A stretch of DNA of 64,000 nt from Antedon mediterranea (Eukaryota; Echinodermata; Crinoidea; Comatulida; Antedonidae), in the NCBI RefSeq assembly GCF_964355755.1, contig NC_092676.1, forward strand, positions 27,510,288 through 27,574,287, written 5' to 3'. Shown in pieces: positions 1 through 64,000 of this stretch. The translations under genes and the position numbers were made by a program. Every line of letters starts with the position of its first letter. Within the stretch, counting starts at the first letter, position 1. The notes below the pieces were generated by a model. That model did no database searches, was not told the origin of the DNA, and saw nothing but the letters and a program-made list of their open reading frames with translations.

Positions 1-93
1 TAGAGCATAACTATTTAAAAATACCTTGACAATTACTGTATACATTTCCTTTTTGCATATTTCTAAAGGTTATTTTTGTATTAATTTCAACAG

Positions 94-3000
94 GATGATG
101 GTGAGACTCAGGTGATCAGTGATGTCATCGAATCATGTAGTCTATTGGAAGCCAAATATCTGCTGGAACACTTTCTAACCCTGTCCATCAACACTGTAAG
201 TGGTACACTAATATTGGTTAGGTTTCAATCAGTGGTTCCCACAAAAAAAAAGAGAGAAACACACATTGTAAGTAAATCAAATTATGTATACTCAATCAAC
301 TTATGTACACTCTTGATTCAGGGGTTAGTGGCGGCTCAGCGAGAGGGTACTATCCGTGAATTGGATGCTAAACTTCACCAAGTAGAACAGAACAGTTTTG
401 TACAGCAACAGTTATTACAGCATGTCATATCAGATCAGCAAGGCGTGGATATCGAGGTGGAGGGGCTGTTTACTCAACAGGAAGGTTGGTTGGAATTGGG
501 ATGAAAGGGGTAGTTGTAGGAAGAAAGCTAGGCCTAAAGCTCTGTCTACACTATCAAAGTAATTTGACAAAAAAAAGTGTGATGTGCCCAAATATGGTAG
601 TGATATTACATCATCATGTCCATATATGGGCACACCACATTTTTTTTGTCACATAAAGTTTGATAGTGTAGACAGAGCTTAAAGTATATGTGTATATGTA
701 TATATCATATAGAGAGATGCATAAAGTGAAAACTTTTTTGAGGTTCATAGGATAGTGAAGCAAAAAGAGCATAAACTATTTAATATACTATATTAAAAGG
801 TTCCTATTAAGTATGTATGCATTTTCTTTTTCTATTCAGGTTATTCTAGTGGTTCTGAAAGCTCTAGAGCATCGACACCTGTTGATTCTACTAAGTGAGT
901 ATCTCAACGCTTGAAAACCTTTATTAAATGCATTCTATTAAAAATCAGATGCAAGTCAAATGTCTGTTTATGATCAATTTAGAAATTGTTTGCCTCAATG
1001 TTTGTGAATAACAAATTGATAATGTAGTTAGTTCAATTATATGATATACAGCATTGTCTATTAAAGCTCTGTCTACTAGTTTGACAAAAACAGTCTGATG
1101 TGCTCAAATATGGTAATGATATACCCAAATTTTGTAGTAATATGACATCATCATATCCATATATATGGGAACGTCACATTTTTTTGTCACATAACCTTTG
1201 ATAGTGTAGTGTAGACAGAGCTTTAGACGGTATTGAGTACAATAAACAACCACAGTGTGTGTGTATTATGGAAAAGTTTTCTTCTCAACTAGGTTTGAAT
1301 TTGCTGATAAATTGGTATGTAATATAAAAAACGAACATATCCTTCATTTTAAATTTCATGTTTTTTAGTTCATAATGTTATTTATGCTTATAAAGTACAA
1401 TCCAACAAAAATGATATTTGCTTAATTTCTGGTATGAAGTCCGCTCTCGCGTGATCGCAAAATACATACCATAGATCCATAGAGTGGGCTTATTTTTTTT
1501 AATTGGGTTTATACCCTATGATGGGCTTATATCCAAGGGGGACTACTTTTTGTTGGAAAGTGTACTTCTTAATTTGTGTGCATGCTTTGTTTAGTACGTC
1601 TGAGTAGTATACCCATTATTATTGTGTATTTATTATTCTTACCCCATGCATGATGTGCAGTACTAGTACCCAGCATGCAATACCAGTGGTAAATAATGGT
1701 CTGCCACCTGCTGAACCTCAACCTGCACTGACTAGGGTAAAGGATAAGGTAAGTCATCATTGTGGGTATTGTTACAGTAGTATCATTCCATTAGAAGTTA
1801 GTAAATGTCTCTTTTATTTTTCGTTCTGACAAATCTGCTTTGCTTACTGTTTTTGTATGTTCCCTTCATACATATTTTGTATTGTATAATATTGTTGGTT
1901 TTGTTTTCTTTTTTGAAAATTATGTTTTATCATTGTTCATCGTTTGAGTAGTTTTTTAGAAATAAATTTGACCAATTAATTTATTAATTTTATATTTATT
2001 AATCATGCTACTTTAATGTTTATGAATACAGTACTACACTTCTTTAGATATTTTAATTTATTTGTGCATGAATTTTATAAACAGTAGTTAATATAATAAT
2101 TAGTGTAAAACATAAAGCCCAAAACGTCTGAGTAGTAACCCCATTACAAAACATCCAAATATAAGAATACCTATTCACAAAATTTATCTTTAATAAAGTC
2201 TTCACAAATGTGAACACACGTTGATAGATGAAGTATACCCAGGTTTATCAATTTGTATTATTATGATTATTATTATTTGGTATTGATAACATTTATTTTG
2301 TGTTTACTAATTTCTTCAAAAGGCACGAAGACGAACCGCCACCCAGGATGAGCTGCTATATGCTGGTCAGAAGGAAACTCCTAATGCAGTACCCCTTATT
2401 CCTTTACCAGAGAGGTCAGATAAGATACCATCCTCCCCTGAAGATAACAGTAGTGCCTCGGATACAGCTGTTATGCCTCCGCCTAAGATGGTTCCAGTAA
2501 AGAGGGATTCAATCGGAAAGTAAGTACTTGTGATACTGTCCTAAATTTGAGTATTAGGAGTAGGGTGAGTGGTACTCTAAAGTAAGTCTCACTCTCACAC
2601 AACAGTAGAGTCTTGGATACAGCTGTTATGCCCCCACCTAAAATGGTTCCAGTAAAGAGGGATTCAATCGGAAAATAAGTACTTGTAATACTGTCCTAAA
2701 TCTGAGTATTAGGAGTAGGGTGAGTGGTACTCAAAAGTAAGTCTCACAATCTCTCTCAAATTGGTGGAAGAAGTATGAAAGGTAAGTGACCAAACTGCTG
2801 AGAACTAAACAACTTTAATTACCTGATGCGTTTGTTGAAAGAATGCATCCTCTACCATTTTGATTGCAGTAACACAATAGTACTATTTTGGTTGCATTGA
2901 CATATGACATCATTTTGTTACTAGCAGTTACAAAATGAACGTTCATTGTGTTTGAGTGAGTCTAATATCTGACCAAGAAATAATTAGTTTTTGTTTGTTA

Positions 3001-6000
3001 GGTTTATTTAAAAATTACAATCTGGCTTGATGAACATTTCTTTTTGATGTTTTGCAACAACTAGATATAGTATTGATATGATATGACAAGAGTACATACA
3101 TATTTTGGTGTTTATCAATATTAATGCATGATTAGACATTTGACGAACATTTCAAAAAACATTATTCAATCTTTGACCCGCTTATTGCTTTAGATGTTTT
3201 CATATTTATTCATAATATTTCCTATTTTATTGATCAATTTTTTTGTGTGTAAATATTTTAATATTACATATCCACGATCACCAAAAAGCATCTTTCACTT
3301 TATGTAAAAGTTATGTAAATTTATCTTATGAAGTAATTTCCTTTGAAAAGTCATTCAAAAGGTCATTCAATGCCTGTTTATATTAGATCTCAATTTTGTG
3401 AAAATACAGTTTTTATTTGGTAGTGATAACATAAAATTTACTGCATGTTAGAAAGTTAGATATTCAACTAAAAAATGTAATTTACCTAAAAAAGAAAATA
3501 TTGTGATATATTCACTGCATGAGTATTTAATGCATGCATTTCATATTTTGTGTGTTATTTGTGTAGAGGGGACAAGTTGTCTTCTGCAACTCGAAGCTTA
3601 GCGAGCAGAAGACAATCCAACGAAGGTATGCCTACGCGTAACAGTCTCTCAGATGCGTCGCCCTCCATTCGGAGGAAGGGGATTCCCCAGCCTCAGGTTA
3701 TTAACACAGTTAGCACGTAAGTAGTAATCACATGTTTTCGTTATTATTTTTATTTAAGCTCTGTTCAGACTATTACATTTTTCTTGACAAAAATATGAAA
3801 TTTGATTTTGCATAAAAAGTAATATTGCCTGAAAAATTTGGAATTTTTTTTATAAAGTTGACCAAACATGGCTGTGATAAAAATATATATTTTTGTCTTA
3901 GCGGTTTGTTATTTTTGTCAAGTAAAATTTAATAATTATATAGGAGTTTGGACTTTGTTTTATATTTTAATTCATTTGTCTGGTACAGTAATTTGAGTTG
4001 TGAAGAACAGTATTGAGGCTTGAGCACTTGAGTATAAACGTAATATCATTTACATGAATTAGAAAATGAATATTTACTAAACAAGATATTCTTTCTTTGT
4101 GTTTTCATTTTCGTTTTGTATATCCTGTATGCCACTAAATATAGTAATTTTTTTTATTGAAATATAAACATAATAATGAAATATATTGATAATATAGTGA
4201 TGATATAAACAAATTTAATTTAATATCGTGAATTAAAAAACCCAATTTATATTAAGTAACAAATAAAAAAGAGAATTAAAAAATTTATATAATCATGGAT
4301 CGTATTTTCTGTAAATAATTTAATATTTATAAATATTTGTTATAAAAACTTTAGTTTTTCTGATGTTCTTTAACTTTCTTCTGTCTTCACCTTATAGTAG
4401 ATCTTTTGATTAAAACTCTTTGATTTTCTAAAACGTAAATTTGGATTCTTATGATGTGCTTTTAGCTGTAAATAAATCATCAGGTCAGAGGTTAAATTTT
4501 AACCTTTAGACTTTTGACCTTTATAGAATCTTAATAGTATATAATGCATGCTTTCTACATTTGTTTGCTGTGTATATTTCGTTTTTCTTTTTAGTTTTTC
4601 TTTTCATTTCATTTTTTAAATGACTATTAGTGAAACAGTTCCCATCATCACCCCGCCCGGTTCACCGCCCCAAACTAGGCGTTCATCCGAGCAGAACGTT
4701 TTTTCACGATTGTACGCCCACACAAGTTCGCCCGCCCAAGCTACAGTTGACAGGTTTGTTTTCATCTCTCAATATTCTTCAAAAGCTGTTGCTCATTTTT
4801 TTCTCTGAGTTTTTCAACTTCCTTCTTCAAATCTTTCCTGCAACTCAATCATTTGCAAAGAAACTGTTTGTTTTTTCTTGTCGCAAACAATTGTTTCACT
4901 TTTGTTCTAATATTGCAAAAACGTGTTTGTCATGCCAAAAAAATGTTTTACTTATTATTGCAAAAATGTGTTTTTTCCTTTTCAATTTGTTTTTTGTTTA
5001 ACATATTTGTTGTCAATCATTTTTAAAAGTGACATTTTAGTGTTTACAACATCTGTAAATGGCACATTTACTTAATCCATATGTTAATTTTATTTATTTT
5101 ACTATGCGTTGTAAATTTTTTTTAGAAATATTTAAAAAAAATAATAAAATCAATTTCAATGACAGTAGAACCCATATTAAGGGGACACCTTTAAAGCTCT
5201 ATCAAACTAGTTTGACAAAAAAAGTGTGATGTGCCCAAATATGGTAGCGATATTCCCAAATATGGTAGTGATATGACATCATCATGTCCATATATGGGCA
5301 CATCACATTTTTTTGTCACATAAAGTTTGATAGTGTAGACAGAGCTTAAGATCAAACACAGCGTATGTCTTCTGAATAAGGTTGTCACGGTGTCAAAACA
5401 TTCCTCTCATGTGTTTCTTTGGAATGTGTACCCTTAATAAGGGTGTCCCCAGAATAGGGATGTCCCCTTAATAAGGGTGTCCCCAGAATAGGGATGTCCC
5501 CTTAATAAGGGTGTCCCCAGAATAGGGATGTCCCCTTAATAAGGGTGTCTCCAGAATAGGGATGTCCCCTTAATAAGGGTGTCCCCAGAATAGGGATGTC
5601 CCCTTAATAAGGGTGTCCCCAGAATAGGGATGTCCCCTTAATAAGGGTGTCCCCAGAATAGGGATGTCCCCTTAATAAGGGTGTCTCCAGAATAGGGATG
5701 TCCCCTTAATAAGGGTGTCTCCAGAATAGGGATGTCCCCTTAATAAGGGTGTCCCCAGAATAGGGGTGTCCCCTTAATAAGGGTGTCCCCAGAATAGGGA
5801 TGTCCCCTTAATAAGGGTGTCCCCAGAATAGGGATGTCCCCTTAATAAGGGTGTCCCCAGAATAGGGATGTCCCCTTAATAAGGGTGTCCCCAGAATAGG
5901 GATGTCCCCTTAATAAGTTTGTCCCCAGAATAGGGATGTCCCCTTAATAAGGGTGTCCCCAGAATAGGGGTGTCTCCAGAATAGGGGTGTCCCCAGAATA

Positions 6001-9000
6001 GGGGTGTCTCCAGAATAGGGATGTCCCCTTAATAAGGGTGTCCCCAGAATAGGGGTGTCTCCAGAATAGGGATGTCCCCTTAATAAGGGTGTCCCCAGAA
6101 TAGGGGTGTCTCCAGAATAGGGATGTCCCCTTAATAAGGGTGTCCCCAGAATAGGGATGTCTCCTTAATAAGGGTGTCCCCAGAATAGGGATGTCCCCTT
6201 AATAAGGGTGTCCCCAGAATAGGGATGTCTCCTTAATAAGGGTGTCCCCAGAATAGGGATGTCCCCTTAATAAGGGTGTCTCCAGAATAGGGATGTCCCC
6301 TTAATAAGGGTGTCCCCAGAATAGGGATGGGCTCTAAAGGAGGGTCTCTACAGATGTTTAAAACATTTTTTGTAAACTTTTAAAATGTCACTTTTAGTCC
6401 TTAAATATCTATATTAATCCATTTATTTGTTGTAAAGTTCACATAATAATATTTCAATATACTACTTTCCACTAATCATCATTTTTACCCATTCCAAATA
6501 ATGTGTTTATAAATGTTGTTGTTTTTTAATATTGTAACTAGTATTTATATATGCATCCTACAAAAATCATGTTTACTAACTACAGTACAATTTTTTTACT
6601 AATTATCAGTATTGAATATTTTTCTAATTCCTTAAAAAAGAAATTGAAGGAGATGTAAAATAAGAATTATTGGTGCTTTTTGTAGATTAGTAATTGATCA
6701 CGGCGTTCAGCGTATGTGCGGTAGATCCTCTCCCACTCCTATGACGCAATCAAAGTAGGTGCTAAGCACGTGGCATGTCTAACTTACATATTAACAAGTT
6801 AAAAGAAGAGAAACAACTCATTATTACTTTCCGTTTATTGAAAAAATTTGGTATATAGAATATTAAATTAATATCAATTTATAAATTAAATATTGATACA
6901 TATAATCTATATTGATATAAAATATAATCTAAGGTCTCTTAATGGCATGATTTTCAACAAAATTGTCATTGTAATAAAAATAGTCATTTTAATAAAAATA
7001 AAAGATTAATGCAAATATTTAAACATATTATAGACAAAGTTGCATGTCCAAAATATTGAACCATATTATCTAAATTCTAAAAAAAATAATAATGTTAATA
7101 ATATAATTAATGTTAAAATATTTGATTCAGATCACCTTCATTTGATGCCCATAGCTGTGCTTCTCGTCTTGTGCAGAGAGCAGCATCCCCTACCCCCAGG
7201 TCAGCCTCCCCAACTCCCAGGTCAGCCCAAGTAGTAGTGGAACAGCATATGTGTGCAGCTCGGTTGTCGCAAAGGGCTGGTTCGCCAACGCCACCAGCAG
7301 CTGAGAAGTATGTTGTAGCTCGCCTATTCCTGCATTGTGCTCAGATATCTTGCTGCATAAAGATTTTTTCTTTTGATTTTTTTTAATAATAAATTTTCTA
7401 ACACATGTAATTTTAACAAAATAATTTTCCAAATTCCAATTTAAAGTAAATCCTGGAATTTGGTGGTTAACCTGCTTGCTTACCAATCCCAGGGTTCTTA
7501 ATAATAATAATGGTTCAAATCCTAGAGTTGTTCTCATTGCAAAAACATACAAATTTTTGTTTACCATTTTTTACCAACAAAAAACAAAATGAAACCACAC
7601 AGGAGTGCATAAAGTTACAAAAATAGAACCTTAATTTTGGGCCCAAACAAGGTGTCCCCTTGGGTTGTCCCCTGAAGTGTTGACTATTGTGTTGAAATAC
7701 ATATTGTCCTTCGCCATTTCACTGCAAAGTGTCTCTTGTATAGAGGTTTCCCAAAGAGGTTCTTCTGTGTTATTTTATGAAATCTAATTTGTATAGGCTA
7801 CCTGCTCTCAGTTTACAGTAAGTGTATATTCTAGTCTCTTTCTCAACAGAGGTATATAAAAAACCAGACAGACTGGGCATGGTGTAATTTACTAGCATGC
7901 AAAAAAAAGGCTGGTCCGTAAAAGTATCATGCATGCTGGTTTTAAAAGAGCGAGAATGTTATATAACCTAATTCTCAATACTCTTCAAAATAAAGTTATT
8001 GTTCTTTGGCAAAATATAATTCATCTTGTATGCATCTATTTGTAAGGCTGCCTGACAAATAAATAAATAAATCTACTCTCTCCCTTGATTGTAAATAGTA
8101 TTTAGCATGTGGATGATAAACTCTTTTGTTTGTAAAACATTAATTAGAAATCGATACGGTAAGATAGTTTTAATTTAATTTATGCAAGACTAAAATGCAT
8201 TTTAATTACATATAGTATAAATAAGTATAAATCAAATTTAAGGTTTGCCAAAATTTACATTCAAAGATGTTATGCAAGAAACTGCAGCGGTAGAATTTGT
8301 ATTCATATATTTTTGATGCATAATATGCAATTAGAATATGAATTATTGTGAATACTCACAATTTTTTAATAAATATTGCAATATATTTAAATTATTGTTG
8401 TTTTTTTTTCAGAGGTACAATTAATCCAGTGACAGTGACGAATAAAAGCCAAGGCCAGAAGGCCCCACTTATTTGTACATACACTGCAGAGGGTCACACC
8501 AAGGCGGTCCTTTCCGTCCAAGCTACAGAAGATATGTTATTTAGCGGTTCAAAAGGTACAGTACAGTACAGTACAGTACAATATTAATGCTTACAAAATC
8601 CACAGTTCTAAGTTCAAATCCAAAATAAATATCATTAATGGTGTAAAATGTAGATTAAAAGGTTTTTAATGTTTTTGTTTGTTTATAAAACAGACCGAAC
8701 AGTGAAAGTTTGGAATCTGGACACTGGTCAAGAATTGCTGACCTTAGGAGGTCATCCTAATAATGTTATATCTGTACGTTATTGTAAGAGATTACAGCTT
8801 GTGTTTAGTGTATCTACTTCTTATATCAAAGTTTGGGATATCAGAGAAAATAGTGGAAAATGTATTAAAACACTAAGGTAAGGCTCTTCAAAACATAACA
8901 GCATTTTTCATCATACCCCTCACCCTGACTTGTGTGACTATTTTCAAGCTCTGTTTACACTTTCAAACTTTTTGTGACTAAAAAATGTAATGTGCCCATA

Positions 9001-12000
9001 TATGGACATGATGATGTCGTATCAATACCATATTTAAGCATATCACTACCATATTTGGGCACATCATACTTTTTTATCAAACTAGTTTGATAGTGTAGAC
9101 AGAGCTTTACAGAAGGTTTCACATCAATGCACTTTATTAAAAAACCCCATTTTGTGTTTTGTTTTCGATTAATTCAGTTCATCAGGACTTGTTACAACAA
9201 ACAGTGTAGCCACTAGCAGTACCCGCACTGTTGCCGTGCCATCGGGTGAGAATCAAATCAACGACATAGCCATTAATAATGCGGGAACGCAGCTTTACTC
9301 CGCTGCCAGTAACATTGTGCGTGTCTGGGATCTAAACAGGTATGGACATCAATTCATTGTGGAGATTAATTTATATTTATTTTCCAGCATACACATTCAT
9401 AAAATGAACAGAAACCTTTGTTTTGAAACTATTATTTGACAATGTTTTCTTTGGACTTTAAAATGATTTTGTTGCATTTTAGCTTCCAGGCCACGTGCAA
9501 ATTGAGTGGAGGTCACTCATCTGCCGTCATGTGTATAGGAGTTGAGACACAAGAAGATAAGAATGTGGTAATCACAGGTTCCAAAGATCACTATATAAAG
9601 GTAATGTTTATTGTAATTTTTGCCACTTGGTTTTCTTCTAAGTGAGAGTATATCTAACGTATACCTGGTTATCTCATTTTAAAGATAGGAATGGGATCTA
9701 AGTAGAATTTGGTCAACCCCAATAGAAAACAAATCAACATTGAAAAAAGGCATACCTGAGAACTCCCATATACAGTACATTTAATAAAGCTCTGTCTACA
9801 CTATCAAACTTTATGTGACAAAAACAATGTGATGTGCCCATATATGAACATGATGATGTCATATCACTACCATATTTTGGCACACTTTTTTTGTCAAACT
9901 AGTTTGATAGTGTAGACCGACAGAGCTTAAGACAAATAAATAATACAATTTCTTCTTTTCTTTTATAGTTGTTTGAGGTTCCTGAAGGAGCTACCGGTCT
10001 TATTACCCCTAAGCATACACTAGACCCCCCTCACTTTGATGGTGTTCAGTCACTCGCAATTAACGGTAGCTGTCTGTTCAGCGGATCTAGAGACACATGC
10101 ATTAAGAAGTGGGACCTAGAGAAACAAATACTACAAAAGGTTTGTCCTACAAGTTAGATTGGCTGTCCATAATATTATTGATTATGATTGATAATGGTAT
10201 TGATGTTAATATTATTATTGTATGGTATTGTAATTTATTGTAACTAGCAAAGCTACTCCACAGTATAGTTACAAACAATTACAATCCTGTTGGTGCAGTA
10301 CCTGCTTACTTGGCTAGCAAAGCTACTCCACAGTATAGGTACAAACAATTACAATCCTGTTGGTGCAGTACCTGCTTACTTGGGCTCGAATTTAACCCCT
10401 AGCCATCAGCGCAAGCTCAGTGGTCTAGAGGTATCAGCGCCAGGCTAGTGAGATTGTGGATTTGAGTCCCACCCGAGAATTATTCTCAATGTACTTAGTA
10501 TAAAGTACAAATTACGTCAGAGTAGGGAAAAACATCTGACCAATGGTATGATATTTTCTCTAGTCTGTCCATGGAGCACACAAGGATTGGATATGTGCTC
10601 TAGACTTCCTACCAGGCAAAGATTGTTTACTAAGCGGCTGCAGAGGAGGCCAGCTGAAGTTATGGAATATTTCCGACTGTTCTCAGATTGGGGAGATGAA
10701 AGCGCATTCAAGTCCTATCAACAGCATAGCGACCAACTCAACACATGTGTTCACTGCATCTAGGTAGGTGTTATGGGTAATTTTTATTCATAGAATTTGA
10801 AATTTACTTTGTAAATGGTTGATCTTCCTATAAGTATTTCATATTATATTCAGTATTTTACGATTTTTTATTGTTTTCAAAATGATTTAGAAATGAATTG
10901 TGTATGAGATTGGGTTATCTGTTTTTCCTATCCTTTGCTAATCCACCCTTAACGCATGTTTTAAAACTTGTGCTTGATTGTGTGATTTTGATCATGTTGT
11001 TATCATGCTTGTCTAATTTAATGTAAAGTAGTCTATATCGCTGATTGTCTATATTATGTGGAAATTAGTGTACTCGGACTTGTGTGCACTAGGTCAACCA
11101 CTACCCTATAAAACATTCAATGTAATTTGTAACATTTTGTGCAGATAACATGGAACAAAATAATATTTAAAGTGATTGGCATGTTTAAAAGACGACTGCG
11201 TACAACATGTGCTTTAATTAAGCTCTGTCTACACTATATGGTAGTGATATGACGTCATCGTGTCCATATATGGGCACAGCACATTATTTTGTCATATAAA
11301 GTTTGATAGTGTAGACAGAGCTTTAATCATTGAAGGGTTGAATAGTCCGAAATACCAACCAATATTTATTATTTATCCTATTAATTATCTAAATGTTTCG
11401 ATAACAAATGTTTGTCTGAATTTACAATAGGATTTGATATGATGATATGAAAGACTACATATTGTAATGTATTGTTTGCAGTGTCTTAATGTACTCTCAT
11501 TTGAATTTCTTTTTCCTCTTCTCTCCCTCGCTTTTGTTTTCATTTTACTAACACAAACTTAATCGTTTTCTACTAACTTAATAACAATGCCTAATTACCA
11601 CAACAGCAATATAAAAGCATGGAGAATTTTATCATCAAGTCGGGGGTCACTGGGTCACTGGCAAACCATTCGAAATCTACACCAACCATGCAATTGCGTT
11701 TCATTTTGTAGACATAAGAAAAATTACACAAGTATTTAAACATGTACGGGTCATTATTTGAAGCAATTTAGTAAAATAATCAGGCGCTTTTTTTTTATTT
11801 GCTAAACAAAATTATTTAGAACTAGTGTGGTGTGCCCAAATATGGTAGTGATATGCTCACATATTGCAGTGATATGACATCATGTTCATATATATATGGG
11901 CACATCACATTTTTTTGTCACATAACATTTGATAGTGCAGACAGAGCTTAATGAATAATTTAATAAATGTCAGCTGAGGAAATTGAGGGGTATTATCATA

Positions 12001-12668
12001 AGCTACTAATCCTATAACCTTTATTAATGAATAGTTTTATTTTTGTTTGTATGAGTCTAACCCTCCACAGCTTTGTTTTCTTTTATAAAGTATTTATTAA
12101 TTTATATGTTATTTATATAAAAATATGTATATATAATATATAAAATATGTAGAAAAAGGGAAAAAAAAAGTTTCATAACTTTAATACTTGCGTTATATAC
12201 TGACTTTTATTTAATCATAAATTTATTTATAAAAATGTTGTTTTTGGTTTAATTCACGCCTTAAGCATGGTTCCCACTAGCGACGCAACGCAAAGCAAGT
12301 GAATTGACCAATCATAAGCGATGGCTTATTCGCTTGTGATTGCTAACTGTCTATAACTTCGCTTGTCTCTGGTTAAAACGCTTGCGTTACGTTTACGTCC
12401 TTGCGTTACGTTCTAGTGGGAACCAAGCTTTATATGGAAATAAAGTCACACTACAATTTTACAATATTATGGTGTATATTAATAAAGGTAACATGTTAAT
12501 ACTAATAGATCACGGGTAGTTTGCTAACATAACGCTGGGTTTATGTTTGATTTTATTTGCTTTAATCAAATATCTAGTGATCGAACAATCAGTGTCTGGC
12601 GCCCTCGTGGAAACTTGGACATGGATTCGTCGGAAAGCAGCGAAGACCATCTATCTTCCAGCAGCTGA
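94..12668 (+). CDS. KIF21: KIF21-type kinesin, C-terminal half (linker and WD40 propeller); 5' part outside window
   Basis: Kinesin-4 family motor that walks on microtubules and limits plus-end growth; the WD40 domain is the tail. Only the C-terminal part is here, about 714 residues. Exons chained in frame with GT-AG borders: 94-195, 322-484, 840-894, 1661-1748, 2323-2519, 3567-3716, 4631-4753, 6686-6754, 7179-7307, 8413-8555, 8694-8877, 9178-9339, 9483-9600, 9969-10139, 10564-10763, 12578-12668. The first exons give the end of the coiled coil ([18 protein letters not shown]). The family motif [14 protein letters not shown] follows at about residue 137, then a Ser/Pro-rich disordered linker with SPTP repeats. 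From about residue 378 there are seven WD40 blades ([59 protein letters not shown]), closed by SDRTISVW. Vertebrates have KIF21A and KIF21B; nothing here decides between them. Exon 6686-6754 is the least certain. A second terminal exon lies at 11607-11739. Confidence 0.95.
538..679. mobile_element. Fold-back MITE, family 1, complete
   Basis: Ends AGCTCTGTCTACACTATCAA and its inverted copy. The inner arms (GTGATGTGCCCAAATATGG) also pair, so the whole 142 bases form one long imperfect hairpin. Flanked by TAA on both sides (535-537, 680-682). It lies in a KIF21 intron. Confidence 0.9.
1065..1222. mobile_element. Fold-back MITE, family 1
   Basis: Both inverted ends are present. The flanks are TAA on the left and TTA on the right, so the target duplication is not intact. 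It lies in the KIF21 intron before exon 1661-1748. Confidence 0.85.
2446..2756 (+). repeat. 155-bp tandem duplication of the end of a KIF21 exon and its donor
   Basis: Bases 2446-2600 contain the last 74 bases of the exon that ends at 2519, plus intron. They are repeated at 2601-2756 with a period of 155 and few differences. In the second copy the donor GTAAGT has become ATAAGT, and the frame runs straight into TAA, so the copy looks unable to serve as an exon. Confidence 0.85.
5195..5346. mobile_element. Fold-back MITE, family 1, TAA flanks
   Basis: Both ends present, with an internal tandem repeat of the CCCAAATATGGTAG block. TAA on each side (5192-5194, 5347-5349). It lies just left of the 34-bp minisatellite. 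Confidence 0.9.
5421..6329. repeat. 34-bp minisatellite, about 27 units, in a KIF21 intron
   Basis: The array alternates two related 17-base halves, GGATGTCCCCTTAATAA and GGGTGTCCCCAGAATAG, giving a 34-bp unit over about 909 bases. A few units repeat the second half twice (about 5955-6115). It lies in the 1.9-kb intron between exons 4631-4753 and 6686-6754. It is an ordinary variable-number repeat by form. Confidence 0.95.
7470..7560 (+). mobile_element. tRNA-derived SINE fragment
   Basis: An A-box-like stretch (TTTGGTGGTTAACC) is followed by a B-box-like GGTTCAAATCC and then TTCTCATTGCAAAAAC. The same order recurs in the copies near 10.4, 15.8 and 18.4 kb. It lies in a KIF21 intron and is degraded. 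Confidence 0.5.
8556..8580 (+). repeat. (GTACA)n microsatellite at a KIF21 splice donor
   Basis: Five tandem copies of the pentamer start at the donor of exon 8413-8555. The GT of the splice site is therefore the first unit of the microsatellite. Confidence 0.8.
8947..9106. mobile_element. Fold-back MITE, family 1
   Basis: Both inverted ends present. Flanks TCA and TTA. It takes up over half of the 300-base KIF21 intron between exons 8694-8877 and 9178-9339. Confidence 0.88.
9788..9927. mobile_element. Fold-back MITE, family 1, TAA flanks
   Basis: Complete element with TAA on both sides (9785-9787, 9928-9930). It lies about 40 bases upstream of KIF21 exon 9969-10139. Confidence 0.9.
10244..10383. 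repeat. 70-bp tandem duplication
   Basis: Two nearly identical copies of a 70-base unit starting CTAGCAAAGCTACTCCACAG (10244 and 10314). They lie in a KIF21 intron just upstream of a SINE. Confidence 0.9.
10401..10545 (+). mobile_element. tRNA-derived SINE just upstream of a KIF21 exon
   Basis: A-box-like GCTCAGTGGTCTAGAGG and B-box-like GGATTTGAGTCCC, followed by a tail containing GTCAGAGTAGGGAAAAACAT and CTGACCAAT. The same tail occurs inverted at 50361-50500. The tail ends about 20 bases before the acceptor of exon 10564-10763. The odd bases in the tRNA part show it is not a working tRNA gene. Confidence 0.7.
11221..11322. mobile_element. Fold-back MITE, family 1, short form with TTA flanks
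   Basis: Both ends present but the centre is shortened to 102 bases. TTA on both sides (11218-11220, 11323-11325). It lies in the last KIF21 intron. Confidence 0.9.
11607..11739 (+). CDS. KIF21: KIF21 alternative terminal exon (predicted)
   Basis: The acceptor CACAACAG precedes an open stretch that joins in frame to exon 10564-10763. That exon ends with two bases (AG) left over, and AG plus C restores a Ser codon. It reads [14 protein letters not shown] and continues to a TAA at 11737-11739, about 45 residues. SNIKAW takes the same place in the last WD40 blade as SDRTISVW from the distal exon 12578-12668, so the two look like mutually exclusive ends. A polyadenylation signal AATAAA lies at 11962-11967. 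Vertebrate KIF21B proteins also end in a short tail after this blade. Supported by frame and motif only; no transcript evidence. Confidence 0.6.
11821..11948. mobile_element. Fold-back MITE, family 1, left end lost
   Basis: The right end and both inner arms are present. The left terminal repeat is reduced to ACTAGTGTGGTGTGCCC. Confidence 0.8.
11962..11967 (+). terminator. Possible polyadenylation signal for the proximal KIF21 terminal exon
   Basis: AATAAA about 220 bases after the stop codon of the alternative last exon. A fold-back element copy (11821-11948) lies between them. Confidence 0.3.
12264..12429. mobile_element. MITE, family 2 (GGTTCCCACTAG ends)
   Basis: Inverted ends AGCATGGTTCCCACTAG and CTAGTGGGAACCAAGCT, flanked by TTA on both sides (12261-12263, 12430-12432). 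The core is rich in GCGACGCAACGC-like and GCTTGTGATTG-like motifs. A second copy lies at 51677-51831. It lies in the last KIF21 intron. Confidence 0.88.
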
Positions 12669-12738
12669 AGAGTGCGAGATAATGAGAATTTTTCTAAATG
12701 TTAAATGATTTGTTTTGTATTAATTTGCACCAAATTGC

Positions 12739-12744
12739 AATAAA
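12739..12744 (+). terminator. Polyadenylation signal of KIF21 (distal end)
   Basis: AATAAA 71 bases downstream of the TGA at 12666-12668. It is the first such hexamer after the stop. Confidence 0.5.
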
Positions 12745-14427
12745 AGAATTATATATAATTTTCAGTTAAAAAGTAATAAATGTAATAGAGGAATATAATT
12801 TGTACAAATTTGAAATATGTGTAGTACAGTAGCAACTTGATGTTTATAAATGCTTGGTTTTTGTTTAAAATGAAAAAAAAATGCAATTCAGAGTTAACTT
12901 TATAGATAGAACTTAGCATGATTTTTGTTTTTGTAATTAAAATTTTAAACTTTCTCCCAATTTTTTGGATGGGAATTTTTAAACCAAAGACTAAATGGCA
13001 GTTGGCAATATTATAACTATTCTACAGTGTATGTAAACAAAAACTTCTAAAAAATATTCAAACAAAGTTTAAGGTGGTTGAACAGGAAGAAAGAATTAAT
13101 ATAATAGTCAAGAGATAAATTTTAGAATTATTATATATTATGAAATTATTGCCCCATCACTTGAACTTTATAATAAAAACAAAACACATACAAAATAATT
13201 TTGTTTGGTAAAGATTTATAAAAGTATCGTAATAAATGGATTAATTACAATATGTAATAATTGTCTTGGTGTGCTAAAAAATTGATTTGATAAATTAGTA
13301 TTAAAAAATAAATAAAAGATAAATTTACGACTATGATGTTGTATGGCTGAAAATAGTTTACATTTATGATTAATAAAAAATATACAGATGTAATGATTAT
13401 TTGCCAAACTGTGTGTTTGGTGTGTAAGGTTTCTGCTGCTATAGAAAATGGACAATTCTAACATCCAATAGACTTCTATGTTGATATTTTGAAAACAGAT
13501 GTATTACAATTTTTCTATTTAGTATTTAATATTGGACACATTTTTGTTTGTGTAATATTTACAAAGGACCAAATGCATTATGACATTATTAAAATACTGT
13601 ATTTGTATTTTTTTGTGTGGGACATATTTATTACATTTTTGCAGAATATATTTATAAAGTTCTAATAAGCAAAAGTTTACTGGAATAAACATAATTAATA
13701 TCCAATTCGATCTCCAGCAAGGTAAAAACTTTGTTGTATACAACTGAATACTGAAAATGTTTATGAATATGAAATTAAATATATGTAGAAATTTATATAA
13801 ATTAACGAAATTAGGTAATGCAAAATTAATAATGAAAGTAATTGTGTCATGTGACCGGCTGTTGTAGCATTATTTTTGTAACAATATTCATGCCATTTGA
13901 ATAAGCCACAAGAATGTTGCAGTTTTAAGATAAATAAGTACGGATTTATGAAAACGATTTATTTGTCCCCCCAGAGAAGCACAGCAGCAGGCAGGGTATT
14001 GTTTTTGACAGTTTTGCTTATTTTCTTTTTCTAAATATAATAAGTATTAAGGTTTACTCTAAGTTAGGGGCAATATTAAAATATTTGTTTACCAACAATT
14101 CGTTAATTTTGTATATATTGTAGTTTATTTAAGGAATTGTACGAGACATGATTAACAAGAATTATAAATATTTATTTGTTATATGTACGTCAGGATTATT
14201 TTTTCCACCATTCTAATACCTCAGTTGATTTCTTATGTATTTCTACAGAATGGAAATGGGCATGCAAACAGTTGCCTAGCATGTTTCGTTAATAAAACGC
14301 TACAACAAAAAGTTCTTATTGTATCCTGTTTATTGTATCACATTTCATCTCTTTCCTATCGTTAAAATTATAAATAAATGTTGCTGTTTCCTTCTTTAAA
14401 CCCTGACAAAAAGATTTTTCCATTCAC

Positions 14428-14433
14428 TTTATT
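14428..14433 (-). terminator. Polyadenylation signal of DDX51
   Basis: AATAAA on the minus strand, 15 bases beyond the TAA stop. The 3' untranslated region would be very short. Confidence 0.5.
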
Positions 14434-14447
14434 GATGATCCAGAACT

Positions 14448-17400
14448 TTACACAGCATATTGTATAGCTTTCTCCTCCTGAAAAAAAAATAATGGAACAG
14501 TCTAAAGTTGTACACACCTGACTGTATGCAAATTAGGTACAGTAGCAGTTGCTGCTTGTTCAATTCTGATTGTCCACCCACAAGTTAAATGTGCAGACTG
14601 TAGGCCTAGGAGTTCTAGGCCTAGCCATGGAATATTATAGTGCAAGATGGTCAAGAATAAGCCAATTCATGGTAAGTAATCAGTTATTTCCTTCTGTTAA
14701 CCAATACAGGATTGTTGTATCTAAAGAATAATAGGTAGATTAAAAACCACAGATTTTAGGTACCTTTAGTGCGAGTTGAAGCTGACGCAGGGCATCCTCA
14801 TACTGTTGTTCAAGTGACTCTAGGTGTTGTCGTCTTACTCGGTGAGGCTTTATGTCCATCTTACCAACATTTGATAGCATACTTTTAAATTTGGTAGCCT
14901 AGGTTATAAAATAAACATGTATAGTAATTGAAACAGAGTCTTTTTGGTAGCCTAGGTATAAACAAGTATAACCATTGATACAGAGGCATATGTACATAGC
15001 AAAGCCTTTAACACACCCCATTTGTAAGTCCTATTCAGGCCTACCTCTGACTTTTGAACCAGTGAGAACGCTATCCCAGCTCTGCCAGCACGAGCTGTTC
15101 TACCGACACGATGGATGTATGTTTTGATAAACGGAGGCACATCATACGAGATCACGCATCGAACATTCTCGACATCCATTCCACGGGCCATGGCATCTGA
15201 TGCTATCAGGCTGTTTGAAAATGTGTGCAAATCTTTTTATACTATGTTTTATGCAAAATGTTTTTTCTAATCATTTTTACTACCACCAACATTATACTAT
15301 AAAGCTGGGTTCTCAAAAACAAACAAAAGGCTTTGAAATTTAATCATTCAATCTTTTATTTCGGGATCTCTGGTCCATAGAAAGTAAAATTACATTTAAT
15401 GAATTAAAAATAATAGTAATTATGGAATTAAATTGAAAGAAAGTATATATAGAAAGTATACATAGAAAGTATATATAGAATATCTAGAGGAAAACAGGAT
15501 TTTCTTGTTCAGACCATTGCATAATACAAACCACATACATCTGAATTTTGCCAGCTTTAAATTTCTTTAGGATTTCTGCTCTCCTTTTCTTAGATAATAA
15601 TGAAGAGAATTCTTCAACGTTGATACTACCAATAGCCTTTATAAGGAGGTATAACCTTAGGGGAAGAAAATATTTTGATTACTAGGGATATGTTGTGCGC
15701 TGAATAGCATCCACTACATTGTTGTACTTAATATTTTAGAGTACACAATTATAGCATTTAAAACAAAATTTAAATCCAAATTTTTCAATTTGCTACGGAC
15801 ATTGCCATGAGAAATTTTGTTTAGAATTGAACCCAGGAAATTGGTATTATAAGTCAAACATGACCCGCCAAGCTACAGTGCCACTTTTTCTTACCTATGA
15901 GTTTCTTCTATGGTATTTGTAAAGCACAGCACATTATTGAAACATAGGTTTATTATCAGGTGTAACACCATCAATGGTTTCTCACCTGCTGTACAGTTTA
16001 TCATGAACTCCTTTAAAATAGAACAAAAATGTTGTATGTATTATTAGTTCGCACTGGAACTATCCATTTTCATGTAAAGGGGTGTCCATTTTGAATAATG
16101 TCATATGTTTGCTAATAATATGTAGGTTTGAATACATTTTCATGTTGAGGGGGTGTCCATTTTGAACAATGTCATATGTTTGTTAATAATAAATAGGTTT
16201 TAATGTGACATCACTTGTATAAATACTTACTGTTAGTTCTACTGGAGTAGTGAATTTTCCAACAAACTCTCCTTTGTTGTCATGGCTTGCATCGCTTGTT
16301 TTTATGACAGATGTCAAAAGTTCAGGATGAAATAACTTTAGTTGTGTTAATTTCTCTGGATTTTGTGATAAAGTGGCAGAAAATAACAATTTCTGAAGCT
16401 GAAATAAGTTTAGAAAAGTTACAAATATTTTCTAAAACTCTGTCTACACTATTAAACATTCAAACATTATGACATCATCATGTCCATATATGGACATCAC
16501 ATTTTATCGTCACATAAAGTTTGATAGTGTAAACAGAGCTTTAAAGCGTTAGTATAGTTTAGGCATCTATTTCATCTTGTTTTTCCTAGCCTTCACACTG
16601 GAGCTTGGAAACCAGATTCGAGAATAATCACATAAGATGGCGGATAAATATCGACTGAACGTGATTGCACGGTTTTATAGCAACGAATTAGTATAGCTTT
16701 GCAAGATTGCAAGTAAAATTGTTCCTCAATATGGTCAATAGTATTTTTTTTTATTGGTGTCTAGGCAAACTTTTAATAGTTGTAGAAAGTAACTTTACTT
16801 ACTGGGGGAAACCTTGATGATACACTGAAATAAACAAAACAATTGTATTTATATATTATAATATCAAACATATTTTTGATTAAATATTTATAATAATAAT
16901 AATGATAGCATATGCTATGCGAAAGAGATGGGTTTTCAGCAATTGTTTGAAGATGTCAATAGAGTTGGCATTCTTCATTGATTGTGGAAGAGTATTCCAT
17001 AAGAAAAATACTGTAAATACTTTTGAGTATTATGCCATAAAGCTGTGATTAGATTGTAAAGACTACAAATGAAAATGAAATTTACCTTGAAGGTGTGATG
17101 ATGGCAGGTACTGGTCGGCACTCACCACCAGGGAATGCAGACTTCTCAACCTCTGCAATCCAACCCTTTGATATGTTATCCATCATTCTATCTGCCTCAT
17201 CAATCACCTATTAGTAAAAGAAGATGCAATAAGGAAAGAAATAGTTCCTTACAGTTGTAATTTTAAAGGGCCTACATTCCCCAGAATCCCCTTAACTTTT
17301 TTAGTAAGCTAGGGAGTACTTAGCATTAGCATATGGCGGTACACATACCAGAAAGCGCAGGTGCTGTAAGGTAAAGCCTTCAGTGAGGTTGATGTGGTCT

Positions 17401-20250
17401 ACCAGCCTCCCTGGTGTTGCTACAACTATATCTACCAAGCTACAGAAACAGCCCTCTGACCTAAAGTAAAGATGATACAAATTATAAAATGCTTATTGTT
17501 TACAGTAGCATTTCTATCGTAGTGATTTCAATATCGGGAAAATTGTTTTGTTTTCACCTTTGACGGACTAGTAGTTCTTGTTCCTTGGCAAATGGTTTTG
17601 AACCGGCGACAAGTGCTAGTTTGAGGGCAGTCTTTGTGCAATATGTTGAAAACACTGCGTAAACCTGGTCTGCTAATTCTTTTGTTGGTAAAACAATCAA
17701 GGCTCTAACTTGAGGTATAACACGGTCCAGTAAAGCCTATAATGGGTATAAAATGATTACATTTCAATTTCTATTTTGATCAAAAATAAGTTAGTGTTAG
17801 TGTTGCCCGAAAGCGCTGCTACTTTTTCTGGCTGTTTTACTTACAGATTTAGCTTTTTGCTTTTTTTATTTGTATCTCCATTGAGATCCAGCCACTGATA
17901 CCCACCGCATTGTCATTTTTCATTGCTTATTTTATCTTTCATCTCCATTGAGATCCAGCCACTGATAACCACATCATCGTCATTTTTTTCAGTAATTTGC
18001 TTTTGGATTTATATGTATGTATTACCTGTACAACTGGAACGACAAAAGCCAATGTTTTCCCGCTGCCTGTTGGGGCAGACACACACACGTCTCTAGGTCT
18101 GTAACCCACATTACCAATGTGCAATCCTAACTTCAACGAGGCCAATACTGTAGGAATCACTTTACTCTGAACTAAACAAAAATACAACCACCAATGTAAA
18201 TTAAAAAAACATAAATTATTGTTTTGATAAATATTGTTTGTTTTTTTAATTAAGGCAAATTTTATAAAAAGGCAAATTGCCAAAGATAACCATAAGCGAA
18301 TTCATTCACTATCCTTCGTGGCAATCCTGTCCACAAGACAAACATTACACAAGATGCTATACATAAACAAAGTCTTTTGGAGTGAAGTCGTAAATTGTCA
18401 TGAAAAAAATCCTGACATATGACCGGACTTGAACCCAGGACCTTTGGATTGGTAGCCAGGCATCATAACCACCAAGCCACTCCACCTCATTACATACTCA
18501 TGTAGGATAGTAATTTCATTTTGATTTCTGCCATAAATTAGCTTTGCCAATTACATCACTGTTTGATTTACATACACCCAGTCTCAAGTTAATACGTCCT
18601 CATTTGATGTTACCTGGGAAGAAATGAGTGATGTTATTCTCTTTCAGCATCGTTATGATACGTTGGTCAAGTCCTTTCATATCACGTACATCAGTCTGGT
18701 TGTGTTTGATGTCGTGATCAACGATTGTTGGTTGTGCCAACCAATCGGGAAGAACTCGTTGAACCTATACGAACATAAATAGTGTCATTATGATTGAAAT
18801 ATTTATTTTGATTATTTCTTATGAATGCATTGCTAGTAAAATCCAGGATAATTATACATAAGCGCAACTGTCTGGGGATCAGTGGAGTAACGACTATGAT
18901 GCTCACTGGCTAAACCCAGAGCTCTACCCAGAGTTGGAGGGCCCCTTAGGATTGCTAAACCAAGATATTTTGCTTTTTGAGTTACGCCACTGCTGGGGAT
19001 CCGACATTAGAATTAACTGATCAATAAGTGTATACCTTTTTCTTTTTCTTGTTTTCAACATCACCCAATACAGTAAACACATCTAAATCTTCATCTTTCT
19101 TTTCCACATCTTCTACATTCATGTCCTCCTCATCTTTGTCTTCCTCCATGGGACTATTAACATCTTCATCTTTAATGTCATCTTTCTCAGCTGTATCCTT
19201 TATCATTTTTACTTTCTGCTTTTTTATGTCCTGTTCATTATTTGATAATTCTAAATGATCACTTTCTTCTTCCTTTAACTTATTTTTCTTTTGTTTCTTC
19301 TTAGTAACTTTGTAATCTGTTATGTCATTATTAGATTTAACATGTTGTCTTTTTTTTCTTTCTAAATCTTTGTCGGTCTTACTTTCTTTATCATCTTCAT
19401 AAGATGAACTTGTCTTTTTGTTAACTTTATTTTTCGGTTTCTTTTTGATTGTTTTTGTTTGATCATTTGTACTATTTGTATTATCGTTCAATGTTTTACT
19501 TTTTTCTGTTCTTGCTTTAATCCTTTGCTGCAAGTTTTCTAACAAAGCTTGTTGATGTGATTTATTATCTGCAACACTGTCACCTTGAAATCTGGTTTAA
19601 AACAAATTAATTTACATTGAATTAAAAATATTGATTGTTGTAGTTTATACATAAAAAAATGATTACAAAGCTTATTTTGATCTCACTAAATGTACCTGGT
19701 AATTAATATTCATTTTCTAACAGAAATAATTAAAATCCATTATATATTGTTATTGTTAATAAAATAATAACAATTAGGACATTGTAAATCAGTAACGCGT
19801 TACAATTCATGGTTGACGTAAATGACTTATTTTGGAGTTGCACGTGTGGAGCAGTGAAAAAGAGTATCCAGTAGGCTAGTAAAATCACTAATTTGACAGT
19901 ATTATAAACAATTCATAAACAGATACTAGGCCTAGCCTAAATTTCAGAATGATATTAAACATGATGCTAGCATGTAATATTTGATAGCATAACATCCTAC
20001 CGAGCACTACCCGGCTTACATATACCTAAGCCTAGTATCAGATCAGTCGTCGCCCCACACTGTCTGTGACTTGCTCAAGTGCTGTCTAATAGCCTCTAGC
20101 TAGTAGAGTAGGCTCGCTGGCTAGGCCTAGCTAGCTAAAGATTAGTTTAAGACGTTTATGACGTATCAAAGTCATCTAAATGTCGATCTTACATATTCTA
20201 AATATTATCACAATTTAACCCACACACCTTTTTATAGTAAACAACGACAT
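14448..20250 (-). CDS. DDX51: ATP-dependent RNA helicase DDX51 (DEAD-box)
   Basis: Nucleolar DEAD-box helicase related to yeast Dbp6, acting in 60S ribosome assembly. Complete: 14 exons in frame, 680 residues (human about 666). Exons 5' to 3': 20250-20228, 19591-19036, 18764-18614, 18171-18026, 17736-17558, 17460-17349, 17207-17086, 16824-16803, 16398-16231, 16010-15895, 15655-15539, 15210-15045, 14898-14764, 14477-14448. The start is fixed by [11 protein letters not shown], which matches the family N-terminus and splices exactly onto exon 2. Exon 2 codes for a Lys/Asp/Glu-rich disordered tail. Helicase motifs in order: APTGSGKT (276-283), [20 protein letters not shown] (390-395), SAT (444-446), [15 protein letters not shown] (575-583), [10 protein letters not shown] (604-613). 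All catalytic residues are present, so it should be active. Exons 1 and 8 code only 23 and 22 bases. Confidence 0.97.
15790..15886 (-). mobile_element. tRNA-derived SINE fragment in a DDX51 intron
   Basis: On the minus strand: A-box-like TAGCTTGGCGGGT, B-box-like GGTTCAATTCT, then TTCTCATGGCAATGTCC. The layout matches the copies near 7.5 and 18.4 kb. It begins about 10 bases after the donor of exon 16010-15895. Confidence 0.5.
16065..16203. repeat. 70-bp tandem duplication in a DDX51 intron
   Basis: Two copies of a 70-base unit starting CATTTTCATGT (16065 and 16135), sharing GGGTGTCCATTTTGAA and GTCATATGTTTG. The right copy ends near the donor side of exon 16398-16231. Confidence 0.85.
16436..16540. 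mobile_element. Fold-back MITE, family 1, in a DDX51 intron
   Basis: Both ends are recognisable (AACTCTGTCTACAC and the inverted copy). Flanks TAA and TTA. It begins 38 bases upstream of exon 16398-16231 and is followed on the right by a 147-base block that also follows the copy at 55880-56019. Confidence 0.85.
16541..16687. repeat. Repeat block next to a MITE; second copy at 56020-56163
   Basis: It runs from TTAAAGCGTTAGTATAG to ATAGCAACGAAT and recurs almost unchanged at 56020-56163, directly after a family 1 MITE in both places. No coding sense or terminal repeats were recognised. Confidence 0.8.
18414..18490 (-). mobile_element. tRNA-derived SINE fragment in a DDX51 intron
   Basis: On the minus strand: A-box-like TGGCTTGGTGGTTATG and B-box GGTTCAAGTCC, the best tRNA-like match in the window. 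Related sequence continues leftwards to about 18290. Its similarity to the other copies argues for a SINE, not a tRNA gene. Confidence 0.55.
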
Positions 20251-20289
20251 GTTTGCTTTAAATTAACATAAACAACAGTTACAAAATAC

Positions 20290-20372
20290 TCAACGAGGTA
20301 AACGAGCTATATTGTGTAGTCGTTTATTGATAACTGAGAGCTATCAGTGTGTATAATCCTCGTACATAATTG
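20290..20372. repeat. Left outer arm of an inverted repeat around the satellite block
   Basis: The reverse complement of this stretch resembles 30065-30143: both contain TACGAGGAT, TGATAGCTCTC and GTTATCAA in the same order, roughly three quarters identical by eye. It also resembles a diverged monomer of the 97-bp satellite. It starts 40 bases upstream of the DDX51 start codon. Confidence 0.6.
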
Positions 20373-20575
20373 TTTCTTAGTTGTAATAAAGAACACATTA
20401 TTATAATATCAAGCATGTTATTATGATATACAAATTTATAGGTATCAATACTGATATTTTTACTTTAAAAAATTTTAATAAGTTTTTTAATAACACAGAA
20501 ACAACATTCTTAATTTAACAAATGATATGTAGTACTACTAAATCAATGTCTAATTGCATAAGGACTATGTGTACA

Positions 20576-23500
20576 GTATTATGATCAGTGTAGTTAAAAT
20601 TTGATAACTGAGCACGCATCTCACATCTACCTCATCAATAATTATTATTAATAATCTATATCACGTTGTTGAATATGATGAGTGTAGTCATAATTTGATA
20701 ACTGAGCACGCATCTTTTAGAATCTACGTCATCAATTTTAATATTAATATTATATATCACATTGTTGGATATGATCAGTGTAGTCATAATTTGATAACTG
20801 AGCACGTATCTTTTAATATCTACATCATCAATAATTATTATTAATAATCTATATCACATTGTTGGATATGATCAGTGTAGTCGTCATTTGATAACTGAGC
20901 ACGCATCTTTAAATATCTACCGCATCAAAATTAATATAAATAATCTATATCACATTGTTGGATATGATCAGTGTAGTCGTAATTTGATAACTGAGCACGC
21001 ATCTTTAAATATCTACCTCATTAATAATTTATATTAATATCATATATCACATTGTTGGATATGATCAGTGTAGTCAGAATTTGATAACTGAGCACGTATC
21101 TTTTAATATCTACCTTAATAATAATTTATATTAATATCATATATCACATTGTTGGATATGATCAGTGTAGTCGTAATTTGATAACTGAGCACGCATCTTT
21201 AAATATCTACCTCATTAATAATTTATATTAATATCATATATCACATTGTTGGATATGATCAGTGTAGTCAGAATTTGATAACGGAGCACGCATCTTTCAA
21301 TATCTACCGCATCAATTAATAATCTACATACACATTGTTGGATATGATCAGTGTAGTCAGAATTTGATAACTGAGCACGCATCTTTCAATATCTACCTCA
21401 TTAATAATTTATATTAATATCATATATCACATTGTTGGATATGATCAGTGTAGTCAGAATTTGATAACTGAGCACGCATCTTTTAATATCTACCTCATTA
21501 ATAATTTATATTAATATCATATATCACATTGTTGGATATGATCAGTGTAGTCAGAATTTGATAACTGAGCACGCATCTTTCAATATCTACCTCATTAATA
21601 ATTTATATTAATATCATATATCACATTGTTGGATATGATCAGTGTAGTCAGAATTTGATAACTGAGCACGCATCTTTTAATATCTACCTCATTAATAATT
21701 TATATTAATATCATATATCACATTGTTGGATATGATCAGTGTAGTCAGAATTTGATAACTGAGCACGCATCTTTTAATATCTACGTCATCAATAATTTAT
21801 ATTAATATCATATATCACATTGTTGGATATGATCAGTGTAGTCGTCATTTGATAACTGATCACGTATCTTTCAATATCTACCACATCATTAATTAATATT
21901 AATATTATATATCACATTGTTGGATATGATCAGTGTAGTCATAATTTGATAACTGATCACGTATTTTTTAATATCTACCTCAATAATAATTTATATTAAT
22001 ATCATATATCACATTGTTGGATATGATCAGTGTAGTCAGAATTTGATAACTGAGCACACATCTTTCAATATCTACCGCATCAATAATTCATATTAATATC
22101 ATATATCACATTGTTGGATATGATCAGTGTAGTCGTCATTTGATAACTGATCACGTATCTGTCAATATCTACCTCATTAATAATTTATATTAATATCATA
22201 TATCACATTGTTGGATATGATCAGTGTAGTCAGAATTTGATAACTGAGCACGCATCTTTCAATATCTACCTCAATAATAATTTATATTAATATCATATAT
22301 CACATTGTTGGATATGATCAGTGTAGTCGTAATTTGATAACTGAGCACGCATCTTTAAATATCTACCTCATTAATAATTTATATTAATATCATATATCAC
22401 ATTGTTGAATATGATCAGTGTAGTCATAATTTGATAACTGAGGACGTATCTTTCAATATCTACCTCATTACGAATTATTATTAATATCCTATATCACATT
22501 GTTGAATATGATGAGTGCAGTAATAATTTGATAACTGAGCACGCATCTTTCAATATCTACCTCAATAATAATTTATATTAATATCATATATCACATTGTT
22601 GGATATGATCAGTGTAGTCAGAATTTGATAACTGAGCACGCATCTTTAAATATCTACCGCATCAATTAATAATCTACATACACATTGTTGGATATGATCA
22701 GTGTAGTCGTAATTTGATAACTGAGCACGCATCTTTAAATATCTACCTCATTAATAATTTATATTAATATCATATATCACATTGTTGGATATGATCAGTG
22801 TAGTCAGAATTTGATAACTGAGCACATATCTTTTAATATCTACCTCAATAATAATTTATATTAATATCATATATCACATTGTTGGATATGATCAGTGTAG
22901 TCAGAATTTGATAACTGAGCACGCATCTTTCAATATCTACCTCATTAATAATTTATATTAATATCATATATCACATTGTTGGATATGATCAGTGTAGTCA
23001 GAATTTGATAACTGAGCACGCATCTTTTAATATCTACCTCATTAATAATTTATATTAATATCATATATATCATTGTTGGATATGATCAGTGTAGTCAGAA
23101 TTTGATAACTGAGCACGCATCTTTTAATATCTACGTCATCAATAATTTATATTAATATCATATATCACATTGTTGGATATGATCAGTGTAGTCGTCATTT
23201 GATAACTGATCACGTATCTTTCAATATCTACCTCATCATTAATTAATATTAATATCATATATCACATTGTTGGATATGATCAGTGTAGTCATAATTTGAT
23301 AACTGAGCACGTATTTTTTAATATCTACCTCAATAATAATTTATACTAATATCATATATCACATTGTTGGATATGATCTGTGTAGTCAGAATTTGATAAC
23401 TGAGCACGCATCTTTTAATATCTACCACATCATTAATTAATATTAATAATCTATATCACAGTGTTGGATATGATCAGTGTAGTCAGAATTTGATAACTGA

Positions 23501-23950
23501 TCACGTATCTTTCAATATCTACCTCATTAATAATTTATATTAATATCATATATCACATTGTTGGATATGATCAGTGTAGTCAGAATTTGATAACTGAGCA
23601 CGCATCTTTCAATATCTACCGCATCAATAATTCATATTAATATCATATATCACATTGTTGGATATGATCAGTGTAGTCGTCATTTGATAACTGAGCACGC
23701 ATCTTTAAATATCTATTTCATCAATAATTATTATTAATGTCTTATATCACATTGTTGGATATGATCAGTGTAGTCATAATTTGATAACTGAGCACGCATC
23801 TTTAAATATCTACCTCATCAAAAATTATTATTAATAATCTATATCACATTGTTGGATATGATCTGTGTATTCATAAATTGATTTAACGCATCTTTTATTA
23901 TCTACCTAATCAATAATAATTATTAATACTTAATGTTGGATATGATCTGT
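20576..23950 (+). repeat. 97-bp satellite array (left arm), about 35 monomers
   Basis: The monomer contains GGATATGATCAGTGTAGTC, then AATTTGATAACTGAGCACGC, then an AT-rich spacer, about 97 bases in all with some 89-base forms. Distinctive monomers recur at exactly 1,350 bases: TATCTACCGCATCAATTAAT at 21301 and 22651, CTACGTCATC at 21781 and 23131, GTCGTCATTTGATAACTGAT at 21841 and 23191. This is a higher-order repeat of about 14 monomers. The same monomer occurs inverted at 26985-28640. Confidence 0.95.
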
Positions 23951-24689
23951 GTGATTTTGTTAGATTTACTGTATACAAGAGATCGAGTCGATGGGTTTTG
24001 AAAATGTGTTATTCTTTTGTTCCTAATCACCCTATTGATTTGTATCCGTTTGCTGTTTAAATTTATACTTTTAAGAACGCATCGTTTATGATGAACGTGT
24101 GCCGTTGTAAAAATAAAAATATTCCATATCTTTTTATGTTTGATATGTATTGTAGAGGCCATCATGAGACATGCTTTGGCTTCTATTGAGGGTCCCAGTT
24201 CTTCTTAACAGAATAAATGTGCAGTGAATGAATTATTTGATAAATGAGGACGTGTGTTTTAACATCGATCTATACAGACCGTAATACTCTTCCAGAAATG
24301 ATATGTTGCTATAATAGGCCTATGACCAATTTCCATTACATTAATAATTCAATTAAGATTGGAAATGTGTCAGAAATACTAAAGAAATCCAGTAATCTTA
24401 TTGATTAATAATTATTTATACCACTTCTGATGAACGAACAGAAAACTAAACTTGCAGCCAATCAAAAAGCTGCTGTACTGTATAAGTAGGGAATTTTAAG
24501 TAGGAGTTGTTTTAAATGTCATTGGTCTCGGCTAATCAGTTATTGCCATTTGACTATGATAGGCATCCTTTATTACCTATAACCAGGGAAGAGTTAAATT
24601 TAACTCTTCCCTGCTATAACTATGGGTAGACCAAACAATAATAAAATATAATGACTTCCTTCACTTTTTACAACCTAGTTCGTGTTTTA
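23951..24689. other. Unique spacer between satellite arrays
   Basis: About 740 bases of non-repeated AT-rich sequence. The only notable item is the perfect 28-base palindrome at 24585-24612. No supported coding exon. Confidence 0.6.
24585..24612. repeat. Perfect 28-base palindrome
   Basis: Each half is AGGGAAGAGTTAAA and its exact complement, flanked by CTATAAC on both sides. A near copy lies at 53664-53701. Confidence 0.85.
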
Positions 24690-26930
24690 AAATGTCAATT
24701 TTGGATAAATTTACAGATTTTACCATTTAAACTGCGTAAACGTAATGCAAACTTTAAAAAAACACCCACAAACATCATCCAAACAACTTAATATTGATTA
24801 TACCACTACAAGAACTATAAAAGAAGACAATTTATGAAATCATTTCATTGAAATAGCTCTAGGTTTGATTTTTTAGGGTGAAAAATATCAATTTTTGGAT
24901 AAATTGACAGATTTTACCATTTAAACTGCGTAAACTTAATGCAAACTTTAAAAAATACCCTACAAACATCATTCAAACAATTGAATACTGATTATAGCAC
25001 TACTAGAACTATAAAAGAAGACAATTTATGAAATAATGTTATTGAAATAGCTCTAGGTTTGACTTTTTTGGAGTGAAAACGTCAATTTTGGATAAATTGA
25101 CAGATTTTACCATGTGAACTGTGCAAACTTTAAAAAAAACACCCACAAACATCATCTAAACCACTTAATATTGATTATACCACTACAAAAACTATAAAAG
25201 AGGACAATTTATGAAATAATTTTATTGAAATAGCTCTAGGTTTGAATTTTTTGGGTAAAAAATGTCAATTTTGGATAAATTTAAAGATTTTACCACGTAA
25301 ACTGCGTAAACTTAATGCAAACTTAAAAAAAACACCCCACAAACATTATTCAAACCACTTAATACTGATTATAGCACTACAAGAACTATAAAAGAGGACA
25401 ATTTATGAAATAATTTAATAGAAATAGCTCTAAGTTTGATTTTTTAGGGTGAAAAATGTCAATTTTGGATAAATTTACAGATTTCACCATTTCAACTGCG
25501 TAAACTTAATGCAAACTTTAAAAAAACACCCACAAACATCATTCAAACCACTTAATATTGATTATATCATTATTAGAACTATAAAAGAGGACAATTTATG
25601 AAATCATTTTATTGAAATAGCTCTAGGTTTGATTTTTTAGGGTGAAAAATATCAATTTTTGGATAAATTGACAGATTTTACCATTTAAACTGCGTAAACT
25701 TAATGCACACTTTAAAGAATACCCTACAAACATCATTCAAACAATTGAATACTGATTATAGCACTACTAGAACTATAAAAGAAGACAATTTATGAAATAA
25801 TGTTATTGAAATAGCTCTAGGTTTGACTTTTTTGGAGTGAAAACGTCAATTTTGGATAAATTGACAGATTTTACCATGTGAACTGTGCAAACTTTAAAAA
25901 AAACACCCACAAACATCATCTAAACCACTTAATATTGATTATACCACTACAAGAACTATAAAAGAGGACATTTTATGAAATAATTTTATTGAAATAGCTC
26001 TAGGTTTGAATTTTTTGGGTAAAAAATGTCAATTTTGGATAAATTTACAGATTTTACCACGTAAACTGCGTAAACTTATTGCAAACTTAAAAAAAACACC
26101 CCACAAACATTATTCAAACCACCTAATACTGATTATAGCACTACAAGAACTATAAAAGAGGACAATTTATGAAATAATTTAATAGAAATAGCTCTAAGTT
26201 TGATTTTTTAGGGTGAAAAATGTCAATTTTGGATAAATTTACAGATTTCACCATTTCAACTGCGTAAACTTAATGCAAACTTTAAAAAAACACCCACAAA
26301 CATCATTCAAACCACTTAATATTGATTATATCATTATTAGAACTATAAAAGAGGACAATTTATGAAATCATTTTATTGAAATAGCTCTAGGTTTGATTTT
26401 TTAGGGTGAAAAATGTCAATTTTGGATAATTGATAGATTTTACCATGTAAACTGCGAAAACTTAATGCAAACTTTAAAAAATACCCCACAAACATCATTC
26501 AAACAATTGAATACTGATTATACCACTACTAGAACTATAAAAGAAGACAATTTATGAAATCATTTTATTAAAATAGTTCTAGGTTTGACATTTTTGGGGT
26601 GATTATGAAATAATTTTATTGAAATAGCTCTAGGAATAAATTGACACATTTTACCATGTAAACTGTGCAAACTTTAAAAAAACACCCCACAAACATCATC
26701 CAAACCACTTAATATTGATTATATCACTACTAGAACTATAAAAGAAGACAATTTATGAAATCATTTTATTAGAATAGCTCTAGGTTTGACTTTTTTGGGG
26801 TAAAAAACCACTTAATATTGATTATAAAAGAAGACAACTTATGAAATGATTTTATTGAAATAGGTCAAAGTTTGACCTTTTTGGATAAATTGACAGATTT
26901 TAAAGTGTAAACTTTACAATGCAAAAAAGG
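24690..26930 (+). repeat. ~190-bp satellite array with four-monomer higher-order period
   Basis: About 11 monomers of 182-195 bases, each with GTCAATTTTGGATAAATT, ACTGCGTAAACTTAATGC and AACTATAAAAGA. Monomer starts near 24693, 24888, 25081, 25263, 25458, 25651, 25845, 26028, 26222 and 26415. Monomers four apart share private variants (for example ATCAATTTTTGG at 24888 and 25651), giving a 763-765 base higher-order period. The right end from about 26590 is truncated and scrambled. Confidence 0.93.
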
Positions 26931-26984
26931 CCATCTGCAAAAATCCTTCAAACCACTTATTATATTAGGACAATATTAATATTT

Positions 26985-28640
26985 GAAGCAGATATAAAAT
27001 GATGCATGCTCAGTTATCAAATGACTAGGCCTACACTGATATTTGATATTGGTATATATACAATTAATATTAATTATTGTTGAGGTAGTTCAAACTATGA
27101 TTACACTGATCATATCCAACATTGTGATATAGAATATTATTTTGGAAAAGGTAGATATTAAAAAACTAAACAGATCATATCCAACAGTTTGATATAGATT
27201 ATTAATATTAATTGATGATGCAGATATTAAAAGATTTTTGCTCAGTTATCAATTTATGACTACACTGATCATATCCAACAATGCGATATAGATTATTAAT
27301 ATTAATTGATGATGCAGATATTAAAAGATTTTTGCTCAGTTATCAATTTATGACTACACTGATCATATTGAACAATGCGATATAGATTATTAATATTAAT
27401 TATTGATGAGGTAGATATTAAAAGATGCGTGCTCAGTTATCAAATTATGACTACACTGATCATATCGAACAATGTGATATAGATTATTAATATAAATTAT
27501 TGATGAGGTAGATATTAAAAGATTTTTGCTCAGTTATCAAATTATGACTACACTGATCATATCCAACAATGTGATATAAATTATTAATAATAATTATTGA
27601 TGAAATAGATATTGAAAGATGCATGCTCAGTTATCAAATTATGACTACACTAATCATATCCAACATTGTGATATAGATTATTAATAATAATTATTGATGA
27701 GGTAGATATTAAAATATGTATGCTCACAGTTATCAAACTATGACTACACTGATCATATCCAACATTGTGATATAGGATATTATTAATTGTTATTGATAAG
27801 GTAGATATTAAAAAACTAAACAGATCATATCCAACAGTGTGATATAGATTATTAATATTAATTATTAATGAGGTAGATATTTAAGGATGTATGCTCAGTT
27901 ATCAAATTATGACTAACTACACTGATCATATCCAACAATGTGATATAAATTATTAATAATAATTATTGATGAAATAGATATTGAAAGATGCGTGCTCAGT
28001 TATCAAATTATGACTACACTAATCATATCCAACATTGTGATATAGGATATTATTAATAGTCATTGATAAGGTAGATATTAAAAGATGCATGCTCAGTTAT
28101 CATATTATGACTACACTGATCATATTGAACAATGCGATATAGATTATTAATATTAATTATTGATGAGGTAGATATTAAAAGATGCATGCTCAGTTATCAA
28201 ATTATGACTACACTGATCATATTGAACAATGTGATATAGAATATTAATAATAATTATTGATGAGGTAGATATTAAAAGATGCGTGCTCAGTTATCAAATT
28301 ATGACTACACTGATCATATCGAACAATGTGATATAAATTATTAATATTAATTATTGATGAGGTAGATATTAAAAGATGCGTGCTCAGTTATCAAATTATG
28401 ACTAACACTGATCATATCCTACATTGTGATATAGGACATTATTAATAGTTATTGATAAGGTAGTTATTAAAAGATGCGTGCTCAGTTATCAAATTTTGAC
28501 TACAAAGATCATATCCAACATTGTGATGTAGATTTATATTAATATTAATTATTGACGATGTAGATATTAAAAGATTCATGCTAAGTTATCAAATTTTGAC
28601 TACACTGATCATATTTGATATTGTGATTGATGATATATTC
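26985..28640 (-). repeat. 97-bp satellite array (right arm, inverted), about 17 monomers
   Basis: Same monomer as 20576-23950 but reverse complemented: GCTCAGTTATCAAATTATGA, then CTACACTGATCATATCCAAC. The copies are more diverged than in the left arm, with several shortened units. Confidence 0.93.
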
Positions 28641-29020
28641 ATATAAAGAGTGTACAATACTCACAGTATTTTTTAATCCATCCACATGAAGAAGAGACAC
28701 AAGAACAAGAGTTGTTTGAAATTGTGAAGCCTCACAACCTTACTAATTGTGATGACATTTAATATAATATTACAGCCATACACAAACAGTAAGGTAGTTA
28801 GGGTCACTACAATCTATTAAAATAATTAACATTAATTAACTGGAAACATTGTTAATTATCAGTTTGAGTTTGACTTTTGTCTCTTTTGTTGTAGAATTGA
28901 ATCTCTCTTTATCCATTGCTTTCAACCTGAAAATAAACAGGCCTAAATATAACCTTGGCATTAGCAATGAAATCAACTTACACACTGATGAATCTTAATA
29001 CTCCTACCTATCTAATATTT
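28641..29020. other. Spacer without recognised features
   Basis: About 380 bases of AT-rich sequence between the right satellite arm and the CTAG-rich tract. No coding or repeat signal found. Confidence 0.5.
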
Positions 29021-29900
29021 TATATAGATAGGCTGTCTATGACCCCCCAGCCTATCCCTAGCTAGGCCTATGCCTCTCTAGACCATTCTGCTGGCTAGCT
29101 AGCAAGGCCCTAGGTCTAGTCCTATAATTAATAGCACAGGTCTCATATAGATAGGCCTAGAGTGTTTAGACTGAGCCTGGTTATATGCCTATTTATTTAA
29201 CTAGGACTAGGCAGGCCTAATCAGCCTAAACTAAGGCCTAATAAACTAGTCTAGGCCCTAACTAAAATACATACATAGAGCTAGCTAGTTAGGCAGCCTA
29301 GGCCTAGACTTATTTATTAGCTAGTAAGTAGGCCTAGCTAGCTAGCCTACCAGTTCCCTAGTAGGGCCTAACCAGGTGGGCCTAGTAGCCTAGCCTAGCT
29401 AGTAGTAGTAGCCTACTACTTCTTTCTAGGCCTTAGGCCTAGCAAGACTAGGCTAGCCCTAGTACTAGTAGGCCTAGCTAGGCTATAGGCCTAGTAGTAC
29501 TAGGCCTACCTCTAGGCCTAAACTACTAGCTAGAGTAGCGAGATGCTAGCCTAACTAGGCCTAGGCCCTAGCTAGCTAGCTAGCCTAGGCCTAGCCTCTT
29601 TCTAGCTAGGCCTATAGGCTATAATAGGCTAGGCCCTAGCCTAGGCTAGGCCTAATCTGCCCTTTTTGGAGGCTAAAATATTGTCTGAAATAAGCTATGA
29701 CCTACAAATATAGCTTAACTATCTGTTAAGGGTGACACTGATGATGGGTAATCAATAAAATATGCTTCTAAATCTACCTTTTTGGCTTGCAATCATAATA
29801 TCCAGTCTAGCCTAGGCCTAGGCCTGCACGGATCAGGTAGCAAAACGAACGAAGTGAGAGCACAGAGGAGGAGGAGGCCTAGGGCCTAGGCCTAGGTTTC
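29021..29900. repeat. Tract dense in CTAG and TAGGCCTA
   Basis: About 880 bases built largely from overlapping palindromic words TAGGCCTA, CCTAGG, GCTAGC and CTAG, with no fixed period. Part at about 29640-29810 is ordinary sequence. No open frame with family resemblance. Confidence 0.85.
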
Positions 29901-30064
29901 AGGCAGAAAAGAACATCTTGAGTTTGTGTAATTATATATCTATTTACAGTTATTTTAAAATATATCCCTAACATTTAAAAAGTTATATATATTACTGATA
30001 ATTAATTGTAAGAAGGATACTCTACCTAATGATATTATCAATTAAATGTATTTTCCGTACGAAA

Positions 30065-30143
30065 TTAATTATATACGAGGATGGCATAAGTGATAGCTCT
30101 CTGTTATCAAAAAACAACTACATACTATACCTGAGGTAAACAT
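30065..30143. repeat. Right outer arm of an inverted repeat around the satellite block
   Basis: Inverted partner of 20290-20372 (shared TACGAGGAT, TGATAGCTCTC, GTTATCAA). It lies about 370 bases upstream of the FICD start codon. Confidence 0.6.
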
Positions 30144-30515
30144 GTGGGTGCAGCCATTTTAGATTTTACTGTCCAATCAAATTCAGACAAATAATTCTTA
30201 TATTGACATACGACAAAATGTTACATTGTAAATTGTTATTAAAAACAATCCACAGTTGATATACTTTCTGTATTTGCAAGAAAATAGCATTAGTAAATTT
30301 ATATATTTTACCATTCAAATTGTTAATTTATGATTATTTAATAATGGAATAAAATATAATAAATTTGAGGAATTCTTGAATAGGTTACCACCCACTCCAA
30401 TCCGAAACAAAAAGGAACTGTCAAATATGCTGATGAAATGTTTTAATTAGTTGTTAATTTATCAAGTTAATCATTCAACAATGTTTCTAAAATTACTTTA
30501 CAAAGTATAAAGCAA

Positions 30516-32266
30516 ATGGAGGAGTCTATTAAAGATAGATCGGCTCTTATTTTAGTTTTTCTTAGTGGTATACTTCTAGCCTACGTTTTGTTGACAATCA
30601 CCGAACAAGCCAGACTTGGTGGTGGGAAACCAACGGGAGAGGAGCCATACAAACTTGGTCTGCTTGGCAGGCCCCTTAGAAACGATGGCTTAAAAGACTG
30701 GCCTGTCACTGTAAAGGAACGGCCATTTTTAAGACCAGGTATGTTTCTATTGAATTCAAATTTGTAACTATCTAACTATAGACTCTAGGCCTAATTAAAA
30801 AGCCTCTATTTATAATTTATATAATATACCTTTTTTTTTTAAATGTCAAATTAAATGATAGTCTACTATACTATTTAGTAGGCCTAGATAGATAAGATAG
30901 GCCTATCTATATTAATTACATATTTTAAATGCTGTATTATTTATTAAAATGATAATATACTGTATGCTATTATTTAGCCAAAAATACTAAGAAAGATAGT
31001 ATTTTTGATAATACATATAATAATATTGTAATACAGTATAATTTGTTCTTTTTTTTCTTTTTATTTAAAATAAATATAACACAAACAATATTTATTCACT
31101 GCAGGTTCAATTATTAACTTACTGTGTGAAGGAACAATAGACTCTTCACACTACTCATGAATGTGTCAAGCAATGGTGTTATTATAATGTATTCTTTGTT
31201 TTCAGATATAAAAGGTGAAAGTCTGGCTGCATTGAATCAAGCCTTAGATGCCAAACTTCAAGGCAGAAAAGAAAAGGCACATAAGCTGTTCCAACATGCG
31301 CTAGTCCTAGATCCAACTCACGTAGAAGCGTTGACGGAATATGGCGAGTTTATAGAAAGTGATGATGTCGTCAAAGCGGACCATTTATACACGTGCGCGC
31401 TAACTATCAACGGTAGTCATAGCAGAGCGTTAGACAACATGAAACGGACAACTGTGATTGTGAAAGACATCGATAATCAGATGTTGGAACGCATTGAAAA
31501 TAAACAAGAAGAATTCATGAAGGTACCATCACACCACCCAGAGCTGGATAAAGTAAAAAAAGAGTTGTACTATTTACATATTTACCATACGACTGCAATC
31601 GAGGGGAATACTATGACATTGGAACAGGTCCGGCACGTCATGGAAACGGGGATGGCCGTTCCCGGGAAAAGCATAATGGAACATAACGAAATCATTGGTA
31701 TGAGCGCCGCATTGAAGTACATTAACCAAACGATGTCGAACCGATTTGGTTCTTTAACGATTCGTGATATTCAAGAAATTCATCGTAGGGTTATGGGTAA
31801 TGTTGATCCAATTGAAGCCGGTAATTTTCGAACTAACCAGGTTTTTGTCGGTGATCATATTCCCGCAGCAGCATCGGAGTTAGATGAATTAATGCAAGAG
31901 TTCATTGATTGGTTGAATTCAAATGATGCGTTAGATCTTCATCCAATAGAACTAGCAGCTTTAGCTCATTATAAATTAGTTCATATACACCCGTTTGTTG
32001 ACGGGAACGGAAGGACTTCTCGGCTTTTGATGAATGTTATACTTATGCAAGCCGGTTATCCTCCCATAGATGTTAAAGTGACAGAACGACATGAATATTA
32101 TACTGCAATTAAGACTGGTAACCAGGGTGATATACGACCGTTTATCCGCTTCATCGCCAGGTGTACTGAGCGTATGTTAGACACCTATTTATGGCTTTAT
32201 TCAGATGCGCCAAATTCAACATTTCCAGAAATTGAAGATGGTAAAACCATCATTCTTGGCCCATAG
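30516..32266 (+). CDS. FICD: Protein adenylyltransferase FICD (Fic domain)
   Basis: ER membrane enzyme that adds AMP to, and removes it from, the chaperone BiP. Two exons, 30516-30738 and 31206-32266, joined as G plus AT to give Asp; 427 residues plus stop (human 458). Residues about 11-29 form a single hydrophobic membrane segment, as expected for a type II ER protein. Two TPR-like helical repeats span about 79-155. The inhibitory helix holds TTAIEGNTMT with Glu207. The Fic motif HPFVDGNGRTSR is at 336-347, with His336 as the catalytic base. Both the active site and the autoinhibitory Glu are intact, so the usual switch between AMPylation and deAMPylation should hold. The start ATG lies directly before the membrane segment. 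Nearest neighbour downstream is convergent TAF8. Confidence 0.97.
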
Positions 32267-32721
32267 TCTTAAATAACTATTTATTATAATTATATTTATT
32301 ATTATGATTTCAATTTTTCATATACCATACAATATATCACTAATACGGTGTTTTTCTAATGCATGTAAATTTATATGAATTATAAATTTGATAAGTACAG
32401 TAGTTTATGTAAACATTTTCCAAACTTAAAAAACGAACAACTTTTAGAGTTGATGGTACAGTAATTAGAAATGTTATGCAAAACAATTGCAGACTATATT
32501 AAGTTCACTACTGTACATTGGCAGGCTAGGTTTGGTGCCATTAACAACTTACTTCCATTAACAGTAAATCATCATAGCAACATCAAATCATACAAAGCAT
32601 TCTGCAACATTATATTGCAATTCGTTAATTTTTTAACAATGGTATTTATAAGCATGTTCTTGTTATATTGCTGTAACATATTCTATATTTATTTAAATAT
32701 TTGCTGAATATATTATTATGC

Positions 32722-32727
32722 AATAAA
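32722..32727 (+). terminator. Possible polyadenylation signal of FICD
   Basis: AATAAA about 460 bases after the FICD stop. Another AATAAA is at 33496-33501, so the choice is uncertain. Confidence 0.35.
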
Positions 32728-33818
32728 TTGTACTTAAATTATATTATACTTTATAGATTATATTCCAAATTCCAACCATATTAACCAAGTTACTTTGTTC
32801 CCCACCTCTACATGTAATTTTTAAATAAGATTATTAAATTATATCTACAGCATGTTAATTCATTATAATAGTTTTACTTATAGTATTTTAAATCATTTAT
32901 TTTAATGTTTACTTAATATTGTATGGGTTTACTATAAAAGATAATAGTATTTTCTTAGTACCTCTCTGTGTGTAATTTCGTCTGACTTCCAAATTGTTCA
33001 TAAAATTACACTTCCAGGCCTAATCTGATCTAGTAGTTGTCAGGTTATGATTCGATATATTTTTGTATAAAAGGTACAGTAGTCTATGTTTAGGACTTCA
33101 ACTTAATATTGGTAAAAACATTTTGGCACACATAGCGTTTCATACATGTAATACAGGTACTCTGACTGGAATATTAGCAACATAAAAAAGATAAAAAAAA
33201 CTACAGACCTAAGCAAGTCTAAGGGAATAATGTAAAGGTTGACAAAATAGTATAAAAATACATACTCAGTATTTGCTCATAAAATAAAAGTTTTGTGGCG
33301 TGAATGTTTATAATAGTGCAATACAACAAAGCTGTAATCTATGAGATGATTTATTTTTGTTATTTTTACGTTGAAAATAGTCATAATCATTTTGGGCTCT
33401 AAAATACTGTGGTGTTTATTAAAAATGTATAATTTTATTTTTATTGGGTAATTCACTAAAATATATTTTTTTATATAATGGTCAGCTGAAAATCAAATAA
33501 AGCATTAAATAATGTTTAAATTCGTTTTAGTGTTTTGTTTAATTCATATCGTATGAATATTCGTTCTTTCACTTTTCATTTTAAAATGTTAGATTTTATG
33601 TCCGACCAGAAGATTTAATATTAACAAATGCTATGATACATACAGTATAATTTTCTTTTCTATTTTAATATTTACAAGTCGACAAAAAATACAAACAATT
33701 TTGTGTAGAACAACTTAACAATTCTTTAACACAACCCTAGTGTACTGTAGGTTAGTGTGACAACATAGTAGTAGGACAAATCTTTATCAAACTTGTGGTA
33801 CTTCCTTGATATATATAA

Positions 33819-33955
33819 AGCTCTGTCTACGTCACTATCAAACTAGTTTGACAAAAAAAGTGTGATGTGCCCAAATATGGTAGTGATATGACATCATCAT
33901 GTCTATATATGGGCACAACATATTTTTTGTCGCATAAAGTAGTGTAGACAGAGCT
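33819..33955. mobile_element. Fold-back MITE, family 1
   Basis: Nearly complete; the right inverted end is shortened. Flanks TAA and TTA. It lies 130 bases beyond the TAF8 stop. Confidence 0.88.
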
Positions 33956-34086
33956 TTACTTCTTATTGAGTGCTGGATTGTCAACTTAAGAAGCAAAAAA
34001 AAACCCAAAACATAGTTAGATGCCAGCTACATCACCTTGATTACAGTATACTTATAATAATATGTGTAATACAATCCATGTTGTCA

Positions 34087-36319
34087 TCAGCGCCCTTTAG
34101 ATTTCTTAACTTTTGGTTTTTTAACCCTTCTCAAATATGGATTATTAAATTTAGCCTCTCGTTTGTCCTTTTTATCTTTCAATGTTCCTGCTATCATTTT
34201 TTCTTCTTTAACTTTTTGTTCCTCAAGCTTTTCACCATCTTCATTGGCTTTAGCTTCCAAATCTTTTTTGGCTTTCTCCTTCATGAGATCTTCCTCTGCC
34301 ATCGCTAGTACCTCATGTTCTGGTGGTAAGAGTGCTTGTAGGTATGTGTGAGGTGATGGTTGGCACGCTATCACTGAAAGAATATGAAAAAAGGAAATCA
34401 GGCTTTGAACATATTATTGAAATGACTGGGACCTTGGAACCTATTAATTGTTAAGTTCTGTCTACACTTTCTAACTTTAGTTAACAAAAAATTTGATGTG
34501 GCGATATATGGACATAATGATGTCATATCACTACCATATTTGGGCACATCACACTTTTTTTGTTTAAGTTCATTAAAGACCACATAAATATATATTTATT
34601 AGTAACATCTGAGTGTACAGTATTCTGCATTCACTTTATTATATAATATTTAGGAATTTCATACATGGAAAAAGATTGCTATCTCCAGGAAACAGAGTCT
34701 GTGTCTCTCCAGTTTTCGCAATAAAACGTGTCAGCGCCCTCTCAACGTCACGTTTCTGAGTGGCTGCTTTTTCCCTTAAGGTCTGGTAATCCCTTTCTTG
34801 TTGTCGATAAGTCTATAATAATAAACAATAAATTTACATATATATTCAAGCAATAAAAAGTTTAATGATATTGGTCAATAACTTTCCAAAATTTAGAAGG
34901 CCTACTGTAAATTGAGAATTTATTAAAAAAAATGAAATCTTTCTACTTTACAAAATGCAATATTATTACTTTTATTTCTACAATTTCTTTAAATCTAATT
35001 GAACTTGTTACGACCTTCAAATGTGATCCTTAATTTGACCTCTAAATGCTAGTGAACTGAATAACTCTCTAATGGAAATTGGCTGAGTGGTATAAACAAG
35101 CAGTTGTACATTTTATCGTGGAACATTATCGATTTAACTTAATTCGGTTTGAAATGTCATAGTTAAGTCTAACATGTCGTAAATGTACATTAGTGTAATT
35201 GACACCAACAACAAAAAACACCAATAAAGGTCTTAAGTAAATACTCACGGCTGTTTTGATATATGCGTGTGGGTCAGGGAATTCTGGTAGGTGTTGAGGT
35301 ATGTAGTTTGGATGTTGTTTACGAATGCCAGCTTGTAGAACTTTTGGTGTTGCTCCCTGACGCATCTGTTCCTCTGAAGATCAAAGCAAATTTTGTTTTT
35401 CATTTATGATATTGTCTTTATTTTTGGAATTAGTTTATGAGCTTCCATCTTATCTTTAGCTTATTTTTTCTTTAGAAATAGTTTGTTGGTAGGTTGTTTT
35501 TTTTGCAATTTGTTTATGTTTTTATAGTTATTTTATATATTGTATATATACTATATTCTAATTTCACTCAAATTTCCTTGAATTTATTTTTTACTTAGGG
35601 AACTTATTATTTCCACCCACTCATAGCATGGTGACACCCATTGAACACCCCACCCCCCCCCCCCCCAACCCGGTACTTACGATGCAGAGTCGTCTTCTTG
35701 CAGCGTTTGGTAAAAGTCTGTAAATCTTTAACATCCGACCCCATTTCCACTATTGCCATGGCAATATCTTTAACTACTGGTAGCGTTCTACCTGACAACT
35801 CGCAAAGCATTCTAGATGTTCTACCAAGCTCAGTTATATCTAAATAAAAATGTGAAATATGCAAGAAGTGAAAATATGCCTCACATACTGTAGCTATACT
35901 TATGAAACAAATAAATAGTGTGGATTACAGGATGGGAAGTTAAACCTCTCTAAGGTTTAAATCTGACCACTTTTTCACAGATGCCTTTGACAACCCAGTG
36001 GCTTGAACAGAGATTGTTCCCTTTTCTTGCAAAAACCACACCACTTTATTTATTATGGCTACATCACTGTCTTACCCTTATATTAAGATGATCGCAAGTA
36101 ATTTATGATTTGAGGCGTAGGTGTAATAAATTCATAAAACATTAAATTTACATTAATTTAAATGAAATTTCCCTTACAACTTTGAAGCATTTCTGTGAGT
36201 GTCTCAATGCATGCTTTCTCAGCAGTTGCATAGCCAACATCATGACATATAGAAGCCACAGCTACAAACAATGCTTGTCGTCTGGCAACTGTTAGTTGAG
36301 TCGCATCATTTGGGAACAT
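34087..36319 (-). CDS. TAF8: TFIID subunit TAF8
   Basis: Subunit of the general transcription factor TFIID; its N-terminal histone fold pairs with TAF10. Five exons in frame: 36319-36178, 35839-35681, 35373-35249, 34812-34665, 34373-34087; 286 residues plus stop (human 310). The start is the first ATG after an in-frame TAA. The histone fold covers about residues 10-105 (ARRQALFVAV, ACIETLTEMLQSYITELGR, VVKDIAMAIVEMG). Next come the proline-rich family block FPDPHAYIKTA, TYRQQERDYQTLREKAA and LIACQPSPHTYLQALLP. A Lys/Glu-rich stretch follows, then NNPYLRRVKKPK near the C-terminus, a basic stretch that probably acts as a nuclear import signal. A 5' untranslated exon further upstream is possible, because a CAG acceptor lies just before the TAA. 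Confidence 0.96.
34454..34566. mobile_element. Fold-back MITE, family 1, right end lost
   Basis: Left end AGTTCTGTCTACAC preceded by TTA. The inner arms are present but the right terminal repeat is replaced by unrelated sequence. It lies in TAF8 intron 4. Confidence 0.8.
35653..35666. repeat. C14 homopolymer in TAF8 intron 2
   Basis: On the coding strand this is a run of 14 G starting about 15 bases inside the intron, after the donor of exon 35839-35681. Confidence 0.85.
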
Positions 36320-38826
36320 TCTGATCCTTGGACCTTAAATAAAATAAACTGAAATACAGACTTTTTAGTGAGTTTATTTTTATAAAGTTACTAACTAGTT
36401 ACTACTGTATTTAAAACAATTACGGCGCCACAATTACAATGTATTTGCTTCCGGCGCAAGAAGCTACAGTATGCATAATGGATTTGTTCATGAAACCAGG
36501 ACGAACCGACCTACCCCGTGGGAACTATTAAGCCTCTATCTCCTTTGCTGTGTGGAGAAATAATTAATAATGCTTCGTGGGCTTACTACTACCTATTCTA
36601 TATCGCTAAAGGCCTAGCTAGCCTACTAGATGGAAGAGATGGGGCCTACTATTGGAAATAAAAAGCACACCTACAACAACTAGAAATATAATTATTTATG
36701 TCGTATTCTTTACAAACACTAAATTACTAATTACCATCAAAGAATTCAAAAATATAAGCAAACAAATGGAGCCGTTTTACGACGTTAATGCTGCTGCTGC
36801 ATCTAAAATAGAGAGAATATATGGTGGCGCTGTTTTGTGAGATGCCGGTTTTTGTATGGAACGCGGATGGAGTTATAATATAGTACGTTGGCTAACTTTC
36901 TTGCTAGCAGCTAAGAGATGTGTTATATATAGGCCCGTCTAAAATATACCCAGTTAGTGCTAAACTGGTACCAATCTCATCCCATAGAGACAAACAAATA
37001 CGGTTATCCACAGTCACAGTATATACCTCTCTAATATCATGGAGAAATAAGTTTAAACTTACATGGTACTATCAACATACTCTAAATAGTGTATACTGTA
37101 TGATGAGAATTGGGGTCAAAGATCGGTTAACTTTCATAAATAGATCAGAAATGTAATTACGTTAATGTCCCCAGCTAAATTACATGCTTCCCATTTCCAA
37201 TAAATGATATCATCATCTTAATGTAAATCCAAGAAAAACACAATATTGTAAAAAAGCATGTCAGAAAGTGTATACTGGGGTTGCATAGTTGCAAGTGTAT
37301 AATATGGCATGCATACAGAAAGTGATAGGGAATGCATACATAAAGTGTATATAGGGCAAGCATACAGAAATAAGTTAATATATAGGCCATGCATCATACA
37401 GAAAGTGTATATAGGCTAAGGCAATGTATGATATGAAGGACTTACATAACAGTTACAAGTCCAATTGATTATAACCTACATCAGCATCATCACCATCATA
37501 GAGCTAGGGTTGTTTTGGATTTTGATCGATTCTCGTATAATGAGATCATGTCTTTTTCGCGGAGTTCTGTTTTACAATTGCCGCGTTTATTTTGATTATA
37601 GTTATTCTAAAACGAATGGTGTGATTTTTATTAGTAACACAATTATTATGTCTACCAGTCTTGTTTTCGTTAGGTCTATATTTAAATCCTTTCAGGTTAT
37701 TGTTTTTTTAACATTCAACATTTCTCTCTAATTACTTAAATTCACTTGCCGCTTGTAATCAAACCACCAATTTCACTCCCACGAACCAGTAAAGTAATAT
37801 CTATGACGTCATCATATTGTCACATTTCTTCGCTGGCGTCAAAGGGAAGGTTAAACATACAACGAATGTACCCAACATGAGTAGAACGCCACAGGCAGTG
37901 AATTTAAAACCTCTGCTATATTTCTACGGCAATGTTTCAAAGATTGCCCGGGGGTACGGTAAAACGTTATGCATTTTTTTAAACACAGGATCGACTTTAG
38001 CCCGTGGGGTAGGCCTACAAGGTAATATACAATGATTATGAACTGTGCTTCCAAAAAATAGGTCGATATTTTCTTTGATAGTTTTGCTACATAATAAGTA
38101 TTTCATGATGCAGGTATACCTTGCGAGTTAGTAAAGTGACAGTACGCAGTTTACGCACGCATGCACCGATGACCGTATGTGAATGCGTCTCTTTGGTGTA
38201 CGACGCGACGGTGACTTAATTTTGCGCAGCGCAAGCGCGGTGGAACAACTATCCCGATACGTCCAGATAAATAGTTATAGCAGTGCTTGAAATAGAATAT
38301 CTCAGATCATAAATATGGTTTTATAGCATACAGTATTAGGCCTAACGTAATTAGGCGTTGCTTGATGAATGAAGGGCCAAAACCATTCGTCTTAGCCTCC
38401 ACCATGGTATATATCGGCGTATGCATATTATAATTATCATTACGTAACACACAATGCGGAAATGGGAAGCTGTTGGCGTCGTATACTTTGAATACGGTAC
38501 GTATACCGCCGTTAGGCCTAAAGTTTTTTTGTTCGTGATGATTGAAGATATCAAAGAAAGTAAGACTTTCTAAGATTTTCTTCCCGACCACCAAGAGTGA
38601 TATTACCTGCTAAAACACGATATTTAACAGGCAGGTTAGGTTGTTTAAAGATCATACGTACTGCAGCCTGGCTTAACAGCGGGCCATAATCCTTAGTACT
38701 GTCTGTTACGCCTACTCAAGTCCAATATTTTCGCCCACAGAATATTTTTAAAAACAACTCTTGTTTTCATCATCATCACCGGCACACTTCTGTCGTGTAT
38801 GCATGTTTGAAATGGTTGGATTCTAC
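36320..38826. other. Region upstream of TAF8 without recognised gene
   Basis: Probably holds the TAF8 promoter in the first few hundred bases. The short open frames show no family resemblance, no splice-linked partners and no coding-like composition. A CpG-richer patch lies near 38120-38260. Confidence 0.5.
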
Positions 38827-38945
38827 AGCTCTGTACTGTCTACACTATCAAACTAGTTTGACAAAAAAGTGTGATCGTCCAAATAAGATAGTGATGTGCC
38901 CAAATATGATAGTGATATCATTAAATATGGTAGTGATGACATCAA
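38827..38945. mobile_element. Fold-back MITE, family 1, right half lost
   Basis: Left end AGCTCTGTACTGTCTACACT carries a small internal duplication. The inner block TGGTAGTGAT is repeated, and no right terminal repeat remains. Confidence 0.75.
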
Positions 38946-39583
38946 ACAGCAAACACCTAATACCAGTGTTGTTGGGTCCTCATAAGCCTAGTATGGACCG
39001 AACCCTGCGATTCCTAATAGACCTATTAGAAGTATAACACTCTAATATCATCATATTTCATTACTTTACTTACTGGTATCAGTAGAGCTTGGCTGCACCC
39101 GGAATTTATTTAGGGAGGCCCCGCTGTTGTGTTTTTGTTCATATTATACTATGACTTCCAGCCTGGTAATAATAAATAATTATCTCAAGAAAGTAAAATG
39201 TTTACCTTCTATAAATATTGGAAGTTGATTTTATATAGTTTGCAAAATGTACATATAGATTTTTTTAAAGAAGAATGGGACAATTTTTGTTCTCTTCTCC
39301 TTTTTTGGTAGTTATTTTCCTCCTCCCAGTGGGACTTTTTAATCTCTCCCGGGATGGATCATCGTCATGTCTCTTTGCCACCAGACCCGTCAATTACAAT
39401 AGGTCATGGTATTCTATCTATTCTCTATCTTTATACATACTGTCGGGTATTGTTGAATAACAAACTGTCAATAAGAACATAATACAAATTGATACAATTA
39501 TTTTAGTGAAAACAAAAATCATTTTTAATTCACAACCAAAATGTTTGATTTTCAGGACTTATTATTAATTTAACGAGCTGGAT

Positions 39584-39700
39584 CTCGATTCAAAATGACG
39601 TCATGGATTTTAAGGATTCACTCTATACCTCGATTTAAAGACGTCATGGATTTTAAGGATTTACTTTATACCTCGATTTAAAATGACGTCATGGATTTTT
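39584..39700. repeat. Three tandem 43-45 bp units carrying TGACGTCA
   Basis: Units start CTCGATT at 39584, 39629 and 39672. The first and third contain the full palindrome TGACGTCA; the middle one has AAGACGTCA. This is the CRE-type core, but the setting gives no gene it could serve. Confidence 0.8.
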
Positions 39701-40721
39701 TGTACCAGAATTGTCCGAATATGGTAAGTGTCTACAGTATTTTAATAGTTTTTATTAAATCGGCTACCACAGAGTTGGAAGCAACCCCAAACTGGCCGTT
39801 GTATAATTCACTTTTTGTAAATTTATTAATACAAAATACTATTGAATGGATTTATAATCGACCACCCTCTGTTTACTAATCTACGTTTTCTAAGAAAATA
39901 GAAATTGTTACGTTCAATAGCAGGACGGTGAAAAGAGGGGGGGTCTAATAACGTAGGCCTACAAGCATAGACCTACTGCTATATTTACATGGCTTGCACC
40001 CCCACCCCGAAAATGTCTAAAGAACTATGGCGCTAGCTAGCATGATTAAATAAATATTAATAGGAAGAAAACCAAACATTTTTAGTTTTAGTTACAGTAA
40101 ATTTAAATATAGTTTACGAACTAGAGATTCATAACGACGCCATTATGGTACTCGATTGGCTGTAGGCCTATGATTGTAATTCAAAATACAAGGTGAAAGG
40201 TGTATATGTAATTTTACAACATAAACCATGTCTATATTAAGACACTCGTCAAAATCACTGTAGGGTAGGCCTACTTTGATTCGTACAAATTGAATTATAC
40301 ATTTGAAATAGTCAATTTAGTCTTTATGGCAAACGTGACCTTTATTAAAATGGGTCGTGGGCTCTAACCCTTGGATTTCCAGATGTGGAGATTTCTGAAT
40401 AGACAAGTTTTAACGATTTTGAATGAGGCTCAAAATGTGATTACAAATCAATTGATGAAAAACTAAGGAGAAAATGAATAAGTAGATTCTTAGAATTCCT
40501 ATATTTATGAAGATTATTACGTTAGAGATTACGTAGACTACTGTAAAGAAAACAAATTGTGTGGAGCATTACTATACCATATGAATATGGGTGGCTTTTA
40601 TGACATTTAGTACATTCTGAAAATTTCGTATGCCATATTTACAAAAATGGTATACTTGCCTATTTTGGCTCTATGGGCCTCCCATAACAATTTTACAAGT
40701 GCGATAACTCCATACGTTAAG

Positions 40722-40727
40722 TTTATT
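40722..40727 (-). terminator. Possible polyadenylation signal of the SLC7 gene
   Basis: AATAAA on the minus strand, about 375 bases after the stop codon at 41103. Confidence 0.3.
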
Positions 40728-41102
40728 TGAGGTTTACGACTACAAAATATCTGTTACATAGTATTATAACTTTAAATCTTAACACAATTTGTAATAAAAT
40801 AGTAAACACGTCATAACAATTGAAATATTTTATCATAAAAATATTTGTTAAAACAATGCTAGAATACTACTTTGCTAAAACTTAACAAAAAACATTCATA
40901 TTTTACAAGGAGGTAATTATTGTAGCTATTTTTTTTTTACAGCCCTTAAAACGCATTGTTCTCGTTAGGCCTACATCTCTATAGCTGTAACGCGTTCTGG
41001 AACACATTTTAAACGCAAAAGTTTTTTTAACGTTTCAACAGCATTGAATACGTTGGAAAGAGTTTCTTTGACTTCGTCAACAAATGTAAAAACGCGTTAC
41101 GG

Positions 41103-44100
41103 TTAGTGGCAAAACTTCTCGTCAGGCTTTACAACCAGGAGCAACTTCTGTAAGAAATATGTCACTTTTTCTGAAAAAAAACAAAAACAAAACAAAAACC
41201 TTAGAGCACCATATTATTAGGCCCCTATTATAAATATTTAGAATCACTATCAAACGGTAATTGCTGATTCTCGGTTCTGTAGGCCTATCTAATGACTATT
41301 CTTCCTGTATCATGGGAGCAATATCACACGTGTGGCTGTATTCAATGATAAAGGACACTGCATCATGGAATACGTCTGATACACAGGGAATAATTCCATA
41401 TTTTTAGATATATACAATACCAAGAATCAGGTGAAATTCCGGGCCTCTAATGCCAACTGTATTACGTATATGCCTACTCACTGATGAGGTTTTTAAATGA
41501 TTTTGGTATATTTTTCCACTTGACGGCAACGGTGAAATAGACAGGAATTCCGGTTAAGGTGAAACATATTCCAATAGTAGTTTCCAGTGGTGCTGCGACA
41601 ACTCCCATAATCACCAAACCAACACACACAAGCAAAAAGCTGATAATCAGCAATATATTCATCTGAAATTTAAATACAAATACAAATACTCATACAATGA
41701 TGTTACAAGAAATGGAGTTTAGATTAAAAATAATTTCTAGGTGTACACTTTGTCCTAAAGTAGTATTTTTTCCCCCCACCGTACGTAAAATAATCAGCAC
41801 AAACGCCAAGGCCAATTTACATAGATGAGCGGTAACGGTATTATTTTATTCATTATGACCAGTTACACACTACGCGGAGCGGACGGGCAGTTTCCGCTCA
41901 GGATAGATACAGATTCTATGTGGGACAATACGCGGTTTTTCGCTTACCTCTACGGCTCATCAGTATAAATTGGCCTTTGGGATACCGGTTATGTCATTGT
42001 AGGCCTGCACAATGGAATGACAAACATTTGATTTGATTTTGGCTTCATCGGGCGCGTATACAATTCAAATCAACTTAATGAAACGCTTAGACTTTGTATA
42101 ATGGAAAATTAAATATACCCATCATTTACATTATATTCCATTATTTATTTGATTGACCTTCAGTCTGAACCTAGATTTTCGATTTCGATTCTAGGCAATC
42201 ATTACAAAGACCACTTACTCTCAACGGTCTTTCCAGGTCCGGCTTTGTCCATCGTAGTTTTAACAGTCCGCTTATGGTGACAGCAGTTGAACCCCACGTG
42301 ACAAAACTGAAGTAAGTGAGGAGTTGTTCTATGTTGTTGATAAACAGATAGCAGATTGCTAGCATACACTGTGAAGAAGAGCTAATGTTTACATTATGTT
42401 CATTTAAATAGACAAATAGTGTTTACCGTAGAACATGATTGTATTTTGTACTCACTTTAGATGTTTAGGTATGAACATGTTTAGGTTCTAAATACATTCT
42501 AAACATTTAGTCTGTATCCAACTCAACACATCAGTGACGTGTTGATTGTTAAACATGTGGAGCAATATAAAAACACGTTTAGGTTTTAAACGTGTATAAT
42601 TTGTGGAGCCTTTTCCCGCCACAGTAAAATCATATGCACGCAACGCTAAACACGTACCTAATTTTGACTGAACATAATAGTGACATGTTGACTGCTAAAC
42701 GAGTTGAGGTAAACAACACGTAGCTATAAACACGTTTAGGTTTTAAACACGATAAACATGTAACTCGTGTTTAAAAACTAAACGTGTGGAAAATGTAAAT
42801 AGTGTTTATGATCTAAACACTATTTTTACAGTGTAGAATACAGAAATTGAATATAAACAAGATGAATCAGTAAAAACCACACCCAAATACGCGTTGAAAA
42901 AAAATACCCCTCCCTGTACCGTGTTTGTCCGTTAATCTGTAAAATGTTTCACTAATTATAGTTTTTCAAAAGCACAACACATTGAAAAACGGCAAAACGA
43001 AGACAAAACATTGTCTTACATTCTTTGTGAACATATACATAACAAATACTAAACTAAAAATGTTTCATGATTAAGAGTGTTTCGCACATGCGTACTACAA
43101 ACTTTGTACGTTCCACATTTGCGCCAACAAAAGAGAACATCACAGGTCTACGATGAAAAAAATCTATAAAATAGGCCTAAATCAAACACAATTGATATAT
43201 GTTTTACTTTTCTGGTCTTTCGTTATGAGCAATTAAAAATAATTGAATTTATCAAAATATTTGGATTTCACGAAAGACAATACATTTTTGATACTCAACA
43301 CAAATTCAATATATTAAAACCAAATTTAATATAATATTGCCAATATTTTTATTAATATTATTTAATTCTGCACGATTGAATTTCTCACCGATAAACACAA
43401 AGATGGTATTGGCGTGTTTCGTCTGACGTGTATCATTGAAAGAAGAGTTGGCAGGTGGCCGTCTCTGGCTGCTACGAAATTCAACCTAAGAAGAAGAAGA
43501 AAAAGAACTGAGTCTAGTAAACTCTTGACCCGGGGACTAGATATTATAACCCCATGGGGACAGCTGTATCGGGTACTTATCCTCAGCTTTGATGTTTTGT
43601 CGTGTGTGGACAACATCACATACGAAATGTTTGGTCGTCATTGTTAGATTAAATTATCGATATAAATGTGTTGTTCATGTGATTCATCAGCAATCAATGT
43701 GGGAGGTGGCATAGTAATTGTTGTGGTTTTAGACACAAAAGGTTGATATTAAATAACAAAATATGAACATTCTGGTAATTTTTTTCAATCTCATAGAATG
43801 CGATCGATTTCATTCATGAATTATGAGACGCAAAATCAGCAAATATGCTAATGTGTTTGCTGTTTTCACAATTCGCATAGCCTTTAAAATATTCGTGTTC
43901 AATTATTTGATTAAATTCTGACGCGTTTACTAAATAATTGACGCGTTTTACGTAATATGAACGCTTACCGTGAGCCGAGTAAAAATCCACCATTTATCGT
44001 ACCAAACACTGACCAAGCCACGCCCACTGGGATCAAGAAAGCCGCTGAACCTAAAACTTTATAACCAAACGTCTGAGAAAAGACAGAAAAAAGAGTTATT

Positions 44101-47100
44101 GTATTTTATGAATAATTGTTGAGTAGTTAAGTATAAAAGAGCTACCGTAAGCCATTCCGAGGCAACAACACTAAGTTTACGCGCGCGTACAAATACCGGG
44201 TTATTCTTATCAGTGTTTGTACGCCGCAACAGACAATATTACGCGTCTGTTCTTTCAAATTAATTTTCATATTTTTTATGAGTAGGCCTACTTTCACAAT
44301 GTTCATAAGTAAATACAATTTTTTCTTATGGTAGAGTAATAGACATTCTGTTCAGCTGTAGCGTATTATTATTATCCTCACTCATTATAGAGTAGTTTAT
44401 TAGTCATTATGTCATTATTCTATACAACTAATCATGTTGTTATTATATATTTATATCCATTACTTAATTCTTAAAATGCAATACAAAGCACAGTGAATAA
44501 TTTATTCTAAAGAGTATTCGTGTTTAATCTTTAACCTATTGTACACATCACCCATAATACATAAACATCCCCCTTTGGTCTCAACCAGGCGACATCGTCT
44601 CCATTTCTTCATATCTTCCAGCTACCAGATATGAGTTAGGGGTGGGTGTAAAGAAAAGATGTATCATAGAGTTTACATTGATTTAAATGTTTAGTTATAA
44701 TAAATAAAGTCCTTCTGAATGTTCCTAATTGCATATGAAGCTTTAGTTAATCTAAAAAGGAAATCTTGAATTACAACTTACAACTGCAACTGCTTTTGAG
44801 AGAAGCACTTCTTGCGGTGTCATGACTGAGAAGTAGGCCACGTTCGTCATCACATACACCCCCGTTACAATAGGCAGAGAGATGATTATTGCCAGAGGAA
44901 GGTTTCTGTAATCAAGGAGAAGAGAACTCGGCGTAAACTCTTTATTTATTGTGTTGTCGTCACTTAGTATATCGCCATCGTTTAGTTGTCGTCGTCGTTG
45001 TCATTGTTGTTGTCATTGTTGTTGTCGTCGTCATCGTCGTCGTTTTCGTCGTCGTCGTTGTCATTGTTGTCATCGTCGTTGTCATTGTTGTCGTCGCCTT
45101 TGTAGTCATCGTCGTTATCATCATCATCATCATCATCATCATATTTTATCAATAAGCATATTTTCATAATACTGTACAGTAATCCCCATATTCACTAGCA
45201 ATACAGTACGGACCTTAGTGCTAGTGATTTGTGTAGTATAAATATTATATATACTAGTACTCAGAATACATAACCCGATAACCGATACTTTCACAGATGT
45301 TTTAAAAGTTGATTGTAAAATACAAACGTTATTGCTTGTACATAAACACACGCATTCATCAGACCCTGTGGAGTTATATGCTACAAAACATGTCATGAAA
45401 TAAATTGCGCTCTTGGGGTACGAACCAACGCTAGCGTAATTAATGGTCTGACCACAATTCGAACGGTACGTAAAGTAGGTCTATAATAGTATGTTATTAG
45501 TGCCAACAAGGTAGGCAGACAATTTGACATACAAGCGCCAATTGGTGCGCTCATAAGGCGGGGACATTTAGGGCACGTTTGCATCGACTTAGGCCAGACG
45601 ATTTATGGTTCTCAGTCCGCCTAGCGACAAAAACCACTCAGACGGGAGGCGTTAATACAAGTTATGCTTAATTACAGTTATTGTAAATGAGGGAGAATAA
45701 TCACCGAATTGGACATTACTCACAATGATTGACGATTCTGATTTATTTATCTTGGGAACGCTTATTAAAAATATAAAGTGAAATATGAGTTGGTTTATTA
45801 AGTAGGACGTTTTTTTTATGCCATATTTACAAATTATTTATATTCATAGATGAAAATATGTTTGAATATCAAAATACAAGTAGGCGATTATGACTGCTTA
45901 AATGAAAATAGATGAACTGCAATAACGGCGTCCCATACTTTGTTTAAAATGTTCACAGAGACTCGACTATAACATTTATTTTACTTCGAGTACAGTATGT
46001 TCTCTTTTTAGTTGTAACTTATAAAGATTAACGGTAACTATTTGAGTTTCCAATAATGGAATGTATAACCTTATCTGAAAGCAAATTGGGAGATGTAGGC
46101 CTATCATGATCAGATACACAGCAGTCGACGCGGCGTACAAATTGGGCGTATTATCTTCTTTTACACGCATGCTTCGTGACGTCATTCATGTTATAGCACA
46201 TCTGCCAAATAAACGTACTTAACTGGTAGGCCTACGGGAAGAAGTCAATGTTGTGTGGTGCTGCTTTTAAGGTTAATCTGTTTTGCTAATAGCTATGATT
46301 TAATGATTTCCGCTTTCTTATCAGACGGTATAAGTAATGCATGACACATAACACATCACGAAAAACATTAAAGAAACCACGTGTTATGAAGACTATACAT
46401 TCAATAGACAACGCCTACGCGCATGGAAGATTAACATTGTTCGCGTGTGAACATGCCGGTATTAATATAAATAAAATTAATTGTAATAATAAACTAATGA
46501 ATACATTCAGACGAATCGGGTAACATTCTATCGTACAGATTTACATAGTATTTTCATGTTCCATTTTTCAGTGGCTTAACTTTCTCCAGAAGAACTACCC
46601 AGCACATAAACACTTAAAATTTTCTATTGACTATCGTATATACCTATTCATATCTCCATGGGTTACTATTCGTTGATAATAACTATTTAAAAATCTATAG
46701 CTTAGGTCTATATGCGTATTCTTAAAATGAAAAACCGCAATTGCCTTCAAGCCGATTTGAGCTACCCTGTCTGAAACCGGTAAGAATAACAAACAGGTTT
46801 TAAAAGTAATGAATTAATAATAGGGTATAATAATAGTATTGTTTGATTGTAATTTAAAATAAGTCACTTTGACCAAAATTTGATGCGTGGATACAAAAGT
46901 AGTAGGCCTACCATTTTTTAATCAACTTTTCCACGCGCTCGTCGATAATACGCGCGCGTCGATAATACGCGGTCGTTTATAATACGCACACGTCGTTAGT
47001 ACGCGTTCGTTTATAATACGCGCGAGTTTTGATAGGATTATAATAAATACGGTTTAAGGGGTACCACTACATGATAATGTTCACCTGCTTTATTTACTTT

Positions 47101-50100
47101 AGGAGGCCTATAGTAAGTTTTTGTTTGCTTTTTCAGTTTTATTTTCCTTGCTTTATTAGGCCTTGGTTGATTCTTAAAGGGTGGAATTGATGCAATGATC
47201 CGACAAAAACAGACCTTAATTCGTTATTTTCTGAAGAAAAAATAAATAAATGGATCACTACACGGCATCCCGATGGTGCTGGGCAGTGGCACACATTTAT
47301 GAATTGTAAAAATCAATTAAAACGAAACCTCGCAACTTTTATAGCCATAGGCCGAATGATCGTAAGCCAAAGCCACAATATAGAAAACCATGCAACAACA
47401 CCACGGCAGAAAACAACAATGGACACTTGTCATCCATCAAAGTAATAATATCGCATGAAAGAGAAGAAAAAATAGTTCATAATGAGCTTTCGAACTTCCA
47501 GGCCGGCCCGATAGAAAATAAAATTTTAACAGTAAAATTGTATCGCATACAAGAGAAAAAAACACCAAAGTTCATTATGATCTTTCGAATTTCCAGGCCC
47601 GATAGAATATGAAATTTGTATTAACAGTAAAATTATTTTGAATGATTTCTGTGTTTATTGTCATCCTTCTTTGTCATGTGTAATAATAACAGTTTCCCCA
47701 GCACGAGCCAGCAAAGCAATGTCCTATTTCTACAAATGCCTTTGGGACTTGTTCACGGTCATAGTGATATATCCAGATACAAACCAAAACTAGACTAATT
47801 AGACATAGGGTTATTCAACCATTATTGTCATACCCAAATAATAGGGGCCTATATATAAAAATGACGTAGAACAAACGGTTAATGCCCTCGAAATTCACTG
47901 TAATAAATGTTATTGTTTAATTTCGTGATGAATGAATGTGTGATATAACCTCGTTTGTATTATTAATTTGTAGGCCTAAAGCTCTGTCAAATTAGTTTGA
48001 CCAAAAAAAGTGTGATGTGCCTAACTATGGTAGTTTTTTTACTCTTTTGTGGCGTAAACACCACTTTTATTTTCATTATTATAAAAAATTGTTGTTAACC
48101 AACTATGGAATTATTGTGACATCATCGTGTCCTATATCAATTGTTATTGTCACAACGTTTGATTGTGTAGACAGAGCTTAAAGTAAACCAATTTCAATTT
48201 GACTAAAATTATTTCATTGTGTATATAGATTAGATATAGGCCCTATAGTATTGTACTTTTCTTTTAAATTTATACCTGTATAATTGTAGGTCGTATCATA
48301 AGGTATTGAGTGTGTGTGGAAGAGTTTTACAATGCACACAATAATTACATTCGTATTTAATACATTTAGTTCTCATTGTCACTCAAACACGACTCATCGT
48401 ACGCGTCACATGACGTGCGCAAAACTTGTGTAAAAATGTAAATGACGTTTGCAATCCCACAATTCTCAGTAGAAGAGAATTTCTTGGAATTTCTCGTCCG
48501 TGTCCTGTTTTCGACAGAAAACAACTGTTACTTATTGGCCTGGAATGAGTGCAAACGCCATATGGTTCATAAATGAAATAAATCCGTCATCGAGTACAAG
48601 ATTGGTTTGATTGAAACAACTGACCATCCGTCGCTAGTGGTCAGTATTCGACGAAGAATCCGCCCGCGGGACTTTCCGAAACGTTTCACCGTGTTCGTAT
48701 TTCTTATGATTTACAAACAAAATCCAAAATCAATTAAGAATGTTATGGTTAAACTAGTAAGGAAATTAGTGGTTTTTACGCGCGGATTAGTCTTAAAATA
48801 CAAAGTGTTAACGATGGGGATTTGAGGGTCAACGTGCTTTTCAACAACTTGTTAGGTTATTGATATGTTCCCTATGGTCGCGTAAGTTTGATTAAAGTTA
48901 AAGCGCTCGTTCCATAAATGTGTAGTTTTTACGAACTTATTAGGCCTAAGGTGGTATACTATAAATTCAAACAACATAGCAGGGCGCTCCAAAACACACA
49001 CCAGAGTGGTTTGAACATGATCATGACGTAATTAGGTAAAGTACTCAGATGATGAGACGCTATATCAACAACGTAGCACTTTCAGTTTTTGGCAGGAAAG
49101 ATTTCGTTCTGTGCATGCAGCAAGGGGTAAATAAACTCACTGTTTAGATAGCATTTAGTATGGTTATCGCAAACTTAAACTTAAACTGATTAGTCTGCAT
49201 CTTGAACCCATAAATTAAATTAAATATAACTCTTCCAATCCTTTTTTTGAAGTAGAATGTCAAGTGGAGAGGCCTCTTATTAAAATGTTCTAGGTGATCA
49301 CAAGGTAGGCCAACATGCGAGAAGAATCAGCGAATTGGAAGTGACGCACAGACGCACATGCGCAAACATTTTTGCGCATGTGCGTACTGTAGTTTGTAAA
49401 GAAGGAAGGTCAACGCATTTATTTGTCTGGGTCCCCCGGGTGAACCTACTCACCTATGTGGGTCTTTCATCTCTTCAGTAAGAAAATTCAATGAGTTCCT
49501 GTCAAATATAAAGCAAATGCATGCATTTTAGTTATAGGCTTAATGAATTAGAAATAGTGTAGTGTATTGAATATTTAGTATGAATGAACATAAAAGAGAA
49601 AATCGCGTCTGCTCATGAACATAAATGTATACCTATTGTGACTCTATACAAACATCAAACAAAACATATTAAATGCATAATGCCTGTGTAATGAGTGTAA
49701 TTTATATATCGATTTAAAATATCAATTCTCTGTAAAAGCTCGTTTCATTCTCTGAGATTTAGATTTTATAAAGTCAAGAATCGTTCAAAATACAATTCAT
49801 ATAAAGCTCTGTCTATACACTATCAAATTAGTTTGAATTTCAAACCCCCAGTAAATGTACGTTTGGGTCCAGTGCTTTGATTTTCATGGAGTCTGTTGGC
49901 ATTTGTCTATTCGTTTCCGATATATGTCCCCTTAGGCGTTGCATATCTCAAAATAAGGGTTATTTTTATATTAATCGTTTAAATCTAATATCCGGAAAAT
50001 AAAGATATCAAAAAACTCGTAAAGCAGTTATTCACGCACCCTACGTTTCGCGGTTTTCCCAATTAATAATCCAAACCTGAAAATAAAAAGATTTACAGTC

Positions 50101-53100
50101 GTTTGTCGGTGGGTAACGAGTTTAATAAATGTCACTATTATTAATGAAAATTGTTTAAAGCTCTGTCTACTAACTAGTTTGGCAAAAAAGGTATCATGTG
50201 CCAAAATAATATTTAAGCACATGATATGAATCTTCAATCTTGAATTTTGATAGTGATATGTCCAAATATGGTAGTGATATAACACCATCATGTCTATATT
50301 TGGGCACATCACATTTGTTGTCACATATAAAGTTTGACATAGTGTAGACACCGGAGTAACTTTGTGTTACAGCGTGTTTATTGGTCAGATGTTTTGCCCT
50401 ACTCTGACGTAATCGTACTGTATACTCTCAGAAAACTTTGATGTTCTAACCCTAAGTAGGATTTGAACCACGACCCACGGATTGTTAAGCACGCACCAAA
50501 AACTTAGTGTCATATTATAAACGCTTTACGAACTAATTCAAATATATATAATATGAAATATTTATTAGAAAAGAATTACTCAACAAATGATGATCTCCTT
50601 TAAACCACTTGGATTACCCACTTATGAAACAGGCGGATCATGTCTTTAGAAACTATAATAAATACACAGATTTATATATTATTGGCACCACGTCAAAGAT
50701 TTTTTATAATTGCCTGAGGGAAAGATTAAAACATTTGACAGTTTTTGATAACTTTCGTTATTACTGTACCATATAAACTGAATCGCAACAATGAGGCATA
50801 GTGGTCTATAGGTTTTCTATCTCTATGATGGAAATATGTTGGCGTTTGAAAAGATAGGATTAATTAAATAACCGCAACGTATATACAGCACACTGCACTG
50901 AAATATATTATTCAGTGTAAACACAGAACCACTTACAAATTTCTCCAAAGAACAAAATAGATTCTTTACTCCATTAAGCTTTGTCTTCACTACCGTATCA
51001 AACTTTATGTAACAAACAAATATGATGTGCCTATATATGGACACGATGATGCCATTTCACTACCATATTTGGGCACAATTTTCAAAATAGTTTGATAGTG
51101 TAGACAAAGCTTAAGGCTATGGACTACCAAACTACGGATTCGGTCAATAGATGTTTTCTCAGAAAACAATTCCCCAATATTATTGATTTTCAGCCTTAAA
51201 ATGCTTTTATTGATTTTTTATTATTTATTTTTTGTTTTTTTTGGTAAAATTATATATGTTTTGGCAAGTTGTCTATCATTAAAAAGAAATGTGTACGACT
51301 GTTTGAATCTTTTTTATTGAAAGAGGTTGGTTGAGATGCTGAACAGACACTTTTTGGTTACCTCAACAAGTAGCGCTGCTGAGAGCACGTTTACGAACCA
51401 GTGCCCGCCGCGGGGAGTTTAGTCATTACCGTACTCCATAAGTTTCGTTATATTTATTCTATTCTTAAATTTGGGCAAAAAACGTTGAAACTGAAAAATT
51501 TAGCTTCAACCAGTGTTACAGATTTCTTTGATTGTAATAATTGAGACTTAAATAACAAATATTTAGATCGTAGTTATTTTTATTGTCTGTTAATGTCCCA
51601 ACTTTTTTAGCATCTGTTTGGGGTTTCCTTGCCTTACAAATTTGTGAAATAAATTACTTTTATATGATCGTATTTAAGTTTAGTTCCCACGGGACGCAAC
51701 GCAATGACGTAAGCGCGACGAAAATTGACCAATCAGCGATGGATTATTCGAACTGTCGCTTGTGATTGGTCAACTCACTTGCGTTGAATTGTGCGTAGGT
51801 TGTTGCGTTGCTTACTGGTGGGAACCAAGCTTTAGCAACTGATTCACAATCTGTGCTACCAATCATATACCCTCAAACAACCCTGCACATACATACATAC
51901 TATCCCTCTCATATTGTCTGATGGGACTGACTGTGGTAGGCCTAATAAGCTAATTTGAATAAAACAATAATCATAGTGATACAGTTACGACAACTTAGCC
52001 GTGTCTATAGAATTATCAATCGGTGGTAGTTACCTATTTCGTTCAAAAAAGTTAAGTTCAATTTTATGTTTGTTTGGGTGAGATTTTGTTCCAATATCAA
52101 TAACAAGACCACTGCGTGTATCCAAAAAACGATACCAGAATTAGGTTATTACATTGTGAGAAATTTCTGTCTCGATGAATAGACGACGACCTATTAGGAG
52201 GACCCCCGGTGTATATGAGGATGCGTGTAAGAGTGTTGCGTGTTATTCACAACTCATGTCAACCTCTCCATGTTCCCTGAAGTGTGGGGCTTAGGTGAGG
52301 AAATTCACAAAAACCCTCTTAAACTTTATACACCATCATGCGAATTAGAGCGACACAAAAGTGACAAATTGACCACCTTAGACTCTAACCTGGCGGGTTG
52401 TGTACAACAAATCTAGCTGCCATACGTTTTTCAAAGACGGAGGCCTATTTGACAAATATAGTTAACTGACTGAATGGATATACGGGCTACTTTAAAGAAA
52501 TTATAAATTAAATTGGGAATAACTATTTAAGGAGTATCTAAATTAAATTAAAATAAATAAAAAAGCTCAAAGTTACATTTTGAACAGACATATTTAATAG
52601 TATATGATTTATTTAAACAGACTCATGGGCCAACAAAACGAGCCCCATAAGCAACGGGCCTGGATTGACCGCTGTTAAACTGAATAATTTTAGGCCCAAA
52701 AGTCTGTAAAAGATCACTAAATTAAGCCCAAGACTATTACGCTACCGGTAACGTCTGGAAATTAACTAGAAAACTGGTAGACTGCGCGCTACTTTTTGCC
52801 AAATGAAGTAGAAACATTTTTTTAGATATAGACTGGCTTACCAGGATCAATACAAAACGTAAAATATGTCTGAATGTTATTATTTATAGTTTACAGGTCA
52901 GAGGTCGTTCAAAGAAAAATGTAAACAACTAGATTATAATCGCCGTAAAACATTGATTTAAAATCATAATTGTTTACATGTTTGATGAGCCGGTAAGACT
53001 GTTTATTGGGTGAAGATTAAGGTGGCTACATCATTAGTAAAACGTGGTCAACAAACGAGGCCCTGGGGTTAGGTTATACGTTGTCGCTGTGCAAAAAAAC

Positions 53101-55242
53101 CAACACACCACTCGGGCTAGTTAACACCATGGCCCCCTTGTGTAGAACATCGAAATGATTTCCGGAAGATGTCAGAGTTACAGTATACAGATCAAATACA
53201 TCTTCGTTTAAGACTCAGACACACCTGGGTCTAATTGTATTTTAGACGGTATGAAAATATTTTATTTCCGACTTCAATAATATTCTTAATTCTCAAGAGA
53301 GAAGTTATAATGAAGACAATGTTTACGGCGTTATGTTTAGCGTGCCTGAATAAACACACAGTGAAAAGATAAGAACACCAATCAATTACTGCGTCATTTT
53401 TATTAACCCGTCTTTGAACCAACCGACAAAAGGTAAACCAGTGATCTGTGTGGAGTGTACTTTTGATTTGCCCTTTCGGCGTTCCATAGAGTTCATTCCT
53501 GGCAATCAGTGTGTTTAGTGTAGATAATAAATAGATAACAAAAGTTGTACGCATCAACCAATCACCGGATGTTTACAGTCATACATTGCGCATCTTTGAC
53601 TTACTACCGAATTATTTATAATAGACCTATCTTTGATTTTAAAATTCAATTAAAGTACTCAATCAGGGAAGAGTTAAATTACAATTTAACTCTCTTCTCT
53701 GATTTTGATTTAAGTTTTGCTATAATTAAATCAATGTACTGAACTTGTGTTTCAATACTTAGATAAATTATTTTTCTCGATCGTTTTTGTTTAATTTGTT
53801 GTTTTAACTTATATACCATTGTAATTGTATTCAATCTGTATTATCTTACCAGCCACCATAAGCAAAAAATCCTGCATAAAATGCAATAGTGATGCTTCCT
53901 CCTCCGTTGGCATTGGGAGTGGTGTCGAATGCATTCTCAAATTGGTCTGTGTATCCTACAATTACAATACAAAGAAATACATAAAAAGATGCTTAAGTAG
54001 TCTTTGTACTTTTTGGTTATCTGGATGTTCTTTAAAATACCGTAGCGAAAGAATAAAAAAAATATATATATATATAGATGTCACTTTGTGGTTCGATCTT
54101 TCAGCATAATCAATCAATCAATCAATCAATTTCTTTTTATTTCGGAAGAAGTTCATCCATATCTACAAACGTACAAACAAACAAAAAACCGAAAATTCGC
54201 TCTATCTACAATATATTTTGGAGTTATGGAGCACTATAATATAATGCTGAATTGTTAGGCCTAATTAGAGAAATTTCCAGAGTTTTAGAGTCTATAAATT
54301 TGACAATTCCTTCAATTGGTGTGGTCTTACATTAGAGGTCTTAATTGGAAGGACATTTAGTATCATCATGGGTGTTTAATAAGAGAAGAAATATCTTCGA
54401 GGCCTGTAAAATTGAAATTCCTGTATGATCTTCACGATCTTTTGAAAACAGTATTAAGCTGTATAAAGTACGCATAATCGTCCAAACCCTCTCAAGGAAA
54501 AGCTTATTATTTATGAATTATCAAAAGTGGAAACAGGTACTTAAGCCCATGTGTGACCTCATCTTAGGATGATGTTCTTATATTGATTACCAATTAATAC
54601 AAGTGTCAATATATAGAAAATACTCCTCTGTGTCTCAAGGAGGAAGCGAAGCAAGAAAGGTGGAAAGATGTTTGCAATAAACAAACTATTTTATTTGAAA
54701 TTAATCCTCTTTTCGTCGTACTAATATTTTGAGTGTGTTTCAACTTTAATCCATGTTAATCCAACTTAATCTTGATATAATTTTATGAATACAGAAAATA
54801 TCACTATCATTTTAAAATTACATTTCTAAAATCTTTTCCAAACCGTTTCTGTTTTAAAGAACACTTCAGGCGCAAACAAAATTATATAAATCGTTTTCAC
54901 CATACCGTACTTTACCTTACTCAAGCTCTGTCTACACTATCAAACTTTATGCTGTGACAAAAAAAAGGGGATATGCCCATATATGGATGATGATGATGAT
55001 GTCATATCACTACCATATTGGGTATAACACTACCATACTTGGACACATCACACGTTTTTGTCAAACTAGTTTGATAGTGTAGACAGAACTTTAAAGAAAA
55101 AACATGATGAATGTACCTTTTCCGAGCCGTACTAATCCTGTGATAATAATGACAGCCAACACGGACATTTTGGCGAAAGTGAACAAGTCTTGTACGCGTG
55201 TTGTCCATCGTACACTCATAGAATTCACCGTCGCAAGAACAA
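41103..55242 (-). CDS. LAT-type amino-acid transporter (SLC7A5/SLC7A8-like), C-terminal part
   Basis: Membrane exchanger of large neutral amino acids; in this family the catalytic light chain pairs with an SLC3 glycoprotein. Nine exons in frame give about 330 residues: 55242-55117, 53946-53850, 49498-49454, 44905-44782, 44072-43969, 43485-43389, 42368-42219, 41662-41482, 41170-41103. Diagnostic stretches in order: [10 protein letters not shown] and [20 protein letters not shown] spliced to [115 protein letters not shown], then TAA. Every splice junction restores the family sequence. This covers roughly membrane segments 5-12. The N-terminal third, including the heavy-chain cysteine, was not found in the remaining 8.7 kb, so the 5' exons probably lie beyond the window. 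Assignment to the LAT group is firm; the exact paralogue is not. Confidence 0.93.
42450..42835. repeat. Scattered repeats of an AAACACGTTTAGG motif
   Basis: At least six variants of AAACACGTTTAGGTTTTAAAC, in both orientations, in an SLC7 intron. Spacing is irregular, so it is not a simple tandem array. Confidence 0.55.
44980..45141. repeat. Trinucleotide tract (GTC/GTT/ATC)
   Basis: About 160 bases of imperfect GTCGTC, GTTGTC and ATCATC triplets, open in several frames on both strands as poly-Val, poly-Asp, poly-Thr or poly-His. It begins about 75 bases upstream of the acceptor of SLC7 exon 44905-44782. Confidence 0.9.
46934..47035. repeat. Six tandem 17-bp CG-rich units
   Basis: Units of exactly 17 bases such as CGCGCGCGTCGATAATA and CGCGGTCGTTTATAATA. 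CpG is dense although the surrounding DNA is AT-rich. Confidence 0.9.
47475..47633. repeat. Tandem duplication, 95-bp period
   Basis: GTTCATAATGAGCTTTCGAA at 47475 and GTTCATTATGATCTTTCGAA at 47570 begin two copies, each with TTCCAGGC, CCCGATAGAA and TTAACAGTAAAATT. Confidence 0.8.
47980..48178. mobile_element. Fold-back MITE, family 1, TAA flanks, with internal insertion
   Basis: TAA on both sides (47977-47979, 48179-48181). The centre is enlarged by about 75 unrelated bases between two AACTATGG words. Confidence 0.85.
49805..49838. mobile_element. Fold-back MITE, family 1, left end fragment
   Basis: Only the left terminal repeat through TCAAATTAGTTTGAA remains. Confidence 0.65.
50159..50352. 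mobile_element. Fold-back MITE, family 1, rearranged
   Basis: The left end and inner arms are present with about 40 extra internal bases. The right end breaks at TGTAGACACCGGAG, where the SINE region begins. Confidence 0.8.
50361..50500 (-). mobile_element. tRNA-derived SINE, inverted
   Basis: On the minus strand: GGTTCAAATCC B-box, then a tail with GTCAGAGTAGGGCAAAACAT and CTGACCAAT. The tail is shared with the copy at 10401-10545. It directly abuts a truncated MITE. Confidence 0.65.
50977..51111. mobile_element. Fold-back MITE, family 1
   Basis: Both ends present as AGCTTTGTCTTCAC and GTGTAGACAAAGCT. Flanks TTA and TAA. Confidence 0.85.
51677..51831. mobile_element. MITE, family 2 (GGTTCCCACTAG ends), second copy
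   Basis: Left end AGTTTAGTTCCCAC, right end GTGGGAACCAAGCT, TTA on both sides (51674-51676, 51832-51834). The core shares GACGCAACGCAA, ATTGACCAATCA and CGCTTGTGATTG with 12264-12429. Confidence 0.88.
51832..53849. other. SLC7 intron without other recognised features
   Basis: AT-rich intron sequence. The only structure seen is the hairpin at 53664-53701. Confidence 0.5.
53664..53701. repeat. Hairpin related to the palindrome at 24585-24612
   Basis: CAGGGAAGAGTTAAATT, a short loop, then AATTTAACTCTCTTCTCTG. The left arm is identical to the other copy; the right arm has small changes. Confidence 0.7.
54104..54131. repeat. (AATC)n microsatellite
   Basis: About five tandem AATC units in an SLC7 intron, shortly after a short TA run. 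Confidence 0.85.
54924..55090. mobile_element. Fold-back MITE, family 1
   Basis: Both ends present; flanks TCA and TTA; inner TGATGATGATGATGTCATATCA block. It begins about 25 bases inside the intron from the donor of SLC7 exon 55242-55117. Confidence 0.88.
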
Positions 55243-55879
55243 CTGAAAGAGAACATTGGTGGAAATAAATGATGAGGCGTTTATACAATTTAATTCACAT
55301 TTATTTGAAACGGTCCAAGGAAAAACAAGCATACATTTACAATAATTTTATGGTAGGAGCTTTTTCAGGGATCTGATACAACGGAGTTTACGCGAAGAAA
55401 GTAGTATAGCGTTGGTTGACCGTATATAAAGATTGAAAAAGAGGAACAGAAGAGCCTCAATAATTATATATGTTATATAATCATTACAACAATTATTATA
55501 TTATAATAACTATTAGGCCTACAATGATACGGTACAATATTAAAGGTAGGCCTATTAGGCCTAATAATATTAATTACAGACAGGTCTCAATTGATACTTT
55601 TCATAATGTTTTGGAGTCAGAGGCCTATACGCATCATTAATGCATATTTCCAAAGCATGACTTCTTAAAAGTAATATATATTCTTAATAGTATTTTAATA
55701 TTCCCTAAAGCCTGTTTTCCATTAGTGAAATATTCGCGCGATCCCAACATTCTCGAGTTCTGATTGGTTGCGCATTTCTTTCACACGTCACAAAAAGTAG
55801 AAAATTAGTAATACGCATGCGCATTAGTCAACACTTTCGATTCGCGCCAAAAAAATTCGCCTCATAAAAAATTGGCTTA

Positions 55880-56019
55880 AGCCTTGTCTACACTATCAAG
55901 TTTGACAAAAAAAGTAAAGTGTGATGTGTCCAAATATGGTAGAGATATGACATCTTCATGTCTATATATGGGCACATCACATTTTTTGTCAAATGAAGTT
56001 TGACAGTGTAGACAGAGCT
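55880..56019. mobile_element. Fold-back MITE, family 1, TTA flanks
   Basis: Ends AGCCTTGTCTACACTATC and its inverted partner, with TTA on both sides (55877-55879, 56020-56022). It is followed by the block shared with 16541-16687. Confidence 0.88.
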
Positions 56020-56163
56020 TTAAAGCGTTAGTATAGTTTAGGCATTTATTTCGTCTTGTTTGTCCTTCACACTGGAGCTTAGAAACCAGATTCGAGAATA
56101 ATCACATAATATGGCGGATAAATATCGACTGAACGTGATTGCACGGTTTTATAGCAACGAATC
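56020..56163. repeat. Repeat block next to a MITE; second copy at 16541-16687
   Basis: Runs from TTAAAGCGTTAGTATAG to ATAGCAACGAAT, with a few substitutions and one small deletion relative to the other copy. Confidence 0.8.
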
Positions 56164-56536
56164 CCTTGAATCCCAATAAATTAACCTAAAACAAATTAAC
56201 CTAAAAAAGGATTTCCCCCTTGCGTTAACCCATTTCACACGGTTCCTGGGTGACTACTCGGAGGCATACAGACGACCAAGAATAAACATTACGTTTAACC
56301 TAATTTAATTTTGTGGTATTATTGTAGAAGCCGATGACATTTGACTGTCTGCTTTTATCAGACAATATTAATGTAAATGTTCCCGCTTAAAATGAACGGA
56401 TTAAAACAATTATAATTCTGTTGATTTTGGTATTATTGTTGGTTTGGAACGACATGTATTTATACAGTTATAAAACAAACAATTCTGGTCATAAAACATG
56501 CAAAGTTAGGTCCGTTGAATGTTAGATTTGAATTGT

Positions 56537-56626
56537 GTATGGGGCGCCATACGCAGCAAACGTGCCATATATCTGTCGCTTTACGTTTTTGAAGACATTA
56601 CACGTGCTGCGTATGGCGCCCCATAC
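56537..56626. repeat. GC-rich hairpin with ~26-base arms
   Basis: Left arm GTATGGGGCGCCATACGCAG, right arm CTGCGTATGGCGCCCCATAC, continuing inwards to CACGTG-like sequence. The loop is about 36 bases. No clear target-site duplication was seen. Confidence 0.85.
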
Positions 56627-56984
56627 CATTTTACTGATCTGTATCGAGTTTTGGCGAATCTGTTCTGCATCTGACATCACATAAACACTTCGTCCCCACT
56701 CGTCGAAAGATAATAAATTAGGGCCAGTTGAAAACCTTTTGATTAAACAGAAACATCATCTGAAAACAGTTTGACATCCATTTCTAGAACTATTAGTTAT
56801 GGCAAATAAATTATTTTCAACATCAATTCATTCCTTTCAGGAAAGTAAACTTCTCGTTTTACGGTTGATTTACTTTATCAAAATATATAATGGGATGGAT
56901 GCGCCACACAGAAACAGTCTAGCAGACGACATCATTCCCATGCCAATACTTCATTTTGCATTTTTTTCTGCTCATCCCTTTTTT

Positions 56985-57320
56985 GTAATGTCTGCGCATT
57001 TTTTTGTCATCTGCTTAACTTTTTAACAAATGTTTACGCATCTTTTTATTAAAAGTTTTGGCATCTTTTTATATATGTTTGGGCATCTTTTTATTTAGTT
57101 ATCTGCATTTTGCTTCGGCGTAATCATTTTTTTTTATTGTTTTAAGAATCCTTTTCTTATGTCTGCGCATCTTTTTTTATTTAGTTCTGCGCATTTTTCT
57201 TCTGCGTATTATTATTATTTTTTTATATTTTAGGAATCTTTTATTTATGAGCCTGCACATCTTTTTTTTAGTTCTGCGCATTTTTTAAAAAAATATTTTA
57301 GGAATCTTGTTTCCTTTATT
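56985..57320. repeat. Degenerate repeats of CTGCGCATCTTTTT
   Basis: About eight variants of TCTGCGCATCTTTTTATTTAG at irregular spacing, T-rich. A short open frame entering it looks fortuitous. Confidence 0.6.
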
Positions 57321-60300
57321 TTTTAAAAATATAATATTTTTGTAATGTCATTGTTAAAAGCTCACCTGTGTATTATACCAAGAACATTCTAGTAGGTCAA
57401 TGTTCTAAAATATTACGTGCTGTTCTTATTTAAAATATAACATTCTATTTTAACTAGTTTATTGAGATCCCCCACGTTGATCGTCGCTAAACAATGTATC
57501 CCAATGACATTCGTAATGTTATTTTATAACAATTTTAGTTCAAATTGAGTTGGTAACCGCCACGAAGGTTAAACCCACTAATATTATCAGCATTTTTTTG
57601 TTTGTCTGTAACATTCAATCTTCAATAGCAATTTTCATCAAATTCGAAATCAGGCCAAGAATTACAATTGCATAGGGCGACTGTTCGAATTTCATTAGGT
57701 CGGTAGGTGGGCCAAGTTGGTTATAGGTCGGGTCAGCCACAATTCAATGGATCTGGGGTTAAAACTTTAATTTGCCGGATTCTTTTCAAATGTGAGGTGA
57801 AGGTTTAATATTAATCGACAAACGGCGGTGTAACTATTGTTTAATGTTTATGTGTTCCTGTTGTTTTTCTTCACTTTATTTCACAGCATAATTAAAACAA
57901 TATAACTTACATTTACTTTACGCAAAACAACTCATAAATATGTTGGTGCTTTCTACAATGAACATAAATGGGTACCTACGTAAGATAAACTAAATTATCG
58001 GAATCCGTAGATTTTTTCAAAACATACCGGTACAATGGCATTTTACTTTCCCCCAGTGATATTTTTATTCGATTAAATTTAATCTGTTTAAAGTAGTTTT
58101 ACTGGGGGAATGCTCTATAGTGAACCTCTATAAGGGGTTAACGCTTTTTAAACTGTCAATGATTCCAAGTCAGGGCCAAGGTCAACTGATGTCAGTGTTC
58201 GGAGGTGTTTCTCCATAGTACAACCCTGTCAATTCACTTATTAAATACCCTTTTATTAATTAACAATTTACTTTATTCTGTCGGAGATCATAACATATTT
58301 AACACATTAAATGACACATGTGTGAATTTTACGACTGTGATCGTAATTCTCTTTGACTTGTCACCCACGGAAGTTCAGTAATTATGGGTTTTGGCAAAAA
58401 AAAAAAAATTCAAAAGTTGAGTGGTAAATTTGATGGAATGGAATAAAAGTAGCACGGCCAATAAATGACAGACAATACGAATAATTGAACACTTTGATAT
58501 AACATTACGATATTTGCCAATTAAAAACTAAATCTTCATTTATTTTGTATTCATAATTTTTGTGTAGGCCTATAGGCCTAACAGGAGTAAATTGATTTCA
58601 TGGACACAGTTATTGTTAACTTTGGAATGAAACAACTTACTTAAATAACAATACACTTTTGCAACATTTTATTTTAAAAAATAACTGTCAATTATATTTC
58701 TTAATTAAGCCCATTTCACCACTATTTCAAGAACATCTCCATCTTCATCTTCTCCACCTCACAAAATTTAGTACATGAGAAATAGAGTTTCTTCAAAGAC
58801 AGAAAACATACGAACAATGGATTTAATAAATTGTTATTAATTCATAAAATATCCGACCTACTGATGCTGTTTTTTTTGTCTTAATCGCAAATATGAGTAA
58901 CTTGTATTAATTATGGTAATTCATAATCATTACACTTAATACTTACTGGGAAATGTGTAAGCAAGTCATTATTATTCCCCTGTAGAATAGCATTTATACA
59001 AAAGAATTTCTAGTTTTCTCGCTATTGCTTCGAAATGTAAGCAGCTGGTGTGGAATTTATTCCATTTTATGTGGGTCTTAGAGAGCAAAAGTTCACCATA
59101 CAAGTGGATATATTTTACAACGTGACGTCACTTTCCGGAAGTGTTTCATTCATAATTGTATTCAAAATATAATTTGTTTTCATATTGCCGTTGTTAAGAA
59201 TACCTCGCCATCTTTCCGTTTTTCCCGTTTCAATGAATTTCATGAATTGGTTAATATGGTTTAATTATATGTGTCTGATGATTTAGGTATCGCATTTTCA
59301 TTATTATATTAAAATGTTGTAAACTTGGTCTATACGGCTATTAAATGACGAACAAACAGAATAAAGTTTTAAACAATCTACATTACGGTTTCACCGTATA
59401 ACGTCAAGCTCATCAAAGTGGGAAAATGATAAAAATACTTAATTTAAATACAATTAAATACATAAAATAAATATTTAATTTAATAGAAGAGAAGAAATTT
59501 ATTTAGAATATTGCGATTAAATGTATATCATCACCAGCGAAGAAACGATTATTTGGTTGTAGCAGTTTATTTGTTTGTTTGTTTTTATTTCGAATCTATA
59601 CATCATACATATATTATTATAGGCCTATATCAAGAAAAAACCAAGGAGAAACTTATGAAAATGAATAGATTCAGGAAAACCCAAGTTCAAATTCTATCCT
59701 AAAAAAGCATTTATAGTTCAGCTTCTTTCATCACAATAATATACCTGTGTTTCTATAAATAGATACCATTTTTCTTGTTTGTGATGACAATGGTAAAACA
59801 CTCGTTCGATGTAAACAATCCAGCATGGCTGATGTTGGCGCCTGTTGTGTACAGTTAGTAGGTTACATTTTTTATTGTGTTTTTCTTTAAAAAGTCAAGT
59901 TGATACTTCAGTAACGCCGCCGATTATTTTATCAAACTATTCTTTAATCGTCATTTATAATTGCATTTATGTATTCATAAATTATGAATACATTTTCTGA
60001 ACCATTTTCCTAATTGGTAATATTGAAAACATCACTTACATCCGAAGAATGACGTCATCTGCAAGCTTTTATAGTAACCATTTTATATATTTTCAATTCA
60101 AATTTTAATCTAATTTTAGAGAAATAGTTTCCGTAATATTTTACTTAAATTGGGAATATATCGTTTATGAGTTAATTTTATTTGTTGAGTTTCAACTTAT
60201 ATGTAAATACTTGAAAATGTTAAACAAACAATTAAATTAATTCAAAACTGAATTAGTTGTGTATCTCCCTTATAAGGTAAAAGAAAACTATATGATAATA

Positions 60301-60337
60301 TAGATTTATTCTATTTAGTGACTTTCATCAAACATAA

Positions 60338-60478
60338 ATCTCTGTCTACACTATCAAACTAGTTTGACAAAAACAAAGTGTGATGTGCCCAAATATGGTA
60401 GCGATCATATGGTAGTGATGTGACATCATCATGTTCATATTTTATCACATATTTAAGTTTGATAGTGTAGACAAAGCT
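60338..60478. mobile_element. Fold-back MITE, family 1, TAA flanks
   Basis: Ends ATCTCTGTCTACACTATC and GATAGTGTAGACAAAGCT, with TAA on both sides (60335-60337, 60479-60481). Confidence 0.88.
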
Positions 60479-61697
60479 TAACAATATTGCTTGTTTCAAT
60501 TTACATTAAAAAATTTAGCCCAAATTTCTGAAGAACACCTCACCTACCATCGCAACCGATTCGTGTAACAAGACAAAGAGCCGCAACTTAATAAACTATT
60601 ACATTTCAATGAACGAGGTAAATTATCCGACCTTTCAGCCTTATTATTTTTTAAGTTGAGCACATTTACCAAAGTCCTTGGCCTATTTTTGTCTAGCAAA
60701 TGCTTCACCTAGCCATTAGGTTTTCATATGTTTCAGGTTCACAACATTTATTAATGTTTCCCACATGACCTAGATATGATGTTATATTTTGATGGGTCCT
60801 GATTTGTTTATTAAAATAGCTTTTACATTCTTCATATTGATGTAGGCCTACGCTCCATTCCATCTGTAACTATTCAATTAAGTTGTTATACGGTAGCGAT
60901 TACATGGATCAAAATGTCTATATCTATATATCTAGCTTTTTCTTGCTTGCTACTTTCTTTCAACAAACAAGTTTTTGTAGGGCTACCTTTTATAGAATTC
61001 AGTGCCACATTTCTATAGATCTAAATTTTAAATAGTATGCATTATCGTGTTAGTGTTCATTTAATTAAACCATTTAAACCAAACAAAGTATAAAGTTCAT
61101 TATATCGTGATATCTACGGTAACTTATATAACAATTATATCCAAATATCCAAGTTTTTCCTTTTGTTTATGTATTATATAAACAATAACATTAATTAAAA
61201 AAAATAATATATGAGAAATAATGAATGTTACTTACAAGCATATATCTAAATACCAGCAATACTCGTTGCTTAATTGACTAAACTATATTTGTTAAAGATT
61301 GACTGGACGTAAGTTCTATAAAGTTTTATTTCAACGATGCATAAATCATTGAAATAATTAAAATTAATAATAGTTTACATTTTATAAAAGAATACATTAT
61401 TTAAAATATAATAATATGGCAAATTGAAAGAAAAAAACAAGTTTAATTTCAACCAGATGACAGTTGATTCGCAATAAATTACGTAATGTGACCACAGAAG
61501 AGAGTGATTTTAGACTTAAGATTTACGACCAAACTTGGTTTTAGTAAGTCTTGCAAACATTAAGTTAATTTTTAGGCCCCTGTATTTGAATAGATACAAT
61601 AAACAGCAGTAAAATTAGTAAAAGTAACTTTCTGTAACTGCACCTCTTGAGTGTCGACTCTTTTACAAAATGCTGCCTCTGAGATGCTGATGAGACT

Positions 61698-62047
61698 TTG
61701 GTCACACTATCAATCTAGGCCTAGTTGAAAAAAAGTGTGATGTGTCCAAATATGGTACTGATATTCCCAAATATGGTAGTGATATGAAATCATCATCGTC
61801 CATATGAAAAAAAAAATGTCCATATGAGCACAGAACATTTTTTTAACATGTTTTAGGCCTACTTTGGTGTAATATTTTGTGTATTTTATATTTGGATGTT
61901 TTTTAAGGGGCAACTGACTGACTGAGTTATACTAATTGTTTTGCTTTAGTTGCTCCTGACCATTGTGCTTTGTTTTTGTTCTGTATATGTTTATTGGTCG
62001 AATAAATAAATAAATGAAATGAAATAAAGTTTTGTAGACAGAGCGTA
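61698..62047. mobile_element. Fold-back MITE, family 1, split by an insertion
   Basis: The left part runs to about 61850. The right end TGTAGACAGAGCG is at 62034-62046. The DNA between carries a LINE-like 3' tail. Confidence 0.7.
61860..62032 (+). mobile_element. LINE-like 3' tail inserted in a MITE
   Basis: TTGTTCTGTATATGTTTATTGGTC followed by an (AATA)n-type tail, a form typical of non-LTR retrotransposon 3' ends. No coding part remains, so the class is a guess. Confidence 0.4.
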
Positions 62048-64000
62048 AGAAGAGGTACTCCTTTCAAAACAAGATGTATCCATGACCAAAATACAGTAGG
62101 CCTACTTGAATTTGGCGTCCAGGCCCGCGTACCTCTGGTGATTTATGTCCACTCCAATCTAATTATAAACTCATTTCCATTTCTACTTTTTGAAATTGTT
62201 TACTTTTATCCTTCCTGTTTATGACATATTGTATAAAACGTAATGCATTTTACGTGCACATTTCTAAATTGTGCTTTTTTAAAAATGCAGGTAGGCCTAG
62301 GAAAAACTGACAGTAGGCCTAGCATTAATTATTATGTTATATTTTGTCAGACGACACTGAAGTGTGTAGGCCTAACTTCGTCTCGTCTCGGAAGCAAATT
62401 ATTTCAAGTTCTATTATTTGAACTCGTTATATTGTGCAAATGGAAAGTTATGATTAGATTAGTAACCTATTTTTAATTCTTCCCTCCGTGTTTTAGCAAT
62501 TAGCAAGTTGATAATACAGAGACTATCGTATTTTATTGTACCACACAAACACCTTGAGTAATTTTCCTAATATCTATATAGACCTAAATGAATTATGAAT
62601 CACCAATTGAATTCATTCTTATTTCTTTACCATATTACTGGTAAATAAATAATTTTCAACTTAGGCCTGGGCTAGACATGAGTAGGCCTATACGAGATTT
62701 ACACCGGTGTAAACACCGCACACAATTCAGTAGGCTAGCCAGGCCGACGTGATGTGCTAAATCATTTTGAATCAGTAGGTAGTTTAGAGATTTGATTTAA
62801 TACATACTTGAGACAATGTCACGCAAGTTCTTATAAATATTGATAAATAACTTGTATGATCCTAAGCTCTTTTTATTGTTCTAAAAGTAAAACATACTGG
62901 GGTATTTGACAGTCACATTTTATGGTCATATCAACCGTTTACTTTCCTATATTTGATTTACACTCACTGACAAATAGTCGGATACGATACATTGTTCCAA
63001 TTTTTATGAGGTTCGTACGTGTTACCGGAAGAGCAGGTTATTATTTATTAAGGAAAGGTGTAAAACACAATGTTAATTAACTTAATTACAAGGCTATTAA
63101 AGTTTTACATTACATTTCGGCAGTCAATTACAGAAAACTATGACATAATGAGTAAAATTGGACGTATTATTATTCATCAAACTGAAAATTACAAAGGAAA
63201 CTAGAAACCCAATTATGTTGTTAAATAGTAATTTAATAAGACTTGAAAAGTAGTTGCATACGACCTAAATATACTATCTTTAAAAAAGCTTTACATATAA
63301 GTAATTACCTATAATATTTCAGTAATTTACATTAGATTAATATCATAAAATGTGCCAAAAACTTACTATAAACTCTCCTCCAATGGATAGATTTATGAAA
63401 ATTACTTAATAGCAACAATAATCAGCGTCAGTCAATGAGAAGTCAGTTTTAAAATAACTTAAGCATATCTAATTTCCCTTTTTCCTAAATATTAAATGGA
63501 GAAGTTATTTCATAAGTTACAAATAACTGGATATCTTTTAAATATAATTGCTATGTTTTAAAAAAGATATCTCTTTTAACCATATAATGGAATAATGAAT
63601 AAAAGTGGGCTAAACCCACGAAAGAGAAAAAAAAGTTACAAAGAACTTGTTTGATATTTAAAGCTTCGGATTTCACTAAGCACATCCCAACTATTTTGAC
63701 TTAAGCAAAAGCAAAAAGACCTTGATCTTTAAGCAAACGATTAATTAAAAAGATCTTGACTTAACCAAAAATAAATGACAGTCTATAGATTTTTGAACTT
63801 TCATTTTCTTTCAATCTTTCTCTTATTTACCAATTTTAGTTACCACATTTCCCTTCTCTCCTTAGTCTTACTTATTGTTTCCTCCATGCTTAAATTTAAT
63901 GATCTTTTTTTCAAACATTTCCAAATAAAATATCTTTAATATTCGCGTCTTAAGTAGAATTAATGAGGTGTTTGGAAGTTTTCCTTTTGTACTATTATAA

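What the first reader, a model, noticed from the sequence alone, without database searches (positions are those of the whole stretch)
20290..30143. Nested inverted satellite block between two divergent genes
Two arrays of the same 97-bp satellite face each other (20576-23950 and 26985-28640) around a different ~190-bp satellite. Diverged inverted arms bound the block on the outside (20290-20372, 30065-30143). Long inverted arms made of tandem repeats are the hallmark of foldback transposons such as Galileo in flies. The alternative is local satellite growth followed by inversion. The block fills the shared upstream region of DDX51 and FICD.
Basis: partly seen in the sequence, partly recalled or inferred. 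Interest (0 to 1): 0.75.

Follow-up and report, generated by a model that had tools for sequence, protein, structure and literature searches.

The report
Transposon carrying its own satellite arrays
The repeat block between two animal genes is a recently inserted, non-coding jumping gene, one of 28 copies found in this genome, whose inverted satellite arrays resemble multiplied pieces of the element's own end; it is a good place to study how transposons give birth to satellite DNA.

Summary
Window 20304-30133 is one copy of a dispersed, non-autonomous DNA transposon family. Genome searches find 28 left ends plus a decayed remnant and right ends at 26 places. A target duplication of 7-8 bp flanks 23 of 27 copies with both ends looked at; 0 of 702 mismatched pairs agree. 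All 15 fully read copies share one order: 73-bp imperfect terminal repeat, array A, middle, 194-bp satellite, inverted array A, right segment, G+C-rich part, terminal repeat. Two pairs of copies on different chromosomes differ by 1-2 substitutions in about 10.6 kb, so movement was recent. The new point: the 97-bp monomer aligns with the element's own terminal repeat over about 60 columns, in the same orientation (66-68% identity, most of it in two boxes). The satellite looks like a multiplied transposon end. One copy has about 59 kb between end and middle, array in most samples, yet keeps its 7-bp duplication. No transposase gene was found in the family. It resembles Tetris and Galileo but is filed as neither; superfamily unassigned, P the best guess.

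The parts
20296..20303 (.). left target-site duplication AGGTAAAC
   Evidence: identical to 30134-30141; the other duplications of the family are 7 bp
20304..30133 (+). complete copy (9830 bp) of the transposon family
20304..20376 (+). left terminal inverted repeat (73 bp, starts GAGCTATA)
   Evidence: alignment of the two ends
20377..20579 (+). left subterminal unique sequence, about 0.2 kb
20580..23943 (+). left array A of 97-bp monomers, same orientation as the left terminal repeat; 34 matches to the monomer core
23944..24688 (+). middle segment
24689..26807 (+). central satellite B, unit 194 bp; by eye every listed genome match (a capped part of 327) lies in a copy of this family
26958..28647 (-). 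right array A, inverted, same orientation as the right terminal repeat; shorter, less regular spacing; 12 core matches
28634..29003 (+). right segment
29004..29673 (+). G+C-rich AGGCCTAG-type segment
30061..30133 (-). right terminal inverted repeat (reads CAGGTATA on the - strand)
30134..30141 (.). right target-site duplication AGGTAAAC

Best explanation
The block is one insertion of a large, non-coding class II transposon. Shown: exact common ends (5'-GAG...CTG-3'), 73-bp imperfect terminal inverted repeats, 7-bp (here 8-bp) target duplications, a dispersed family with one architecture, and very recent spread. Inferred: a transposase made elsewhere in the genome cuts the element at these ends and inserts it with a 7-bp stagger. 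Also inferred: the 97-bp satellite arose when the inner part of the terminal repeat (positions 11 to about 71) was duplicated in tandem behind each end, so that each array points the same way as its own end; monomer number then changed by gain and loss of blocks, through unequal exchange or copying slips during repair. The most likely effect is that each element presents tens of extra sites resembling the end's binding region, as shown by experiment for Galileo; this step is not tested here. In one copy the left array has grown to tens of kilobases inside a still bounded transposon: a satellite being born.
For:: the left-boundary query gives 30 matches; 28 are family copies (89-100% over about 250-280 bases) and none but the window matches outside the element. 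In 27 of the 28 the aligned end reads GAGCTATATTG at the window's position 20304; in c28 the same motif lies 117 bp further out behind a small insertion; right ends in one piece at 24 places, two more in two pieces; 15 of the 24 stop exactly at window 30133; 29 places with 0-1 mismatch to the inner end motif, the 28 left ends and the C10 remnant; 23 of 27 duplications against 0 of 702 mismatched pairs; centre base A or T in 22 of 23; same order in 15 of 15 fully read copies, nested inserts apart; end and monomer align over about 60 columns with 1-2 single-base gaps; plain shuffles reach the score 0 of 500 times in 6 of 8 comparisons, dinucleotide shuffles 0 of 1000 in 5 of 6; c02 and c03 differ at 2 of 10,564 sites, c07 and c10 at 1 of 10,600; c16 (C1:27182632-27255841) has 59.6 kb from left end to middle; 5 of 6 sampled 901-bp pieces are array throughout; duplication CAAATAA intact; 2116 monomer-core matches genome-wide (control 0), 881 of them in the 15 fully read copies.
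Against: No transposase linked to these ends was found. The likeness of monomer and end rests mainly on two boxes (GTGTAGTC and TTGATAACTGAG, equally spaced); outside them 22 of 42 columns agree, little for AT-rich DNA, so capture or convergence of binding sites is possible. The right end against the young left monomer is not clear of shuffles (13 of 500; 43 of 1000). Array length differences among nine young copies do not fit whole 97- or 89-base units better than chance (12 of 36 pairs within 2 bases; baseline 31%), so the mode of growth is not shown. The end-like half of the monomer is slightly better conserved than the rest in three of four groups, but in young left arrays it is not (0.953 against 0.954 and 0.991). 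The window's duplication is 8 bp. Four of 27 copies show no clean duplication.
Confidence: 0.85

Rival explanations
1. Satellite grew in place and part of it was inverted; the block is not mobile.
For: Tandem arrays in opposite orientation can arise this way; monomer number does vary.
Against: 28 copies with one boundary on unrelated flanks, target duplications in 23 of 27, same order in 15 of 15.
Confidence: 0.01
2. It is mobilised by a P-superfamily transposase, as Galileo is.
For: 7-bp duplication as in Galileo (passages of PMC2775673). The genome holds 35 matches to a P-type RNase H domain and 75 to THAP, among them three equal-scoring 794-aa frames; one of these elements has 47-bp inverted ends and a flanking repeat readable as 7 bp, though also as other lengths of 5-9. 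At C3 a P-type and a THAP domain lie between inverted arrays of a 16-bp repeat (C3:13620629-13624285), so the P-plus-repeats design may exist in this genome.
Against: None of those domains lies inside a copy (coordinates compared by eye); the ends of the one P-type element that I could define (CTGAGACAAC) do not resemble this family's; the 16-bp repeat showed no match to this element; no GTAGTAC target consensus.
Confidence: 0.5
3. It is a member of the Mutator/Foldback superfamily, like Tetris, Tm1 and FB.
For: Foldback-like arrays; non-autonomous; Tetris repeats also share a stretch with their own end (passages of PMC4079207).
Against: Duplications are 7 bp in 22 of 27 and 8 bp in 1, against 8-10 bp for Tetris and mostly 9 bp for Tm1.
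Confidence: 0.15
4. The arrays are neutral by-products of repair slippage, or a captured satellite, and have no role in transposase binding.
For: Young left arrays carry a consensus of their own at several sites, as local turnover would give; the end-like half of the monomer is hardly better conserved; outside two boxes the likeness to the end is weak.
Against: The two boxes and their spacing are kept in the consensus of all four monomer groups, in both arms, in the orientation of the end; Galileo repeats do bind the THAP domain (PMC3688188).
Confidence: 0.4
5. Copies were spread by segmental duplication.
For: Copies are long and nearly identical.
Against: Flanks are unrelated and repeated over 7-8 bp only.
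Confidence: 0.01

Closest known systems
Tetris (Drosophila virilis foldback transposon)
   Same: Non-autonomous; tandem repeats in inverted arms; the repeat unit shares a stretch with the element's own end (37 bp, about 80%); amplification inside the element seeds a satellite; no transposase found (passages of PMC4079207).
   Different: Duplications 8-10 bp there, 7 bp here; 220-bp unit there, 97 bp here; a second satellite in the centre here; about 59 kb between end and middle in one bounded copy here, against assembled arrays of up to 66 repeats there.
Galileo (P superfamily, Drosophila)
   Same: 7-bp duplications; tandem repeats inside long inverted arms; THAP binding sites in those repeats (passages of PMC3688188 and PMC2775673).
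   Different: Galileo has P-type transposase and duplication consensus GTAGTAC; neither was found here. The terminal repeat here is 73 bp; the arrays begin about 0.2 kb inside it on the left and about 1.4 kb inside it on the right.
Tm1 (Mutator/Foldback, root-knot nematodes)
   Same: Composite repetitive inverted ends.
   Different: 8-10 bp, most often 9 bp duplications and a Phantom-like transposase (passages of PMC3169594).
MITEs with internal tandem repeats in Xenopus (Xstir, miDNA4)
   Same: Tandem repeats riding on a DNA transposon (passages of a review, PMC12628747).
   Different: As described there, repeats internal to MITEs; inverted arrays resembling the ends are not described in the passages seen.
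Sea urchin TU elements
   Same: Foldback elements with tandem repeats in inverted arms and 8-bp duplications (recalled; no call gave this).
   Different: 15-bp repeats (recalled); no sequence comparison made.

Membership tests
Class II (cut-and-paste type) transposon | Terminal inverted repeats and fixed-length target duplication in many dispersed copies | tested here: met
Class II (cut-and-paste type) transposon | Encoded or trans-acting transposase identified | tested here: inconclusive
   Window copy has no frame of 100 aa or more; 6 of 15 copies have such frames, none family-wide; P-type and THAP domains elsewhere in the genome could not be tied to these ends
Galileo (P superfamily) | 7-bp target duplication | tested here: met
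   22 of 27 at 7 bp; window copy 8 bp; 4 of 27 none
Galileo (P superfamily) | Duplication consensus GTAGTAC | tested here: not met
   base counts; consensus from PMC2775673 passages
Galileo (P superfamily) | P-type transposase in some copies | tested here: not met
   none of the 35 listed PF21787 or 75 listed THAP matches lies in a copy; other P domains were not searched and 13 of 28 copies were not read through
Galileo (P superfamily) | Conserved terminal 40 bp of Galileo | not tested
   Galileo end sequence not fetched
P superfamily by homology | Ends similar to an autonomous P element of the same genome | tested here: inconclusive
   ends defined for one P-type family, and they differ; a second P-type locus lies between unrelated inverted 16-bp arrays
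Tetris | 8-10 bp duplication | tested here: not met
Tetris | Repeat unit shares sequence with the terminal domain | tested here: met
   (likeness of design; no comparison with Tetris sequence)
Foldback-type element (descriptive) | Long inverted arms made of tandem repeats | tested here: met

The most novel reading that the evidence does not exclude
A transposon that advertises itself by multiplying its own transposase-recognition end, by my estimate up to some 600 times in one copy (59 kb divided by 97 bp, less an insert), so that the process that helps it compete for a scarce transposase also turns single insertions into large satellite blocks. Nearly all of the 97-bp satellite of this assembly would then be transposon-borne, with copy c16 as a caught-in-the-act step from mobile element to satellite DNA.
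Probability: 0.33. Interest if true: 0.7.

Novelty: new variant of a known kind. Interest (0 to 1): 0.52.

Why it matters
How satellites arise and reach new chromosomes is an old open question. Here several stages stand in one genome: a remnant with one recognisable monomer (C10:3991940; ancestral or decayed), ordinary copies with 34-59 core matches in the left array, young copies whose unique parts differ by under 1% but whose left arrays hold 34 to 51 core matches, and one copy with about 59 kb between end and middle that still has its target duplication. Because copies are so similar, array change since transposition can be followed. The window copy also sits in the shared upstream region of two head-to-head genes, about 375 bp from the first ATG of the FICD upstream frame (30516), so an effect on expression can be tested.

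Tried and rejected
Search for an autonomous partner by shared ends: the end motifs found this family plus scattered hits (the list was capped at about 100 of 239). C8:6843906 has a 22-base end motif with one mismatch and no family sequence in 3.5 kb. C3:15272968 shares 39 bp and then diverges, probably a fragment. C10:3991940 is a decayed left end with one recognisable monomer near an RPE65-family exon. C4:23839509 and C1:34231359 share only pieces of the right end region.

P-type elements: three families looked at. Ends could be defined for the 794-aa family only. The 617-aa family showed no inverted ends in the fetched stretches. The 343-aa locus on C3 lies between inverted 16-bp arrays, and its relative on C6 (67% over 531 bp) lies next to an 0.9-kb palindrome of 14-bp repeats; whether these arms and the transposase pieces form one element is not shown.

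Frames of 100 aa or more occur in 6 of 15 copies: c07, c10, c11, c14, c15, c19. I tested four (those of c07, c14 and two of c19): none gave a Pfam family above cut-off; those of c10, c11 and c15 were not tested. c14 with c15, and c07 with c10, show near-identical frame beginnings at like places, so I read them as nested inserts that moved with the element; that they are LINE remnants is my guess by eye.

The two 97-base gaps cancel; their left arrays align throughout but for a 2-base gap. Also dropped: that array length changes by whole monomers. Confidence in the best explanation went from 0.88 to 0.85 and the novel case from 0.35 to 0.33 for this.

c16 as a false join: 73 kb is far from the usual 9-17 kb, but both ends carry CAAATAA. 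An assembly expansion of the array cannot be excluded without reads.

Of six papers I saw passages only; all others as search listings.

Rows dropped: monomer profiles used only monomers of exactly 97 bp (597 left, 90 right). c06 has a left end only: no middle, no listed satellite B, no right end; it is not among the 27. For c28 one search used a stretch that does not hold its right end; its true ends, seen, are damaged and by eye show no duplication. It is counted as a failure.
Full report
OBSERVATION. The block is as described. Tandem Repeats Finder gives the 97-bp array at 20580-23928, the 194-bp satellite at 24689-26807 and the same 97-bp unit in reverse at 27165-28614. The arrays are inverted to each other. 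The outer arms are terminal inverted repeats of 73 bp, 20304-20376 and 30061-30133, alike at 58 of 73 columns.

IT IS A TRANSPOSON COPY. The window lies at C7:27510288-27574287 of a 354-Mb genome in 18 contigs. A query over the left boundary (20100-20580) gives 30 matches: 28 family copies at 89-100% over about 250-280 bases, and two short partial ones. Of the 27 copies other than the window, 20 matches start at query position 205 (window 20304), six start 1-6 bases earlier and one later. Realigned, 27 of 28 read GAGCTATATTG at that position; the 28th, c28, has the motif 117 bp further out behind a small insertion. A query over the right boundary gives 24 right ends in one piece, the window included; 15 of them stop at window 30133 and eight at 3-12 bases before or 1-9 bases after it. 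Two further right ends come in two pieces. A pattern from inside the left end gives 33 matches: 29 with 0-1 mismatch, at the 28 left ends and the C10 remnant, and 4 with three mismatches; the reversed control gives 21. No copy matches the window further outside the element.

TARGET DUPLICATION. I looked at both ends of 27 copies and one end of a 28th. In 23 of 27 the bases just outside are a direct repeat: 7 bp in 22, 8 bp in the window copy (AGGTAAAC). Between ends of different copies 0 of 702 comparisons match over 7 bp. The middle base is A or T in 22 of 23 (the window's last 7 bases used). The four failures are c03, c13, c18 and c28. In c03 a 7-bp repeat (ATATAAT) appears if the last three bases CTG are taken as lost (my reading). 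In c13 the right end is rearranged. In c18 the last 12 bases of the right end are gone. In c28 the ends are damaged.

ARCHITECTURE. All 15 fully read copies (14 plus the window; 9.1-16.9 kb) have the same order, nested inserts apart: end, array A forward, middle, satellite B, array A reverse, right segment, G+C-rich segment, end. By ends and middle, 11 more copies look alike but were not read through. Among the 15 there is a young group of nine and an older group of six, 2.5-3.2% apart in four segments taken together; the nine differ by 0-0.9%. The left end segment alone is further apart, 90-93% identity for the older ones. c02 and c03, on different chromosomes, differ at 2 of 10,564 aligned sites; c07 and c10 at 1 of 10,600. 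The window copy has no frame of 100 aa or more in the element; 6 of 15 copies have one or two, none family-wide. The family is non-autonomous as far as read.

THE SATELLITE RESEMBLES THE END. The consensus monomer aligns with both terminal repeats, in one order, from position 11 to about 71 of the end, with one or two single-base gaps: 39 of 59 to 42 of 62 columns agree. Two boxes carry it, GTGTAGTC and TTGATAACTGAG, five bases apart in both; outside them 22 of 42 columns agree. With plain shuffles, none of 500 reached the score in 6 of 8 comparisons (two ends, taken from a young and an old copy, against the young left and young right consensus); in the other two, both of the right end against the left monomer, 13 and 2 of 500 did. 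With dinucleotide shuffles 5 of 6 comparisons had 0 of 1000 and the right end against the young left monomer 43 of 1000. Each array has the orientation of its nearest end. I infer that the monomer arose from the end; a captured satellite with like boxes is not excluded. The outermost ten bases of the end are not in the monomer.

ARRAY TURNOVER. Left arrays of the 15 copies span 3.4-7.1 kb, nested inserts included, with 34-59 core matches. Young copies hold 34, 35, 43, 43, 44, 48, 49, 49 and 51, so monomer number changes between nearly identical copies. Pairwise alignments show many gaps of 97 and its multiples and others that are not, but total length differences of the nine young copies do not fit whole 97- or 89-base units better than chance (12 of 36, baseline 31%). 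Monomers within a left array are 92-96% alike, left against right 88-91%, lower than within the left array in all 15 copies. In the four older copies with several right monomers, left against right is as high as right against right (0.905-0.908 against 0.898-0.904), so separate evolution of the two arms is suggested for the young group only, whose left arrays have a consensus of their own at several sites.

THE GIANT COPY. In c16 the left end is at C1:27182632, the middle at 27242233 and the right end at 27255841: 59.6 kb from left end to middle. Of six 901-bp samples, five match the family over 900 bases, as array with nine core matches each, and one over 144 bases. Both ends carry CAAATAA. 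At 97 bp per unit this is some 600 monomers, less an insert of unknown size.

IS THE SATELLITE ELSEWHERE? A 24-base monomer core with up to three mismatches has 2116 matches genome-wide and none for the reversed control. The 15 fully read copies hold 881, or 58.7 each. Ten further copies at that rate give about 590, c16 about 600, and the diverged C2 copy and c28 some tens: about 2100. Nearly all monomers of the assembly can thus sit in this family. This is an estimate; only the first places of the 2116 were listed. By eye, every listed match of satellite B (a capped part of 327) lies in a copy of the family, the C2 one included.

HOW IT LIKELY WORKS. Shown: ends, duplications, copies, recent spread. 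Inferred: mobilisation in trans by a transposase with a 7-bp stagger. P-superfamily enzymes fit best: Galileo makes 7-bp duplications (PMC2775673, passages), and this genome has 35 matches to a P-type RNase H domain and 75 to THAP, none inside a copy. One P-type element (about C1:2820999-2826549) has 47-bp inverted ends and a flanking repeat that can be read as 7 bp but also as other lengths of 5-9; its ends do not resemble this family's. Another P-type locus (domains at C3:13620769 and C3:13622452) lies between inverted arrays of an unrelated 16-bp repeat. [quoted passage not shown] By analogy the arrays here may gather transposase. Neutral slippage is about as likely, because the end-like half of the monomer is only slightly better conserved than the rest in three of four groups and not at all in young left arrays.

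GENE CONTEXT. FICD reads to the right; the first ATG in its upstream frame is at 30516, about 375 bp from the duplication. Helicase exons read to the left, nearest frame 19021-19596. Without the insertion the two would lie about 1.1 kb apart. An effect on either gene is possible and untested.

COMPARISON AND NOVELTY. By design it is a foldback-type, satellite-bearing transposon, closest to Tetris and Galileo. It is not filed as Tetris (8-10 bp duplications) or Galileo (no GTAGTAC consensus, no P-type domain found in copies). I call it a new variant of a known kind. Seven literature searches showed no description of it, but the host species is not known to me.

Noticed in passing
L075 2830-2916 and 6306-6486 (C3:13620629-13624285): Inverted arrays of a 16-bp repeat (GGGCGACTTTGCGATG) on both sides of a P-type transposase domain and a THAP domain: possibly a second foldback element, of P type. 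The same repeat is seen in L034 (copy c13).
   Followed up: partly
L076 3440-4321 (C6:11713439-11714320): A palindrome of about 0.9 kb made largely of 14-bp repeats, beside a relative of that transposase.
   Followed up: no
L055 2441-2830 (C10:3991940-3992330) and L055 3756-4262: A decayed left end of the family with one recognisable monomer about 0.9-1.3 kb upstream of a frame of an RPE65/carotenoid-oxygenase family gene.
   Followed up: partly
C3:15272968-15273006 (L054): A left end of 39 bp at 95% followed by unrelated sequence: an end fragment or a hybrid.
   Followed up: partly
L034 (C3:10877700-10878900), copy c13: The right end of this copy is internally inverted, as recombination between inverted arms might give.
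   Followed up: partly
window 24578-24629 within the middle segment: 52 bp with a palindrome (AAGAGTTAAATTTAACTCTT) present in the young group and the C2 copy but missing in the 14 older copies listed.
   Followed up: no
window about 24121-24234: A stretch of about 90-110 bp of the middle segment matches 12 other genome sites at 77-85%: a piece of another dispersed repeat.
   Followed up: no
about C1:2820999-2826549 (L069); domain also at C3:37950354 and C8:6208861: P-superfamily transposon with a 794-aa frame in three equal-scoring places; the two stretches compared are 99.4% identical; 47-bp inverted ends.
   Followed up: partly
window 5427-6317: Another tandem array, 26 copies of a 34-bp unit (TGTCCCCTTAATAAGGG...), 94% matches.
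   Followed up: no
C2:2792000-2800000 (L068): A more diverged copy (about 88% to the window over 2.3 kb) with a much shorter satellite B and no right segment in the fetched stretch.
   Followed up: partly
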